From a gamma proteobacterium symbiont of Taylorina sp. (GTDB lineage: Bacteria; Pseudomonadota; Gammaproteobacteria; GRL18), in contig JAHXIV010000016.1 of assembly GCA_025655455.1 (NCBI GenBank), forward strand, positions 1 through 64,000: a stretch of DNA of 64,000 bases, given 5' to 3'. Below the pieces are notes generated by a model. The model was not told the DNA's origin, searched no databases, and worked only from the letters and a program-made list of their open reading frames with translations. The position numbers were made by a program, and so were the translations under genes. Positions within the stretch are counted from its first letter, which is position 1. The number at the start of each line of letters is the position of its first letter. Of the stretch, positions 1 through 64,000 are shown piece by piece.

Positions 1-258
1 TTTATGCTAACCTCCTCCTCTCTAATTTTTCTGCCGCTTTTATATACAATCATTGCTTTTTTAATTTTTTTTCTATTGCTGTTTATTATTTATTTAGCAA
101 CAGATGGATTTTTAGATCAAAATGGCGGGAAAAAGGGTTTTCCCTTTGGTAATAAACGTTTCAAAAAACTTTTATTAGAAATTAATCATGAGACAATGGC
201 GGATCAAAAACAAAATGAACGTAATGATGATATTACCGTCATTGGTGTAAAAATTTAA
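1..258 (+). CDS. SiaA-like PP2C/SpoIIE phosphatase, C-terminal end only
   Basis: This is the 3' end of a gene cut by the window edge; the reading frame is open to base 1. The last 50 residues contain a TDGFLDQNGG motif, a PFGNKRF segment and a terminal ERNDDITVIGVKI, which is how PP2C/SpoIIE phosphatases of the SiaA type end (metal-binding Asp pairs in TDG and NDD). In Pseudomonas SiaA dephosphorylates a partner-switch protein. The next gene is SiaB-like and starts 24 bases downstream, which supports the assignment. The stretch before TDG is unusually hydrophobic (many Leu, Ile and Phe) and does not look like a normal PP2C core, so a frameshift or a divergent region near the edge is possible. 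An ATG at base 4 is probably internal. Confidence 0.6.
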   Translation, partial: FMLTSSSLIFLPLLYTIIAFLIFFLLLFIIYLATDGFLDQNGGKKGFPFGNKRFKKLLLEINHETMADQKQNERNDDITVIGVKI

Positions 259-282
259 ATAGAATAAAGTTAACGGGGATAC

Positions 283-834
283 ATGATGCAAGCAAATAAG
301 CTGGAAATAATTCTGGAAGATGATGGCATTATTTTTTTAAGCTATGGAGGAATGCTCTCTCAATCATTGATTGTTGGTATGACAGATGCTCTTGAGAAAG
401 AGTCTCAGATAAATGAGATGAGCATGAAAGTGACCAATAATTTACTGACTATTTTTATAGAACTTTCACAAAATATGATGAATTATTCTAAATACTCCGC
501 CTTACACAAAAAAGGATTTGATTCCAAGGACTTAATTATTGTTGGATATGATAAGAATGAAAACTATTATTATATCTTTTCAAGAAATATTCTTAACGTT
601 CAGGATAAAGAAAAAATTATCCCCTGGATTGATCAGGTTTTACCACTAAATAAGGATGAACTTAAAATACTTTACAGAGAGTTGCGAAAAAGCGGCAAAG
701 GTAAGCATGATAAAGGTGCAGGCATTGGTTTTGTAGAGATTGCAAGGCGTTGTGATAAAATAGAGTATTATTTTACGAAAATTGATGAAAACATCCATTC
801 TTTTTCTTTTAAAGCTATTATCAGGAATACATAA
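283..834 (+). CDS. SiaB-family protein kinase (DUF6272-like)
   Basis: A 183-residue cytoplasmic protein that resembles the SiaB family, small GHKL-like kinases that phosphorylate the SiaC-type partner protein which SiaA dephosphorylates. Visible family-like features are a helical segment with ELSQNMMNYS (an N-box-like ExxxNxxxYS) at about residues 66-75 and a glycine-rich GKGKHDKGAGIGFVEIARR near residues 135-155 that resembles an ATP lid. Two adjacent ATGs (283 and 286) are possible starts, with GGGG a few bases upstream. It lies 24 bases after the SiaA-like gene and 11 bases before an HD-GYP gene, so the three are probably one transcript. No SiaC or SiaD (diguanylate cyclase) gene is seen in this window. 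Confidence 0.68.
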   Translation: MMQANKLEIILEDDGIIFLSYGGMLSQSLIVGMTDALEKESQINEMSMKVTNNLLTIFIELSQNMMNYSKYSALHKKGFDSKDLIIVGYDKNENYYYIFSRNILNVQDKEKIIPWIDQVLPLNKDELKILYRELRKSGKGKHDKGAGIGFVEIARRCDKIEYYFTKIDENIHSFSFKAIIRNT

Positions 835-845
835 AAGGTACAAAA

Positions 846-1637
846 ATGAAAGGTGCAGAAGATAAACTACTTCAGGAATTAGATGATCTTAAGATCAATT
901 TTATTAAAACAATTGATAAACTTTCAAAGGATCTTAAGCGCCAGAATAAAATTATGGTGCGTAGTGATAAACGTCAAAGGAAAGAATATGATGAGCTGCA
1001 ACTCAAACTCCAGGAAGTTAAAGATTTAAGTGCTGAAATAGAAGATACCCAGCGTGAAGTAGTTTTTACCATGGGTGCCATTGGTGAAAGTCGTTCAAAG
1101 GAAACAGGTAATCATGTTAAACGTGTAGCAAAATATACTTATCTCTTTGCAAAATATTATGGGCTGCCTGAAAAAGAATGTGAAATGCTTGAGCAGGCTT
1201 CTCCCATGCATGATATTGGAAAAGTGGCTATTCCTGATGCTATTTTAAACAAACCGGCTCGTTTTACCCCCGAAGAATTTGAAAAAATGAAAGAGCATGC
1301 TCAACTGGGTTATGAAATGCTGAAATATTCCAATCGACCACTACTTAAAATGGCCTCAATAGTTGCCTATGAACATCATGAAAAATGGAATGGAAAAGGC
1401 TATCCCAATGCTGTCTCTGGTGAGGATATTCATCTTTATGGTCGTATTACCGCATTAGCTGACGTGTTTGATGCTCTGGGTAGTTCCAGAGTATATAAAC
1501 CAGCCTGGGAAGATGAAAAAATCTTTAACTTGTTTAGAGAAGAAAGAGGCGAACATTTTGATCCCGATTTAGTTGATATTTTTTTTGAATATAGGGATGA
1601 ATTTCTATCAATTCGTAATGAATTAAAGGATGTTTGA
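846..1637 (+). CDS. Coiled-coil HD-GYP phosphodiesterase
   Basis: A 263-residue soluble protein. Residues 1-75 are predicted coiled coil. From about residue 80 follows an HD-GYP domain, with His90 in ETGNHVKRV, the metal-binding HD pair in MHDIGK (His122-Asp123), EHHEKWNGKGYP carrying the GYP signature, and a downstream DVFDAL. These are the metal ligands of active c-di-GMP phosphodiesterases. No receiver or membrane sensor is attached, so regulation must come through the coiled coil or a partner. It has an AAGG ribosome site seven bases before ATG and follows the SiaB-like gene by 11 bases. In the Pseudomonas sia locus the output is a diguanylate cyclase (SiaD); here the equivalent position carries the opposite activity, which is an inference from gene order. 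Confidence 0.85.
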   Translation: MKGAEDKLLQELDDLKINFIKTIDKLSKDLKRQNKIMVRSDKRQRKEYDELQLKLQEVKDLSAEIEDTQREVVFTMGAIGESRSKETGNHVKRVAKYTYLFAKYYGLPEKECEMLEQASPMHDIGKVAIPDAILNKPARFTPEEFEKMKEHAQLGYEMLKYSNRPLLKMASIVAYEHHEKWNGKGYPNAVSGEDIHLYGRITALADVFDALGSSRVYKPAWEDEKIFNLFREERGEHFDPDLVDIFFEYRDEFLSIRNELKDV

Positions 1638-1652
1638 AGGTTTATTGTTACT

Positions 1653-1708
1653 TAAGAGCCTCCAGCCACCATCATTTAATAACATAAAATTTCTATAATT
1701 GATGGTGG
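1653..1708. repeat. Dispersed repeat copy with inverted repeat
   Basis: In the gap between the HD-GYP gene and the next regulator, CCACCATCA (1666-1674) is the exact reverse complement of TGATGGTGG (1700-1708), with 25 bases between. The outer part, TAAGAGCCTCCAGCCACCAT (1653-1672), differs at two positions from the last 20 bases of the window (63981-64000), and a shorter match lies inverted at 37070-37084. It is therefore a member of a dispersed repeat family. It may also end the upstream transcript, but no T-run follows. Confidence 0.6.
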
Positions 1709-1764
1709 ACAAATTTAAGTTACTTAGAGTAATGACCATGAGATATAGGCAATAGATTACGACT

Positions 1765-2733
1765 ATGGATATTTTAAGCAAAAATATATTAATTATTGAA
1801 AGTGACGAAACAACACGAAATATAATCCATTCAAATCTGAAAGCGGTTGGTTTTAAAAAGATTGTTTCTGCAAATTCAGGTTATGATGCTATCAACAGCA
1901 TTGATGAAAGACAATTGGATATCATTATTATTGCTATGAATTTATCTGATGTGGATGGATTTAGCATGATACAACGTGTCAAAAAATATCCTCAACATAG
2001 TATGACAAAATATTTGCTGATTACCAACGATATATCCCCGGAAGAAATTGATATTGCAATCAATTTAGGTATTGATGATTTTATTATTAAACCTTTTACA
2101 CACACAGATTTAACCCGAACGGTACAATCTGTGTTATCGGGCACCCATCCTCCTTTGGAATCCAAAGTATCAGCTAATAATAATGATAGTGAAAATATTG
2201 AGCCCTCTATTGTCACTGATAAAGCACAAAAACAAACTATTTTAGTGGTGGATGATTTATCTTCCAATATTGATGTTATCAGCAGTTTTTTAAAAAATAA
2301 ATATATTATCAGAGTTGCCAAAAATGGAAAAAAAGCCTTATCGATTACTCGCTCGGATAAACAGCCTGATTTAATATTACTTGATATTATGATGCCGGAA
2401 ATGAGTGGTTTTGATGTTTGTTTACAGTTAAAACAAGATCCGGCAACTGCTGATATTCCTGTTATCTTTCTCACAGGAAATAATAATGAACAGGATATCG
2501 CAAAAGGTCTGAAAATAGGTGCAGTTGATTTTATACATAAACCTGTTTCACCTGCTGTATTATTGGCACGCATAGATATTCATCTTAAATTACAACAGAC
2601 TATTGATAATGTTAAATCAGAAATTGATATTTCTCTTGAAAATAAATCATTACAAAAAGAAATTCTCCGCTTAAAAAAATCTAATGATAAACTTAAAGCT
2701 ATTATTTCAAGCAACAATTTGAAAATTAAATGA
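1765..2733 (+). CDS. Double-receiver response regulator, first receiver lacks the phospho-Asp
   Basis: A 322-residue protein with two CheY-like receiver domains and a short C-terminal coiled coil, with no DNA-binding or enzymatic output. The second receiver (about 153-275) is complete: VVDD, LLDIMMPEMSG with phospho-acceptor Asp207, a Thr in FLTG, and HKP. The first receiver (about 5-125) keeps the switch Thr and the conserved Lys in IIKPF, but the acceptor position reads IIIIAMNLSDVDG, with Ala57 (codon GCT at 1933) where Asp is expected. It should be unphosphorylatable. The stop overlaps the start of the next gene (ATGA at 2730-2733), implying coupled translation with the kinase. It probably acts as an adaptor or phosphate sink for the kinases that follow. 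Confidence 0.88.
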   Translation: MDILSKNILIIESDETTRNIIHSNLKAVGFKKIVSANSGYDAINSIDERQLDIIIIAMNLSDVDGFSMIQRVKKYPQHSMTKYLLITNDISPEEIDIAINLGIDDFIIKPFTHTDLTRTVQSVLSGTHPPLESKVSANNNDSENIEPSIVTDKAQKQTILVVDDLSSNIDVISSFLKNKYIIRVAKNGKKALSITRSDKQPDLILLDIMMPEMSGFDVCLQLKQDPATADIPVIFLTGNNNEQDIAKGLKIGAVDFIHKPVSPAVLLARIDIHLKLQQTIDNVKSEIDISLENKSLQKEILRLKKSNDKLKAIISSNNLKIK

Positions 2734-4298
2734 AATCAAATGATAACATTGCAGTTTTAATAGTGGATGATTTTCCAACAATGCAAAAAATCATCAAGGA
2801 CAGTCTGATATTTAAGGGATTTAGAAATTTTCATGTAGCACAAAATGGTATTGAAGCACTTTCAATACTGAGTAATAATATGATTGATATTATTATTTGT
2901 GATATCAATATGCCAGTGATGAATGGTTTGGAATTATTAAAAAAAATACGTAATAGTAATGAATATTCTAATTTACCTGTCATAATGATCACAGCCGAAA
3001 CCAACAGAGAAAAGATTAATCATGTCATTGAGGCTGGGATCAATGAGTTTATAATCAAGCCATTCGCACCATCAATATTATATAAAAAAATTGAATCTGT
3101 CTTATCTGGTCATTCACCCATTCGATATATTAGTCAGGCACAAAATGAAAATTCTTTATTAACAGAAGAGAAGATATCTCCTGACTCAGCTAAATCGATT
3201 CAGAAAAAAGAAAAACCTGAAATACTGGTGGTGGATGATTTATCATCTAATATCGATATTATTATGGGTTTTCTTAAAGATACCTATAAAGTCCGTGTTG
3301 CGAACAGTGGAACAAAGGCCATTAAAATAGTTGAATCTGATAACCCACCTGATTTAATTTTATTAGATATTATGATGCCTGAAATGGATGGGATCAGTGT
3401 TTGTAAAGTTATCAAAGATAACCCGTTAATTCCAAATATCCCAATTATCTTTTTAACGGCTAAAACTGATCGGGAATCATTGGTAGAAGGTTTTGAAAGT
3501 GGTGCAGTGGATTATATCATGAAACCTGTGAGTGCCTGTGAGTTAAAGGTCAGGGTAAAAAATCATCTGGCTCTCAAGTTTTCTCATGATGAACTCAAAG
3601 ATCAGGTAGATACATTGATGGAAAATGCACGCTTACGTGATGATGTGGAAAGATTATCTCGTCACGATTTAAAAACCCCCATCAGTTCACTAATTAACTT
3701 AACTTCTACCTTACAGCTACAACCACAGCTTAAGTTGTTAGGAGAGGAATCTTACCAAAATATTCAACAGATTGAATCTACATCAATTCTGTTGATGGAT
3801 ATGGTAAATCAATCACAAAACCTGTATAAAATTGAAACGGGAAAATATAAATTTAATCCTAAAAAGGTTAATATAAAAGATGTCATTATAAAAGTAGTCA
3901 AAGACACTGATTTATTTGCTAAAAGTCTGCAAGTTCAAATTCAGATATTGTTTAATTCACAAGTTGTTTTTTGTTTAGTGGAGGAATTGCTCTGTTATTC
4001 CATTTTCAGTAATTTAATTAAAAATGCCGTTGAAGCATCTGAACCTGGAAATAAAGTCAGCATTGATATTAAAAAAATAAAGCAAAAAGGCATTATTAGC
4101 ATTCATAATGCTCAGTCAGTTCCAGAACAAGTACGAAACTCTTTTTTTTCCAAATATGTGACTTATGGTAAATCTCAGGGTACAGGTATTGGTACTTACT
4201 CAGCTCAATTATTAACGGAAGTACAAAAAGGAACTATCAATATGGAAACAGATGAATCCACTGGTACTACAATTACACTTCAGTTTTTAAGTCGATAA
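2730..4298 (+). CDS. REC-REC-histidine kinase, soluble
   Basis: A 522-residue cytoplasmic protein. Two intact receiver domains come first (phospho-acceptor Asp58 in CDINMPVMNG; Asp213 in LLDIMMPEMDG), followed by a coiled linker, a dimerisation helix with phospho-acceptor His312 in LSRHDLKTP, and a GHKL ATPase domain with an N-box (NLIKNAVEAS) and a glycine loop (GTGIGTYSAQLL). There is no transmembrane or sensory domain, so the receivers are the inputs. The H-box has HDLKTP rather than HELRTP. The start overlaps the previous stop by four bases. The second receiver closely resembles that of the preceding gene, with the same VVDDLSSNID opening, suggesting local duplication. Confidence 0.9.
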   Translation: MKSNDNIAVLIVDDFPTMQKIIKDSLIFKGFRNFHVAQNGIEALSILSNNMIDIIICDINMPVMNGLELLKKIRNSNEYSNLPVIMITAETNREKINHVIEAGINEFIIKPFAPSILYKKIESVLSGHSPIRYISQAQNENSLLTEEKISPDSAKSIQKKEKPEILVVDDLSSNIDIIMGFLKDTYKVRVANSGTKAIKIVESDNPPDLILLDIMMPEMDGISVCKVIKDNPLIPNIPIIFLTAKTDRESLVEGFESGAVDYIMKPVSACELKVRVKNHLALKFSHDELKDQVDTLMENARLRDDVERLSRHDLKTPISSLINLTSTLQLQPQLKLLGEESYQNIQQIESTSILLMDMVNQSQNLYKIETGKYKFNPKKVNIKDVIIKVVKDTDLFAKSLQVQIQILFNSQVVFCLVEELLCYSIFSNLIKNAVEASEPGNKVSIDIKKIKQKGIISIHNAQSVPEQVRNSFFSKYVTYGKSQGTGIGTYSAQLLTEVQKGTINMETDESTGTTITLQFLSR

Positions 4299-4327
4299 TA
4301 ATATCAATTTGATCGGATGTCACTTGT

Positions 4328-6427
4328 ATGAAGGACAAAATTACACAGGATCTTGAAAAACTCAAATTACTGGGTGATGAATCACTGCAAATCCATATTG
4401 ATAATATACTGAGAAATTATCAGCGTAAAAACAAACGCCTGGATAAAATTGTCCATCAAAGTGACAGGCAACAGATGGATGTTTTAAAACTGAATGAAGA
4501 GCTGGAAAAAACCTATACTGAATTACGAAATAATCAAATTATTGTGGAAAAAGCAAAAGAAACTGCTGAGTTGGCAACACAAGCTAAATCAGATTTTCTG
4601 GCTAATATGAGTCATGAAATACGCACCCCCATGAATGCTATTTTAGGTATGTCTTATTTAGCGTTACAAACAGATTTAAATAAAAAACAACAAAATTATA
4701 TAACAAAAGTTCATACAGCAGCAGAATCTTTATTAGGAATTATTAATGATATTCTTGATTTTTCCAAAATAGAATCTGGAAAAATGGAAATTGAACAGAT
4801 TCCTTTTGTCTTAAGTAATGTGTTTGAGCATCTGGAAAACCTATTATCTTTTAAAACAGAAGAAAAAAAACTTCATTTGATTTTTAAACAGGATCACAAA
4901 ATTCCTGCCTATCTTAAAGGTGATCCATTACGTCTGGGTCAAATTTTAATCAATTTAGCAAATAATGCGGTTAAATTTACTTCTCAGGGTTCCATAACCG
5001 TCAGCTCAGAGTTAGTTGAAAACTCAAATATCAAGAATGATGGACAAATAAAGATAAAATTTTCAGTTATTGATACAGGGATTGGGATCAATAAGGAACA
5101 GCAAAGTTATTTATTTCAATCCTTTAGTCAGGCTGACAGCTCCATCACCCGAAAATATGGTGGTACCGGACTGGGTTTAAGTATCTGTAAGCAATTAGTA
5201 GACTTGATGCAGGGTGAAATACAGGTTGAAAGTGAAAAAGGTAAAGGGAGTTCATTTTCGTTTATGATTATTTTTGATCTCTGTTCAGAAGAAGAAATAA
5301 GACTAACCAAAAAAAATAATCAGACTGGACAGGAAGTAATTCTAAATCAATTAGCTGGTGCCAGAGTTTTATTGGTTGAAGATAATGAGTTAAATCAGGA
5401 GTTGGCAGCTGAACTCTTAAGTAGTAAGCATTTGCAGGTTGAAATTGCCAATAATGGTCAGGAAGCATTGGATATGATACATAATTCAATACAACATCAT
5501 GAAATTTATGATGCTATTTTAATGGACATCCAAATGCCGGTAATGGGTGGTTATGAAGCCACTAAAATATTAAGACAAACAATTTCTTATGAAGACTTTC
5601 CCATTATAGCCATGACTGCAAATGTAATGGAAGATGATATTAAATCAATTTATGCCTCTGGGATGAATGATTTTATTGCCAAACCAATCAATGTAGAACT
5701 TATGTTTCAGACCTTATCTAAATGGATAAAACTGAAGGATAATAATGAAGTATTTATCTCACAAAAACTACCAGGCATAGAACCACAGACATCAAAAAAT
5801 GCATTTGATATTTTTAATTTTTCAGGTATAGATATTCAAACAGGGCTAAATAATACTCAAAAAAACACGGCACTTTATCATAAACTTTTGCTTAAATTTC
5901 TATCTCAACATTATGATTTTGAAAATGAGTTTAATCTGCATAATAATTCAGATGACGTAGAAGTACCTACTCGAATGGCACATACTTTAAAAAGTTCAGC
6001 AAGTAATATTGGAGCAAATAGTTTGGCTCTTGCCTGTGAAAAGCTTGAAACAGGCTGCAAAAATTTAGAGGCTAAACAGGCAATTAAAGATTATTTAATT
6101 TCAGTAGTACAAGAACTTGAACCACTGCTTGTTTTGTTAGAAAAATACTCATCTCAATACAATCAGGAAAGCAATGATAATCATCAGGAGATAAAAAATA
6201 TCGACATTAGTCAATATAAAGATGAATTAAATAAATTACATCAATTGCTTAGCTATGATGATAGTGAAGCCGTACAAACATTAGATAATCTTGTGGCGCA
6301 ATTATCATCCACTCAATATGCTGTTTCTTTAGTAGAAATTAAAAAATCTGTAGATGAATATGATTTTGATGCTGCTGTTGAACTGTTGGATGAATTTTTA
6401 ACTAATTGTAAGATAGCTATCGGATGA
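4328..6427 (+). CDS. Soluble hybrid histidine kinase with receiver and Hpt domains
   Basis: A 699-residue cytoplasmic hybrid kinase. In order it has an N-terminal coiled coil (about 1-85), HisKA with His96 in [10 protein letters not shown], a GHKL ATPase (N-box NLANNAVKF, then [13 protein letters not shown]), a receiver (about 350-465) with Asp400 in [16 protein letters not shown], and a C-terminal histidine phosphotransfer domain with His552 in [10 protein letters not shown]. All four phosphorelay sites are intact, so it can run a full His-Asp-His relay. No membrane or PAS/GAF sensor is present. It starts 29 bases after the previous kinase and is probably in the same transcript. The N-terminal helix resembles that of the HD-GYP protein at 846-1637, which hints at a common scaffold. 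Confidence 0.92.
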
Positions 6428-6506
6428 TGACATTAAATTTTTAAGAAAAATTACGAGTTTAAGAAGGCTGATCCTATTTTAAAAAATGCATGAGGTCAGT
6501 AAGCGG

Positions 6507-6722
6507 CTATTCAGGTTTTACCTGTTTTTTTTGAAGAAATCCCTGAATAGTATACTTTGCGCCAATAGCCCCGGCAGCACAGGCTCCGGCAGCTGCCCCT
6601 GAACTTACACCATGACTGAAAAAAAATGCATCTATGCCAAAACCGATGGCATAAGCTAACCCGGCAGTAGCTATATCGCCAGGCGTACTCAGTTCAATTC
6701 CCACAATTTTAACTGGTTTCAT
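6507..6722 (-). CDS. Small Gly/Ala-rich membrane protein, unknown
   Basis: A 71-residue protein when read from the ATG at 6722; a GTG at 6734 would add four residues but overlaps the upstream gene and has a poorly spaced ribosome site. A central Gly/Ala-rich hydrophobic stretch (AGLAYAIGFGIDAFF, then SSGAAAGACAAGAIGA) could form one or two membrane helices, ending in a basic tail. I do not recognise a family. It lies five bases after the stop of the 186-residue membrane protein gene, so the two form a pair. Bacteriocin-like peptides have similar composition, but there is no leader motif or immunity gene to support that. Confidence 0.5.
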   Translation of the reverse strand: MKPVKIVGIELSTPGDIATAGLAYAIGFGIDAFFFSHGVSSGAAAGACAAGAIGAKYTIQGFLQKKQVKPE

Positions 6723-6726
6723 TTTT

Positions 6727-7287
6727 TCACCCACTTTCCTTCAGAAACCTGATTTCTTCTTCAACTTCCTGCTTCAGAATCTCCAGGGCTTTCAGGTGAG
6801 TTTTGTATTTTTCCTGTTGCTTTAGTTTTTTTAATGTGCCGGCAATCAAGTCAAGCTCTGAGTTAAATTCCTTTAATTCTACAGAGCTTCCAAGGGATCT
6901 GATTCCACCACTGACAAATTTTGTTTTTCTGAGTCTCTTTATTGCATCTTTCAGCTCACTTTGTTCTATTTTATCTTCAGCTAATTCATTTGCATTCAAG
7001 TCAGCGCCAGCAGTTTGGGAGTCTATAAAACTATTGATTATTTTTTTTCTAAACGTTAATATTTTATTTTCTAACTCGGCTATTAATTCATCTCGCTTAT
7101 CACTCCGAGACTTCAAAATAGCGATCACTAATAATATATACAAAAAGAAAAAGCCTAGCAAAAAACCGGCACCACCTGATAGACCGATCTTATGGCTAAT
7201 AGTTAGACCTACAGTACCGCCAAATGTTATTGCTATAGCGAAAGCACTCGGCCGGATTCCCTGCTCAAATTTCTCGCTTTCAATCAT
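6727..7287 (-). CDS. Hypothetical membrane/coiled-coil protein
   Basis: A 186-residue protein with two predicted membrane helices near the N terminus (about residues 14-33 and 38-58), a basic stretch (KSRSDKRDE), and then a long charged helical region rich in Glu, Lys and Leu to the C terminus. GGAG lies about ten bases before the ATG. No catalytic motif is seen and I do not recognise a family. It is cotranscribed with the small gene at 6507-6722. The pair is isolated between a signalling operon and a gene-poor region, and may be accessory DNA. Confidence 0.55.
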   Translation of the reverse strand: MIESEKFEQGIRPSAFAIAITFGGTVGLTISHKIGLSGGAGFLLGFFFLYILLVIAILKSRSDKRDELIAELENKILTFRKKIINSFIDSQTAGADLNANELAEDKIEQSELKDAIKRLRKTKFVSGGIRSLGSSVELKEFNSELDLIAGTLKKLKQQEKYKTHLKALEILKQEVEEEIRFLKESG

Positions 7288-7896
7288 ATTTTTATACTCC
7301 GAAAATATTCTGGACTCTAGGATAACTACAAAAATGATCGACTTTCATGGTGGATCATGATCAAGTTTTTCACCACAAACCAATTTGGAGAACACCATGA
7401 AAACCATTAAATTATTACATAAAATCATTTCGACTGCATGCCCTGATATTCATAAAGTGAGATTCATACGTAGGTACTTAAGGATTTCTTCGTTATTTCA
7501 TACACTTATCTGAATCCTAACAATTGAAGCAAATAATATTTCACTAAAAATTACTGTTTTCTGTCAATTCAAAGTTTCATAAGAAAACACTTAACTACCG
7601 TTTTAGTTGGTTTCTGATGGACAGTACCGGGAGCTTGTTACAAACACAGTAAAATAGACTATTTGACTCCACTCCATGTACTTCATTTTTCTTCAACCTG
7701 CAGAGATCATGTCGATATTTGTTGCTAATTTATAAAATTCTACTGTTTTCCCTGTCTTTTTCCAATATTTCTGGACAAATAAGCCTAACTATTGCAAAAT
7801 AAACTCCATTCTGATTTTTTTGTGCTTAATCGACGCTGTTAGCGTCCTATTTTCTACAATATAAGTACAATATAATATGTCTGGGGCTAGATTAAA
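7288..7896. other. Gene-poor intergenic region
   Basis: About 600 bases with no convincing full gene. It holds one short open frame (7397-7513) that looks like the start of a transposase. The rest is A+T-rich, and no repeat or strong terminator is evident. The last 60 bases should contain the aroQ promoter. Confidence 0.6.
7397..7513 (+). pseudogene. Possible IS4-type transposase N-terminal remnant
   Basis: A 38-codon frame with GGAG seven bases before the ATG encodes MKTIKLLHKIISTACPDIHK and ends shortly after. The spacing of LLHK, CP, IH and R resembles the first 25 residues of IS4-type transposases. The frame stops at TGA 7511 and no continuation is seen in the neighbouring frames. I read it as a decayed insertion sequence; a short peptide gene is the alternative. 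Confidence 0.35.
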
Positions 7897-8343
7897 ATGT
7901 CTAAACTATTATTGCTCAATGGTCCAAACTTGAATTTACTGGGAACCCGTGAGCCGGATCATTATGGCAGACAGACTTTAGAAGATATTAACAGTAATTT
8001 AATACAACAGGCACAAGATGCCGGCCATCATTTAGAATGTTTTCAAAGTAATGCTGAATATCAGCTGATTGATGCCGTTCATGAGGCTTATAAAAACAAA
8101 ATAAATTTTATTATTATTAATCCGGCCGCATTGACCCATACCAGTGTTGCGCTTCGAGATGCAATTCTGGGGGTCAATATTCCTTTCATTGAATTACATT
8201 TATCTAATGTCTATAAACGGGAAGAATTTCGTCATCATTCATTTTTCTCTGACATTGCTGTTGGTGTTATCAGTGGCCTGGGTGCGAAGGGTTATGAGTT
8301 AGCATTAGAATACGCCTGTTTTCATCTTGAAAACAAACAATAA
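7897..8343 (+). CDS. aroQ: 3-dehydroquinate dehydratase, type II
   Basis: A 148-residue enzyme of normal length for type II dehydroquinases, which dehydrate 3-dehydroquinate to 3-dehydroshikimate in the shikimate pathway. The family signatures are present: [19 protein letters not shown] with the catalytic Tyr, [16 protein letters not shown] with the active-site Asn and Thr/Ser, and [17 protein letters not shown] with the catalytic His region. It is the first gene of the conserved aroQ-accB-accC-prmA group of Gammaproteobacteria. A hairpin lies between it and accB. Confidence 0.97.
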
Positions 8344-8351
8344 TATTAAGG

Positions 8352-8372
8352 GGTTGTCCATTTTGGACAGCC
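8352..8372 (+). terminator. Hairpin between aroQ and accB
   Basis: GGTTGTCC (8352-8359) and GGACAGCC (8365-8372) form an eight-pair stem (one G-U) with a five-base loop, nine bases after the aroQ stop. No T-run follows, so it may be an attenuator or RNA-stability element rather than a true intrinsic terminator. Confidence 0.4.
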
Positions 8373-8398
8373 TCTGAGTTAAACTTAAGGTTTAAACT

Positions 8399-8863
8399 AT
8401 GGATATCCGAAAAATAAAAAAATTAATCGAACTACTTGACGAGTCAGGTGTGGCAGAAATTGAAATTCATGAAGGTGAAGAATCTGTCAGAATTTCACGC
8501 AACGGCACTGCTCCTGCAATAATGAGCGCTGCACCACCGGCAGCTGGATTTTATCCTCCAATGCCCCCGGCAGCAGTTCCTGCAGCGGCAACGACTATAG
8601 AAACGGCCCCTGTAGAAGAGACGATTAGCGGTCACGAAGTGACGGCACCAATGGTCGGCACTTATTATAGTGCTTCTTCACCCGGAGCAGCACCCTTTAT
8701 CAAAATAGGTCAGAAGGTGAAAGAGGGGGATACTATTTGTATCATTGAAGCAATGAAATTGCTCAACCAGATTGAAGCAGACAAGAGTGGCACCATTAAA
8801 GCCATTTGTGTCGAAAATGGAGAACCATTAGAATATGGTCAGGCCATTTGCATTATTGAATAA
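8399..8863 (+). CDS. accB: Biotin carboxyl carrier protein of acetyl-CoA carboxylase
   Basis: A 154-residue BCCP subunit. The N-terminal helix is followed by a flexible Ala/Pro-rich linker (about residues 40-75) and a C-terminal biotinyl domain with the [12 protein letters not shown] motif, in which Lys120 is biotinylated. The usual motif is EAMKMMN or EAMKLMN; here it is KLLN, a conservative change. It carries CO2 from AccC to the carboxyltransferase in fatty acid synthesis. The start has AAGG nine bases upstream. accC follows after 78 bases. Confidence 0.97.
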
Positions 8864-8880
8864 AGCTTTTAAAACCCCTT

Positions 8881-8919
8881 AGGAACGTGAACGAAATAAC
8901 TTGGGCAAATAACGTTCCT
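8881..8919. repeat. Inverted repeat between accB and accC
   Basis: AGGAACGT (8881-8888) is mirrored by ACGTTCCT (8912-8919) with 23 bases between, in the only long gap inside the acc pair. It could be an RNA stem affecting the accB:accC ratio, or a protein site. Function is not known. Confidence 0.35.
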
Positions 8920-8941
8920 TACTACTACCTGGATATATCTG

Positions 8942-10282
8942 ATGTTTGAGAAAATAGTTATTGCTAACCGAGGCGAAATTGCACTACGCATTCAACGTGC
9001 CTGTCGTGAATTGGGTATTAAAACCGTTGCTGTTCATTCCGATGCTGACAGAACCCTCAAACATGTGATTCTTGCAGATGAATCAGTTTGTATCGGTCCG
9101 GCGTCTTCAATGGAAAGTTATTTAAATGTCCCGGCACTGATCAGTGCCGCAGAAGTCACAGACTCTCAGGCAATTCATCCCGGCTATGGTTTTTTATCAG
9201 AAAATGCTGATTTTGCTGAACGGGTTGAAAAAAGCGGCTTTGTTTTTATTGGTCCCCGTCCTGATTCAATTCGCACTATGGGGGATAAGGTTCAGGCCAT
9301 TAAGGCCATGGTTTCAGCGGGCGTCCCTACAGTGCCTGGTTCAAATGGAGCACTGGGCGATGATCCTGATGTCAATATACGTATCGGGCGGGATATTGGT
9401 TATCCTGTAATTATTAAAGCCTCCGGTGGTGGCGGTGGTCGAGGTATGCGGGTCGTACGTTCTGAAGCCAGTTTACTCAATTCCATTTCATTAACCAGGA
9501 CAGAAGCCGGTGCTACCTTTGGTAATGATGAAGTCTATATGGAAAAATATCTTGAAACACCCCGTCATATTGAAATTCAGGTCATCGCCGACGAACATGG
9601 TAATGCAGTTCATCTTGGTGAACGTGACTGCTCAATGCAGCGTCGTCACCAAAAGGTGGTTGAAGAAGCACCTGCCCCGGGTATTTCAGAAGAAATCCGC
9701 AACAAGATTGGTTCACGCTGCGCTGAGGCCTGCCGTAAGATTGCTTATCGCGGAGCTGGGACTTTCGAGTTTTTATATGAGAATGGTGAGTTTTACTTTA
9801 TTGAAATGAACACTCGTATTCAGGTTGAACATCCGGTCACTGAATTTGTTACCGGAATCGATCTGGTTCGAGAGCAATTACGAGTTGCCGCTGGCCTGCC
9901 TCTTAGTTTCTCACAAAATGACATTGAGATTAAAGGACATGCCATTGAGTGTCGTATCAATGCTGAGGATCCTAAAACATTTTTGCCGTCACCGGGAAAG
10001 ATTGAAACCTATCACGCACCCGGAGGCCCCGGTGTCAGAGTGGATTCTCACATCTATAGCGGCTATAGCGTCCCTCCTTATTATGATTCCATGATTGGTA
10101 AATTAATTACTTTTGGTAATGATCGCAGTATTGCCATTGCCAGAATGGATACCGCTCTGAGTGAAATGGTCATACAGGGGATAAAAACAAATATCCCACT
10201 GCAACAGGATATTATTTCTGATAATGCCTTTAAAGCCGGGGGAACCAATATCCATTATCTTGAAAAGAAACTGGAGCTATAA
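8942..10282 (+). CDS. accC: Biotin carboxylase subunit of acetyl-CoA carboxylase
   Basis: A 446-residue ATP-grasp enzyme of normal length that carboxylates biotin on AccB using ATP and bicarbonate. It shows the N-terminal [19 protein letters not shown], the ATP-binding glycine loop [13 protein letters not shown], the [13 protein letters not shown] segment and the active-site [14 protein letters not shown] containing the catalytic Glu and Arg residues. prmA starts nine bases after the stop, so the two are probably cotranscribed. Confidence 0.98.
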
Positions 10283-10291
10283 GTCCCTTAT

Positions 10292-11179
10292 ATGCCCTGG
10301 TTGCAGCTTACACTCGAAGCTACTCATAGTAATAGTGAACAATTATCTGATTTATTGAGCCGGGCAGGCGCTGCGGCAGTCACCATGCAGGACGCAAAAG
10401 ACGATCCAATCTATGAGCCTCCTGTAGGCAGTACTCCATTATGGGATCAACTCCTGCTCACCGGACTCTTTGCTGCAGATACTGATATCAACTCAGTGCT
10501 GGAATTAATACAAACTCAAACGGGTAAAATACCTGAGCACACTCTTAATCCTCTGGAAGACAAGGACTGGACACGAGCCTGGATGGATGACTTTAAGCCC
10601 ATGCAGTTTGGTCAGAAGCTATGGATATGTCCCAGCTGGCATACACCGCCCGATCCACAGGCAACCAATATTCTACTGGATCCCGGCTTAGCCTTTGGCA
10701 CAGGAACCCACCCAACAACCGCCTTATGCCTTAACTGGCTGGATGAAAATTATAATCATCCCGTCGATGTCATTGACTATGGCTGTGGTTCAGGAATACT
10801 GGGTATTGCTGCCGCTTTGCTGGGTGCAAAACAAATCTATGCAGTTGATCTGGATCCTCAGGCTCTGATTGCCACATTAGCTAATGCTGAAAAAAATCAG
10901 GTGTTGGATAAAATTACTACATTTTCTGTCCCTGAATTCAAAAAACAATTTTCTACCCTTCAATGTCCATTACTGCTGGCCAATATTCTTGCCGGTCCAC
11001 TGGTTGAACTTTCTGCAATGCTTGCCTCTCATGTCAGCAGCGGAGGACAGATTGTTTTGTCCGGTATTTTAGCAGATCAGGCAGAAAAAATTTCCACCGC
11101 CTATCAGCAATGGTTTCACATTGATAATATTCAGCAGGAAGGTGACTGGATTCGCATTGTCGGTACGAAAGTAAAATAA
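10292..11179 (+). CDS. prmA: Ribosomal protein L11 methyltransferase
   Basis: A 295-residue SAM-dependent methyltransferase with the two-part PrmA architecture: an N-terminal substrate-recognition domain (about 1-90) and a Rossmann domain. It has AFGTGTHPTTALCL, the SAM motif DYGCGSGILGIAAA, and the NILAGPLVELS segment corresponding to the NPPY-like motif of the family. It trimethylates ribosomal protein L11. It lies in the usual position after accC. Confidence 0.96.
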   Translation: MPWLQLTLEATHSNSEQLSDLLSRAGAAAVTMQDAKDDPIYEPPVGSTPLWDQLLLTGLFAADTDINSVLELIQTQTGKIPEHTLNPLEDKDWTRAWMDDFKPMQFGQKLWICPSWHTPPDPQATNILLDPGLAFGTGTHPTTALCLNWLDENYNHPVDVIDYGCGSGILGIAAALLGAKQIYAVDLDPQALIATLANAEKNQVLDKITTFSVPEFKKQFSTLQCPLLLANILAGPLVELSAMLASHVSSGGQIVLSGILADQAEKISTAYQQWFHIDNIQQEGDWIRIVGTKVK

Positions 11180-11255
11180 TATTAATTTTTGATGGGATTA
11201 TTCTCTATATAGATGTTAGTATTATACCCGTGATACTTCAAAATGCATCGTTTAT

Positions 11256-11341
11256 GTAGGGTGGAATAGCGTAGCGTATTCCACCATAAACATTACTACC
11301 CGTTTGTTAACGTCGGATGATGCTACGCTAATCCAACCTAC
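11256..11341. repeat. REP-like palindromic intergenic repeat
   Basis: GTAGGGTGGAATAGCGTAGC (11256-11275) and its imperfect reverse complement ending CTAATCCAACCTAC (to 11341) bound an element of about 86 bases. Inside, GTGGAATA (11261-11268) pairs with TATTCCAC (11277-11284), and TTTATG (11251-11256) with CATAAA (11285-11290), giving a strong hairpin. From memory this sequence type recurs between genes in many proteobacteria. It fills the gap between prmA and the next gene and may stabilise or end the prmA transcript. Confidence 0.65.
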
Positions 11342-11394
11342 CTAATCTGGTATACCCAGGTATTAGAACTATCAATCAAGGAACATTTTCTCTT

Positions 11395-12843
11395 ATGTTT
11401 ACTAATTGCCCGCATTGCAAAACTCATTTTGCAGTGACACAGGAAGCTTTGGAAATTGCGGACGGTATGGTACGCTGTGGTCAATGCAATCAGGTTTTTA
11501 ATGCAGCAGAGCATTTAACCGAGTCAATGGAAGCACCTGAAGTTAAAGAATCATTTCAGGTTGAAAATTCTTTAGCAGTTGAGGACTCTATACCAGTTGA
11601 AGACTCTTTCCCCATTGAGGACTCTATACCTCCAGAAAATTCTACTTCAACAGAAGATGAGCTGGAGCTTATTGATTATGAGGATAATCATAAAGAGATC
11701 GAAGATTCTTTTAGTTCTGAATTAACAGATGATAACAATGCCCATAAAGTCGATCCGCTTGATATTGATATTTATAATAGTTTAACTGACGAGACAGAAG
11801 AAGATTCTTCATCATTGGCATCTGAAACAAACCTTTCTTTAGATGATGCTTTATTAGACTCCGATTTTAATGATGAACTGGAAGAATCATCAGAGGATAT
11901 CAATCGTACTCTGGATGATCAGCTCAAAGATTTTGAAATTAAAGAACCGGATATAACAGAAAAAACTGATCTTTCATTCAATAGTGACTTAACTGAGACA
12001 AGTGAGGAAAATGAGTACTCTCTCGATGAGAATATCTCTAACGCCGCAAAAAATATCGATCATTTACTGGGTATTCAGTCCACTGATGAAACAGAGGATT
12101 TTGATAGTCTGGATAGCGGCGATGATTTATCAGCACAACTTGATCAATTGGAAGCAAATTATAATAATTCTGCAACTGATAACAGCTCTTTATCCGTTGA
12201 TGACCCTCTATCCGTTGATGACTTTTCAAATATCGATGAATCTATAGTATTAAAAGATACTTCATTACCTGAAAGAAAAATAGCTTCCTCATCTGCTAAA
12301 GGCACTTCATCCAATAATAGCGATGATGAACCTGCCTATTTTAAGCAGTCCAATTTTATCAGACAAAGTTCTGCTGTACTATTTTCCTGGCTGGCCGGCT
12401 GTATCATACTCGCACTCATTCTCGGCACTCAATATTTGCATTTTAATAGTTCCTATTTAGCTCAGGACAAAACTTTTAGACCCTTTTTAGAAATATTATG
12501 TCCCATTAGTCAGTGTGAACTGCCATTATTAAAAGCTACACACCAAATTGTAACGGTGGAACATGATATTTATTCACATAAGAAATATAAAGATGCATTA
12601 GAGGTGCGCCTGACCTTCAAAAATAAGGCCTCTGCTGCACAGGCTTATCCTGTATTAGAAATTGTTTTTTCTAATCCTTTGGGTGCAGAAATAGCACAAA
12701 GAAGATTTTTACCTGATGAATACCTTAATGATAAAAGTCAGTTAAGTCAGGGCATGAAGCCAAATCAAAGTCAAACTATTAAACTGGATATTATTGATCC
12801 GGATCCAAGTGCTTTACTCAGCTTTCAGTTTAATTATTTATAA
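11395..12843 (+). CDS. Zinc-ribbon / DUF3426 membrane protein
   Basis: A 482-residue protein with an N-terminal zinc ribbon (CPHC ... CGQC, residues 5-33), a very long acidic low-complexity region (about 45-310, rich in Asp, Glu and Ser, with repeated VEDS/IEDS units near residues 55-80), one membrane helix (FSWLAGCIILALILGTQ, about 328-345) and a C-terminal DUF3426 domain. This zinc-ribbon plus DUF3426 pair commonly lies between prmA and dusB in Gammaproteobacteria, but its function is unknown to me. The acidic linker seems long. It ends 11 bases before dusB. Confidence 0.85.
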   Translation: MFTNCPHCKTHFAVTQEALEIADGMVRCGQCNQVFNAAEHLTESMEAPEVKESFQVENSLAVEDSIPVEDSFPIEDSIPPENSTSTEDELELIDYEDNHKEIEDSFSSELTDDNNAHKVDPLDIDIYNSLTDETEEDSSSLASETNLSLDDALLDSDFNDELEESSEDINRTLDDQLKDFEIKEPDITEKTDLSFNSDLTETSEENEYSLDENISNAAKNIDHLLGIQSTDETEDFDSLDSGDDLSAQLDQLEANYNNSATDNSSLSVDDPLSVDDFSNIDESIVLKDTSLPERKIASSSAKGTSSNNSDDEPAYFKQSNFIRQSSAVLFSWLAGCIILALILGTQYLHFNSSYLAQDKTFRPFLEILCPISQCELPLLKATHQIVTVEHDIYSHKKYKDALEVRLTFKNKASAAQAYPVLEIVFSNPLGAEIAQRRFLPDEYLNDKSQLSQGMKPNQSQTIKLDIIDPDPSALLSFQFNYL

Positions 12844-12854
12844 TTAAATAGCTA

Positions 12855-13823
12855 ATGAATATTGGCCCCTGGCAGTTTCCAAGCCCTGCAGTGTTTTTGG
12901 CTCCAATGGCAGGTGTTACAGATAGACCCTTTCGGCAAATCTGTCGTCAATTGGGTGCAGCTTTGGCTGTTTCAGAAATGGTCACATCACGTCCGGAGCT
13001 ATTGCACACCAGAAAAACCCGCTCACGGCTCAATCATGAAGGTGAAGAAAAACCTGTTTCTGTGCAAATCCTTGGCACCGATGCCAGGCAAATGGCTCAG
13101 GCCGCACAATTTAACGTACAGCATGGTGCTGATATCATTGATATCAATATGGGTTGTCCGGCAAAAAAAGTCTGTAATATTTCTGCAGGCTCTGCTTTGC
13201 TAAGAAACGAACAGCTGGTTGGTCAAATATTATCCAGTGTCAGCAGTGCTGTTTCTGTGCCCGTCACATTAAAAATACGCACCGGTTGGGATAAACACAA
13301 TAAAAACACCCTCAATATAGCAAAAATAGCAGAGGACAGCGGCATACAGGCTTTAGCCATTCATGGTAGAACACGCGCCTGTGCTTATAGCGGTAATGCA
13401 GAATATGACATGATAAAACTGGTAAAACAACAACTTAGCATACCAGTTATTGCAAATGGTGATATAAATAGTGCAGAGAAAGCACAATATGTACTACAAT
13501 ATACCAATGCTGATGCAATAATGATTGGTCGTGAAGCCATAAAATCACCCTGGATCTTTTCTGATATCAATCATTATCTGGCCACAGGAACGCATTTACC
13601 AGAACCTGCACTGGCCGAAAAAAGCAAAATAATTCTAGGGCTGTTGGATGAACTTTATTCATTTTACGGTTCATCTCATGGCGTGCGGATTGCTCGAAAA
13701 CATCTTGCTCAGATTATCAAACCTCTTTCCGGAGGTGATATTTTCTGGCAGAAAATAAATCGCATCAGTAATGCACAGCAGCAATATTCCATGACACAGG
13801 ATTTTTTAAATAACTGTGTCTAA
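12855..13823 (+). CDS. dusB: tRNA-dihydrouridine synthase B
   Basis: A 322-residue FMN-dependent TIM-barrel enzyme that reduces specific uridines in tRNA. It shows the FMN-site segment APMAGVTDRPFRQICRQLG, the catalytic Cys region MGCPAKKVCN, the KIRTGWD segment and IHGRTRACAYSG. It sits directly upstream of fis, as in Escherichia coli where dusB and fis are an operon; the gap here is 27 bases. Confidence 0.97.
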   Translation: MNIGPWQFPSPAVFLAPMAGVTDRPFRQICRQLGAALAVSEMVTSRPELLHTRKTRSRLNHEGEEKPVSVQILGTDARQMAQAAQFNVQHGADIIDINMGCPAKKVCNISAGSALLRNEQLVGQILSSVSSAVSVPVTLKIRTGWDKHNKNTLNIAKIAEDSGIQALAIHGRTRACAYSGNAEYDMIKLVKQQLSIPVIANGDINSAEKAQYVLQYTNADAIMIGREAIKSPWIFSDINHYLATGTHLPEPALAEKSKIILGLLDELYSFYGSSHGVRIARKHLAQIIKPLSGGDIFWQKINRISNAQQQYSMTQDFLNNCV

Positions 13824-13850
13824 ACAGGAGCCGGAGTAAAACATCATATC

Positions 13851-14114
13851 ATGTCCACAACTGAAAATAATGAAAACAATACTGAAGGTGAAGCTGAACT
13901 CAGACAATGTGTTCAGAAAGTATTAGATGATTATCTTAATGATCTGGGTGAATATAAACCGGACAATCTGTACCAACTCTTTATTGCAGAAGTAGAAGCC
14001 CCTTTATTCGAAGCCATATTATCCTACACCAAAGGCAATCAAAGTAAGGCAGCAAAAATGCTGGGTATTAATCGTGGTACCTTACGCAAAAAAATAAGCC
14101 AATATAATTTATAA
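13851..14114 (+). CDS. fis: Fis nucleoid-associated protein
   Basis: An 87-residue DNA-bending protein. The C-terminal helix-turn-helix is clear (GNQSKAAKMLGINRGTLRKK, about 63-82), and the core AEVEAPLFEAILSYTKGN matches Fis family members. It is slightly shorter than E. coli Fis (98 aa), having a shorter N terminus. It is cotranscribed with dusB by position. Confidence 0.96.
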   Translation: MSTTENNENNTEGEAELRQCVQKVLDDYLNDLGEYKPDNLYQLFIAEVEAPLFEAILSYTKGNQSKAAKMLGINRGTLRKKISQYNL

Positions 14115-14133
14115 ACACTATTCTCACCATTCC

Positions 14134-14206
14134 GGGGTCAGAGTTAAATGATACCTATATTTGGAATAACATGACTCCAGTAGTTATGCCATTTAACTCC
14201 GCCCCC
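14134..14206. repeat. GGGGTCAGAGT-type inverted repeat element
   Basis: GGGGTCAGAGTTAAATG (14134-14150) is mirrored by CATTTAACTCCGCCCCC (14190-14206) with a few mismatches and about 40 bases between. The right end, ACTCCGCCCCCTTAT, matches the right end of the hairpin at 29126-29190 (ACTCCACCCCCTTAT), so the two belong to one family. Such GGGGTCAGAGT repeats resemble REP elements linked with Y1-type (RAYT) transposases. It lies between fis and purH and could end the fis transcript. Confidence 0.55.
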
Positions 14207-14233
14207 TTATAAAACTTTAAACCGGAGTATGCA

Positions 14234-15808
14234 ATGCCTGTCATTAAAACAGCCCTCATCAGCGTTTCTAATAAAGAAAATATTGTTGAATTTGCACAGC
14301 AGTTAGCTGCAATGCAAGTGAATATTTTATCTACTGGCGGCACTGCCGGATTATTACAGGATAATAATATTCCAGTAACAGAGGTCTCTGATTACACCGG
14401 TTTTCCGGAAATGATGGCTGGTCGTGTTAAGACCTTACATCCGAAAGTCCACGGCGGTATCCTGGGTAGACGCGGAGTCGATGATGAGGTAATGCAGCAG
14501 CATGGCATTGATGCAATTGATATGGTTGTTGTCAATCTTTATCCATTTGAAGCCGCCATAGCCAAACCTGATTGTGATCTGGACAATGCCATTGAGAATA
14601 TCGATATCGGCGGCCCCACAATGGTACGTGCAGCGGCCAAAAACCATGAAAGTGTTGCCATTGTTGTGAATCCGCATGATTATGATAATATCATCGAAGA
14701 AATGACAGCATCACAGGCTTCATTAAAGCAAGAGACTTTGTTCAATCTGGCAGTAAAAGCGTTTGAACACACGGCTCAATATGATGGCCATATCGCTAAT
14801 TATCTGGGTGCTATCAACTATTCTGATCAAGCAGATAAAGCCGCCTTCCCGCAGACATATAGTTTGCAGTTTAACAAATCTCAAACAATGCGCTATGGTG
14901 AAAATCCACATCAAAATGCTGCTTTTTATGTTGAATCAAATCCTGAAGATGCCTGCATTGCCACTGCTACCCAAATTCAGGGTAAGGAGCTTTCTTATAA
15001 TAATATTGGTGATACAGATGCTGCTCTTGAGTGTGTCAAACAATTTAATGAAGGTCCGGCCTGTGTTATTGTCAAACATGCCAATCCTTGCGGTGTCGCT
15101 CTGGGAGACAGCCAGTTGGAAGCTTATGACCGGGCGTTTAAAACCGATCCCACTTCTGCCTTTGGTGGAATTATTGCCTTTAATCAGGCTTTGTCAGCAG
15201 AGACTGCAAAAGCCATTATAGAGCGTCAATTTGTTGAAGTCATTATTGCCCCTGAAGTTGATGAGGAGGCAAAAATAATTCTTGTAGAAAAGAAAAATGT
15301 ACGTGTATTAGCCTGTGGGCAATGGGCTGACAGTCCAGCTAAAAGCCTTGATTATAAACGGGTTAATGGTGGTCTTCTGATTCAGGAACGTGATCTGGGC
15401 ATGATTAGCGAAGCAGATTTAAAAGTAGTCACCCAAAAAGTGCCTACTATTGAACAAATGCAGGATCTGATTTTCACCTGGAAAGTAGCTAAGTTCGTTA
15501 AATCAAATGCCATTGTCTACGCCAGAGACAAACAAACCATTGGCGTAGGTGCCGGTCAGATGAGTCGTGTTTATTCTGCAAAAATTGCCGGCATTAAAGC
15601 TGCTGATGAAAATCTTGTAGTCACCGGTTCTGTCATGGCATCTGATGCGTTTTTCCCCTTCCGTGATGGTCTGGATGCAGCAGCTGAAGCTGGTATTGCC
15701 GCAGTCATACAACCTGGTGGTTCCATGCGTGATCAGGAGGTCATTGATGCTGCTGATGAGCATGGTATTGCCATGGTCTTTACCGGTATGCGTCATTTTA
15801 GACATTAG
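14234..15808 (+). CDS. purH: Bifunctional AICAR formyltransferase / IMP cyclohydrolase
   Basis: A 524-residue bifunctional enzyme for the last two steps of IMP synthesis. The N-terminal MGS-like cyclohydrolase domain has [28 protein letters not shown] and [15 protein letters not shown]. The C-terminal transformylase domain has [21 protein letters not shown] with the catalytic Lys-His, [10 protein letters not shown] and the terminal DAFFPFRDG. It follows fis as in many Gammaproteobacteria; purD, a common next gene, is absent. Confidence 0.98.
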
Positions 15809-15819
15809 ACTTTAAACTG

Positions 15820-16419
15820 ATGGTTTATCAATACCCACTTATTCTATTTTGTATCCTGCTGCTGCAGGCCTGCAGTACATCTCCTCCTGCACAGCCTGAT
15901 AATATTTGTGAAATATTCAAAGAAAAAACCAGCTGGTATCAATCAGCTCTGGATGCCAGAGAGAAATGGGGAGTACCCATTCATATCCCTTTCGCCATGA
16001 TGTATCAGGAAAGTGCCTTTAAAGCTGATGCTGAACCTCCAATGGAATATTTCCTGGGATTTATCCCTACCGGACGAGCCAGTTCAGCTTATGGATATTC
16101 TCAGGCAAAAACCATGACCTGGAAGGATTATGTTCGGGAAACTGATAATTCCTGGAGCAGTCGTGACAATTTTGATGATGCGATGGATTTTATGGGCTGG
16201 TTTATTCATAAAACGCACAAAATTAACAAAATATCTAAATGGGATGCTTATAATCAGTATTTAAACTATCATGAAGGTTGGGGTGGTTTCCGTAAAAAAA
16301 GCTATAAGAAAAAAAAATGGCTAATGAATGTGGCCAGAAAAGTGGATAAAAGAGCAAAAAGCTATAGCACTCAGTATAAACGATGTGAAGAGGAACTCAA
16401 TAGCAGCTGGTTGTTTTAG
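15820..16419 (+). CDS. Lysozyme-like (SLT) lipoprotein
   Basis: A 199-residue exported lipoprotein. The signal sequence ends in the lipobox LLLQACSTS, giving a lipidated Cys at about residue 18. The mature part resembles the transglycosylase SLT fold: AMMYQESAFKADAE carries the probable catalytic Glu, then SSAYGYSQAK and a late NYHEGWGG motif. The function is probably cleavage or binding of peptidoglycan at the outer membrane. It starts 11 bases after purH. The C terminus is very basic. Confidence 0.75.
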   Translation: MVYQYPLILFCILLLQACSTSPPAQPDNICEIFKEKTSWYQSALDAREKWGVPIHIPFAMMYQESAFKADAEPPMEYFLGFIPTGRASSAYGYSQAKTMTWKDYVRETDNSWSSRDNFDDAMDFMGWFIHKTHKINKISKWDAYNQYLNYHEGWGGFRKKSYKKKKWLMNVARKVDKRAKSYSTQYKRCEEELNSSWLF

Positions 16420-16483
16420 CCTAAAAGACTCAGTTAAATCTAAATATGCTATTATAATAATAGATCCCGGAGTATTTATTCAT

Positions 16484-18463
16484 ATGAATCAAGCAAACTT
16501 AGATAATACAATTTTTATTATTCATGGTTCAAAATTTGATAGCAAAGAATACAAAAAAGAAATTAACAGTACTAATATCAATTTTCTTTGTATAGACTCT
16601 CCTGAAGAACTCAAGCCTTACTCCAACTACCTGTTTATTTTTGATGCCCAATTGCTTGAAAATGTTTCTTTTAATGAATGGAAGAAACACTTTTCTGACT
16701 GCATCAGCATTTCTGAACAATATCTGGAACTCAATAGCGACTTAATATTACCCATCGGATTCCCAAAAAATGAAACTCTTAAACTATTAAATTTTGCCTG
16801 CAGGCAATTGCTTTTACAACGTAAAGACAAACTACAGGCAGAGTTATCAAAAGCTGAAAATCAGCGTATTACCCAACTCAATAATATCAGCATTGCCTTA
16901 TCTAAAGAAAATAACCTGGGTATCTTGCTGAGAAAAATTCTGCAGGAATCACAAAACTTGTCTGATTGTGATGCCGTATCACTCTATTTACTGGACAACG
17001 AAAGTAAGGAATTAGTCTTCAAGCTGGCTTATAACGACACTCTTGATTTGAAAATTGAAGAATTTCGTATGCCCCTGAGTCAGAAATCTATTTCAGGCTA
17101 TGCTGCTATAAGTAATAGTGTCGTCGTCATTGACGATGCTTATCAGATCCCTGCATCAGCACCTTATCAGTTTAATTCAGCTCTTGATGAAGAGCATAAT
17201 TACCGCAGTCAATCCATCCTTGCTGTACCTATATCCAATCATCGCAATGAAGTCATTGGAGTTTTGCAGTTTATCAACCGAAAAATCAACCGGGATATTA
17301 AGCTAACCACAGCAGAAATTACCAACAAGTCTGTTATTCCTTTTAGTTCAGGATTAAGTCACCTATTGCAGGCTCTGGCCAGTCAGGCGGCAATTTCTAT
17401 TGACAATGCCATATTAATAGAAAACATTAATAACTTATTTGAGGGTTTCGTACAAGCTTCTGTTACTGCCATTGAACAACGAGATCCGACTACCAGTGGT
17501 CACTCTTTTAGAGTAGCCGACCTCACCACTACGCTGGCAAAACGCATTGTTACTTCTGAAAACCATGACTATAGGCAACTCAATTTTTCTGCTGATAAAA
17601 TTCGTGAGATCCGTTATGCCTCTCTATTACATGATTTCGGCAAAGTCGGTGTACGTGAAAATGTATTGATCAAGTCAAAAAAACTTCCGGAAAATCGTCT
17701 GGATTTATTGCATTATCGTTTTGAACTGGAAAAAGAAAGGCTAAAACGCAAGGCTCTGGAACAGGAATTACATTTGCATCATAGTCATTCTCCAGTAGAA
17801 GATATTCACCTTATCCATAAAAAACTGCAGCAGGAAATCAACTTACTGGATAAATATTACCAGGCCATTATGGAAGCTAATGAACCCAGCATTTTACCCG
17901 ATGGCAATTTCAAGCATTTACAAAATCTCAAGGACAGACCCTATACTGAATTAGACGGCCAGGCAGGCTTTCTTATCTCTGAAAGTGATTTTCTTTCTCT
18001 CTCAGTCAAACGAGGGAGTTTGACTAATTATGAACGGGAAGAAATCCAGTCACATGTTGTTCATACACTCAATTTTCTTAATCAAATCCCCTGGACAAGT
18101 GATTTATCTGAGATACCCACAATTGCTGCTGCCCATCATGAGAAACTCAATGGCAATGGCTATCCCTACTCTCTTTGTGCAGAACAAATATCAATCCCCT
18201 CACGAATGATGGCAATTTGTGATATTTATGATGCCCTGGTTGCCAAAGATCGCCCTTATAAACACGCTTTAAATATAGAAAAAGCACTGGCTATTATTGA
18301 ATCAGAAGTTAATCAGGGACTACTGGATGAAGAAATATTCAAGGTTTTTATCAGTGAAAAAATCTATCAGGTCACTACTCATAAAGATTATAAACCTTCC
18401 ATGAATACAGCCGAACCTATGAAGCAAGGCCATATTTGTGATATTAATCTGCATACCAAATAA
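16484..18463 (+). CDS. GAF / HD-GYP c-di-GMP phosphodiesterase
   Basis: A 659-residue protein read from the ATG at 16484, which has GGAG 11 bases upstream; an in-frame ATG at 16328 lies inside the preceding gene and is unlikely. The N-terminal region (1-110) looks like a degenerate receiver-type domain. A GAF domain follows (about 130-310), then a split HD-GYP domain: TSGHSFRVADL and LHDFGKVGV, an insertion of roughly 110 residues with a coiled coil, then AAHHEKLNGNGYP and DIYDALVAKDRPYK. HDFGK replaces the common HDIGK, but the metal-binding His and Asp remain, so activity is likely. It converges with the CHASE2 cyclase gene, leaving nine bases. Confidence 0.85.
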   Translation: MNQANLDNTIFIIHGSKFDSKEYKKEINSTNINFLCIDSPEELKPYSNYLFIFDAQLLENVSFNEWKKHFSDCISISEQYLELNSDLILPIGFPKNETLKLLNFACRQLLLQRKDKLQAELSKAENQRITQLNNISIALSKENNLGILLRKILQESQNLSDCDAVSLYLLDNESKELVFKLAYNDTLDLKIEEFRMPLSQKSISGYAAISNSVVVIDDAYQIPASAPYQFNSALDEEHNYRSQSILAVPISNHRNEVIGVLQFINRKINRDIKLTTAEITNKSVIPFSSGLSHLLQALASQAAISIDNAILIENINNLFEGFVQASVTAIEQRDPTTSGHSFRVADLTTTLAKRIVTSENHDYRQLNFSADKIREIRYASLLHDFGKVGVRENVLIKSKKLPENRLDLLHYRFELEKERLKRKALEQELHLHHSHSPVEDIHLIHKKLQQEINLLDKYYQAIMEANEPSILPDGNFKHLQNLKDRPYTELDGQAGFLISESDFLSLSVKRGSLTNYEREEIQSHVVHTLNFLNQIPWTSDLSEIPTIAAAHHEKLNGNGYPYSLCAEQISIPSRMMAICDIYDALVAKDRPYKHALNIEKALAIIESEVNQGLLDEEIFKVFISEKIYQVTTHKDYKPSMNTAEPMKQGHICDINLHTK

Positions 18464-18472
18464 CTCTAAGTT

Positions 18473-20668
18473 TTATTTAGTCGTATAAGTATATACACCA
18501 TCAAAATCATCAGGAGGATGATCAATATAACTCTGACAGCGTTCACTATACAATGCATATAATTTGCTCTCAGAATACAATTGTCCTAAGCGGTCAAAAT
18601 GCTCTTTCGCCTGAAGAAACTGAGCCTGATGATAGCAGTCCAAAGCAATCATATAAGCATCTAATTGAGTCTTAAGGTCAGTGGTTGCCTGTCCTTCAGC
18701 CAGCACTTCATAAATACGGATACCTTCTTTTTTACCTTTGACCCGAACCTTATCCAGTTCTCTTACTACATAATCCTGCTGCAGCTGCTGCAGGGTAAAT
18801 TCTGAAATAATAATATTGCTGCCATAAGGCTTATTCAAGCCTTCCAGTCTTGATGCCAGATTCACTGCATCACCGATGATAGTATAATCTGAGCGACCGC
18901 CTGACCCCATTTCACCCACAGTTGCTACACCCGTATTAATACCAATACCAATATCAATCGTTAGTTTATACTTTTCTAATAATAGTTTATTCACCTGTTT
19001 CAGTTGCTGTATTTGTTCAAGAGCCGATTGAATGGCAGCATCGGCATGATTAGCAACACTATGAGGGGCATTCCAATAGGCCATAATGGCATCACCGATA
19101 AATTTATCAACCGTACCCTGTGACTGCATAATACTATCAACCATGGGTGTCATATAGATATTAAGTACATCAATCAGTTTAGTCGGTGAAGCCAGCGCTT
19201 CAGAAATATTGGTAAAGCCCCGAATATCACTAAAGAAGATAGAAATTTCTTTTTCCTGTGCAATGAGCAAATCATCATTACCCTGCTTTAAAATATCATC
19301 CACAACAGCAGCAGACACCTTGCGCGTAAATTTATCCCGTATTATTTTTCTCTGTCTGCTTTCCATAAAATAATTGATTAAAGTTGAACTCATAGTCAAA
19401 ATAACAATACTCAACAGAGGAAATAACATATTCAGTATTAATCCTTTTTGAAAGAGTAAATAATCAAAAAGTAAATAGACAGCATATAAGCTGCAGATCA
19501 TTAACAGCATGACCAGGTGCGCAGGAAGAAAGCTAAAAATAATCGTTAGAATCAGACCAATGATTAAAATTGAAAAAGTAGTTGCTCCCTCCGCCCAATC
19601 CGGATTATGCAGATAATTCTGTTTTAACATATTTTCAATGGCAGTCGCATGAACTTCAATACCCGGCAAAGAATTATCAAAGGGCGTGGCTCGCAAGTCC
19701 ATTAAACCAACTGAGGTCGCACCAAAAAGAATAATTTTATCTTTTACCAGAGCCGCATCAAACGTATTCGCAATGACATCCTTAGCACTGATATAAGTAA
19801 AACTTTTTTGCGGTCCCAGAAAATTTAAGGCCAGACGTGCATGACGATCAGTGGCTATCAGCAATGAACCATCCTGCTGAACCAGTTCCAGAGATGAAAT
19901 ACCTGTCGGTAAGTAATTAATATGAATTGAATCAACACCAGCCAGCAGGCGATACACTTCCATTGCCAGCGAGGTAAAGACCATTTCCTGATATTTAATC
20001 AGCAGCGGTACCCGACGGATCATCCCAGACTCATCCGGAATATTATTAAGAAAGCCATTAGACAGGGCATTATCCTGAAACTTTTCCAGATTAAGAGTAA
20101 TCCCCTGTGCAATAGGCAAAAAATCTGTACCGGTAAAATTTTGTTCTGTGATATTGGCATTGATCATTGGAAATTGATCAGTATTTCTTTCATTCTGCAG
20201 ATCAAAAATATAACCTACTACTGTTGGCGTCTGAGCAATACTATCAGCCATAATTTGATCATAATCAGGTAAGTCAGGCTCTGACAAAAGTTCTTTCTGT
20301 AATTCTCTCTGACGTTCTTTTTGCAATGTGAGCGATTGAAGAACATATTTAGGTGAGGATTTATCTTGTTCAGAAAAAAACACATCCATAGCAATCAAAC
20401 CTGCACCTGCTGCAGATAAATTCTGCAGCATCCGCGCAATTTTATTTCTTTCCCATGGCCATTGCCCTAACGCCTCCAGACTTTCTTCATCAATCGTAAC
20501 AATACGGATCGTTTCACTATCTGCCTGCTTGCCGCGGCTGATGAACATAAAGTCTCTGAGTCGATTATCTAAAGATTGATAACTATTAGGCAGAGTAATA
20601 TAGACTCCGATAAAGGCAGCAATTAATAATAGATTAATCAATAAGTGGATAATGATTTTTTTTAGCAT
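18473..20668 (-). CDS. CHASE2-domain adenylate cyclase
   Basis: A 731-residue membrane protein. It has one N-terminal helix, a large extracytoplasmic CHASE2 sensor (about 30-335; ends near LPGIEVHATAIENML), three further membrane helices (about 355-430) and a cytoplasmic class III cyclase domain (about 465-650). The cyclase has FFSDIRGFTNISE, DKFIGDAIMAYW and IIGDAVNLASRLEGL, which supply the metal-binding Asp residues. The product is probably cAMP. The C-terminal tail ends in DDFDGVYTYTTK, a motif shared with the other cyclase in this window. CHASE2 cyclases often lie beside FecR-domain genes; here it follows the TPS operon (tpsA-fecR-tpsB) on the same strand after 57 bases. Confidence 0.92.
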   Translation of the reverse strand: MLKKIIIHLLINLLLIAAFIGVYITLPNSYQSLDNRLRDFMFISRGKQADSETIRIVTIDEESLEALGQWPWERNKIARMLQNLSAAGAGLIAMDVFFSEQDKSSPKYVLQSLTLQKERQRELQKELLSEPDLPDYDQIMADSIAQTPTVVGYIFDLQNERNTDQFPMINANITEQNFTGTDFLPIAQGITLNLEKFQDNALSNGFLNNIPDESGMIRRVPLLIKYQEMVFTSLAMEVYRLLAGVDSIHINYLPTGISSLELVQQDGSLLIATDRHARLALNFLGPQKSFTYISAKDVIANTFDAALVKDKIILFGATSVGLMDLRATPFDNSLPGIEVHATAIENMLKQNYLHNPDWAEGATTFSILIIGLILTIIFSFLPAHLVMLLMICSLYAVYLLFDYLLFQKGLILNMLFPLLSIVILTMSSTLINYFMESRQRKIIRDKFTRKVSAAVVDDILKQGNDDLLIAQEKEISIFFSDIRGFTNISEALASPTKLIDVLNIYMTPMVDSIMQSQGTVDKFIGDAIMAYWNAPHSVANHADAAIQSALEQIQQLKQVNKLLLEKYKLTIDIGIGINTGVATVGEMGSGGRSDYTIIGDAVNLASRLEGLNKPYGSNIIISEFTLQQLQQDYVVRELDKVRVKGKKEGIRIYEVLAEGQATTDLKTQLDAYMIALDCYHQAQFLQAKEHFDRLGQLYSESKLYALYSERCQSYIDHPPDDFDGVYTYTTK

Positions 20669-20725
20669 TATGTATGGCTAATCACTGGGATAAGGTATTT
20701 ATATGAAATAAATTTCATTAAATTC

Positions 20726-22342
20726 CTAATAGCTCATATACAAAGAAAACTGTATGGCATTATCACCACTTTCTGTGGGATTTTCTGTCAGTTTGGAATC
20801 ATTGCCGTCAAGCACATGAGCAAGATAGACACTGAGATTGGCAGTTTGTTTCCAGCGCCATACGGCACCAATGCCTGTTGAGGCCAGGGTGTCTGAATCC
20901 AGTTCATTGGGCAGTGGGTTCACACGCGAGGCATAACCGGCATCAATAAATCCCAGCACATTCATCTGGTTGTTCCATAGTGCCGGTGACCAGAGTTCGA
21001 CACTGCCCTTAACACCATCATCACCACTGACTTCACGACTATCAAAACCACGCAGTTTGTCATGCATACCGCCCAGGCCAAATTGTTCACCTGAGATCAG
21101 CTCCTGATCAGCATATTGAAAATCCATCTGAGTCGATAAGCGATAGCCTTTCTTATACCAGTGATGAGTAAAACCCAGCTTGATTACATCCCAATCCGGA
21201 GTGGCATTATATCGACTCAAAGCATACTTCAGGTCATTATTATTACTACCCACTTCAAGATTATGTTCATATTGCAGATAAAACTCCAGGCTATGACTCA
21301 GATCTTTCCATTTGCCTTTATAGGCAATAGACAGGGGTGTAGAACGTACTTCAGTACTTAAGTCTTCCCTAACAAAAAAAACATTATTATCAAATAATCT
21401 ATCATCCAGTCCAAACACCAGCTGATGGGTGTATTTTTTTGCATCCGCCATACGCGGTAAGTGCCACTCATATTTCGTGCCTAAGAAAGTACCTTTGCCT
21501 GACACATCAAAGCCGCCGGCCACTGTACCTGAATCCACATCCGAATAATAACCATAAAGCTGCCACACCCCCTGATAACGATACAGCGGTATTCTGTAGT
21601 TAATACCATATTGCTGCACTTCACTAAGATGATCAGGTGAAGTGGTATAGGTTAGTGATAATTCATGATCCTTGTCAAACAGATTGAGATTCTTATAGCC
21701 AAAACCCAGACGATAATCACCAGTATCATCAGACCCTGAATTGTCTAACCAACCGAACCAGGTGGCTGGTTTGCTGGCATTGACCATAATATCCGCATTG
21801 ATCTCGTCGCCACTTTGATCATTCACTGAAAAGCGCACATTGATCTCTTTGGCGGCATTCATATTTCCCAGTTCGACTTGTTGAGCCACTCTGTCAAGAT
21901 TGGGGGAGTATCCAGTTTGAAGCTCAGGGACACTGTTTAATATATTCTGTTTAGAAAAAAAACCACCTTGTTCTTCATCCAGATCTACTGCAATTTCATT
22001 CATTCTCAGGGGAATGACTGATATTTTAATCTGTGGATTATCCAGTGTCTGCGGAGCCAGTTTCACCTGATAGAAACCATAGCCTATTTCCCGCAACTTG
22101 TTTTGTAAAGTTTTAACCGCTTCCTGAATTAATATCAGAGTGACTGAATCTCCTGTATAAGGATGTAGCAGTACCTCTGTACTCTCTTTATCCAGAGGAC
22201 TCTCACCAATAATTTCATAAGATTCAACCACAGTTGTTATCTCTTTAGCTTCTGCCAGCAAAGAGGATGGACAAAGGCTGAGTATCACAAGCAAAGGAAA
22301 AACCACTGGGCGGAAGATTAATTTTTTTACATTATAATTCAT
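20726..22342 (-). CDS. TpsB outer-membrane transporter (ShlB/FhaC/HecB family)
   Basis: A 538-residue protein from the ATG at 22342; a TTG one codon earlier is an alternative. It has a signal peptide (cut near SLLAEA), a POTRA-like periplasmic region (about 35-130) and a C-terminal beta barrel rich in alternating hydrophobic residues that ends in FSLYMSY, a typical aromatic C-terminal strand. These proteins export and fold TpsA exoproteins across the outer membrane. It lies between fecR and the cyclase; the gap to fecR is five bases. The cognate substrate is the large adhesin at 23762-29107. Confidence 0.9.
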   Translation of the reverse strand: MNYNVKKLIFRPVVFPLLVILSLCPSSLLAEAKEITTVVESYEIIGESPLDKESTEVLLHPYTGDSVTLILIQEAVKTLQNKLREIGYGFYQVKLAPQTLDNPQIKISVIPLRMNEIAVDLDEEQGGFFSKQNILNSVPELQTGYSPNLDRVAQQVELGNMNAAKEINVRFSVNDQSGDEINADIMVNASKPATWFGWLDNSGSDDTGDYRLGFGYKNLNLFDKDHELSLTYTTSPDHLSEVQQYGINYRIPLYRYQGVWQLYGYYSDVDSGTVAGGFDVSGKGTFLGTKYEWHLPRMADAKKYTHQLVFGLDDRLFDNNVFFVREDLSTEVRSTPLSIAYKGKWKDLSHSLEFYLQYEHNLEVGSNNNDLKYALSRYNATPDWDVIKLGFTHHWYKKGYRLSTQMDFQYADQELISGEQFGLGGMHDKLRGFDSREVSGDDGVKGSVELWSPALWNNQMNVLGFIDAGYASRVNPLPNELDSDTLASTGIGAVWRWKQTANLSVYLAHVLDGNDSKLTENPTESGDNAIQFSLYMSY

Positions 22343-22347
22343 CAAAC

Positions 22348-23739
22348 TTACTCACTAATTTCACAAATATTACCATTATCACGATAAGTGATATTATCAA
22401 AATCAGATAATATATTGATACGTCTTATCACTTTTTTATCTGCATCAGGCGGAAGAAATTCTTCTACTAAAAAACCCGGCACTGTAGTGACTCGATAGGC
22501 GCTATCAGCACCGATATAACCTGTTTCTCTACTGCCCAGATTCAATTGAACCAGCCTGTTTTCTGCTTTAATTTCACCGTATTTGACATTCAGATATAAT
22601 CCGGGTCGACCGTCAATATCACGCGAACCAAACAAATAGAGTAAATCAATCTGCTCAGAGACTTCATCATCATCCGGTCTGGGACCAGTCTGAAATTTTT
22701 TCGGCATTCTTTTTATGAGTTTTGGAATTGAGTTTTTGTCCGCCAGAAAATAAGTTCTGCCTTCATTAACTCGTAAGATCCCTTTAGGATAGACAAAATC
22801 AACCGTTCCCTGCCATAAATAGAGATAAGTCGGATTAGTATAGGCTAAGTCAAAACCAGTACCACGGATACCAATACTGGATATGGGCGTGCTAATGGCA
22901 TATTTATCACGATTAAGTTTACCAATTTTTCCAGTTAAAAAGCGCATACTACCTTTAATTAATTTAAGATCTGCCCGATTTTCTGCGGCTTTTTTAGGTT
23001 TGTACTGATAGTCATTAATTAAAAATTCACTATTGGCCTGTACGGTAGTTCGACTATCATCTTTAAAAACCACCAGCGCAAATGATTTATTGGCTGTCAT
23101 TAAAGTATCACCCTTGTATAAAGGACTTTCTTTATAGAGTTCACGTAAATCATTGTGTTTGTTTTTTGCTGATACCTGTCCTTTTTTAACCAGTACCCGA
23201 GCTTTAACAACCGTATTCACTTTCATGATTTTGTTTTTATTCACCGCCTTTATTTTTTCATCTTCACAATGAGTATCACACAGATAACCGCTAAAATCAG
23301 CACCGCGTATATCAACATTGGCAACCGGAGTGGTGAGTTTCAGATCAGTGCTTTTCCCTTTAAGCTGCCCGGCAATGGCTCGTATACCGCCTTTGAGCAG
23401 TTGCAGATCAACCGTTTTTTTATTTTTTTCCATGGAAAGTACTTTAACCATAAACTCGGTATTTTCAATGAGTGAAATTTTTGTGCCGTCTATTAATTTT
23501 AAAATCGCTTTTGAATCATCTCCGATACTGATTAAGTCCCCTATTTCCAGTTTATCTCCCTGACCAAGTACCTTAATGGTATTATTCTCCAGGTTTAAGG
23601 AAACTACTCCTTTAGTCAATACCATTTCTCCAATCGGCTCAGCATAGACACTGCCCGCAGACCATAAACTCAGGTAGATGATCAGTAAAAAATACTGCCT
23701 GATATAGATAAACCATTTTCTGTTTTGATTAATTTTCAC
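22348..23739 (-). CDS. Secreted protein with two FecR domains
   Basis: A 463-residue exported protein beginning with GTG at 23739 (a GTG start with a weak ribosome site). A signal peptide covers about residues 1-34. Two FecR-type domains follow: the first at about 38-155 ending VANVDIRGADFSG, the second at about 185-325 ending ISSIGIRGTGFDLA. Each has the family's pattern of an iron-dicitrate-like sandwich with an IRG motif. Free-standing periplasmic FecR proteins of this kind commonly neighbour CHASE2 cyclases and TPS adhesins. The role is unproven; it may be an anchor or surface-assembly factor for the adhesin. Confidence 0.85.
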   Translation of the reverse strand: MKINQNRKWFIYIRQYFLLIIYLSLWSAGSVYAEPIGEMVLTKGVVSLNLENNTIKVLGQGDKLEIGDLISIGDDSKAILKLIDGTKISLIENTEFMVKVLSMEKNKKTVDLQLLKGGIRAIAGQLKGKSTDLKLTTPVANVDIRGADFSGYLCDTHCEDEKIKAVNKNKIMKVNTVVKARVLVKKGQVSAKNKHNDLRELYKESPLYKGDTLMTANKSFALVVFKDDSRTTVQANSEFLINDYQYKPKKAAENRADLKLIKGSMRFLTGKIGKLNRDKYAISTPISSIGIRGTGFDLAYTNPTYLYLWQGTVDFVYPKGILRVNEGRTYFLADKNSIPKLIKRMPKKFQTGPRPDDDEVSEQIDLLYLFGSRDIDGRPGLYLNVKYGEIKAENRLVQLNLGSRETGYIGADSAYRVTTVPGFLVEEFLPPDADKKVIRRINILSDFDNITYRDNGNICEISE

Positions 23740-23761
23740 TGTATTATCTCATATTCTCATA

Positions 23762-26700
23762 TCAAAGCTTCGAACAATGCAACACAATTTGATCTGAATC
23801 ATCATCCTCTCCCTCAAGAGCAATAGGCAACGGCTCAGGAGTCGGCATCATTTCCGGTACCGGATCAAGCCATGATCCCGTTGGTATTATCAAGCCAGGC
23901 GGAGGCTCCACCGGTGGTTTAATTGGCGGTTTCACAGGAGGTTCAATCGGAGGCTCCACCGGTGGTTTAATTGGCGGTTTCACAGGAGGTTCAATCGGAG
24001 GCTCCACCGGTGGTTCAATGGGCAGTTCTATCGGTGGCTCTACCGGCGGTTCAATTGGCGGCTCCACGGGAGGCTCAATCGGTGGCTCAATTGGCGGCCT
24101 AACCGGAGGTCTAACTGGAGGTCTAACCGGTGGCTCAATTGGTGGTTCAACGGGAGGCTCTATCGGAGGTTCAACAGGAGGCTCTACCGGGGGTTCAACA
24201 GGAGGCTCTACCGGGGGTTCAACGGGAGGCTCTACCGGGGGTTCAACAGGCGGAGTTACCGGAGGAGGGATCACAGGATCTGCCGCACGAGTTAAAGTAT
24301 AACCAAAAGTTGGTATAATACTCCCCGTATAAGTATTATTATTTGAGGTAATAGTAGCAAAGGTATTACTTATCGTCCCTGTACTGGTAAAAATATCATA
24401 AGTATCACCAGCAGCATCTCCTATATAAGCTGTATGAGCAATAGCCAGCTGTCCACCTAAAGTCACATTGCCCTGCACATTAATTAAGTCATAATCCGTA
24501 CCTGCAGTTGTCTCACCTATTATTTCTGTCTGGGTGGTACTATTAGCTGCTAAAATTAAATTACCATTAATTGTCAGGATACCCGGTGACTGTCCGGGGG
24601 CAATAATGGCATTATCGATAGTGACATTACCCGCAAAAGTCCCGGTTCCCTGCAATTCACCGCCATCAAAGACTGAAATCGTTGTGCCATTGGTTACAGT
24701 AGAACCGGTTTGTAAATTCAGTATGCCGCCGGTCTGATTGAAATTGATAAATGATAGATTGCCGCCATTTTGTACGGTGGTTGTACCAGCTGTCTGGTTA
24801 AAGGTGGCAAATTGCAGATTTGCTCCATTTTGTACATTGAACGTGCCGGAATTGGTATAGGTACCGGTAAAAATGACATTGCCTGAATCATCAATCGTTG
24901 TGCTGGTCGCTGTATAATTATTACCATCAAGCGTAATAGTATTGCCGATTCCCGGGCCTAATTCTGAGGTGATTGCATTAAAGCTGAAAGTACCTGTTCC
25001 TGGAACAATGGCATTATTGAGATCAATCAGATTAGATGTCATTAACAAGTCTCCACTGCCCATTGTTATACTATCATGGAGAATAAGACTGCTGCCTGCC
25101 GTTTGTGGTGTCACAAAACTGAGATTCCTGGCACTGCCGGAGAAATTGATAGTGCTGCTACCAACAACGCCCGCTATATTACCACTATTAAGAGTCAGGT
25201 TATTCACATTAATATCAGCAGCTGCGAAAGAAGCGTCTATTGTTAAAGTGCCTGTACCTGCGGCCTCACCTATCACCAGAGTATCAGCAAAAAATTTTCC
25301 TAAATCTGCCACACTGACAAAATTACTGGTGGTGTTGCTGATTTTAAAATCACCATTTGCAATGTAAGGAGCCAGAGTGACTGTTCCTGAGGTAGTTCCA
25401 GTGGCATTAATAGAACTTGCACCTATAATATCAATGTAGCCCTGCTCTCCTACCTGAATATTAATATCACCCGATGTGCCGCTTGCAGCTGAGATTAGAG
25501 ATTCCGAGCCTGCGCCGGAATTTAACCCGTCATCATGTAAAATTAGCCAGCCTGCTACCCTGATATCAATATTTCCTCCAGCAGAGACTATCTGGGAACC
25601 GATGGCACTTGCAGAGTTTAAACGTAAATTTCGGCCTGTACCAGGACCATCATTGGTGATATTAATAGCTCCTCCGTCAGAAACAATACTGCTCCCCTGA
25701 TTGAGTTCAATTTGTCCCTGATGTGCAAGCAAATCAATTTGTCCACTATTTGAATCTAATGTAACAGAAGAATTGATATTCAGATTCCATTTGGTTTCTA
25801 TATTAATGGGTGCCCCTCCCGCTGCCATTGGTATCGCATTAATATAAAATTGAGAATCTCCTGTATTGTTAATATAAAGACCGTTTAATCCGGCACCTGA
25901 GGTTTTTTCTAGGGTGACGCCACTACTAAAAAGCTCAACTTCCAGAGGAGTTCCAGCAGAACCAATAGTATCTCCGGCTCCTACAAAATCAATCAGATTG
26001 GTTTTAATTTTACCGGTGCCGCCAATGGTATTGCCTCCGGCATTCAATGTGACTTTAGTCTCTGCACTAATACCGCCATCCAATCCTGTAATATTATCAT
26101 AAAATGCACCACTATTTACCAAAATATCAAATGCAGTCGTACTTCTAACATCTGCAGATGTTCCTGTACCAGTATCAATGAATAAGGTGTTAAATTGATC
26201 TGCAGCATTACCTAAGTCTATACTGCCCCCATTAGTTAATAAAACCAGAGAATCAGCTTTTACAAATCCACCGCCATCATTACTAATTACACTAGAGGGA
26301 GCCGAGGAGGCATTTAATATTAATTTAGCTGTTGTCGGACCAGTAATTGATCCAGCAGCATCCACAAAAAGATGGCCAGAACTTTTTATTTCTACATTCT
26401 GATCAGCTGAGATATTCACAGCAGAATTGATAGTCAAATTATTTATACTATTCTGTATGGTAATTAAACCTGTAGAGTCTGTTGACAAAGTAGCTAGATT
26501 ATCAATGGGATTCAGATCTTTAAGAAAAATATTGCCTGTTCCAGTGGTTATTACAGTACCACCACCGGTTATTGTCACATTATCTGAGGAAATTAAACTG
26601 ACATCCTTATCAGGATAAATACTATTATCAATAGCAGGTAAAATTAAATTACCATCATCCACTTGAACAAAAAGTTCCCCTGAATTAAACAGAGTAGCAA

Positions 26701-29107
26701 TTGTTGCACTGCCGCTATTAATTGGTTGTTTAATAAAGACACCATTGACTGACGTAGCTCCATTACCAATATTAAGTATAGCTGTACCAGTGACAGCTTT
26801 TGTTAGCAAAGGATCAGCACTATCTATACCTATTTGACCACCACCATTGATAGTATTCAGATTAATCGCATCTGAACCAATAATACCACCACCATTTGCT
26901 GTATCAGAAGAAATGGTATTACCGCCAGCATCCAGTGTAATGCTACCACTGGTACCAACCCCCGTATTACCAGCACCATCATTGTAAATAGCAAAACTAC
27001 CGCTATTTCTAATATCAATACTACCATTTGTACCACTAATAGCAGTGAGTTTTTGGAAATTGTTTCCAGCCGATGTTAAGGAAATAGTAGGAATATCATT
27101 ACCCACTATTTTTAAAAGCGGTGCTGTAATAGCTGTACCTGCTTTTTGAGTAATAGCAGCATCATTAGTAGACATAGTTACAGAGTTATTTGCACTAGTA
27201 CCTCCAATATAAATTGTACTATTATAGGTATAGAAAGAAGCAATTGTCCCCGCATTAACCAAGCCATCCGATGTATCTATATTAAAACCTACACCACCTC
27301 TCAAATTAATTGAAGCATATTCTGAGTAAATATTTGCAGAATTATCAACTGTTAGATTTCCACCTGAATATAGCTTAATAGAACCTGCCCCGGAGCCATT
27401 ACCATAAGCCTTAACATTAGAGCTGACACTAAGAACACCTGGAGCATCTAAAAAAATTGAACTATTGCGTGAGATAATACTTCCATTAATACCAGTTGTT
27501 ATATTTCCACCTGAATAAAGATAAACATCTCCAAAAACATCTATCACGTTATTAACAATAATCACCCCATCTGCATTAAAGGTTAAACTAGCATCTGTAT
27601 TACTTGGGTTAGTATTAGCAACAATAGGGGATGAAACAGTAATATCACCATTCCCGGCACCAGCACCTGCTGTATTAATAATGACATTGGCACCAGCATC
27701 CAATGCAGTTATAATACTGGATGCCTGTATAACACTATCATCTCCCGCTCCCGGTGCAAATGTTTCATCCGTGTTTTCAACATTATTTCCTGGTAATTGA
27801 GTTATGTTTGAAGAGCCCGATCCTGAGATAACAATATTTGAAGGATCCAATAACCAGGTACCTCCATCACCATTCAGAGCCCCCAAATCCGGAATATGCT
27901 CACCCAGCTCTAAGTACTGTTTTCCAGAAGTTTCAACAAAACCACCATGACCACCATTCTGACCACCTCTGGCACTGATTGCGCCTTTACTATGGGTGAC
28001 ACCATTAGCCCAGACTATCACCTTACCACCATCACCATTATCGATGGCATCAGCTTTAACACTGCTATTCTTATCCACCCGGGTATTGGCGGCACTTTGA
28101 ATCGTACCCTGCCCTTTATAATCACCACCCACCAGCACTTCACCACCACCGGTCTTTCCTGAAGCATCGATAACGGCATTAGTGACATCAACCGTGTTAG
28201 CCAGGATTTTTATATTGCCGCCCTGCTGTTCCCCTGTCGCAGCAATCACACCCGATGCCTTGGTCACACCCTGACTCTGAAGTGTAATGTCACCATTATC
28301 AGCAGTAATGACACTATTTTTTCCTGTCACTACTTCTGTATCAGCCACCAGACGGATCTTTCCGTCAGCGCCTCTGACCATGGTATTAGCCTGAATATTA
28401 CCCTGATGATTCACCAGATCGGCAAATAAACCCACTGCGCCTTTTTCTGCAATCAATTCACCCAGATTCAATACCTGATCACCCGGTGCAGTGACTTTTA
28501 AACTAATACCCTCACTATCCAGACTGTTTAACGTGATTTCCCGACCGGCAGCCAATAATATTTGACCATTTTCCGCTTCAATAATACCTGAGTTAGTAAT
28601 ATCAGGAGAAATAAATACCACTTCTCCCCCCTTACCGGCACGGATATAGCCCTGATTTTCAATAGATCCTGAGCTGCCCTTAAAAGTAAAGTTTCCCTGT
28701 AAAAAATCCTGATTGCTAATATCTAAAGTAGAAGCAATAAGACCGGCAGTATCTACCGTGGAATGCTGCCCAAACACTATGCCATTAGGGTTAATGACAA
28801 AAACCCGACCATTGGATTGCAGATTACCCATTATGGCTGAAGGCGATTGCCCAACCACACGATTTAATACTGCACTACTGGCATTTTGCTGGATAAATTT
28901 GGTGCTTTCACCACGATTAATTGAAAATCCCTGCCAGTTGATAATGGCATTGGGACTATTGGTGATATGTAATGAAGAGGGATTCGGGCGGGAAATAGTG
29001 ACATTGCCATGTACGACATCAGCACCAGTGGGATTGGCCTGAGCCGTCATCATACAAAGGCTGTTAACCACTGCAATTGCTAATAGGTGTTTTTTACAAG
29101 TTTTCAT
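23762..29107 (-). CDS. TpsA filamentous hemagglutinin-like adhesin
   Basis: A 1,781-residue secreted exoprotein from the ATG at 29107, which has GGGGA upstream and gives a proper signal peptide (KKHLLAIAVVNSL, cut near AQA). An upstream in-frame ATG at 29140 lies within a hairpin and is unlikely. The TPS secretion domain (about 25-270) has the NPNGIVFG signature at residues 106-113 and a matching FSINRGESTKF element. The body is long Gly/Asn/Ser/Thr-rich beta-helix repeats. A Pro-rich stalk with PPVEPP/PPIEPP/PPVRPP/PPIKPP units covers about 1607-1739. The last 40 residues are acidic and contain a late Cys. The neighbouring TpsB is its exporter. The role is adhesion or cell-cell binding by family. 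Confidence 0.93.
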   Translation of the reverse strand: MKTCKKHLLAIAVVNSLCMMTAQANPTGADVVHGNVTISRPNPSSLHITNSPNAIINWQGFSINRGESTKFIQQNASSAVLNRVVGQSPSAIMGNLQSNGRVFVINPNGIVFGQHSTVDTAGLIASTLDISNQDFLQGNFTFKGSSGSIENQGYIRAGKGGEVVFISPDITNSGIIEAENGQILLAAGREITLNSLDSEGISLKVTAPGDQVLNLGELIAEKGAVGLFADLVNHQGNIQANTMVRGADGKIRLVADTEVVTGKNSVITADNGDITLQSQGVTKASGVIAATGEQQGGNIKILANTVDVTNAVIDASGKTGGGEVLVGGDYKGQGTIQSAANTRVDKNSSVKADAIDNGDGGKVIVWANGVTHSKGAISARGGQNGGHGGFVETSGKQYLELGEHIPDLGALNGDGGTWLLDPSNIVISGSGSSNITQLPGNNVENTDETFAPGAGDDSVIQASSIITALDAGANVIINTAGAGAGNGDITVSSPIVANTNPSNTDASLTFNADGVIIVNNVIDVFGDVYLYSGGNITTGINGSIISRNSSIFLDAPGVLSVSSNVKAYGNGSGAGSIKLYSGGNLTVDNSANIYSEYASINLRGGVGFNIDTSDGLVNAGTIASFYTYNSTIYIGGTSANNSVTMSTNDAAITQKAGTAITAPLLKIVGNDIPTISLTSAGNNFQKLTAISGTNGSIDIRNSGSFAIYNDGAGNTGVGTSGSITLDAGGNTISSDTANGGGIIGSDAINLNTINGGGQIGIDSADPLLTKAVTGTAILNIGNGATSVNGVFIKQPINSGSATIATLFNSGELFVQVDDGNLILPAIDNSIYPDKDVSLISSDNVTITGGGTVITTGTGNIFLKDLNPIDNLATLSTDSTGLITIQNSINNLTINSAVNISADQNVEIKSSGHLFVDAAGSITGPTTAKLILNASSAPSSVISNDGGGFVKADSLVLLTNGGSIDLGNAADQFNTLFIDTGTGTSADVRSTTAFDILVNSGAFYDNITGLDGGISAETKVTLNAGGNTIGGTGKIKTNLIDFVGAGDTIGSAGTPLEVELFSSGVTLEKTSGAGLNGLYINNTGDSQFYINAIPMAAGGAPINIETKWNLNINSSVTLDSNSGQIDLLAHQGQIELNQGSSIVSDGGAINITNDGPGTGRNLRLNSASAIGSQIVSAGGNIDIRVAGWLILHDDGLNSGAGSESLISAASGTSGDINIQVGEQGYIDIIGASSINATGTTSGTVTLAPYIANGDFKISNTTSNFVSVADLGKFFADTLVIGEAAGTGTLTIDASFAAADINVNNLTLNSGNIAGVVGSSTINFSGSARNLSFVTPQTAGSSLILHDSITMGSGDLLMTSNLIDLNNAIVPGTGTFSFNAITSELGPGIGNTITLDGNNYTATSTTIDDSGNVIFTGTYTNSGTFNVQNGANLQFATFNQTAGTTTVQNGGNLSFINFNQTGGILNLQTGSTVTNGTTISVFDGGELQGTGTFAGNVTIDNAIIAPGQSPGILTINGNLILAANSTTQTEIIGETTAGTDYDLINVQGNVTLGGQLAIAHTAYIGDAAGDTYDIFTSTGTISNTFATITSNNNTYTGSIIPTFGYTLTRAADPVIPPPVTPPVEPPVEPPVEPPVEPPVEPPVEPPVEPPIEPPVEPPIEPPVRPPVRPPVRPPIEPPIEPPVEPPIEPPVEPPIELPIEPPVEPPIEPPVKPPIKPPVEPPIEPPVKPPIKPPVEPPPGLIIPTGSWLDPVPEMMPTPEPLPIALEGEDDDSDQIVLHCSKL
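23901..24275 (-). repeat. Proline-rich coding repeats of TpsA, with exact 48-bp tandem copies
   Basis: The DNA encoding the PPVEPP-type stalk is internally repetitive. A 48-base unit (23901-23948) is repeated exactly at 23949-23996 and continues for part of a third copy. From about 24150 to 24250 a shorter unit of about 24 bases recurs. The reverse strand reads as a Gly/Ser/Thr-rich open frame, which is a by-product. Such tracts expand and contract by slippage, so stalk length may vary between strains. Confidence 0.8.
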
Positions 29108-29125
29108 AATTAAGTCCCCGAGGAC

Positions 29126-29190
29126 GGAGTCAAAAGTCATAAATACTGAGTTGTTTAAAATCAGTATTTATGATTTTTGACTCCACCCCC
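29126..29190. repeat. Long hairpin element upstream of tpsA
   Basis: GGAGTCAAAAGTCATAAATA (left arm to 29149) and its mirror (29161-29184) match over 24 bases with one mismatch around an 11-base centre. The right end, ACTCCACCCCCTTAT, is shared with the element at 14190-14210. It lies between the sulfotransferase stop and the tpsA start, so it may end the sulfotransferase transcript or sit in the tpsA leader. Confidence 0.7.
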
Positions 29191-29194
29191 TTAT

Positions 29195-30049
29195 CTACTC
29201 TGTTAAATACTCCCGCCAGAAATAAGCCAGTTTCTCAATATCCTGCCAGACTTTTTCCCGTGTGACAAAATCATCAAACACAGTTGACCAGCGTGATGCC
29301 TGAGGTTCCACCTTGGGACGAATAGTATGTAAGCCTGTTAAGCCATAGGCTGAATCATCTTCAAAGGTGACCTGTTCAACATGCTCAAAATCATGCTGAT
29401 AAAAATCCTGTTGTATAAATGGATACAATGCCTGCATTGTGGTCTGAGGATTACCGGTCAGTGCATCATATTCAATAAAAAAAATCTTATCTCCCCAACC
29501 CCGGGTCATGGCATCACGTATGGCATTATAGGCTCTTCCTATGGGCTGCATATTGTCAATATAGAGTTTCACCCTGCCGATTGCCGTTTTTGCAGCCACA
29601 GCATCGACATTTTCCATTGGCGGCTGACTGGTCATGGAGGTTTCCCTGCTGCGCATTTCAAAAGAGGCAATCACATCGCGTAAATCCCTGACCGTCACCA
29701 GAATACGAATATTATCCCTGCCGATTAAAGCCTCAATCAACTCAATATGTTCCAGCCACAAACGGTTTTTATCAATAAAGATCACTGCATCACTATGTGC
29801 CATATAACCATTGAGCATACTGCGCAGCACATTGGTTTTTATTTTTTCACTCAGGTCTTTAGGTTGTGCCTTAAAGGCCTCATTATGATCCCATGAGTTT
29901 CTGATTTGTACCAGTGAAGCCAAAATACCGGAGGTCGGCGTGACATGAAAAGCTGGATTTTGTCCGAGGATGTTCATAAATAAAGTAGAACCACTACGCG
30001 GCAGACCTGAGACAAAAATAATCGGCTTGTTTACTTTAATATCACCCAT
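29195..30049 (-). CDS. Sulfotransferase family protein
   Basis: A 284-residue cytosolic protein with the PAPS-binding 5'-phosphosulfate loop near the N terminus (SGLPRSGSTLFMNILGQ, residues 14-30) and a later 3'-phosphate element around VRDLRDVIASFEMRS (about 138-152). These features define the sulfotransferase fold. The acceptor is unknown; surface polysaccharide or a protein is possible. It is upstream of tpsA on the same strand but separated by a long hairpin, so cotranscription is uncertain. It is divergent from the glycosyltransferase-like gene at 30126. Confidence 0.85.
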   Translation of the reverse strand: MGDIKVNKPIIFVSGLPRSGSTLFMNILGQNPAFHVTPTSGILASLVQIRNSWDHNEAFKAQPKDLSEKIKTNVLRSMLNGYMAHSDAVIFIDKNRLWLEHIELIEALIGRDNIRILVTVRDLRDVIASFEMRSRETSMTSQPPMENVDAVAAKTAIGRVKLYIDNMQPIGRAYNAIRDAMTRGWGDKIFFIEYDALTGNPQTTMQALYPFIQQDFYQHDFEHVEQVTFEDDSAYGLTGLHTIRPKVEPQASRWSTVFDDFVTREKVWQDIEKLAYFWREYLTE

Positions 30050-30125
30050 GGTATGATTCTTTCTATTACATACTAACTAATAGCCTAATTCTACTATAAA
30101 TTTTTCAATTTTACAATTTTACAAA

Positions 30126-30860
30126 ATGAATATATTAATCCCCTGGAAGCCGTCAAAATGGCAGGAAATTGTTTTTTGTATCCGTTCAATACGGCGTAAT
30201 TATCAGGATTTGGCAGAAATTATCATTATTTCTGAAAGCAATCCTGAGATTCCCGATACTCTTCATTTTCCTTATCCTGATATTACAGCAGCAGAAGCTT
30301 CTGATTACCGGCTTCGGGAACAGCATATTAACCAAAAAATTATTAGCTGTGCTGCTCAATCAGGGCTAAAAGAATTTATTGTGCAGGGAGACGATCAATA
30401 TTGGTTAAAACCAATCAATGACGACTTTTTCAGACAGCCGCAGCCCTGGTTAAATCATGCAACGATTGAGCAGATTAATAATCGAAAAACACAGCTTTTA
30501 AAAGTAAAACAGGGATACTGGCATTGGGAACACTGTCTGATTGACACCTTACTTTGCCTGGAAAAAAATAACCAACCCTATATTAATTATACCGCCCATA
30601 TGCCTATTCATTTAAGCATTGAAGAACTGGAAACAGCCAGAGATTTTTTTGGCGGCTGGAGCTTTCAACTGGAGTCAGGAGTCTACAATTTATCACAGCG
30701 TAAAACAGGTTTACAGATTGAAACAGGGAAGTTAAGAAAAGGAGTCTATGATAAAGAAACAGATTTATCTGATATCGATGAGTATTTATTTTTATCCCAT
30801 GATGATAAAGGTTTAAGTCATCACTTAAAAGATTTTATTATTTCAAGATTCTATGTCTGA
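30126..30860 (+). CDS. Glycosyltransferase-like protein, unknown
   Basis: A 244-residue soluble protein. It opens with NILIPWKPSKWQEIVFCIRS, continues with a Rossmann-like IIIISESNPEIPDT, and has an acidic FIVQGDDQYWLKP segment at about 85-97 that resembles the metal/substrate DD motif of GT-A and Stealth-type transferases. A later NYTAHMPIHLSIEELE is also reminiscent of Stealth proteins. The similarity is weak and the function is not established. It is divergent from the sulfotransferase; both could modify a surface polymer. Confidence 0.45.
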   Translation: MNILIPWKPSKWQEIVFCIRSIRRNYQDLAEIIIISESNPEIPDTLHFPYPDITAAEASDYRLREQHINQKIISCAAQSGLKEFIVQGDDQYWLKPINDDFFRQPQPWLNHATIEQINNRKTQLLKVKQGYWHWEHCLIDTLLCLEKNNQPYINYTAHMPIHLSIEELETARDFFGGWSFQLESGVYNLSQRKTGLQIETGKLRKGVYDKETDLSDIDEYLFLSHDDKGLSHHLKDFIISRFYV

Positions 30861-30915
30861 GCAGCATAGATTTAGAGATATTAAATTTCTACATAATGTT
30901 CCCACCTGTTAGCTT

Positions 30916-30943
30916 TTGATATCTTTTTTTTCCATGCTATAGT
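30916..30943 (+). promoter_or_regulatory. Probable sigma-70 promoter for the PilZ operon
   Basis: TTGATA (30916-30921) and TATAGT (30938-30943) are spaced by 16 bases, 39 bases before the PilZ start codon. The elements fit a -35/-10 pair. It would drive the PilZ, coiled-coil and cyclase genes. Confidence 0.45.
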
Positions 30944-30982
30944 TATAGCAACTTCTCTTATCTAATATAAAATGGTTTTTAT

Positions 30983-31276
30983 ATGAACAAACAAAGAAAG
31001 TATGCCAGAGAAAAATATTCATTTTCCGTCGATCTTATCAGCGAAAACTTTACTGAAAATTGCCAACTGATCGATATTTCAGTCGGTGGATGTAAAGTTC
31101 GTGCATCACATAAAATTGACAAAGGCATTCCCGTTAAGCTCATCATTAAAAAATTTGGTCAGTTAGAAGGTAAAATTATCTGGAACTCTCATAGAAACAT
31201 GGGTATCCGTTTCAGTGATGATCCCAATTCCGTAGGTGAATTGCTAATTGCACTCGCAACCTATGGGCCGGCCTAG
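30983..31276 (+). CDS. PilZ-domain c-di-GMP receptor
   Basis: A 97-residue single PilZ domain. The c-di-GMP binding motifs are present: RKYAREKY near residue 4 (RxxxR-type) and DISVGG near residue 32 (D/NxSxxG). It contains no other domain, so it acts as a small adaptor. It is the first of three same-strand genes (PilZ, coiled coil, cyclase) with gaps of 60 and 25 bases, suggesting a c-di-GMP input into a cAMP module. Confidence 0.88.
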   Translation: MNKQRKYAREKYSFSVDLISENFTENCQLIDISVGGCKVRASHKIDKGIPVKLIIKKFGQLEGKIIWNSHRNMGIRFSDDPNSVGELLIALATYGPA

Positions 31277-31336
31277 TGAGAGCCTTCCGCCAAATGAAAT
31301 TTTCTACTATTATTTTGCTAACCTATAAAAGCAAAT

Positions 31337-31906
31337 ATGGCAGTGGTCAATTTCATGTTTGATAAAGCCAATCCAATGAAAAATAAACAAAACCTTGAAC
31401 TTCATCAGGAAATAAAACTGCTGAAAGAGACAATAGCAGCAATGAGAGATTCATTTCAGCAGGAAAAATTATTACAGGACAAGAACAGCAAAGAAAATCA
31501 GATCCAATCACGTAATAATATTCAACAGCTTGAACAGCAAATCATTCAAATGCGCCTGACCAATGAGGCACTTGAAATTTCAAAGGATGATATGGTGCAA
31601 AGTGCAATAAAAGATCTCAGTAATGAAAACCTTCAGTTGAAAAAACTGGTTACAAAAATGCGTGATTCTCATGAAAGCATTGAATTATCAAAGACAGAGT
31701 CAATCCAGAGTGCTATTACACAATTGAGCAATGAAAACCATCAGCTAAAAGAAACAATTTATAATATGCATAACCAGATTGATGAACTGGTTTTTTCCCA
31801 GGAAAAAGAACTAAGCAGTAAAAATCTCTTTTATAAAGATGAAAAAGAACAATTACAGCAAACCATTTATCAGATGAGATTAGAACTGGATAAACTCAGT
31901 AACTAA
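31337..31906 (+). CDS. Coiled-coil protein with an internal repeat
   Basis: A 189-residue protein, almost entirely predicted coiled coil. An internal repeat of about 36 residues is visible: SKDDMVQSAIKDLSNEN is followed later by SKTESIQSAITQLSNEN. There is no enzyme motif. Alternative in-frame ATGs at 31355 and 31376 are possible because the first start has a weak ribosome site. It lies between PilZ and the GAF cyclase, so a linker or scaffold role in that complex is plausible. I do not recognise a named family. Confidence 0.6.
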   Translation: MAVVNFMFDKANPMKNKQNLELHQEIKLLKETIAAMRDSFQQEKLLQDKNSKENQIQSRNNIQQLEQQIIQMRLTNEALEISKDDMVQSAIKDLSNENLQLKKLVTKMRDSHESIELSKTESIQSAITQLSNENHQLKETIYNMHNQIDELVFSQEKELSSKNLFYKDEKEQLQQTIYQMRLELDKLSN

Positions 31907-31931
31907 CCAATTGGAAAGGCAGCTATTAATA

Positions 31932-34184
31932 ATGGAATTACCCTATCAGAATTTAGAACAATCAGAACTGTTTTTACAGGTTTCAAAAAAAGTGGCCTGT
32001 TTTAAAAATTTAAAAGAACAACGTGATATTTTTGTAAAAATTGTTATGGAAATATTCAATATCGAAACAGCCAGTATTTTTTTAAATGACAAAAGCAGCA
32101 ATGAACTCTACACCAGTCTGGATTATAACAACAAGACTCATGAATTACGTTTTTTAAATACAGAAGGAATTGCCGGACAAGTATTTACTTCCAATGAGAA
32201 TCTGATTGTTAATAATGTTTCTACTGATCAGCGTTTTAATCCTGCTATTGATAAAAAAACCGGATTTACAACCCACTCCATTCTCTGTATGCCTATTCGC
32301 ACACCGGGTGAAGAGGTGATAGGGGTTGTGGAGCTGATCAATAAAATTGATGGTGATTTTAACAATAACGATGTGCAGTTATTAGAAGGCATTGTGTCAC
32401 AGGTCGCCATTTCTCTGCAAGGCGCTATAACCGTTGAAACACTCAGTGCTACGCGGCGTAAGGAAATGGACTTTCTGGATGTTGTTATTAATATGACTTC
32501 AGAGTTAAATCTGGGTAATTTATTACAAAAAGTAATGAGTGAAGCCGTTGATATGCTTAGTGCAGAGCGATCCACTCTGTTTTTAAACGATGAAAAAACC
32601 AATGAGCTATTTGCTCGCGTTGCCCAGGGGTCAGGTATTGGAGAAATACGCTTTCCCAATACGATTGGTATTGCAGGCACTGTTTTTCAAACCAGTCAGA
32701 CCATTAATATCCCCTATGCCTATGCTGATCTGAGATTCAATCCGGCATTTGATAAACAAACCGGTTATTTTACCCGTTCCATCCTCTGTGTTCCTCTTAT
32801 TAATATGGACGGAAAATGTATTGGTGTCACCCAGATACTGAACAAGCATGGCGGTCCTTTTACAGAAGAAGATGAATCCCGTCTCAGAGCATTTACTGCA
32901 CAAATTGCCATCGCACTTGAAAATGCCAAATTATTTGATGATGTACAAAACATGCGTAATTACAATGAGAGTATATTAGAGAGCATGTCTTCCGGTGTTT
33001 TAACCATTGATGATAATGGTACTATTATTACTTGTAATGCAGCCGGATTAAGAATATTACAGGGCACTCAGCAAATAATTTTGGGCAGTGATGTAAACGA
33101 GATTTTTCAGCTGAATAATCACTGGATAATTGACAAGATTGAAAAGGTTGAAGAAACCCAGCAGGCAGACATCACCATGGACGGTTTACTGGAGTTTGAT
33201 TCACCTTATGAAAATCTTTCCGTCAATGTCACTGTTTATCCATTGATCAGTATCGATGATGAAAAGCTGGGTTATATGCTGATGCTGGAAGATATCAGTG
33301 TCGAAAAACGCACCAAGGCTACCATGGCCAGATATATGGATCCGGTATTAGCTGATCAACTGCTTGAGTCAGGCACCAATGTGCTAGGTGGGTCAAGTAT
33401 TGAGTCTACGGTACTTTTTTCTGATATTCGTGGTTTTACAACGATTACTGAACAATTGGGTGCGCAGGGTACTGTATCACTTTTAAATGAATATTTTACC
33501 ATTATGGTCGATTGTATTGAACAGAATAATGGTATGCTGGATAAGTTTATCGGGGATGCTATTATGGCAGTATTTGGTATACCAAAGCCCCATGAAGATG
33601 ATCCTGATCGTGCTCTGAAAACTGCAATTTCCATGTTACGCCGACTGGAAGAGTGGAATATTACACGTATTGCCCAGAAAAAACCAGCCATTGATATCGG
33701 TATTGGTTTAAATACCGGATACGTTGTTTCAGGCAATATCGGCTCACCCAACAGGATGGATTATACCATTATCGGGGATGGCGTTAATCTGGCCGCCCGT
33801 CTTGAAAGTGCCTGTAAGCAATACAATGCAAAAATCCTCATCAGTGAAAATACCAAAACTCAACTACAGGGTTCATATCGACTACGCAGCGTTGATGATG
33901 TCATTGTTAAAGGTAAAACAAAACCCGTTGAAGTGTTTGAAGTGCTGGATTTTTACAGCGATGCACAAATCCCTCACATGATGGAGGTCATCGGTTATTT
34001 TCAGGAAGCCAGAAAAAACTATAAAAATCAACAATGGGAACAATCCATATCATTATTTAACAAGGTATTGAAAATCTGCCCGTCCGATCAACTCTCTGAC
34101 CAGTATATTAAGCGCTGTCTGGCTATGCAGAAAGAGGATCCAAAAGAAGACTGGGATGGCGTCTGGACTATGACGTCTAAATAA
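31932..34184 (+). CDS. GAF-GAF-PAS adenylate cyclase
   Basis: A 750-residue soluble protein from the ATG at 31932 (GGAAAGG upstream); an in-frame TTG at 31911 is an alternative. It has two GAF domains (about 10-165 and 185-335), a PAS-like segment (about 340-450) and a class III cyclase domain (about 470-650) with FSDIRGFTTITEQLG, DKFIGDAIMAVFG and IIGDGVNLAARLE. The metal-binding Asp pair is intact. The C-terminal tail ends in EDWDGVWTMTSK, like that of the CHASE2 cyclase at 18473-20668. It overlaps the end of the convergent histidine phosphatase by eight bases. The GAF ligand is unknown. Confidence 0.9.
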   Translation: MELPYQNLEQSELFLQVSKKVACFKNLKEQRDIFVKIVMEIFNIETASIFLNDKSSNELYTSLDYNNKTHELRFLNTEGIAGQVFTSNENLIVNNVSTDQRFNPAIDKKTGFTTHSILCMPIRTPGEEVIGVVELINKIDGDFNNNDVQLLEGIVSQVAISLQGAITVETLSATRRKEMDFLDVVINMTSELNLGNLLQKVMSEAVDMLSAERSTLFLNDEKTNELFARVAQGSGIGEIRFPNTIGIAGTVFQTSQTINIPYAYADLRFNPAFDKQTGYFTRSILCVPLINMDGKCIGVTQILNKHGGPFTEEDESRLRAFTAQIAIALENAKLFDDVQNMRNYNESILESMSSGVLTIDDNGTIITCNAAGLRILQGTQQIILGSDVNEIFQLNNHWIIDKIEKVEETQQADITMDGLLEFDSPYENLSVNVTVYPLISIDDEKLGYMLMLEDISVEKRTKATMARYMDPVLADQLLESGTNVLGGSSIESTVLFSDIRGFTTITEQLGAQGTVSLLNEYFTIMVDCIEQNNGMLDKFIGDAIMAVFGIPKPHEDDPDRALKTAISMLRRLEEWNITRIAQKKPAIDIGIGLNTGYVVSGNIGSPNRMDYTIIGDGVNLAARLESACKQYNAKILISENTKTQLQGSYRLRSVDDVIVKGKTKPVEVFEVLDFYSDAQIPHMMEVIGYFQEARKNYKNQQWEQSISLFNKVLKICPSDQLSDQYIKRCLAMQKEDPKEDWDGVWTMTSK

Positions 34185-34758
34185 TTTGCCCATTAATCAT
34201 TTTAAGAACCGGACCCGAATGCTTTGTAATTTCAATGCGGCTGATTTTGCCATTAGCAATGGATATTTTATACAAACCCATCAGTTCACTATAAAGAATA
34301 TGAGTAATAATGGCACGAATTACGCCCGAGTGAGCTACAATTAACAGGTGTTTACCATGATGTTCTTTTAACAGAGATTTCCAGCTTTGTACGACACGAT
34401 TAATAAAATCTTCCAGCGGTTCACTACCCGCAGGACGATTATTAATGGGATCATGATAAAAAGCAGTAAATTCCTTTACATCAATCTCCTCTGCATTCTT
34501 TCCTTCCCAGGCACCAAAGCCGACCTCTTTGAGATCATCAATAAGTTGTAAAGGGATGTTATGCTTGCGGCTCACTTCCTGTGCAAAATCATGACAGCGG
34601 ATCATCGGTGAGCTGATAATTTGATCCCATTGATCATAGTCACCCACAGAATCACGCATTTGCTGCCAGCCTTCTTCTGATAAGGGATGATCGATATTAT
34701 GACCGCGGTACATCTTACCGCCAATAGGAGCACCATGTCGTATCAGATCAATAATCAT
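34177..34758 (-). CDS. Histidine phosphatase (phosphoglycerate mutase-like)
   Basis: A 193-residue enzyme of the two-histidine phosphatase family. It begins IIDLIRHGAP with the phospho-accepting His in RHG, has an Arg in SSPMIRCHDFA, and VAHSGVIRAII with the second His. It starts one base after the cbbO stop, so it is coupled to the cbb operon. Relatives include SixA, the cobalamin enzyme CobC and the plant RuBisCO-inhibitor (CA1P) phosphatase. Given its place, removal of a phosphorylated RuBisCO inhibitor is a reasonable hypothesis, but the substrate cannot be read from sequence. Confidence 0.85.
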   Translation of the reverse strand: MIIDLIRHGAPIGGKMYRGHNIDHPLSEEGWQQMRDSVGDYDQWDQIISSPMIRCHDFAQEVSRKHNIPLQLIDDLKEVGFGAWEGKNAEEIDVKEFTAFYHDPINNRPAGSEPLEDFINRVVQSWKSLLKEHHGKHLLIVAHSGVIRAIITHILYSELMGLYKISIANGKISRIEITKHSGPVLKMINGQII

Positions 34759-34759
34759 C

Positions 34760-37033
34760 TTATTTTGTCAATGCCATAAACAGTTTAGGTAATTTTTCAG
34801 GTAATTGAGCCACTTTATCAATCACCATATATTGCTGACCGAAGATATCCTGTACATATTCATCCGCATGCGGATCCAGATTAATACAATAGGTATAAAT
34901 ACCGTCCTGATCCAGTTCCTGAACCGCCTTATGAGCATCCTGAATCAATAGTTTAGGATCAGAGACATCAATATCAGCAGGTTCACCATCCGTCAGCACT
35001 AACAAAATCTTTTTCTCACTTTTCTGATTTCCCAGATAGTGTGCTGCATGACGCAATGCTGCCCCCATACGGGTTGAGTAACCTGCCTCTATGGCTGCTA
35101 AACGAGATTTAACTTCATCATCCCAATGTTCACTATAACCCTTAATATGCTGATAACGAACTTCATGGCGCGTATTGGAAGAAAAACCGGCGATGGCAAA
35201 TTTATCACCCAGATGTTCAATTGCATAGGATAAAAGAGCTACTGCTTCCTGACTTAATTGTAGAATTGTCTGCTCACTTCCCGCAGGCTTTTCATTTAAC
35301 GATTGGGATAAATCCAGTAACAGCATAACAGCAATATCACGTCCATCATGTTTGTGGCTCATATTAATGCGGGGATCAGGATTGGCACCACTTTTATAAT
35401 CAATTAAAGAACGAATTGCCGTATCTAAATCAAGCTCGCTACCGTCTTCCTGATAGCGAATACGCACATAGTGCTGTGGTTTCAACAAATCCAATAACTG
35501 CTTTAATTGCTTTGCCAGTATGGCATGCTTATCTAATAAGGCATCAATATCAGCAGCATTGCCCGGTGGATGCAGTGTTTCATACAAACTGACCCAGTCA
35601 GGTCGATATGATTTAGTACTATAATCCCATTCATGATAATGTCTGGGCGGCAGGCCACTATCTTCCTCATCCTCTTCTTTTTTAGATTGCTGTTTACGAT
35701 CCTCAAACATATCCTCATCATCACTGAGCTCAATATAGATCCAGAGGTGACGATTTTCGTCACGATAGTCTATTTCCGTATCTTTAAAGTACATCTTTGC
35801 TAATTGATCGGTTTGGCGGCGTGTTTTTGCGATAAAAGAAATAGCAATAGAGGCCATCTCTGAAGTGCTGGATTCTCCCTCATGCATAGCGGCAAAGAAA
35901 CGCTCGCGGCATTCCAATATATCGGCATTAGCATAACCATGATCAGGGTTTAAAATAGCATATGAGAGCATCGCTAAACGATGGCGAATACAAGACTCTA
36001 CTTCATTATCACAGTCATCCTCGATGGGACGGGGGTGTAAGGAAATATAAATTGAACGCAGACCAGGATAGATGCGCATGGCCAGCAATTCCACTCGTGA
36101 ATCTTCCAGTGCTTCAATTGCAACGCGTTGAAAAGGACTGAAATTATCGGCGATAATGGGGGTCGACCAGCGCTTATGAGCAACGATATGCGAAAGAATC
36201 GCACGGTAACGATCAATGCCTTTGGTGAGCACTTTTTTTGTCTTATCCATCTTGTCGTCTAAAACATCTGGAACACGCACCCCTAATTTATCAAAATAGG
36301 GAACCGGTTTACGCAACTCATCAAAACCGGTGGAATAAGGGATCATGTAGAATTTTGCATTCCATAAGGCTTTGAGATATAAACCAAGTTTTCGTTCATT
36401 ATCAATAAATAATGTACCATGACGTTCACGCTGTAAAATGGCTTTACTGTCAGCAGATTGCAGAGAAAAATAATTTTCCTGGCGCTCTGGATGATCAGGA
36501 TAATTACGCACACCATAATCAACCCAATTCTGCAGACCTTCAAGAGATAGCTGATTCAGTAAATAAGGTACATTAGCTAATAATAAGGGCAAACCAGGGC
36601 TGGGAAAAGTGGTATGATGACCATGAATCGACCCCGTGGTTTTTTCTGCCAAATCAAATAACATATCAATATATTTCTGAAATAATTCCTCGCTTCCCAA
36701 CCGCCGGGCAGCTTCAGCAACAGAGTTTAAAAACGGAGGAATTGAATTTCCATTAGGCGAACGCGATAATTCCCATACAGCATTAGAAACAGTTTCTAAA
36801 CAGCCTTCACCTAATATTTTGGCTACCTGCGGCATTTCTTCAAGATAGACCAGTACCGGTTCAAAACCACGGCCAATCATACAAACTAAAGAAGCACCTT
36901 TGAGATACTCTTTAATTCCCTGATCTGATAAAGATGAAAATGCTTCCAGCATACAGTCATCAAAGGTATCATCGAGTTGTTTAAAGCTGCACTTTAGTTG
37001 ACTACGATATTGTTCTAATTGTTCTTGATCCAT
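34760..37033 (-). CDS. cbbO: CbbO, RuBisCO activase VWA subunit
   Basis: A 757-residue protein with a long N-terminal helical region and a C-terminal von Willebrand A domain (about 560-755) with the MIDAS motif LLLDLSQSLN and a later TDGEPADID. CbbO binds RuBisCO and, with the AAA+ protein CbbQ, forms an activase that removes inhibitory sugar phosphates. The acidic stretch around 440-465 is a charged linker. It is downstream of cbbQ but separated by a small unknown gene, and one base upstream of the histidine phosphatase. Confidence 0.92.
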   Translation of the reverse strand: MDQEQLEQYRSQLKCSFKQLDDTFDDCMLEAFSSLSDQGIKEYLKGASLVCMIGRGFEPVLVYLEEMPQVAKILGEGCLETVSNAVWELSRSPNGNSIPPFLNSVAEAARRLGSEELFQKYIDMLFDLAEKTTGSIHGHHTTFPSPGLPLLLANVPYLLNQLSLEGLQNWVDYGVRNYPDHPERQENYFSLQSADSKAILQRERHGTLFIDNERKLGLYLKALWNAKFYMIPYSTGFDELRKPVPYFDKLGVRVPDVLDDKMDKTKKVLTKGIDRYRAILSHIVAHKRWSTPIIADNFSPFQRVAIEALEDSRVELLAMRIYPGLRSIYISLHPRPIEDDCDNEVESCIRHRLAMLSYAILNPDHGYANADILECRERFFAAMHEGESSTSEMASIAISFIAKTRRQTDQLAKMYFKDTEIDYRDENRHLWIYIELSDDEDMFEDRKQQSKKEEDEEDSGLPPRHYHEWDYSTKSYRPDWVSLYETLHPPGNAADIDALLDKHAILAKQLKQLLDLLKPQHYVRIRYQEDGSELDLDTAIRSLIDYKSGANPDPRINMSHKHDGRDIAVMLLLDLSQSLNEKPAGSEQTILQLSQEAVALLSYAIEHLGDKFAIAGFSSNTRHEVRYQHIKGYSEHWDDEVKSRLAAIEAGYSTRMGAALRHAAHYLGNQKSEKKILLVLTDGEPADIDVSDPKLLIQDAHKAVQELDQDGIYTYCINLDPHADEYVQDIFGQQYMVIDKVAQLPEKLPKLFMALTK

Positions 37034-37069
37034 GCTATGTTATCCAAATATTTCTTAACTATTTATTAT

Positions 37070-37084
37070 TGGCTGAAGGCTCTC
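37070..37084 (-). repeat. Short dispersed repeat, inverted copy
   Basis: Read on the minus strand, this gives AGAGCCTTCAGCCA, matching the repeat copies at 1653-1672 and 63981-64000. It sits between the small unknown gene and cbbO. Confidence 0.45.
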
Positions 37085-37093
37085 AGCTATTAC

Positions 37094-37501
37094 CTAGGAG
37101 CTTGTCCGAGAATAGGAGCCTAGTTCATATGCCTGAAATAACGCATTTTTAAGTGCTTGATTATCAGAAAAGTCAGCGATATCCATTTCATTTTTTGCAA
37201 TATGAAGCAGCTGTTCAACAAGCTTATTTTCTTTCCACTGCTTTACATAACTGAGCATATTAAAAGAATCATCCTGTGTATATGCTATTGCCAGACCTTG
37301 AGGATTGCGAAAAAAAACATCACTGGATTCCATTATTTCATACAAATATGAATAGCAGTCAATTTCATGCTTGTTGGCAATCAGACGGTGAAAAGAGGTC
37401 GCTTCTTTCTGCTGGATATAAACATCCAGATCAATAGTAATTTCAGGCGTATAATGTTTGCCCTGAAAAGAAAAATCAACACTCACATCAATGCTGTTCA
37501 T
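37094..37501 (-). CDS. Unknown small protein in the cbb operon
   Basis: A 135-residue protein from the ATG at 37501, eight bases after the cbbQ stop and with GGTGGA upstream; a longer frame to 37537 would overlap cbbQ and is less likely. It has no signal peptide or recognisable catalytic motif. The N-terminal half alternates hydrophobic and polar residues (VSVDFSFQGKHY, EITIDLDVYI), suggesting beta structure, and the C-terminal half is helical. I do not recognise a family. Its place between cbbQ and cbbO suggests a role in RuBisCO activation, carboxysome-independent assembly or regulation. Confidence 0.65.
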   Translation of the reverse strand: MNSIDVSVDFSFQGKHYTPEITIDLDVYIQQKEATSFHRLIANKHEIDCYSYLYEIMESSDVFFRNPQGLAIAYTQDDSFNMLSYVKQWKENKLVEQLLHIAKNEMDIADFSDNQALKNALFQAYELGSYSRTSS

Positions 37502-37508
37502 TTTAACT

Positions 37509-38321
37509 TTATCCACCAAAGACCGCATCAACTGCATGATTCAATGTACTGCGAATATCAGCATCATCGGTAATAGGTCTGACCAAAGCCATACGACAAG
37601 CATCAGCCTGACTTATTCCCTGATTCATCAGCTGTGCAGCATAAACCATTAAGCGGGTAGAAATACCCTCATCAAGACCATGGCCTTTTAAGTTTCTGGC
37701 TGATTCTGCAATCTTAACTAATTTAGCAGCAACCTCTAATTCAATATCCGCTTCTTTAGCCACAATTTCAGCCTCAGTTTTGGCACTGGGATAATCAAAA
37801 TCCAGAGCAGTAAAACGCTGCTTGGTAGACTGTTTTAAATCTTTCATCAAACTTTGATAACCCGGATTATATGAAATCACCAATTGAAAATCAGGATGGG
37901 CATTAATTAGTTCACCCTTTTTATCCAAAGGCAGATTACGACGATGATCCGTTAATGGGTGAATAACCACTGTCGTATCCTGACGTGCTTCAACAATTTC
38001 ATCTAAATAACAAATAGCACCAATACGTGCTGCAATCGTTAAGGGTCCGTCTAACCAACGGGTACCATCAGCATCCAGTAAATATCGACCCACCAGATCA
38101 GAGGCAGTCATATCTTCATTACAGGCAACTGTAATTAACGGCTTTTGTAATTTCCAGGCCATATGTTCAATAAAACGGGACTTTCCACAGCCTGTCGGCC
38201 CTTTAATCATCACAGGTAATCGACCCTTATAGGCTGCTTCATAAAGAGCAACTTCATTATCTTGTGCTTGATAAAAAGGCTCATCATTAATTAAGTATTG
38301 TTCAGTATTTACATCACTCAT
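37509..38321 (-). CDS. cbbQ: CbbQ, AAA+ RuBisCO activase
   Basis: A 270-residue MoxR-type AAA+ ATPase, close to the usual CbbQ length. It has the Walker A KGPTGCGKSRFIEHM (about 39-53), Walker B ICYLDEIVEARQD, a sensor-1 LVISYNPGY and a C-terminal helical lid. CbbQ hexamers work with CbbO to strip tight-binding inhibitors from RuBisCO. It follows cbbM but an intrinsic terminator lies between them, so its expression is probably lower than that of cbbM. Confidence 0.95.
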   Translation of the reverse strand: MSDVNTEQYLINDEPFYQAQDNEVALYEAAYKGRLPVMIKGPTGCGKSRFIEHMAWKLQKPLITVACNEDMTASDLVGRYLLDADGTRWLDGPLTIAARIGAICYLDEIVEARQDTTVVIHPLTDHRRNLPLDKKGELINAHPDFQLVISYNPGYQSLMKDLKQSTKQRFTALDFDYPSAKTEAEIVAKEADIELEVAAKLVKIAESARNLKGHGLDEGISTRLMVYAAQLMNQGISQADACRMALVRPITDDADIRSTLNHAVDAVFGG

Positions 38322-38433
38322 ATTTATTTACCTATTGGTTTACGTTGCGTACTACGTGCTTAAATCATCTTTGTATACTAATCATTCATCATAGCATACA
38401 AAGATAATCTATTAGCCTTTCCACTTTCTACGG

Positions 38434-38462
38434 AAAAAAAAAGCCCCTGAAATCAGAGGCTT
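38434..38462 (-). terminator. Intrinsic terminator downstream of cbbM
   Basis: On the minus strand, GCCTCTGA, a two-base loop and TCAGGGGC form a stem (one U-G pair), followed by nine T residues (A9 at 38434-38442). The U-G pair is favourable only in the minus-strand transcript. It lies 40 bases after the cbbM stop and 110 bases before cbbQ, so it likely limits read-through into cbbQO. Confidence 0.85.
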
Positions 38463-38503
38463 TTCTTGCGTCCCTCTATAAGAAATAGAGTCTAAATCAT
38501 TAC

Positions 38504-39886
38504 TTATTTATGGACACCTAACTTATCTCTCCAACCTGGGAAGATTGAATCAGCATCACCCGGGAATGACTCAAATGCACGAGCAAATTCTTTATGCTCT
38601 TTCGCAAATTCAATTGGGTCAGCACCTTCTTTCCAACAATCATAAGACTGACGTAAAGAGATTGCACCCGCAGCTGGAGAATCGATGTGACCGTAAGAAC
38701 CACCACCAGAAGTATTGATTACATTACCGTGTCCTAAGTTCTCAAAGAAACCTGGAAGACGTAAAGCATTCATACCACCAGAAATAATTGGTGTAGTTGG
38801 CTTCATTCCACGCCATTCCTGATGATAGAAAGGTCCATCAGCACTATCACGCTCAATCATATAGGCAATAATTCTATCATCTTTTCCACCTTCCATCTTA
38901 CCGTAACCCATAGTACCCACGTGGATACCAGAAGCTCCCATAAGACGAGACATCTTAGCAAGTACAAAAGCAGTATAACCACGAACCGATGAAGGTGAAG
39001 TGACTGCACCATGACCCGCACGGTGATAATGTAAATACTGGCTTGGGTATTGACGACGCGCAGTTGTTACCATACCTGGCCCACCGACATAGCCATCAAC
39101 TAAGAATGCTAAACGTGGCGCATCTACACCAAATGTTTCCAGACCAAAGTCAGCACGAGCACACATTTCATTATGATCATCAGCAGTAATATTCATAGAG
39201 AAGATTTTAGCTTCACCAGTCTCGTCCTGAGCACGTCTCATGGCATCACGAACTAAAGGTAAAACTTTCTTCATAGGACAGAAAACCTGATTACCCTGAG
39301 GCTCATCATTTTTAATAAAATCACCACCTAACCAGAACTGGTAAGCTGCTTCTGCAAATGGCTCTGGACGTAAACCTAATTTAGGCTTAATGATCGTTCC
39401 GGCAATATAACCACCTTCAGAACGTGAACGACCCAATAAATTCCACATATCTGTAATATCTATTGAAGGACCGTCAAAAAGAGCTAACATAGCAGGTGGA
39501 ACATAGAAATCCTGCATTTGAGCATCCTTAACATCACCCATACCCTGGTTATTACCAATAGCAAGAGTCAGGAAAGATACAATCATAGTACGACCATCAA
39601 TGACATTGCGGTCAAACAGGTCATTAGGATAAGCAATTTTCATAACGCCTTCTGCTTCGTCTATTTCATAAACTAAAGCATCGAGGTTTTTTGTAAAATC
39701 ATCAGTTGTAGAAACTTCAACATTAGTACCTGTTGATGATTCAGCTGCAAAGTGAGCCGCAGTTTCTAAATAACCACCAAAACCAGGCATAGGATGCATA
39801 GTATAAGCGACTAATACGTGGCCGCCATCGGCAATTAACTTATCTTCATCTAAACTTAAATCAGCATAGCGTGCGGATTGATCCAT
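38504..39886 (-). CDS. cbbM: Form II ribulose-1,5-bisphosphate carboxylase/oxygenase
   Basis: A 460-residue form II RuBisCO, the CO2-fixing enzyme of the Calvin cycle; no small subunit gene is present, as expected. It shows TIIKPKLGL with the catalytic Lys, [14 protein letters not shown] with the carbamylated Lys and the Asp-Glu metal ligands, HYHRAGHGA, and the [11 protein letters not shown] phosphate site. AGGAG lies seven bases before ATG. cbbR is divergent. Form II enzymes work best at low O2 and high CO2, in line with the cytochrome cluster elsewhere in the window. Confidence 0.98.
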
Positions 39887-40154
39887 GAAAGAACTCCTGT
39901 TTTTTATCTGTTTGGTTTACTCATATTATATTTAGTCAATTATTTTACAAAAGCAACATAACTAAAAAAAAAATGAGACTTGATTCAGCTATTTATAAAA
40001 TAGCCCGTATAAATCAGTAAACAGAATATACGTTCTTTATACTATAAAGTAAAACTTTATTTTTTGATAATTACCATAATAAATACCTTATAGTTGTTTT
40101 TTATCAACTTATTTATGATAAGCTACTTTTTATATTCTTTAGCTAGGGATTTCT
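39887..40154. promoter_or_regulatory. cbbM-cbbR divergent promoter with CbbR-type palindromes
   Basis: This 268-base A+T-rich region separates cbbM from cbbR. CTTTATACTATAAAG (40035-40049) is a perfect palindrome, and a second, partly overlapping one follows (ATAAAG 40044-40049 with CTTTAT 40055-40060), giving three alternating half-sites. TTATCA (40101-40106) and TGATAA (40116-40121) form another inverted repeat. LysR regulators bind such T-N-A dyads. TATAAT on the minus strand (39930-39925) is a possible -10 for cbbM. Site use is not proven. Confidence 0.55.
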
Positions 40155-41084
40155 ATGAATTTAACCTTTCGACAACTTAAAGTCTTTGAAGCAGTTGCAC
40201 GGCTGCTGAATTTTACCCGGGCAGCAAAAGAATTACACCTTTCACAACCTGCCGTTTCCATGCAAATCAAGCAGCTGGAAGAACAGGCAGATACCCCCTT
40301 AATTGAAAAACTGGGAAAAAAATTATATCTCACTGAAGTTGGACATGAGATGTATAACTACGCTCGCAGCACCATGCAGCAGTTACTTGATTTAGAAGAA
40401 ACTATCGGGCAGATGAAGACTCTGCAGCAAGGTCATTTAAAAATTGCCGTTGCCAGCACTGCTAACCATTTTGTGATTCGACTTTTAGGCCGTTTTGCCA
40501 AGGTTCACCCTAAAATAAGTATCAGTCTTGATGTGACCAATCGCATCTCTCTATTGGATATACTGGACAGAAATGAATGTGATCTGGTGATTATGGGTCG
40601 CCCCCCTGTCAATTATAAACTCACTTCCGTCCCCTTTCTGGAAAATCCTCTGGTGGTTGTCTCACATCCTGAACATAAGATGGTTGGTAAAACTCAAGTT
40701 TCACTCAAGGATTTAGCAAAGCAGGAATTCGTGACCAGAGAATTAGGTTCTGGCACCCGTAGTGCGGTGGAACGTTTTTTTTCAGATCATAATATTGAAT
40801 TTAAAACTAAAATGGATATGAGTAATAATCGTGCTATCAAGCACGCCGCTGAAGAAGATCTGGGGTTGGCCATTGTCTCATTACACACTTTAGAGCTGGA
40901 ATTAAAGGCAAAAACACTGGAAATTATTAATGTAGAAGATTTTCCTATCTATCGACACTGGTATATCGTGCAGCGTGAAGGGAAACGCTTGTCACCTATT
41001 GCAACTGTATTTAAAGAGTATACTATGCAGGAAGCCAAAAAGGTCATGCAGGATTTTAATATGCCTTATGCTGCTCCCAAATGA
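40155..41084 (+). CDS. cbbR: LysR-type regulator CbbR
   Basis: A 309-residue LysR protein with an N-terminal winged helix-turn-helix (MNLTFRQLKVFEAVARLLNF, then LSQPAVSMQIKQLEE, residues 1-60) and a substrate-binding domain of two lobes. Its position, divergent from cbbM over a palindromic region, is classic for CbbR, which senses Calvin-cycle metabolites. It ends in an ATGA overlap with the beta-CASP gene, so the two are coupled. Confidence 0.92.
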   Translation: MNLTFRQLKVFEAVARLLNFTRAAKELHLSQPAVSMQIKQLEEQADTPLIEKLGKKLYLTEVGHEMYNYARSTMQQLLDLEETIGQMKTLQQGHLKIAVASTANHFVIRLLGRFAKVHPKISISLDVTNRISLLDILDRNECDLVIMGRPPVNYKLTSVPFLENPLVVVSHPEHKMVGKTQVSLKDLAKQEFVTRELGSGTRSAVERFFSDHNIEFKTKMDMSNNRAIKHAAEEDLGLAIVSLHTLELELKAKTLEIINVEDFPIYRHWYIVQREGKRLSPIATVFKEYTMQEAKKVMQDFNMPYAAPK

Positions 41085-42496
41085 TAAAATCTACCAATCA
41101 TGCTGAAATTTCTCACCATGGTGCTGTCAACGGTGTCACAGGCTCCTGTCATGAGCTTCATATAGACGACCACAATAGTATTCTTATCGACTGCGGCTTG
41201 TTTCAGGGGGCTGAGACTTCACCCAATGGCGCAGATCAGGCGCAGCTTGTCATTGATTTTTCAATAAAAACTGTTCAGGCTCTGGTAATTACTCACACCC
41301 ATATTGATCATATCGGACGTATTCCATATTTATTAGCCGCTGGCTTTAAGGGATCCATCTATTGTTCAAAACCATCAGCATTGTTACTAGCAGAAGTTTT
41401 AGAAGATGCCGTAAAAATTGGTTTTACTAAAAATAAACAATTGATCAAACAGTTTATAAAACACATAAAATCATTATTAATCCCTTTAGATTATGGTGTG
41501 AAACAAACAATTCCCTTAATAAATAGTCAGCAGAAACTGTCAATAAAACTCAAACCTGCCGGACATATTCTCGGCTCTGCTTATATTGAATGCGACATAA
41601 GAAAACAAAATTCAGACAGACAAAAAATTATTTTTAGCGGTGATCTGGGTGCTCCTTATACTCCGTTGCTGGCAGCACCAAAATCACCCTATGGCTGTGA
41701 TCAACTGGTGATCGAGAGCACCTATGGTGATAAAAATCATCAGGGGCGCAGGCATCGGCAAAGCCATCTCAAACAAATGGTTGAACATGCTGTAAACAAT
41801 AGAGGGGTTATTTTAATCCCTGCTTTTAGTATTGGTCGTACCCAAGAATTACTTTATGAGCTGGAAAACCTGATAGCTCACTATCAGCATACTAAGATCT
41901 GGAAAGACATTGAAGTGATCGTTGATTCTCCTCTGGCCAGCAAATTTACTAAAAAATACCGCCAACTTTCTGATTATTGGGATGCCGAAGCAAAAAACAG
42001 GCGGCATCAGGGACGTCACCCGTTGAACTTTTCACAATTGATCACGATTAATGATCATAAAACACATTTACAGACGGTTGCATATTTAAAGAAAACAGCC
42101 CGACCAGCCATAGTAATAGCAGCTAGCGGTATGTGTACAGGTGGTCGTATTGTTAATTATTTAACAGCATTATTAGCAGATGAACGTACTGATATACTAT
42201 TTACCGGTTATCAGGCTCAGGGAACTACAGGGCGAATAATTCAACAATATGGCAACCATCCGGCGGCTTATGTGCTGATTGAGCAAAAAAAATATCCCAT
42301 TAATGCCCGTATAAGCACTTTAAGTGCTTATTCAGCCCATGCCGATCAAAGTAATTTACTGAACTTTGTTAAACGTATGAGAAAAAAACCTGCACAAATC
42401 CGTATTATCCATGGTGACAGGGAAGCAAAAATCGCTTTAAAAAACTTATTTCAAACTCAATTTTCCGGAATTGATGTTAGAATACCTGAAAAATAG
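41081..42496 (+). CDS. Beta-CASP metallo-beta-lactamase nuclease
   Basis: A 471-residue protein of the RNA-processing branch of the metallo-beta-lactamase family. It has the zinc motif THTHIDHIGR (HxHxDH), SGDLG, the beta-CASP segment PAFSIGRTQELLYEL, ASGMCTGGRI and a C-terminal HGDREAK. These proteins act as RNA exo- or endonucleases (CPSF73/RNase J-like) and need two zinc ions. It overlaps the cbbR stop by four bases, an unusual link to CO2-fixation control. It lacks a signal peptide. Confidence 0.88.
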   Translation: MIKSTNHAEISHHGAVNGVTGSCHELHIDDHNSILIDCGLFQGAETSPNGADQAQLVIDFSIKTVQALVITHTHIDHIGRIPYLLAAGFKGSIYCSKPSALLLAEVLEDAVKIGFTKNKQLIKQFIKHIKSLLIPLDYGVKQTIPLINSQQKLSIKLKPAGHILGSAYIECDIRKQNSDRQKIIFSGDLGAPYTPLLAAPKSPYGCDQLVIESTYGDKNHQGRRHRQSHLKQMVEHAVNNRGVILIPAFSIGRTQELLYELENLIAHYQHTKIWKDIEVIVDSPLASKFTKKYRQLSDYWDAEAKNRRHQGRHPLNFSQLITINDHKTHLQTVAYLKKTARPAIVIAASGMCTGGRIVNYLTALLADERTDILFTGYQAQGTTGRIIQQYGNHPAAYVLIEQKKYPINARISTLSAYSAHADQSNLLNFVKRMRKKPAQIRIIHGDREAKIALKNLFQTQFSGIDVRIPEK

Positions 42497-42523
42497 TGGT
42501 AAGTGGTAAGTGGTAAGTGGTAA
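42496..42523 (+). repeat. Four tandem GTGGTAA units
   Basis: The seven-base unit GTGGTAA is repeated four times, starting on the last base of the beta-CASP stop codon and running into the leader of the manC-type gene. Slippage here would alter the leader length (42497-42559) but not any protein. Confidence 0.7.
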
Positions 42524-42559
42524 GTCAAAAAAGAATAAATAGAGAAAGGTTTTAAATCA

Positions 42560-43984
42560 ATGATTATTCCTGTTATTTTATCAGGGGGCACCGGTTCACG
42601 TTTGTGGCCTATGTCTCGCGAGTTGAATCCAAAGCAGTTTTTATCACTTTGTGGTGAACAAACTATGCTGCAGGAGACGATGGCACGTTTAGAGGGTGTC
42701 ACAGATTTAGCCGATCCCATTATTGTGTGTAATGAAGATCATCGCTTTATGGTGGCTCAGCAAATGAATGAGCTGGGCGTGAAAGTGGATAAAATTATTC
42801 TGGAACCTGTTGGTCGTAATACTGCACCCGCCATTGCCGCAGCAGCCGAATATATCCAGGAAAAAGAAGGGGCTGATGATGCTGTTATGCTGATTCTGGC
42901 AGCCGATCATATTATTCAGAATACAGAAGAATTTCATCGCGTCATTGAGGCTGGTTACCGTGTTGCAGAACAAGGTCAGTTAATTACTTTTGGTATTGTG
43001 CCAGATAAGGCAGAAACCGGTTATGGTTATATTAAACGTGCTGACTTTTTCTCTCAACAAGACAATGCCTACACAGTTGAACGCTTTGTTGAAAAACCTG
43101 ATATAGAAACTGCACAGAAATATTTTAATAGTGGTGAATATTATTGGAATAGCGGTATGTTTATGTTTAAAACATCCACTATCCTGGAAGAGTTAAAGAT
43201 ATTATCACCAGAAATACACCAGGCAGTCAAAAAGGCTGTATCCGATGGTATCAAGGATCTGGATTTTTGTCGTTTAGATAAAGATTCATTTATCGCCTCT
43301 CCTTCAGATTCCATTGATTATGCTGTCATGGAAAAAACCAATAAAGCCGTTGTACTTCCCCTTGATGCCGACTGGAATGATGTCGGTGCCTGGTCTGCTC
43401 TTTGGGAAGTCAAAAAAAGAGATGAAAACGGCAATGTTTTTCATGGTGATATTCTGCATCATGACGTTTCTAATAGCTATATTCATGCCGATGAACGTAT
43501 GGTGGCAGTTGTTGGTATTGATAATTGCGTGGTGGTTGAAACTGCCGATGCAGTACTGGTGGTTGATAAAGATCGTTCTCAGGATGTCAAGACTATTGTT
43601 AATCAACTCAAGGCTACAAGCCGTGAAGAAATCCTCTTGCACCAACGAGTTTATCGACCCTGGGGCAGTTATGAGACATTAGAAGAAACTGAACGTTTTA
43701 AAGTGAAACGCATTATTGTCAATCCCGGCGCTAAACTTTCTTTACAGATGCACCATCATCGTTCAGAACATTGGGTAGTAGTAAAGGGTACAGCCAAAAT
43801 AGTCTGTGGAGATAAAGAATTTATACTCACTGAAGACCAATCCAATTATATTCCCTTAGGCACACAACATCGTCTGGAAAACCCTGGAGTCATTCCATTG
43901 GAAATTATTGAAGTTCAGACCGGTGCCTATTTAGGTGAAGATGATATCGTGAGATTTGATGATCACTATGGCCGTGTAGAATAA
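42560..43984 (+). CDS. manC: Mannose-1-phosphate guanylyltransferase / mannose-6-phosphate isomerase
   Basis: A 474-residue bifunctional type II enzyme. The N-terminal nucleotidyltransferase has VILSGGTGSRLWPMSRELNP (GTP and metal loop) and the FVEKPD motif. The C-terminal cupin isomerase has RPWGSYETLEE, QMHHHRSEHWVVVKG with metal-binding His residues, and IPLGTQHRLENPG. It makes GDP-mannose for surface polysaccharide. The partner phosphomannomutase is at 45722-47248, beyond a caspase-like gene on the other strand. The name manC is preferred; algA or cpsB are synonyms for the same activity. Confidence 0.93.
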   Translation: MIIPVILSGGTGSRLWPMSRELNPKQFLSLCGEQTMLQETMARLEGVTDLADPIIVCNEDHRFMVAQQMNELGVKVDKIILEPVGRNTAPAIAAAAEYIQEKEGADDAVMLILAADHIIQNTEEFHRVIEAGYRVAEQGQLITFGIVPDKAETGYGYIKRADFFSQQDNAYTVERFVEKPDIETAQKYFNSGEYYWNSGMFMFKTSTILEELKILSPEIHQAVKKAVSDGIKDLDFCRLDKDSFIASPSDSIDYAVMEKTNKAVVLPLDADWNDVGAWSALWEVKKRDENGNVFHGDILHHDVSNSYIHADERMVAVVGIDNCVVVETADAVLVVDKDRSQDVKTIVNQLKATSREEILLHQRVYRPWGSYETLEETERFKVKRIIVNPGAKLSLQMHHHRSEHWVVVKGTAKIVCGDKEFILTEDQSNYIPLGTQHRLENPGVIPLEIIEVQTGAYLGEDDIVRFDDHYGRVE

Positions 43985-44133
43985 TCACTATGTGATCAAA
44001 TTTCAACAAGAATAACCCAATAATATTTGTTCCGGTTTCGTCCCTCAGCTGATATTTCAACAATTATTATTGCTAATGTTAATATGCATTATCTTTACTC
44101 AATACCTTTAAACTCCCAAAATAAACTTTGAGG

Positions 44134-45582
44134 CTATTGTCGCAGGAAAATAAAATCTCCCCCGTTATGCCCTGTTTTTCTGACATTTGAATACTCGGGC
44201 GTTTGATCCGCATTGAGGATGACCTTATCTCTTATACGGGAGAAGACTTCTTCTGCTTCTATTACACTTGATGTATCCTCTAATACATCAAGCAATGCCG
44301 CGGAAAAAACAGAATGATTATCTCTGCCGGAGTCAGTCACAGGCTCCAGGCCGCCCGAAGTGATAACCGTACGGGATTTTTTTTCCAGCAAACGTTTGAT
44401 CAATGAAACTTTTTCTTCCGGACGGGTTAGTTTCACCGCAATACTTCTCACTAAGGTACCTGAGTAGCATGAGTCTGCAATAACCAGCACATGCCACGAC
44501 TGTAATGCTTTTAAAGCATCGGTAATTTCAGCAGTAGAAATCCAGTTGGAAGTAAAATCACGTTCCGCATCAACCGGCAGCCAATAACCACGTTCAGAAG
44601 CCTTATCCAGCACCCCATGCCCCGCATAATAAATCAGCAGGTTGTCATTTTTCATTAATGTATTGCGAAACTCACCAATGGCTTTCAGCGTTTCATAACG
44701 GTTGGCATTAAGCAGTAACTTCACCTTAAAACCATAATTACGCTGCAGTACATCGGCCAGACTTTCAGCATCATTCACCGCTGTTTTTAACTGTTTCAAA
44801 TGTTTATATTGGTTATTGCCAATAATCAGGGCGTAATAATTGCCATAGTTTAAACTTTTTAACACCTTATTTGAGATTTCCAGCTCTGTTTGCAGTTTTT
44901 TTCTAGAAACCTCATACGATGCAGCGGGAGATGAATTAATATTAAAGGTTTGATCAAGCAGAGATTTTTTACGCTGCTCATATTCAGACTGAGAAATAAT
45001 ATCCTGTTCTTTAAGTGATTTCAGCAGGTTCAATTGTTCAACAAATTTCTTTTGTTCAGGATTAATAGCCGTTCTTGCCTCCCTGAAAATAAGTGGTTTT
45101 TTAGGCTTAACCACAAATCTATCGGCTTTATACGATTTGCTGGTTATCGCTGGTTTTTCTATTATAGCTGTTTTTTCAAGCTGGGTTGGCTTTCTGGCTT
45201 TAGTTGCTTTAATTTTCTTTGTCGTGTGAAGTTTATTATTTCCGGGTAATTTATTTTGTACTGCCTGGAGTTTCTGCAAAAGCAATTTATCATCAGGAAA
45301 AATTAATAAGGCATTCTGATAGGCTTTAACTGCTTGTGGAAGTTTTTTTCGTTGTTCCAGAGTTTTCCCCAGAGCAATATGTAAATCATACTTTTTAGAA
45401 TTTGAACGAATTAATCTCTGACAGGCATCCAGCTGATCATATTCTTCTCCATCACCATAAAGACAATCAGAGAAAGTCGGTGGATAGGTAGCATAGGCAT
45501 TAGATTGCCATAGACAAAGCACCAGACCGGCAAGAACCAGCATCTGCCATTGAATTATAAAGTTCACATTAAAATGAGACAT
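44134..45582 (-). CDS. Exported caspase-like (C14) protein with TPR and SHOCT-like parts
   Basis: A 482-residue protein. It has a signal peptide (WQMLVLAGLVLCLWQSNAYA), a TPR-like helical pair (about 60-105), a basic low-complexity linker, a short SHOCT-like helix (LLKSLKEQDIISQSEYEQRK, about 190-210), and a C-terminal caspase/metacaspase domain (about 245-480). The catalytic His lies in YYAGHG and Cys in IADSCYSGTL, so the protease dyad is intact. It should act outside the cytoplasm. It lies convergent with manC and divergent from phosphomannomutase. The target is unknown. Confidence 0.85.
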   Translation of the reverse strand: MSHFNVNFIIQWQMLVLAGLVLCLWQSNAYATYPPTFSDCLYGDGEEYDQLDACQRLIRSNSKKYDLHIALGKTLEQRKKLPQAVKAYQNALLIFPDDKLLLQKLQAVQNKLPGNNKLHTTKKIKATKARKPTQLEKTAIIEKPAITSKSYKADRFVVKPKKPLIFREARTAINPEQKKFVEQLNLLKSLKEQDIISQSEYEQRKKSLLDQTFNINSSPAASYEVSRKKLQTELEISNKVLKSLNYGNYYALIIGNNQYKHLKQLKTAVNDAESLADVLQRNYGFKVKLLLNANRYETLKAIGEFRNTLMKNDNLLIYYAGHGVLDKASERGYWLPVDAERDFTSNWISTAEITDALKALQSWHVLVIADSCYSGTLVRSIAVKLTRPEEKVSLIKRLLEKKSRTVITSGGLEPVTDSGRDNHSVFSAALLDVLEDTSSVIEAEEVFSRIRDKVILNADQTPEYSNVRKTGHNGGDFIFLRQ

Positions 45583-45721
45583 AATTTAAAACCATAATTT
45601 AGACACAGGGTATTTATATATTACTATATAGTCCATTTTCACTATTTTTTCCCCATTTTTTCAGATTTTTTGTGTATCATATACTAAAAAGAACAATATC
45701 CGGTGAAGATAATAATATTTT

Positions 45722-47248
45722 ATGAAAACAACGATTAAAGATTTAATGCTCAGTAGTCAGGTCACATTTGGAACCAGTGGTGCACGCGGTTTGGTAAAAG
45801 ATATGACGGATCAGGTCTGTTATGCCTATACACTCGGTTTTATCCAATATCTTAAAGACACACAGCAGTTAAATAATTCATCCTGCATTGTTTTAGCTGG
45901 TGATTTGCGAGATAGTACACCAGCTATTCTCAATGCCTGTGCCAGAGCCATTTTAGATAGTGGCATCAGGCCTGTTAATGCCGGGCTGGTTCCTACGCCG
46001 GCTGTGGCACTCTATGGTTTGGATTATCAATGCCCCGCTATTATGGTGACAGGCAGCCATATCCCGGATGATAGAAACGGGATAAAATTTTACAAACTGG
46101 CTGGTGAAATTTTAAAGGCTGATGAAATAATAATCAAAGCACAGAAAATTGATCTGCCAGATGAATTATTTAATTCCAGCGGACAGTTTGCAACTGTAAC
46201 ACAAAAATCTTTATCACAGGACAATGCTCTGCCTGAAATTGATCCGACAGCTGAAGAGAATTATAAAAAACGTTATCTTGATCTTTTCCCGGATAATGCT
46301 TTATCAGGGAAAAAAGTTGGTGTTTATCAGCACAGTGGTGTTGCTCGTAAAATAATCCCTGAGTTATTAGAGAAATTGGGGGCTGAAGTTATTCTATTAG
46401 GTTTTTCTAATTCATTTATCCCTGTCGATACAGAAGCAGTTCGTCAGGAAGACATTGACTTAGCACGGCAGTGGACAGCTGAATACAATCTCGATGCCAT
46501 TGTCTCTACAGACGGTGATGCAGATCGACCTTTAATTTCTGATGAAAAAGGAGAATGGTTTAGAGGGGATATTGTGGGCATATTATGTGCTCAATACTTA
46601 CATATTGATCATATCGTCACCCCCGTCAGTTCTAATACCTGTGTGGAAAAGTCCGGTTTATTTGCCGATGTCAAACGCAGCCGTATTGGTTCACCCTATG
46701 TTATTGAAGTCATGAATCATTATATTGAAGATCATTATGCCTCCATTGCAGGCTATGAGGCCAATGGTGGTTTTCTTCTGGCAAGTCCCATACAAAACCC
46801 ACGCTGTGATAAAGATTGTCTGTTGACACCCTTGCCAACACGTGATGCTGTGGTTGTTTTGCTCACTTTACTGCATAGTGCAGCAGAAAAAAATATCCCT
46901 CTATCAAAATTATCAGCACAACTGCCGCAACGTTATACCTTTAGTAACCGGATTAAAAACTTTGCCGCAGAAAAAAGCCAGCAACTAATGGCAAGGTATA
47001 CTCATGGACGGGAAGATGAGAATAAACAAGCCATTGAAGCTGATTTTCCACAGCTGCTTCAACAACTCGGGCAAGTCATTAATATCAATACTATTGACGG
47101 TGTGAGAATCACTTTTGCTAATGAAGCTATTATACATTTTCGACCGTCAGGCAATGCCCCGGAATTCCGCTGTTATAGTGAGTCAGATAGTGAAGAAAAT
47201 GCTGTAGAAATTAATCAATTAGCCATGCAGGCTGTAATTTCTCAATAA
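45722..47248 (+). CDS. Phosphomannomutase/phosphoglucomutase-type enzyme
   Basis: A 508-residue alpha-D-phosphohexomutase. It has the metal loop STDGDADRP, the sugar-specificity segment GYEANGGFLL and the phosphate-binding RPSGNAPEFR. The active-site serine loop reads MVTGSHIPDDRNGIKF, whereas TASHNP is usual, so the serine is kept but flanking residues differ. Preceding FGTSGARGL fits the family. With the manC-type gene it should supply GDP-mannose. The specificity (mannose or glucose phosphate) cannot be settled from sequence. Confidence 0.85.
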   Translation: MKTTIKDLMLSSQVTFGTSGARGLVKDMTDQVCYAYTLGFIQYLKDTQQLNNSSCIVLAGDLRDSTPAILNACARAILDSGIRPVNAGLVPTPAVALYGLDYQCPAIMVTGSHIPDDRNGIKFYKLAGEILKADEIIIKAQKIDLPDELFNSSGQFATVTQKSLSQDNALPEIDPTAEENYKKRYLDLFPDNALSGKKVGVYQHSGVARKIIPELLEKLGAEVILLGFSNSFIPVDTEAVRQEDIDLARQWTAEYNLDAIVSTDGDADRPLISDEKGEWFRGDIVGILCAQYLHIDHIVTPVSSNTCVEKSGLFADVKRSRIGSPYVIEVMNHYIEDHYASIAGYEANGGFLLASPIQNPRCDKDCLLTPLPTRDAVVVLLTLLHSAAEKNIPLSKLSAQLPQRYTFSNRIKNFAAEKSQQLMARYTHGREDENKQAIEADFPQLLQQLGQVININTIDGVRITFANEAIIHFRPSGNAPEFRCYSESDSEENAVEINQLAMQAVISQ

Positions 47249-47309
47249 GTCCGCGCAAAATCCCTCCCCTTTAAAGAGGGAAGGAACTTGATCGCATGGA
47301 CTTATTGAG
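47241..47309. repeat. Nested inverted repeat over the phosphomannomutase stop
   Basis: CTCAATAAGTCC (47241-47252) and GGACTTATTGAG (47298-47309) are perfect 12-base mirrors. Inside, TCCCTC (47261-47266) pairs with GAGGGA (47276-47281). The left arm contains the stop codon of the upstream gene (TAA at 47246). This may be a terminator-like stem or a small mobile repeat. A short frame read through it (from 47296) is not a gene. Confidence 0.65.
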
Positions 47310-47441
47310 AATTACTGTATCGGATTTAATTTATAAGTGTAAAAAGTCACTTTATGTTTTTCCTTTAAGTACTATAGTTATTTTTTTTATTGCCGATAAA
47401 ATCAAAGAATCACATTGTAAATTTAAAGCCAGGAACCCCCT

Positions 47442-49400
47442 ATGTTCAATATTAGTATTAAAGCAAAACTATACACTCTATTAGCCATTGTCATAGGAAT
47501 ACTCCTGCTTTCATCCATGATGACCTATCGTTCAATAACCCCTATACAGAAAGAGTGGGACTTTTATCTTGACAATGTAGCCAAACGTCAGGGTTTATTA
47601 ATGGATATTAAAGCCCAGTTCGGCTTTGGCGGCACCATACATAATTTTAAAAATTACATATTACGCGGTACAGAAAAATATTATGACCGTCTTGACAATG
47701 ACTTTAGAAAACTCAATCAGGCTATTAATGCTTATTTAAATTTATCCGATATCAGCCATACTGAAAAACAGGCCTTAAACGATATAAAATCAGTTGTCGA
47801 GGCTTATAAAGCCCAAACAACGATTGCCCATCAATTAATTAATGACGGGAAAAAAGCTGAAGAAGTGGATACCATAGTTAAAGTCAATGATAACCCGGCT
47901 TTTAAAGCTTTTGTTGTATTAGATGAAGCCTACAATGAGTTAACCAGTACGGCATCAATCAATTTAACACAAGACATTGATACAACAATTTCCTCTGTCA
48001 TATGGGCATCATTGATTCTAATTCTGATTATTGCCGCATCAATCTTTTTACTTACCAGAGTCATTGTCCGACGCCTGCATGATGTACAGCAGACATTACA
48101 TGATATTGAAGACACTAATGATATCGGAATACGTCTTGAGACTGAACAAAATGACGAAATCAGTAATGTATTTAACTCCCTGAATAAGCTGCTGGACAGT
48201 TTTGGTATCATGATTAAAAATATTATCAGCGCTTCGGTAGAGGTGGGTATTGAATCTTCCAATCAGGCCGCTATTGTCGAACAAACAGTTAAAGGCGTTC
48301 ATCAGCAAACTCAAAAAATCAGCCTGGCCACAGAATCCATGCAGCACATGAGTGAAACCGTACAAAATGTATCAATTAATGCGGAACAGGCGGTCTCAGC
48401 AGCTCAATTAGCTTCTGAGGGTATTGCAATCGGCAGCCAGCAAATGTCGAAAATGATTCAAACCATGACAAATTTAAGTCAGAGTATTGAATCAGCCAGT
48501 CAAACTATTTCACAATTAGAACAGGAAAGTCAGCAGATCAGTTCTGTTTTAGAGGTCATTCATGCAATATCGGAGCAAACTAATTTATTAGCTCTCAATG
48601 CAGCCATTGAGGCTGCACGGGCAGGTGAACAGGGTCGGGGTTTTGCCGTGGTCGCTGATGAAGTACGCGCTCTGGCTGCCCGGACAAAAGATTCGACCGA
48701 TGAAATCAGGCAAATGATAGAACGCTTGCAAAATCAGGTAAAAAGCGCTGTAAAAGTCATGGACACCAGTCGACAAAATACCAGTGACAGCTCTATTCAG
48801 GCCAGTGAAACCGGCAGTACCCTGAATAAAGTTTCCAGTGATATTAGTGATATGTCTCAATCCATGAGCCAAATTGCCACCACATCAGGTGAGCAGTTTC
48901 AGGTTTCATTACAAATGGGAGAGTATATTACTGCCATTTCAGAAGTCGCTGTCAATACAGCTCAATTTGCAGATGACACACTCATTGCCACCGGACATAT
49001 CGGAGAAAAAACAGAGCAGCTTCGTCAAGCAGCTACCCAGTTTAAAATTAATGACAATATCAGTCAGCTGGAGCAGGCAAAAGCAGCACATCTGGCCTGG
49101 AGAAGTAAATTAATGTCCTATCTCAGTGGCAAACTGACCATTGATAGTCAGCAATTAAATTCTCATCGGGACTGTATTTTAGGGCAATGGTATTACAACG
49201 AGGGCCTGCAGCAGTTTAGCCATATTCCTGAGATGAAAGAGCTGGAACCACCTCATGAAGCAATCCACCGGGTCATTCATGATGTGATAAAATTAAAGAC
49301 TGATGGAAACAATGAAAAGGCCATGCAGGAATTTGAAAAAATCACTCCGCTTTCGCAACAGATTGTAACGATTATTGACCAGATTATTAATAAGATATAA
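47442..49400 (+). CDS. Methyl-accepting chemotaxis protein with CZB domain
   Basis: A 652-residue chemoreceptor with two membrane helices (about 8-28 and 180-203) around a periplasmic four-helix sensor, a HAMP segment, a cytoplasmic signalling hairpin (tip [20 protein letters not shown], then [15 protein letters not shown]), and a C-terminal chemoreceptor zinc-binding domain (about 545-625) with [18 protein letters not shown] and HEAIHRVIH. The CZB domain senses zinc or oxidant in other bacteria. The start has AGGA upstream. The following hybrid kinase has a similar helical sensor. Confidence 0.93.
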
Positions 49401-49451
49401 ACCCATAATCCAAATCATTGCCAAATAAATTATCGAGATATTAGTTAGAAA

Positions 49452-52187
49452 ATGAAAATTTCTATTATATGGCGACTCATTGTTAGTTTTAGTATTTTAA
49501 TTGCCCTTACCTCTTTTTTAGGTTGGAAAAACCTGAAGGTTATGAATGATCTGAGCTTTCAAACTAAACAAATGTATGAACATCCTTTTGTTGTCAGTAA
49601 CCAGAGCCGTAACATTGCTATTAACATCCTTAAAGTCAGTAATTTATTTGAAAAAGCACTACGTAGTAAGAAACAGAGTGAAATCTTTATAATTGATGCT
49701 GAACTTAATATGGCGCTTAAAAATCTTCAGTCACATACTAAAACAATTGATAATGAATTGTTAGGTGATAGAACAGTTTTAAATTCATATTTAGACGGGT
49801 ATGAAAACTGGATCGTGTCAGAGCAGAAATTATTGAGTCTATTAAAATCAGGAGAGTTTGATAAAGCACTATATACTTTCAATAATGAATATAGTCAAAA
49901 TGAAAAAGCCATTTTAAAAAATATAACAGCATTAGGTCGCCATGCGGATGGATTTGCCAGGAAATTTTTTGATGCCAGTCAGTTAAATGTAAAAGATGCG
50001 ATTTGGAGTTCTATTTTTATTTTAGGCATTATTAGTGTTTCAGCTATTATTTTTGTCTGGCTTATGATTATCTGGCTTATTCGACCAATTAAAGATCTTA
50101 AGTTTATTATAGAAAATATCGCTATTGGTGATACCTCACACCAGGTTTCTGGAATTTATCGTAGTGATGAGTTAGGCGACATTAGCCGTTCTATTGCTAA
50201 TTTAAGCAAAAATATTGAATCTATCACCACTCATGCCCAGCATATTGCTGATGGTGATTATACGATAAAACTAACACCAAAGTCTGATAGAGATCAGTTA
50301 GCACTGGCCATGCAGACAATGACAAAAAATCTACGTGAAATATCAGAGCATAATAATAAAGTAGAATGGTTACAGCATGGTGCGGTGGATATTGCAAATG
50401 TATTAAGAGATGATAAGAGTCTTGATGAATTCAGTGAAAATCTCCTTAAAGTTATTGTTGAATATACATCAGCTCAAATGGGCACACTATACACTTATAT
50501 TGAGAATTCATCTGAAAATTGTTTACAGTTAAATGCTACTTATGCCTGTCTGCGACAAAACAATTTAGACACAAATATTAAGATAGGTGATGGTATTGTA
50601 GGACAAGCGGCTAAGGAAGGAAAAATCATTGTATTAGAATCACTGCCTGAAGATTATATGCAGATTAAATCCAGCATAGGTCAACGTACTCCAGATAATT
50701 TAATTGTTATCCCCTTTTTATTTCAGGAACAATTGCGAGGAGTCATTGAGCTGGGATATTTTGGTAAAATCAATGTTCAAAGTATTGAGCTGTTAGAAAA
50801 TATAAGAAAGAGTATCGGCATTGCTTATGAGAATATTTTTTCTAAAGTGAAACTCAATAATGCACTCAATGAGTCACAATCTATTTATAAAACATTACAG
50901 GCACAGGAAGAAGAGTTAAAAGTGACTAATGTACAATTAGTTAAACAAAGTTCAGAGTTAAAAAAGAGAGCAAGAGAGATCGAAGATTCAAGCAAATATA
51001 AGTCAGAATTTTTAGCCAATATGAGCCATGAACTTCGTACTCCACTCAATAGTTTACTGCTTCTTTCACAATCACTGGTCAATAATGATGAGAGTAACCT
51101 GAGTGAAGATGAAGTTGATTCGGTGCAAGTAATACATGATAGCGGTCAGCATTTACTCTCTTTAATTAATGATATATTAGATATTTCAAAAGTTGAAGCA
51201 GGTCAGATGGTTCTCCATAGTGAGTCTATTGAAGTCAGTGATCTTATCAATTCACTCAATCAACGCTTTGTTCATATGGCACAAGACAAAAATATTACCT
51301 TTGATTTTACTATAGAAGAGAACACACCTGCATATTTTTCCAGTGATCGAACAAAAGTTGAGCAAATATTGACCAACCTTATTGGTAACGCCATCAAATT
51401 TACCAGTGATGGCAGAGTATGTTTATCCATTGCTAAAGACAATCATAATCTTGTTTTCAAAGTTACTGATACGGGTATTGGAATAATAAAAGATAAACAG
51501 ACAACAATTTTTGAGGCATTTAAACAAATTGATGGTTCAACGACAAGAAATTATGGCGGCACAGGTTTAGGGCTTTCTATTGTCACAAAATTTACACATT
51601 TACTAAAAGGTGATATTAGTATTGATAGTGATTTAGGACGAGGGAGTACTTTTACGCTAACAATACCCTATTTAACAGCAGCAGATATGAAATTTGACAT
51701 AAAAAAAACAGAGAGGAAAAGAGATAATTACTTAACTGGCAATAAAGCCGGTTTGATCACCCGGAAACAAGAAATACCATCCATTAATTCTTCTGACTTA
51801 AACAATAAAACAGTACTAATCGTGGATGATGATATTCGTAATGTTTTTTCGTTAGCCACTATTCTTCGAAAAAACAAACTGAATGTTCAGTTAGCATCCA
51901 CTGGTGAAAAGGCCTTAAATATTTTAACTAAAAAAGCAGATATTGATATTATACTTATGGATATTATGATGCCGGAGATGGATGGTTATGAAACTACACA
52001 AAAAATTCGCCGACAGGAAGCTTATCAAGAGATACCTATACTTGCTTTAACAGCCAATGCAATGAAAGGTGATAAAGAAAAATGTTTAGCATCAGGTGCT
52101 AATGATTATCTATCTAAACCAGTAGATATTAAGCAGTTGTTAGTCATGATGCAGAAGTGGTTATTAGAGCCTGGTGATATCAATTAA
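49452..52187 (+). CDS. Membrane hybrid histidine kinase (4HB-HAMP-GAF-HisKA-HATPase-REC)
   Basis: A 911-residue kinase with two membrane helices (about 8-24 and 182-205) enclosing a helical periplasmic sensor like the 4HB_MCP type. HAMP-like segments follow, then GAF (about 305-460), a coiled coil, HisKA with His526 in ANMSHELRTP, a GHKL ATPase ([13 protein letters not shown]), and a receiver with Asp837 in LMDIMMPEMDGYE. It starts 51 bases after the chemoreceptor and ends 47 bases before the REC-kinase at 52235. Its output partner is not evident; the neighbour is the most likely. Confidence 0.92.
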   Translation: MKISIIWRLIVSFSILIALTSFLGWKNLKVMNDLSFQTKQMYEHPFVVSNQSRNIAINILKVSNLFEKALRSKKQSEIFIIDAELNMALKNLQSHTKTIDNELLGDRTVLNSYLDGYENWIVSEQKLLSLLKSGEFDKALYTFNNEYSQNEKAILKNITALGRHADGFARKFFDASQLNVKDAIWSSIFILGIISVSAIIFVWLMIIWLIRPIKDLKFIIENIAIGDTSHQVSGIYRSDELGDISRSIANLSKNIESITTHAQHIADGDYTIKLTPKSDRDQLALAMQTMTKNLREISEHNNKVEWLQHGAVDIANVLRDDKSLDEFSENLLKVIVEYTSAQMGTLYTYIENSSENCLQLNATYACLRQNNLDTNIKIGDGIVGQAAKEGKIIVLESLPEDYMQIKSSIGQRTPDNLIVIPFLFQEQLRGVIELGYFGKINVQSIELLENIRKSIGIAYENIFSKVKLNNALNESQSIYKTLQAQEEELKVTNVQLVKQSSELKKRAREIEDSSKYKSEFLANMSHELRTPLNSLLLLSQSLVNNDESNLSEDEVDSVQVIHDSGQHLLSLINDILDISKVEAGQMVLHSESIEVSDLINSLNQRFVHMAQDKNITFDFTIEENTPAYFSSDRTKVEQILTNLIGNAIKFTSDGRVCLSIAKDNHNLVFKVTDTGIGIIKDKQTTIFEAFKQIDGSTTRNYGGTGLGLSIVTKFTHLLKGDISIDSDLGRGSTFTLTIPYLTAADMKFDIKKTERKRDNYLTGNKAGLITRKQEIPSINSSDLNNKTVLIVDDDIRNVFSLATILRKNKLNVQLASTGEKALNILTKKADIDIILMDIMMPEMDGYETTQKIRRQEAYQEIPILALTANAMKGDKEKCLASGANDYLSKPVDIKQLLVMMQKWLLEPGDIN

Positions 52188-52234
52188 TTATTTAAATTTT
52201 TAAACAATTAGGTACTTATATGGAGATATCCATT

Positions 52235-53452
52235 ATGAATAGCAATATTTTCTTATCAAACAAACCATCATTACTCATTGTTGATGATGATGAAAGAAAT
52301 CTTAAGACAACTCAAAAGGTTTTACAAAAACTGGATATCATTATACATACAGCTATTTCTGGAGAGGAAGCATTAACTCATATTATTAATACAAAATACT
52401 TTCTAATTCTAATGGATGTGCAAATGCCTGATATGGATGGTTTTGAGACACTCAGACTCATCCGAAGTCACGATGATTTTAAATATATTCCAGTCATTTT
52501 TTTAACAGCGATTAACAAGGAGGATAAATATGTTAAAAAAGGATATAAAGAAGGTGCTGTTGATTATATTTTCAAACCATTTAATGTGGAAATACTCATC
52601 AGTAAAATCAATATTTTTTTACAGATATATATTCAAAAACAAAGTATTTCTCAACACACACAACTCCTTGAAGAACTGGTACAAGATAGAATCAAAGCAG
52701 AAGATAAAGCATATAAAGCACAAGAGATTGCTGAGTATGCCAATCAATGTAAATCAGAATTTTTATCCAACATGAGTCATGAGTTGAGAACACCTCTCAA
52801 TGCAATTCTTGGCTTTAGTCAGTTATTACAACTAAATGATGATAACCTTAATCAGGAACAACAAGCTAATGTAAATGAAATTTTATCAGCTGGTAAGCAT
52901 TTATTGGGGCTTATTGATGAGATTTTAAATTTATCTCAAATTGAATCTGGAAAAATAGAAATATTAATAGAAGAGGTTGATCTTGATGATGTGCTGAAAC
53001 AATGTTTGTCATTAATAAAACCTCAGATTGATAAACAGCAACTCGAATTAATCGATAACATTAGTAATAAAGAATATAGAATTCAAGCAGATTTTCTTCG
53101 CATAAAACAAGTTTTACTAAACCTTTTATCCAATGCAATAAAATATAATAGTGAGCACGGTCATATCATACTGGATAGTGAAATAATTAATACATCCAGG
53201 GAATCACAGGGCAAGCAAAGTCTACGAATTAGTGTGACCGATAAGGGTGATGGTTTATCAAAAGAGGATATTGCCAGATTATTTTCTCCCTTTGTTCGGT
53301 TCAATGTAAAAGTTCATATAGAAGGCACAGGAATCGGCCTGGTCATCACTAAAAAGTTGGTTGAGCTTATGGATGGAAGTATTGGCATCACCAGCGCTGT
53401 AGGAGAAGGCAGCACTTTTTGGGTTGAGTTGCCATTGAGCTGTAATAAGTAA
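52235..53452 (+). CDS. REC-histidine kinase, soluble
   Basis: A 405-residue protein from the ATG at 52235, which has GGAG nine bases upstream; a preceding ATG at 52220 contains that ribosome site and is unlikely. Domains are a receiver (about 10-125) with Asp61 in LMDVQMPDMDG, a helical linker, HisKA with His182 in SNMSHELRTP, and a GHKL ATPase with GTGIGLVITKKL. No membrane part is present. It resembles phosphorelay kinases driven by another kinase, presumably the upstream hybrid. It converges with polA, leaving 15 bases. Confidence 0.9.
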   Translation: MNSNIFLSNKPSLLIVDDDERNLKTTQKVLQKLDIIIHTAISGEEALTHIINTKYFLILMDVQMPDMDGFETLRLIRSHDDFKYIPVIFLTAINKEDKYVKKGYKEGAVDYIFKPFNVEILISKINIFLQIYIQKQSISQHTQLLEELVQDRIKAEDKAYKAQEIAEYANQCKSEFLSNMSHELRTPLNAILGFSQLLQLNDDNLNQEQQANVNEILSAGKHLLGLIDEILNLSQIESGKIEILIEEVDLDDVLKQCLSLIKPQIDKQQLELIDNISNKEYRIQADFLRIKQVLLNLLSNAIKYNSEHGHIILDSEIINTSRESQGKQSLRISVTDKGDGLSKEDIARLFSPFVRFNVKVHIEGTGIGLVITKKLVELMDGSIGITSAVGEGSTFWVELPLSCNK

Positions 53453-53467
53453 AGTAATCAAATATAG

Positions 53468-56248
53468 CTAATGTGCCTCATCCCAATTATCACCAATCCC
53501 TGCTTCTACAATAAGTGGTACTTTAAGCTGAGCGGCATTGCTCATAATTGTAGTAATTTTTGCAACAGACTGCTCAAGTATCATTTCAGGCACTTCAAAA
53601 ACCAGTTCATCATGCACTTGCATGGTCATCAGTATTCCCGCAAAGGGTGCGCCTGAAACGGCTTCATTGATCAGCCATTGATCCATATCCAGCATTGCCC
53701 GTTTAATAATATCTGCTGCACTACCCTGCATCGGGGCATTAATTGCACTGCGCTCTGCATATTGACGACGCTGGCCATTGCTTGAATTAATCTCAGGAAT
53801 ATAGAGTCGACGACCAAATACCGTTTCAACATAACCCTGTTCTTTTGCTAATTCACGCATACTATCCATATAGATTTTAACACCCGGATAACGATCGAAA
53901 TAACGATTAATATAACCCTGTGCATCCCCACGGCTGATATCCAACTGTTTAGCCAGGCCAAAAGCTGACATACCATAAATCAGACCAAAGTTGATAGCTT
54001 TGGCACTACGCCTTTGTTCTATGCTAACCGATTCAACATCCACTGAAAAAACTTCTGCTGCAGTAGCCTTATGTACATCTATGCCTTGCTCAAAAGCATT
54101 GAGTAAGCCTGTATCTTCTGAAAGATGAGCCATAATACGTAATTCAATCTGAGAGTAATCTGCTGCAACAATTTTTTTACCCGGGGGAGCAATAAATGCC
54201 TGGCGTATTTTTCGTCCCTGCGCTGAACGAATGGGAATATTCTGCAAGTTGGGATCCGTCGATGATAAACGCCCCGTAACCGCCACAGCCTGATTATAAG
54301 AAGTATGTACCCGGCCGGTCTTTACATTTATCTGCAGCGGTAATTTATCAGTATAAGTTGATTTGAGTTTTGCCAGAGAACGATGTTCTAATATGAGCTT
54401 CGGCATCGGATAATCCAGTGCCAGCTCTTGCAAGACTGATTCAGCAGTTGAAGGCTGTCCTTTAGGTGTCTTTGATTTAACCGGCAATGCCATTTTTTCA
54501 AATAAAATATGTTGAATTTGCTTGGGTGATGCCATATTGAAAGTTTCATCAGCCATTGCAAATGCCTGTTTTTCAATCTCTTTTATTTTGTGTGCAATAT
54601 CCTGACTTTGTTGTTGTAATAAAGCGGCATCAACTAAAACACCATTGCGTTCAATACGTGACAACACGGATAACAGCGGTAATTCCACTGTCTGAAATAG
54701 TTTTTTCAAACTCGCTTGTTTCTGTAGTTTTGGCCATAAGGTCTCATGCAAACGCAAGGTAATATCAGCATCTTCTGCAGCATAGGGAGCAGCCTGAGCG
54801 ACGGACACTTCATCAAAACGTAATTGTTTAGCACCCTTGCCGGCAACCTCTTCATATTTTGTAGTTTGATAGGTCAGATATTTCAATGCCAGAGCATCCA
54901 TATTATGCCGTGTTGCTGTACTGTCTAAAACATAGGATTCCAACATGGTATCAAAGGCAATCCCTTGTAAATCAACATCATGATTAAGCAACACATTTCG
55001 ATCATACTTTAGATTTTGCCCTACTTTGGCTTTTTCAGGATTTTCAAGCAGAGGCTTCAGACGCAGCAGAATATCTTGTCGATCCAATTGCTCAGGACAT
55101 TCCACATCTTTATGGATGAATGGAACATAGGCAGCCTGACCACTTTCAACAGCAAAGGAAACACCGACAATTTCTGCCTGCATAGAGTCCAGAGAGGTCG
55201 TTTCTGTATCAAAGGCAAAGAGTTCAGAGCATTGTAATTTCCTTTCCCAAAGATCAAAGGTTTGCCAATCTGTAATGGTGGTATAGTGACCTCTGGTATC
55301 ATTTTGAGGTTGCGGATCTTCATCCATAAGTAAGTCTTGCTGCGTTCCTGCAAATTCTTTAGTCAGTAATTGTGATAACCATGTTTTAAATTCCAGTTCA
55401 CTATATAATAATTTTAATTGTTCATTGTCCGCTGGAACTAAACACAACTGTGCAATGCTTTCATCCAGTTCAACATCCAGTTTAATAGTGACGAGTTGGT
55501 AGGAGAGTTTCAATTGTTCAAGCGAGTTACGCAGATTCTCCCCCACTTTTCCTTTAAATTGTTCTGCATGATTAATAATATTATCAACACTATGAAACTC
55601 TGACAACCATTTCACAGCTGTTTTAGGGCCAACTTTAGCTACTCCGGGCACATTATCAGAGGTATCACCAATTAAAGATAAATAGTCGATAATCTGCTCT
55701 GGATTAACACCAAATTTTTTATTAACTCCGGCAATATCCATAATTTGATTTTTCATGGTATCCACTAAAGAAACCTGCTCATTCACCAGTTGAGCCATAT
55801 CCTTATCACCGGTAGAAATAATGACTTCAAGCCCCTGTTCTACAGCCTGGACAGCCAGAGTCCCAATCACATCATCCGCCTCCACACCCGGCACGGCAAT
55901 TAAAGGAAAGCCCAGCGCCTTAATCAGCTGATGTAAAGGCTGAATCTGAGCGCGTAAATCATCCGGCATTGAGGGACGATTTGCCTTGTATTCAGCATAC
56001 ATTTCGTCGCGAAAGGTTTTTCCTTTTGCATCAAAGATCACCGCTACTCTTTGTGTTGGATAATCATTGAGTAAGCGTTTCAACATATTCACTACGCCAT
56101 AAATTGCGCCAGTTGCAAGACCTTTGGAATTAGTTAATTCCGGCATAGCATGAAAAGCCCTGTACAGATAGGAAGATCCATCCACCAGCACCAGTTGCTT
56201 CTCTTTCGTATTGCTTTTTTTATTACTTGCTATTGATTGTATAGGCAT
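53468..56248 (-). CDS. polA: DNA polymerase I
   Basis: A 926-residue polymerase with all three activities. The 5'-3' exonuclease domain (about 1-290) has LVLVDGSSYLYRAFHAM and VPGVEADDVIG. The 3'-5' exonuclease (about 320-500) keeps FDTETTSLD. The polymerase domain has motif A DYSQIELRIMAHLS, motif B RRSAKAINFGLIYGMSAFGL and motif C MQVHDELVFEV. It serves in repair and Okazaki-fragment processing. Its neighbours are unrelated, and there is no sign of operon coupling with the regulator upstream. Confidence 0.98.
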   Translation of the reverse strand: MPIQSIASNKKSNTKEKQLVLVDGSSYLYRAFHAMPELTNSKGLATGAIYGVVNMLKRLLNDYPTQRVAVIFDAKGKTFRDEMYAEYKANRPSMPDDLRAQIQPLHQLIKALGFPLIAVPGVEADDVIGTLAVQAVEQGLEVIISTGDKDMAQLVNEQVSLVDTMKNQIMDIAGVNKKFGVNPEQIIDYLSLIGDTSDNVPGVAKVGPKTAVKWLSEFHSVDNIINHAEQFKGKVGENLRNSLEQLKLSYQLVTIKLDVELDESIAQLCLVPADNEQLKLLYSELEFKTWLSQLLTKEFAGTQQDLLMDEDPQPQNDTRGHYTTITDWQTFDLWERKLQCSELFAFDTETTSLDSMQAEIVGVSFAVESGQAAYVPFIHKDVECPEQLDRQDILLRLKPLLENPEKAKVGQNLKYDRNVLLNHDVDLQGIAFDTMLESYVLDSTATRHNMDALALKYLTYQTTKYEEVAGKGAKQLRFDEVSVAQAAPYAAEDADITLRLHETLWPKLQKQASLKKLFQTVELPLLSVLSRIERNGVLVDAALLQQQSQDIAHKIKEIEKQAFAMADETFNMASPKQIQHILFEKMALPVKSKTPKGQPSTAESVLQELALDYPMPKLILEHRSLAKLKSTYTDKLPLQINVKTGRVHTSYNQAVAVTGRLSSTDPNLQNIPIRSAQGRKIRQAFIAPPGKKIVAADYSQIELRIMAHLSEDTGLLNAFEQGIDVHKATAAEVFSVDVESVSIEQRRSAKAINFGLIYGMSAFGLAKQLDISRGDAQGYINRYFDRYPGVKIYMDSMRELAKEQGYVETVFGRRLYIPEINSSNGQRRQYAERSAINAPMQGSAADIIKRAMLDMDQWLINEAVSGAPFAGILMTMQVHDELVFEVPEMILEQSVAKITTIMSNAAQLKVPLIVEAGIGDNWDEAH

Positions 56249-56314
56249 TGACTGTACCAGCTTCCTTAGGGACTTGTTTTTCTGAAGGTGCTAAGCATAA
56301 CACGAGCTGAGTTA

Positions 56315-57007
56315 TTATATCTCTAGTTTATTTTCATCAACTTGAGCATGATTATTTTCCAGCAGTTTTAACCAACCATTACGTTTAAATTCAGCAGTAA
56401 CCTTACTGGCACTTTCCGTGGTAATTCCCAATATATTCCCAATATCTTCACGTGTCGGCATATAAAAGGTATCATCCAGTGAATTTTTCGAAAGTAGAAG
56501 TAATAAGCGTGAGACTCGTGTTCTGATTTTTCCTGTTGACAATTGTGTTATCCAGAGATCAGCCATATTAAGCATTTTCTGCCAACGGGCGATTAATGCA
56601 TTATGGATTCCAGGGCTGTTCTGCTGCAGCAGTGTGATAACAGAATGAGGAATGCGACAAAGCTGAACAGGATCAAGAGTAATTGCTTTATGCTCTGCCA
56701 CTTGTGTATTCAAACTTTCAATACCCAGCAGTTCACCCTGACCTAAAATTCGTACAATTCTTAAATTTCCATCCGGCAGATATTGTACCAATTTGACCAG
56801 ACCACTGCGAATAGTATAGACAAATTCCATATGATCACTTTGACCATAGACGATAGATCCGGGTTTATAACTGATGTCATCAATTGGCTGGTGTATTTGA
56901 TCAAAATCTGACTTTTGTAAATCTGAAAATAAAACCAGATGACGAATTGCACAATTTTCGCAACGTTCAGCTCCCTTCCAGGCATTTCCAATTTGAGTGG
57001 TTTTCAT
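56315..57007 (-). CDS. Crp/Fnr-family regulator with an incomplete FNR cysteine set
   Basis: A 230-residue regulator with an N-terminal Cys motif, a cNMP-binding-like beta barrel (about 40-130), a dimer helix and a C-terminal helix-turn-helix (TREDIGNILGITTESASKVT, about 183-202). Cys16 and Cys19 (RCENCAIRHL) and Cys117 (QLCRIPHS) align with E. coli FNR Cys20, Cys23 and Cys122, but the position of Cys29 is Val25. Three of four cluster ligands are thus kept; His23 could substitute. It is divergent from the multiheme cluster, which it may control. Confidence 0.87.
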   Translation of the reverse strand: MKTTQIGNAWKGAERCENCAIRHLVLFSDLQKSDFDQIHQPIDDISYKPGSIVYGQSDHMEFVYTIRSGLVKLVQYLPDGNLRIVRILGQGELLGIESLNTQVAEHKAITLDPVQLCRIPHSVITLLQQNSPGIHNALIARWQKMLNMADLWITQLSTGKIRTRVSRLLLLLSKNSLDDTFYMPTREDIGNILGITTESASKVTAEFKRNGWLKLLENNHAQVDENKLEI

Positions 57008-57022
57008 AGTTTATTCATTATA

Positions 57023-57038
57023 ATTGAAATTTTTCAAT
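57023..57038. promoter_or_regulatory. Possible FNR/CRP-type box
   Basis: ATTGAA, four bases, TTCAAT forms a dyad with the spacing of FNR sites (TTGAT-N4-ATCAA; here TTGAA-N4-TTCAA). It lies 16 bases from the regulator start and 214 bases from the cytochrome start, in the divergent region. Autoregulation is the simplest reading. Confidence 0.4.
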
Positions 57039-57252
57039 GTAATTTTATTTTTTTATAAATAGAATTACCTGAATTGTCTTTATTTTATGTTTTTTCACGT
57101 ATAAACTGAACATAATAACAAAAATAACCAATAAAAATAATAAATGTATTAGCAATCCTACTATTTATGCCAATACTAAAAATTTAAATAATAATAAAAC
57201 GCCCAATCTTTTTTGTTATGAGATTGGAAATATTTTATCAAAGGGGAAAAAG

Positions 57253-58563
57253 ATGTCTTTCACAAAAAAGCGAGTAGCTTTCCTGGCCGGTATTTCTGCC
57301 AGCCTGTTAGGTTCACTATTTATCATCAACTCAGCTTCTGCTAACACCAAAGCCAATGACAAGTCTATTCATCATATTTCAGCCTCCGTCTGTAAAACCT
57401 GTCACAAGGAAACATATAAGCAATGGAAAGGTTCTATGCATGCCAATAGTACAGCATTTAACGATCCAATTCATGGTACATTTTATCGCAAAGTAGTTGG
57501 CGATCCCGGCAAAGAAGGCGTTAAAATGAAAAATGGCAAATACCCCGTTTGCCTTCAATGCCATGCGCCCAATGCTGCTAAGGATAAAGTCACTAAACTC
57601 GATTCCAAGCCAGCCTATGCCGAAGGTGTTAACTGTATTGCCTGTCATACTTTAAAAACCTTTAAGGGTACTAAGGGAAAAAATGGAAAACTGAATCTGG
57701 GTCTGAAAGCTTATGAATATACAGATAAAATTCAGGGAACCGGTCGTAATTCCAATCATCTGCTGTCTAATTTAACTGCTGGAGGAGATGAATTTGGTTT
57801 CACTGATGGCGATGATGATAAAAAGCCAAATCCGCATTTAGGAAAATCCGTCACTGTAGATGGTAAAGAGATTCCAGCTCTGCCAATGGAAAGTAACCCT
57901 AAGCAATTAAGAACCTCAGATGCCTGTATGGGTTGTCATGACAAGAGAAATAATAGTCATGGTGTGCCTCTTTGTGCAACGGGTGATGAATATATCTCCA
58001 GTAATGCCAAGGCTGATTGTCTTTCCTGCCATATGCCTACCACTGGTGGTAAATCAGATCATAGTATGGGTGGAGGACATAGTTTAGCCATGCTGCAGCG
58101 TTCAGTCGTCTTCTACATGGAAAGTAAAAAAGAAGGTAATATGATCAAGTCAGTAGTAACGATGCAAAATAAACAGCCGCATACCATGCCTACTGGCGCA
58201 CCATTTAGAAATCTATACCTGAAAGTCACCGCCTATGATAAAACGGGTAATGTCGTTTGGGAAAATGCCAAGGGACATCCAGGTAAAACAGATAAAAAAG
58301 CATTCCTGAAATTGACCCTGGTGGATGCAGATGGTAAACCAACCGGACCACCGACTGCTAAGGGTCAGGGTAAAGATACTCGCCTGAAAGCTTTTGAAAA
58401 ACGTGATCTTAACTATGAGATTCCAGCCAAGGATGTGGTTTTAGTTCGTGCCGAGCTTTACTACAACCTTCTATGGCCTGGACTGGTTAAAAAGTTCAGT
58501 AAAAAAATCCCTGCAGATGTCACAGCCCCCAAGCTGATAGCAACATCTGAAAACGCTCTGTAA
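57253..58563 (+). CDS. Pentaheme c-type cytochrome (cytochrome c554-like N terminus)
   Basis: A 436-residue exported protein with a signal peptide (cut after SASA near residue 30). Five CXXCH heme sites are seen: CKTCH, CLQCH, CIACH, CMGCH and CLSCH. The N-terminal half resembles cytochrome c554-type proteins, and the C-terminal third (from about 300) has a beta-rich segment without heme (TMPTGAPFRNLYLKVTAYD). It heads the plus-strand cytochrome cluster, with a strong AAGGGG ribosome site. Substrate and partners are unknown; electron transfer with the octaheme proteins is likely. Confidence 0.85.
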   Translation: MSFTKKRVAFLAGISASLLGSLFIINSASANTKANDKSIHHISASVCKTCHKETYKQWKGSMHANSTAFNDPIHGTFYRKVVGDPGKEGVKMKNGKYPVCLQCHAPNAAKDKVTKLDSKPAYAEGVNCIACHTLKTFKGTKGKNGKLNLGLKAYEYTDKIQGTGRNSNHLLSNLTAGGDEFGFTDGDDDKKPNPHLGKSVTVDGKEIPALPMESNPKQLRTSDACMGCHDKRNNSHGVPLCATGDEYISSNAKADCLSCHMPTTGGKSDHSMGGGHSLAMLQRSVVFYMESKKEGNMIKSVVTMQNKQPHTMPTGAPFRNLYLKVTAYDKTGNVVWENAKGHPGKTDKKAFLKLTLVDADGKPTGPPTAKGQGKDTRLKAFEKRDLNYEIPAKDVVLVRAELYYNLLWPGLVKKFSKKIPADVTAPKLIATSENAL

Positions 58564-58672
58564 GCAAAGCAATCTTTGTAATACTTTTTACATGGATGCT
58601 TAAACAAATAGATTGCTCAGTACAATCTATTTGTTTAACGGATCAAAAACTTATTTATCGAGTGGGGTGATT

Positions 58673-60307
58673 ATGTTTTTCTATCAATCGAAAAACAGTG
58701 CACGAGTGCCTGGTATATTATGTACCTTACTCTTTGCTGCCTGTTCAAATGGCTATGCAAATGTTGAAGAAATAGCAGCAATATCCTCAACCGCTGATCA
58801 CTCTAAATTTGAAATTCTACAAAAGCAATTTGCCACCGGACCTGATGTAACCAAAGCCTGTTTAAGCTGTCATACTGAGGCTAGTACACAATTACATAAA
58901 ACCAAACACTGGAACTGGACATTTACCAACCCAGATACAGGTCAGGAAGTGGGTAAAAAATCCATTATCAATAACTACTGCCTGGCAATTAATAAGAATT
59001 ATGCCCGTTGCACCAGTTGTCATATCGGTTATGGCTGGAAGGACAAAAATTTCAACTTCACTTCACAGGAAAATGTAGACTGTCTGGTTTGCCACGACAG
59101 CACAGATACCTACAAAAAATTCCCTACTGCTGCAGGACATCCAAACTATAAGGATAAAGCTTTTCCAAAAGGTAGTAAAAAAATCTGGAAGGCACCGGAT
59201 CTCTCTCTTATTGCACAAAGTGTAGGTAAGTCACGTCGCGAAAACTGTGGTGCCTGTCATTTCTATGGTGGTGGTGGAGATGGAGTCAAGCATGGTGATC
59301 TGGATTCTTCTATGACCAATCCTGACAAACAACTGGATGTTCATATGGGTGTTGACGGACTTAATTTTACCTGTAGTGAATGTCACACCAGCGATGGCCA
59401 TGATGTCAAAGGAAGTCGTTATAACATCACCGCAAAGGATACCCATGGTATTGATATTCCGGGTCGTGATGATAATAGCCGTGCAAGCTGTGAATCCTGT
59501 CATGGCATGACTCCTCATCCTGAAACCATCAATAATAAAATTAATGATCATACCGATAAAGTAGCTTGTGTGACCTGTCATATTCCAACCTATGCTCGTG
59601 GTGGTGTCGCCACAAAAATGTGGTGGGACTGGTCAACAGCCGGTAAAAAAGATAGCGATGGCAAATTGATTAAAAAGAAAAATAAAAATGGACAGCTCAC
59701 CTATCATACTAAAAAAGGGAGTTTTGAATGGGGTGAGAATCTGCTGCCTGAATATGACTGGCTATCCGGTAATATAAGGTACAAGCAGCTGAATGAAAAA
59801 ATTGACCCCAATCGGGTAGTGGCCTTAAATACTTTCTCAGGCTCCTATGATGATCCGGATGCACGTATCTGGCCATTTAAAATTATGCGTGGTAAACAAC
59901 CTTATGACAAGGGTAATAATACTCTGACATTACTACATTTATTTGGTAAAGAAAAGACAGCTTACTGGAAGTCTTATAACTGGAATAATGCAATTAAAGC
60001 TGCCATGGATGAGGCACAGGCGAACTATAGTGGTGAATACGGCTTTATAGAAACCACCTTACACTGGCCTCTGGCACACATGGTCGCCCCTAAGGAACAA
60101 TCTTTGTCCTGCGGTGAATGTCATAGTAAGGAGGGACGACTGGCAAATTTGACTGACTTTTATCTGCCCGGTCGAGATAACAACAAATGGCTGGACATTA
60201 TTGGCTGGCTGGCTGTTTTAGGCACTCTGGGCGGTGTGTCTCTACATGGAGTAATACGTTTTTTCTTTTCCAGAAAGAAGATTGCAAAAAAAAGGAGCAA
60301 CCAATAA
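58673..60307 (+). CDS. Octaheme cytochrome, tetrathionate-reductase (OTR) family, membrane-anchored
   Basis: A 544-residue protein from the ATG at 58673 (GGGG upstream); a TTG at 58613 is less likely. It has a signal sequence near residue 30 and eight CXXCH sites: CLSCH, CTSCH, CLVCH, CGACH, CSECH, CESCH, CVTCH, CGECH. Order and spacing fit the OTR family of Shewanella, which reduces tetrathionate, nitrite and hydroxylamine in vitro. Unlike the soluble Shewanella enzyme it has a C-terminal membrane helix (WLDIIGWLAVLGTLGGV) and a basic tail. The stop overlaps the next start (TAATG), tying it to a cytochrome b. Confidence 0.9.
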   Translation: MFFYQSKNSARVPGILCTLLFAACSNGYANVEEIAAISSTADHSKFEILQKQFATGPDVTKACLSCHTEASTQLHKTKHWNWTFTNPDTGQEVGKKSIINNYCLAINKNYARCTSCHIGYGWKDKNFNFTSQENVDCLVCHDSTDTYKKFPTAAGHPNYKDKAFPKGSKKIWKAPDLSLIAQSVGKSRRENCGACHFYGGGGDGVKHGDLDSSMTNPDKQLDVHMGVDGLNFTCSECHTSDGHDVKGSRYNITAKDTHGIDIPGRDDNSRASCESCHGMTPHPETINNKINDHTDKVACVTCHIPTYARGGVATKMWWDWSTAGKKDSDGKLIKKKNKNGQLTYHTKKGSFEWGENLLPEYDWLSGNIRYKQLNEKIDPNRVVALNTFSGSYDDPDARIWPFKIMRGKQPYDKGNNTLTLLHLFGKEKTAYWKSYNWNNAIKAAMDEAQANYSGEYGFIETTLHWPLAHMVAPKEQSLSCGECHSKEGRLANLTDFYLPGRDNNKWLDIIGWLAVLGTLGGVSLHGVIRFFFSRKKIAKKRSNQ

Positions 60308-60903
60308 TGTCCCGGGTAATAATGTATAACGGATTTGAACGTTTCTGGCATTGGAGTTTATCTGTATTAATACTGATATTGTTAGTCACCGGCTTTAATA
60401 TTCATGGTACTTATCAGATTTTTACCTTCGAACAGGCTGTTGATATCCATATTATCTGCTCCTGGCTGCTGATGGGCTTACTGGTCTTTGTTATATTCTG
60501 GCATATGACTACTGGAGAATGGAAACAATACATCCCCTCCAGTACTAATAAGTTGATAGCAATGATGAAGTACTATGCAATTGATATTTTTATGGGTGGC
60601 GGACATCCCCACCACAAAACTCGTCAGTCAAAACTCAACCCCATGCAGCGGCTGGCTTATCTGTTTCTGCATGTTGCAATTACACCAGTCGTCTGGATAA
60701 GTGGTCTGCTTTATCTATATTACCCCTACTGGGACAGTTTTGGTTTAGCAGGCTTGAGTTTAGGTACTATTGCCATGATTCACACGGCTGCTGCATTTGC
60801 AGTCATTGCTTTTTTAATTGTCCACCTCTATCTGGCTCTGACCACCAGTAAAGAACCACTGGGTTATCTTAAAGCCATGATTCATGGATATGAAAACGAA
60901 TAA
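60307..60903 (+). CDS. Cytochrome b subunit (hydrogenase/thiosulfate-reductase type)
   Basis: A 198-residue integral membrane protein read from the ATG at 60307. It has four membrane helices with candidate heme-b His residues: FERFWHWSLSVL, VDIHIICSW ... FWHMTTGEW, LFLHVAITPVVW and MIHTAAAF ... VHLYLAL. This is the fold of NiFe-hydrogenase and thiosulfate-reductase cytochrome b subunits, which exchange electrons with quinone. The TAATG overlap with the OTR gene suggests the two form one membrane quinol-linked reductase. Confidence 0.87.
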   Translation: MSRVIMYNGFERFWHWSLSVLILILLVTGFNIHGTYQIFTFEQAVDIHIICSWLLMGLLVFVIFWHMTTGEWKQYIPSSTNKLIAMMKYYAIDIFMGGGHPHHKTRQSKLNPMQRLAYLFLHVAITPVVWISGLLYLYYPYWDSFGLAGLSLGTIAMIHTAAAFAVIAFLIVHLYLALTTSKEPLGYLKAMIHGYENE

Positions 60904-60950
60904 CAGTATCTTTCACAACAACTATATTATAACAAGCAATGGAGTATCCA

Positions 60951-62405
60951 ATGAATTGGTCAAAACAGACCCGTTTGAATTTACTGACTTTCAGTGCGTT
61001 TCTTTTATTCAGTCAGTCAACTATAGCAGCAAAAGTAACTCTTGACTCCTCTAGCTGGGGAGCAGAAGAGGGAAAAGCCTGTGTTGAATGTCATTCAAAA
61101 TCTTCCGCAGGTCTGACTCATCAATGGAAAAACAGTGCTCATGCTCAAGCCAATGTGAATTGTCTGGATTGCCATCAGGCCTATGAAGATGATGCGGATG
61201 CCATGGAACATGAGGGTAGTGTAATCGCCACCATTGTTTCTCCAAAAGATTGTGGACGCTGTCATACAGCAGAATTGAAGCAGCAGCAGGGTTCTGTACA
61301 TACCAAGGCGGTTTCTGTCATCAAAAACCGAATGCCGGCACTTGCCGAACACTTTGGCAGTCTTTCTATAAATGATGCCGGCTGTGCAAAATGTCATGGT
61401 TCAGAAGTTAAGGTGAGAGGTGATGGAACTCTTGATCCAACTACCTGGCCAAATAGCGGCATTGGTCGTATCAACCCCGATGGTTCTAAAGGTTCCTGCT
61501 CAGCCTGTCATGGACGTCACCAGTTTTCCAAAGCACAGGCACGTGAGCCTGCTGCCTGTACATACTGCCATTCTGGCCCTGATTCTCCTGATAAATCGAT
61601 CTATGAAACCTCTAAGCACGGTATGATGTATGAAGCCCATAAGGGAGAAATGAATATGGGTAGTGATAGCTGGATTGCGGGCAAGGATTACTCAGCAGCA
61701 CCAACCTGTGTCAGCTGTCACATGGGTGCAGCAGGTAAAATGAAATCCACTCATGATGTGGGTATGCGTGATTCTTGGAATCTCAATGAAGCCGTGTCAA
61801 CACAACAATATCTGGTAATTTTTGACGATGGTGAAAAACGTGAATTATCAGGTTCAGATCCGATTCCCCGTAAAGGTGAAAGTATTTCTAAAATGGATGG
61901 CAGTATGGCTAAGGTCAAAGCAGTCGCTTCCCCAAAACGTCGTCGTAGTGCAATGGCAAAAACCTGTCTTGAATGTCATAGTAAAAACTTTGCCAATAAT
62001 GCTTTGCGGCAATTTGATGAGGTTGTAGAGTTATATAATGAAAAATATGGCAAGCCGGCACGAAATATTATGCAGGCTCTTTATGCTGAAAATCTTCTAA
62101 CACCTTTGCCTTTTGATGAACCTCTGGAAATCTCCTACTGGAACCTTTGGCATAAAGGTGGAACCCGTGCTCGTCATGGTGCCGCTATGGGCAGCCCAAG
62201 TAATACCTGGAAAGGTATGGCTGATGTCGGCAGCCTATTTTACGGCAAGTTTCTTATTCAGGTGCTTGCAGTTGCCGGTCAGGAAAAAGGGGATGCATTG
62301 ATCAAAAAATATATCAATGAATCAGAACATCATCAGTGGTTAAATCACCCTGATAAATCCAATCCAATTTTGGGTTATGGCAAAGGAAGCAGTGATGAAG
62401 ATTGA
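60951..62405 (+). CDS. Octaheme cytochrome of the hydroxylamine oxidoreductase (HAO) family
   Basis: A 484-residue exported protein from the ATG at 60951 (GGAG six bases upstream; an ATG at 60939 precedes it). The signal sequence is cut near STIAA. Eight CXXCH sites are present: CVECH, CLDCH, CGRCH, CAKCH, CSACH, CTYCH, CVSCH, CLECH. KSIYETSKHGMMYEAHKG between hemes 6 and 7 is typical of HAO relatives. After heme 8 the ARHGAAMGSPSNTWKG region shows no Tyr where, by my reading, ammonia oxidisers have the heme-crosslinking Tyr, so a reductive role is favoured. It overlaps the NapC-like gene by 11 bases, like epsilonproteobacterial HAO loci. Confidence 0.87.
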   Translation: MNWSKQTRLNLLTFSAFLLFSQSTIAAKVTLDSSSWGAEEGKACVECHSKSSAGLTHQWKNSAHAQANVNCLDCHQAYEDDADAMEHEGSVIATIVSPKDCGRCHTAELKQQQGSVHTKAVSVIKNRMPALAEHFGSLSINDAGCAKCHGSEVKVRGDGTLDPTTWPNSGIGRINPDGSKGSCSACHGRHQFSKAQAREPAACTYCHSGPDSPDKSIYETSKHGMMYEAHKGEMNMGSDSWIAGKDYSAAPTCVSCHMGAAGKMKSTHDVGMRDSWNLNEAVSTQQYLVIFDDGEKRELSGSDPIPRKGESISKMDGSMAKVKAVASPKRRRSAMAKTCLECHSKNFANNALRQFDEVVELYNEKYGKPARNIMQALYAENLLTPLPFDEPLEISYWNLWHKGGTRARHGAAMGSPSNTWKGMADVGSLFYGKFLIQVLAVAGQEKGDALIKKYINESEHHQWLNHPDKSNPILGYGKGSSDED

Positions 62406-63024
62406 TCGTTTCCTGCCGACCTTTATTACCCGGCATGTATTATTCGCCCTGATTTTTGGAGGGGTTTGTGGTATTGGTTTTATTTTGTTTCTAATTGAAT
62501 TTGATCACTATACCAGTACTGAAGAATTTTGTACTTCCTGTCATTCAATGGAACTGGCTGCAGAGCCTTATCGAAATTCCAGCCACTACAAACCAGAATC
62601 CGGAGTACGGGCAAGTTGTGGGGACTGCCATGTATCTGAAGGTGTGTTATCTGCTACCTGGGATCATTTTATGGGCAGTAAGGATCTCTATAAGCAAATC
62701 TTTGGCCATGATTATGATGATCCGGTTGTTAATGCATTACGTTTGCCGAAAGCCGCTTTTGATGCGCGCAAATGGTTCAAAAAAAGAGATTCTGCCACCT
62801 GTAAGAAATGTCATGTGAAAGAAGCAATCTATGGTTCCAGAACCGATACCTTACAGATACATCTGGAAGACGCTAAAGACAAAACCTGTATCGAGTGTCA
62901 TTACAATCTGGTTCATCGTATAATTCCTGATGAAAAGGTCTTTAAGCAGGACAAATGGAATGCCATGATAGAAGAAGAATTTGGCCTGGAAAAGGGATCT
63001 GCAAAGAAAATTCTGGATGATTAA
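62395..63024 (+). CDS. NapC/NirT-type tetraheme membrane cytochrome
   Basis: A 209-residue protein from the ATG at 62395 (GGAAG upstream; an ATG at 62377 is less well placed). One N-terminal membrane helix (about 15-35) is followed by four CXXCH sites: CTSCH, CGDCH, CKKCH, CIECH. This is the layout of NapC/NirT/NrfH quinol dehydrogenases that pass electrons from the quinol pool to periplasmic reductases. Overlap with the HAO-like gene makes that protein its likely partner. Confidence 0.9.
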   Translation: MKIDRFLPTFITRHVLFALIFGGVCGIGFILFLIEFDHYTSTEEFCTSCHSMELAAEPYRNSSHYKPESGVRASCGDCHVSEGVLSATWDHFMGSKDLYKQIFGHDYDDPVVNALRLPKAAFDARKWFKKRDSATCKKCHVKEAIYGSRTDTLQIHLEDAKDKTCIECHYNLVHRIIPDEKVFKQDKWNAMIEEEFGLEKGSAKKILDD

Positions 63025-63070
63025 ATTAAACTGGCTTTGGAAGCTCCAGGCCCATAATTGAGAAAGTATT

Positions 63071-63316
63071 ATGTTATTAGCCTTAGGTTGTAACACAATG
63101 CGCGAAGGCGTTATTGTAACGATTATATTTTTTATTGCAGGCATTTTGGTTATTCTTGCCGGCGCAAATATTGTACCTGCAATGTGGCATTTGAATCATA
63201 TTGTCGTATTTGCAGGTTTTTTATTGTTATTACTTGCCCCGATAGTGCTGGTTTCTACATTTTTGCTCTCAGTACTGCCCAAAGCTAAAGAAAGAATGGA
63301 TGAATGCGAGCACTAG
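63071..63316 (+). CDS. Small two-helix membrane protein, unknown (copy 1)
   Basis: An 81-residue protein with two hydrophobic helices (VTIIFFIAGILVILAGA and VVFAGFLLLLLAPIVLV) and a charged C terminus ending DECEH. It is related to the next two small proteins. A conserved ALGC-x-T start is shared with copy 2. It follows the tetraheme gene by 46 bases and overlaps copy 2 by 13 bases. The function is unknown; it may stabilise the membrane cytochromes. Confidence 0.65.
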   Translation: MLLALGCNTMREGVIVTIIFFIAGILVILAGANIVPAMWHLNHIVVFAGFLLLLLAPIVLVSTFLLSVLPKAKERMDECEH

Positions 63317-63510
63317 GCTGTAAGACAATAAAAGACGGGATTATCACTGCAATTATTTTTTTTATAACCGGTCTTAGTCTGTTTCTGTCAGGATTTTTGG
63401 TAATACCCGAACTTTGGTATCTTCCTCACATTATCATTACAGCAGGTATAATAATTTTAATCATGGTGCCGGTTATACTGCTGGCGACTTATCTGAAAAA
63501 CCATCATTGA
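63304..63510 (+). CDS. Small two-helix membrane protein, unknown (copy 2)
   Basis: A 68-residue protein clearly related to the preceding one: it starts with RALGCKTIKDGIITAIIFFI, keeps the W-x-L-x-HI turn (LWYLPHIIITAG) and has a second helix (IIILIMVPVILLATYL). The C terminus is shorter, ending in KNHH. It overlaps the previous gene by 13 bases, so translation is coupled. It ends one base before the convergent copy 3. Confidence 0.6.
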   Translation: MRALGCKTIKDGIITAIIFFITGLSLFLSGFLVIPELWYLPHIIITAGIIILIMVPVILLATYLKNHH

Positions 63511-63511
63511 T

Positions 63512-63751
63512 TCAATGTTGACAGCTATCCAGGCGCTGATTTACTTTAGGGATCATAATGGCAATAAATGTTGCTAAAACGATCATCAAGGCAAAGCTGA
63601 TGGCAAAGAAACCAGTATAAATAAAGATCACCGGCAGAATTGATTCATAGCTTATAAATCGAGCAACAACTTCCAGTGAAGTACCAGCAAATAACAATAT
63701 TGCAGATATCATAATTGATTTTTTCATTACATCGCAAGCTGATTTAATCAT
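63512..63751 (-). CDS. Small membrane protein, unknown (copy 3, opposite strand)
   Basis: A 79-residue protein from the ATG at 63751, with AGGAAG six bases upstream; a longer frame to 63778 lacks a good site. It has two hydrophobic helices and a tail ending QRLDSCQH, like ERMDECEH of copy 1. It is encoded tail-to-tail with copy 2. The similarity is weaker than between copies 1 and 2, so paralogy is likely but not certain. Confidence 0.55.
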   Translation of the reverse strand: MIKSACDVMKKSIMISAILLFAGTSLEVVARFISYESILPVIFIYTGFFAISFALMIVLATFIAIMIPKVNQRLDSCQH

Positions 63752-63980
63752 GATGGCTTCCTTTATTAAAGATAACACACCATCTATATTAACAAATACT
63801 TATATAATAGTCAACGAAAACTACGGGTAAACCCTAGGCCATCCTGGTTTTTGATAAGCCATATGAAAGCAAAGCAGCAATAAAAACAAGCCAATAATTT
63901 CGTAGTCCCTACTGCATTAATATTGATCTTATTTGTTAATATTATTACTCACTATGAGTATACATTTTCAGGCTGTAAAT

Positions 63981-64000
63981 TTAGAGCCTTCAGCCACCAT
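63981..64000. repeat. Dispersed repeat copy, cut by window end
   Basis: TTAGAGCCTTCAGCCACCAT differs at two positions from 1653-1672. The rest of the element lies beyond the window. The stretch from 63752 to here holds no gene I can support. Confidence 0.5.

Follow-up and report, generated by a model that had tools for sequence, protein, structure and literature searches.

The window (the whole stretch of DNA analysed, 64,000 nucleotides long) carries on its forward strand the genes for a pentaheme c-type cytochrome (57253..58563), an octaheme tetrathionate reductase (OTR; 58673..60307), a b561-type cytochrome b (cytb; 60307..60903), an octaheme cytochrome of the hydroxylamine oxidoreductase (HAO) type (P0004; 60951..62405) and a NapC/NirT-type tetraheme quinol dehydrogenase (62395..63024). 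Translation of the four c-type cytochromes gave 5, 8, 8 and 4 CXXCH motifs, the total of 25 counted in an earlier note on this DNA, and none was present in the b561-type cytochrome. The CXXCK motif, as found in the active site of NrfA or octaheme NiR, is absent from all five proteins. The likely start positions were corrected to 58673 for OTR, 60307 for cytb, 60951 for HAO and 62395 for NapC, and both of the gene overlaps described earlier were borne out: the last base of the OTR stop codon (60305-60307) is also the first of the cytb ATG at 60307, within TAATG (60305-60309), and the HAO stop codon (62403-62405) lies beyond the NapC ATG at 62395, an overlap of 11 bases. With its endpoint of 63751, the range given in the earlier note also covers the genes of three small membrane proteins, here termed sm1, sm2 and sm3, that were not described there.

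The OTR protein, which has a C-terminal membrane helix, matched TIGR04315 over positions 1-440 of 440 (636 bits, cut-off 375) and PDB 1sp3 with an E value of 6.6e-115. Its residues K226, C123 and D223 align with Lys153, Cys64 and Asp150 of 1sp3. Lys153 is the ligand of the active-site heme, and Cys64 and Asp150 are the key residues that go with it; the lysine ligand is also given in PMC12285233. The neighbouring cytb (PF01292, 77.8 bits) is the likely quinol-facing partner of OTR, and the same kind of cytochrome adjoins OTR in 25 of the 30 gammaproteobacterial OTR loci outside the cluster, one of which is a second OTR-cytb pair elsewhere in the window's own genome (G000:C28; L113:5968-8329). 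The pairing has been published for Thermosulfurimonas (TDIS_1882-1883; PMC4911364) and Beggiatoa (BOGUAY_2386; PMC6449678), which share with the window the octaheme family and the cytochrome b gene that comes after it; unlike the window genes, these pairs are not reported within an HAO-NapC cluster in either paper. The Beggiatoa OTR reduced both nitrite and tetrathionate in vitro, with tetrathionate activity far above nitrite activity (PMC6449678), and hydroxylamine reduction in vitro by OTR is attributed to Atkinson 2007 as cited in PMC4911364.

The HAO-type protein matched PF13447 (85.6 bits), and its best PDB match was 4qo5 (E 2.1e-37), the Ignicoccus octaheme cytochrome; AlphaFold gave a model of poor quality for it, with a mean pLDDT of 60.7. 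The NapC protein has an N-terminal membrane helix and four CXXCH motifs (PF03264, 128.7 bits) and would be the quinol-facing partner of the HAO type. Proteins with over 60% identity to P0004 were grouped as HAO family A. Within a sample of 369 genomes of the class it was found in four, which belong to three families, and NapC comes next in every family-A locus that was read. The loop that carries the heme P460 tyrosine in nitrifier HAO (Tyr467) was located with reference to L177, a nitrifier-type HAO of the class sample with its WTY tyrosine at 467 in 1fgj numbering. No tyrosine was present there in any of the 13 family-A proteins, the loops reading PSNT-W, SANMAWW or SANHTWW. Loss of this tyrosine in Nautilia HaoA has been cited as a mark that separates N-oxide-reducing from oxidising members (PMC3701875). 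Since P0004 lacks the heme P460 tyrosine, which is cross-linked to heme 4 in the nitrifier hydroxylamine oxidoreductase, it should reduce rather than oxidise, and N-oxide reduction by the HAO type is strongly predicted.

The pentaheme cytochrome aligned with cytochrome c552 of Thermochromatium tepidum (PDB 5ze8) over residues 23-434 (E 2.5e-161, 540 bits). The two proteins share five hemes, a heme-free C-terminal domain and end-to-end similarity; in the cluster described here the gene accompanies HAO-NapC. The pentaheme is likely to be a periplasmic low-potential carrier. A second pentaheme, 49% identical, is encoded elsewhere in the window's genome (L157:6757-8076).

Directly 3' of the pentaheme gene lies a hairpin (58601..58637, forward strand) of 15 perfect pairs with a 7-base loop (z -5.6). 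All 10 loci of 10 have a hairpin at this position, with z values from -2.1 to -7.3, both where OTR and where HAO is the next gene, and no hairpin of note was found at six other junctions. Across the five alignable loci, seven of 18 pairs showed two-sided changes, the position being kept and the sequence not; a search of Rfam found no match. Because a T-run is missing after most of these hairpins, partial termination or 3'-end stabilisation, which may raise the pentaheme above the enzymes, appears likelier than full termination. In four relatives (L035:2009-2027, L042:1986-2004, L043:4553-4571 and L044:4850-4868) a conserved block with an inverted repeat precedes the pentaheme gene by about 130 bases, but it was dropped as a feature of the cluster as the window does not have it. 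A divergent gene at 56315-57007 encodes a Crp/Fnr-type regulator that has two of Fnr's N-terminal cysteines. It was rejected as a dedicated cluster regulator because it was not found beside the other clusters.

Behind NapC, the region 63071-63778 encodes three paralogous two-helix proteins for which Pfam gave no match. The first two are on the same strand as the cluster: sm1 (63071..63316) has 81 residues with an invariant Cys7 and an invariant Cys79-x-His81 end, and sm2 (63304..63510), of 68 residues, is a paralogue without the Cys-x-His end that scored 70 bits with the sm1 profile. The convergent sm3 (63512..63751, reverse strand) keeps the Cys-x-His end and, like the other two, the Cys near the N terminus; its membership of the cluster is unsure. 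Strong sm1 matches were obtained in only three of the 369 class genomes, each of which carries this cluster. The name sm1 stands for a small membrane-protein family limited to this cluster among the genomes sampled.

The relatives in which the cluster was sought are Gammaproteobacteria MAGs, some of them from symbionts of two deep-water lucinids, Bathyaustriella thionipta and Lucinoma myriamae. The authors who described these symbionts assign them to the family SZUA-152 of Thiohalomonadales and regard them as sulfur oxidisers that have a periplasmic nitrate reductase (PMC9938160). The order pentaheme-OTR-cytb-HAO-NapC is intact in six genomes besides that of the window (L033, L035, L036, L037, L041 and L043) and runs on into sm1, and parts of it are found in eight more loci. 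The cluster is truncated by contig ends in L034, L038, L040 and L046; L039 has lost most of OTR, and in L087 OTR is interrupted. Two loci, L042 and L044, read pentaheme-HAO-NapC-sm1 with OTR and cytb missing between, OTR being present elsewhere in both genomes. In L045, from another genus, pentaheme-HAO-NapC-sm1 is followed by OTR-cytb, and in L088, from another family, HAO-NapC is divergent from pentaheme-OTR-cytb. The genes flanking the cluster vary from locus to locus, which suggests that it moves as one block. The earlier suggestion that the pentaheme could be a carrier common to both octaheme enzymes can be refined accordingly: it is retained with HAO-NapC in the two clusters that lack OTR-cytb, and the wider pentaheme family also occurs solitary, outside such clusters.

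Trees of the two octaheme proteins gave different pictures. Family-A HAO forms a single clade (15 rows, SH-aLRT 100), and the cluster OTRs are split: nine of them, including the one from another family, form a clade (support 100/99), and the L045 OTR groups with a non-cluster OTR (support 100/99). Forcing the cluster OTRs into one group cost 54 log-likelihood units (p-AU 0.0016). The split of the cluster OTRs implies either that OTR-cytb and HAO-NapC were brought together on two or more occasions or that the OTR pair was exchanged once. We regard this as the best indication that the modules are linked in function. In the class sample, OTR or a remnant of it was present in 4 of 4 family-A genomes against 8% overall, a contrast that the p value of 3e-5 overstates as the genomes are interrelated. 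Within the order alone the association of family-A HAO and OTR was not significant (10/11 vs 9/13, p 0.33), because OTR is common there.

The window's genome also contains a NapA operon, so nitrite should arise in the periplasm, as well as a cd1-type NirS. The enzymes looked for on the way from nitrite to ammonium were the two usual ones, NrfA and the hydroxylamine reductase Hcp. No NrfA scored over the cut-off in the window's genome, and neither that genome nor any of 24 genomes from the order gave a match to prismane/Hcp. The cluster of L038 is directly followed by nap genes in convergent orientation. Beside NirS is the gene for a 921-residue protein with a NapC-like N terminus and six CXXCH motifs in all (L176:10696-13461).

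What the earlier note had called unusual was that one cluster contains octaheme proteins of two families, both with a quinol-facing partner of their own. The partners, b561 cytochrome for OTR and NapC for the HAO type, were confirmed, and it is the union that is unusual: neither pairing is so alone, OTR with cytb being the norm outside the cluster and HAO with NapC being the reverse-HURM module. In the latter system, known as HaoA with CycB/NapC from Nautilia profundicola and Campylobacter (PMC3701875), the described features agree with those of the window's genome in an octaheme protein without the P460 tyrosine, a NapC-family partner, Nap and no NrfA. There, however, Hcp/Har finishes hydroxylamine in the cytoplasm, and the window cluster adds OTR-cytb, the pentaheme and sm1. 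The reverse-HURM module is thus present and the published full pathway is not, there being no Hcp. A further parallel is the orange octaheme cytochrome BOGUAY_0691 of the Guaymas Beggiatoaceae, by description an HAO-related octaheme protein of a marine sulfur oxidiser with nap genes nearby, for which nitrite reduction was measured; the NapC, pentaheme and OTR neighbours found here are not reported for it (PMC6449678). The parts are ordinary, both modules being known, and their combination is uncommon, apparently recurring and new. New points are the repeated joining of OTR, the absence of Hcp from 24 genomes of the order and of NrfA despite Nap, the restriction of sm1 and the hairpin in 10 of 10 loci.

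From the genes, their families and key residues, the conserved gene order, the absence of NrfA and Hcp and the presence of Nap, all of them observed, we infer in which direction the reactions run, on which substrates, by which electron routes and in what order the two enzymes act. The interpretation that we favour, to which we give slightly better than an even chance, is that this is a respiratory nitrite-ammonification cluster made from two known quinol-fed modules, one of the reverse-HURM type and the other OTR-cytb. Nap of the same genome would supply the nitrite. NapC would take electrons from quinol and hand them, directly or via the pentaheme, to the non-P460 HAO type; this would act in the periplasm on nitrite (or NO), with hydroxylamine probably at least part of the product. 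The b561 cytochrome would feed the membrane-anchored OTR, which may reduce nitrite, hydroxylamine and/or tetrathionate. Hydroxylamine from the HAO type, Hcp being absent, would be finished to ammonium by OTR, the best candidate for this step because NrfA and Hcp are both missing. Our confidence in ammonification by the HAO-type and OTR pair is moderate, and in a serial hydroxylamine route between the two octaheme reductases it is weak. A more specific version is doubtful: a periplasmic line, evolved at least twice, that leads from nitrite (or NO) to hydroxylamine at HAO-NapC and on to ammonium at OTR-cytb in place of NrfA and Hcp, the pentaheme being its carrier and sm1 a new membrane accessory.

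Ammonification is favoured by the absent P460 tyrosine, the HAO/NapC overlap, the OTR key residues, the nitrite reduction by the Beggiatoa OTR in vitro, Nap, the missing NrfA and Hcp, the nap genes of L038 and the repeated joining. Counting against it are the lack of OTR-cytb in the L042 and L044 clusters and its decay in L039, the cd1 NirS by which nitrite can go to NO, and the far higher activity of the Beggiatoa OTR with tetrathionate (PMC6449678). That same preference would fit two independent terminal reductases, HAO-NapC for nitrite/NO and OTR-cytb for tetrathionate, co-located for common regulation in anaerobic sulfur oxidation and with no intermediate in common. OTR-cytb is indeed solitary in most genomes, the modules have been gained and lost separately and the organisms are sulfur oxidisers (PMC9938160), but taken alone this gives no reason for OTR-cytb to have joined specifically the HAO module on two separate occasions. 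Such independence, close to the parallel routes of the earlier note, is a serious contender that we nevertheless hold to be unlikely.

The module losses and rearrangements could also be expected if the cytochrome genes were neighbours without a functional link, together by chance or common transfer. The order is, however, kept in seven genomes despite differing chromosomal surroundings, and the divergent arrangement in another family and the second independent joining also speak against mere proximity, which we regard as improbable. In nitrifiers, a NapC-family cytochrome is the partner of HAO (PMC3701875), and the HAO type of the cluster might similarly run forward, oxidising hydroxylamine or NO and passing electrons via NapC to the quinone pool for detoxification or energy gain; with the P460 tyrosine absent, this is the most improbable of the readings. 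If the ammonification reading is true, sulfur oxidisers of sediments, vents and clam gills would be able to make ammonium from nitrite with neither NrfA nor Hcp, and surveys based on nrfA only would score such bacteria as capable of denitrification alone. For OTR, on whose physiological substrate there is no agreement, it would also suggest a partner in vivo and a substrate to test.

Two further HAO-type families, B and C, were seen in the class. A 'PDY' tyrosine in their sequences was considered as the P460 tyrosine and set aside because, when aligned with nitrifier HAO, it falls close to the site but not with certainty on it. Both have neighbours other than those of family A, for example a nine-heme protein fused to b561. 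Family B, a second and more widespread HAO-type family, turns up in numerous genomes across both the order and the class and lies beside the protein with nine hemes and a b561 domain at L048:6158-9785 and in L050, L052, L053, L055, L096 and L097.
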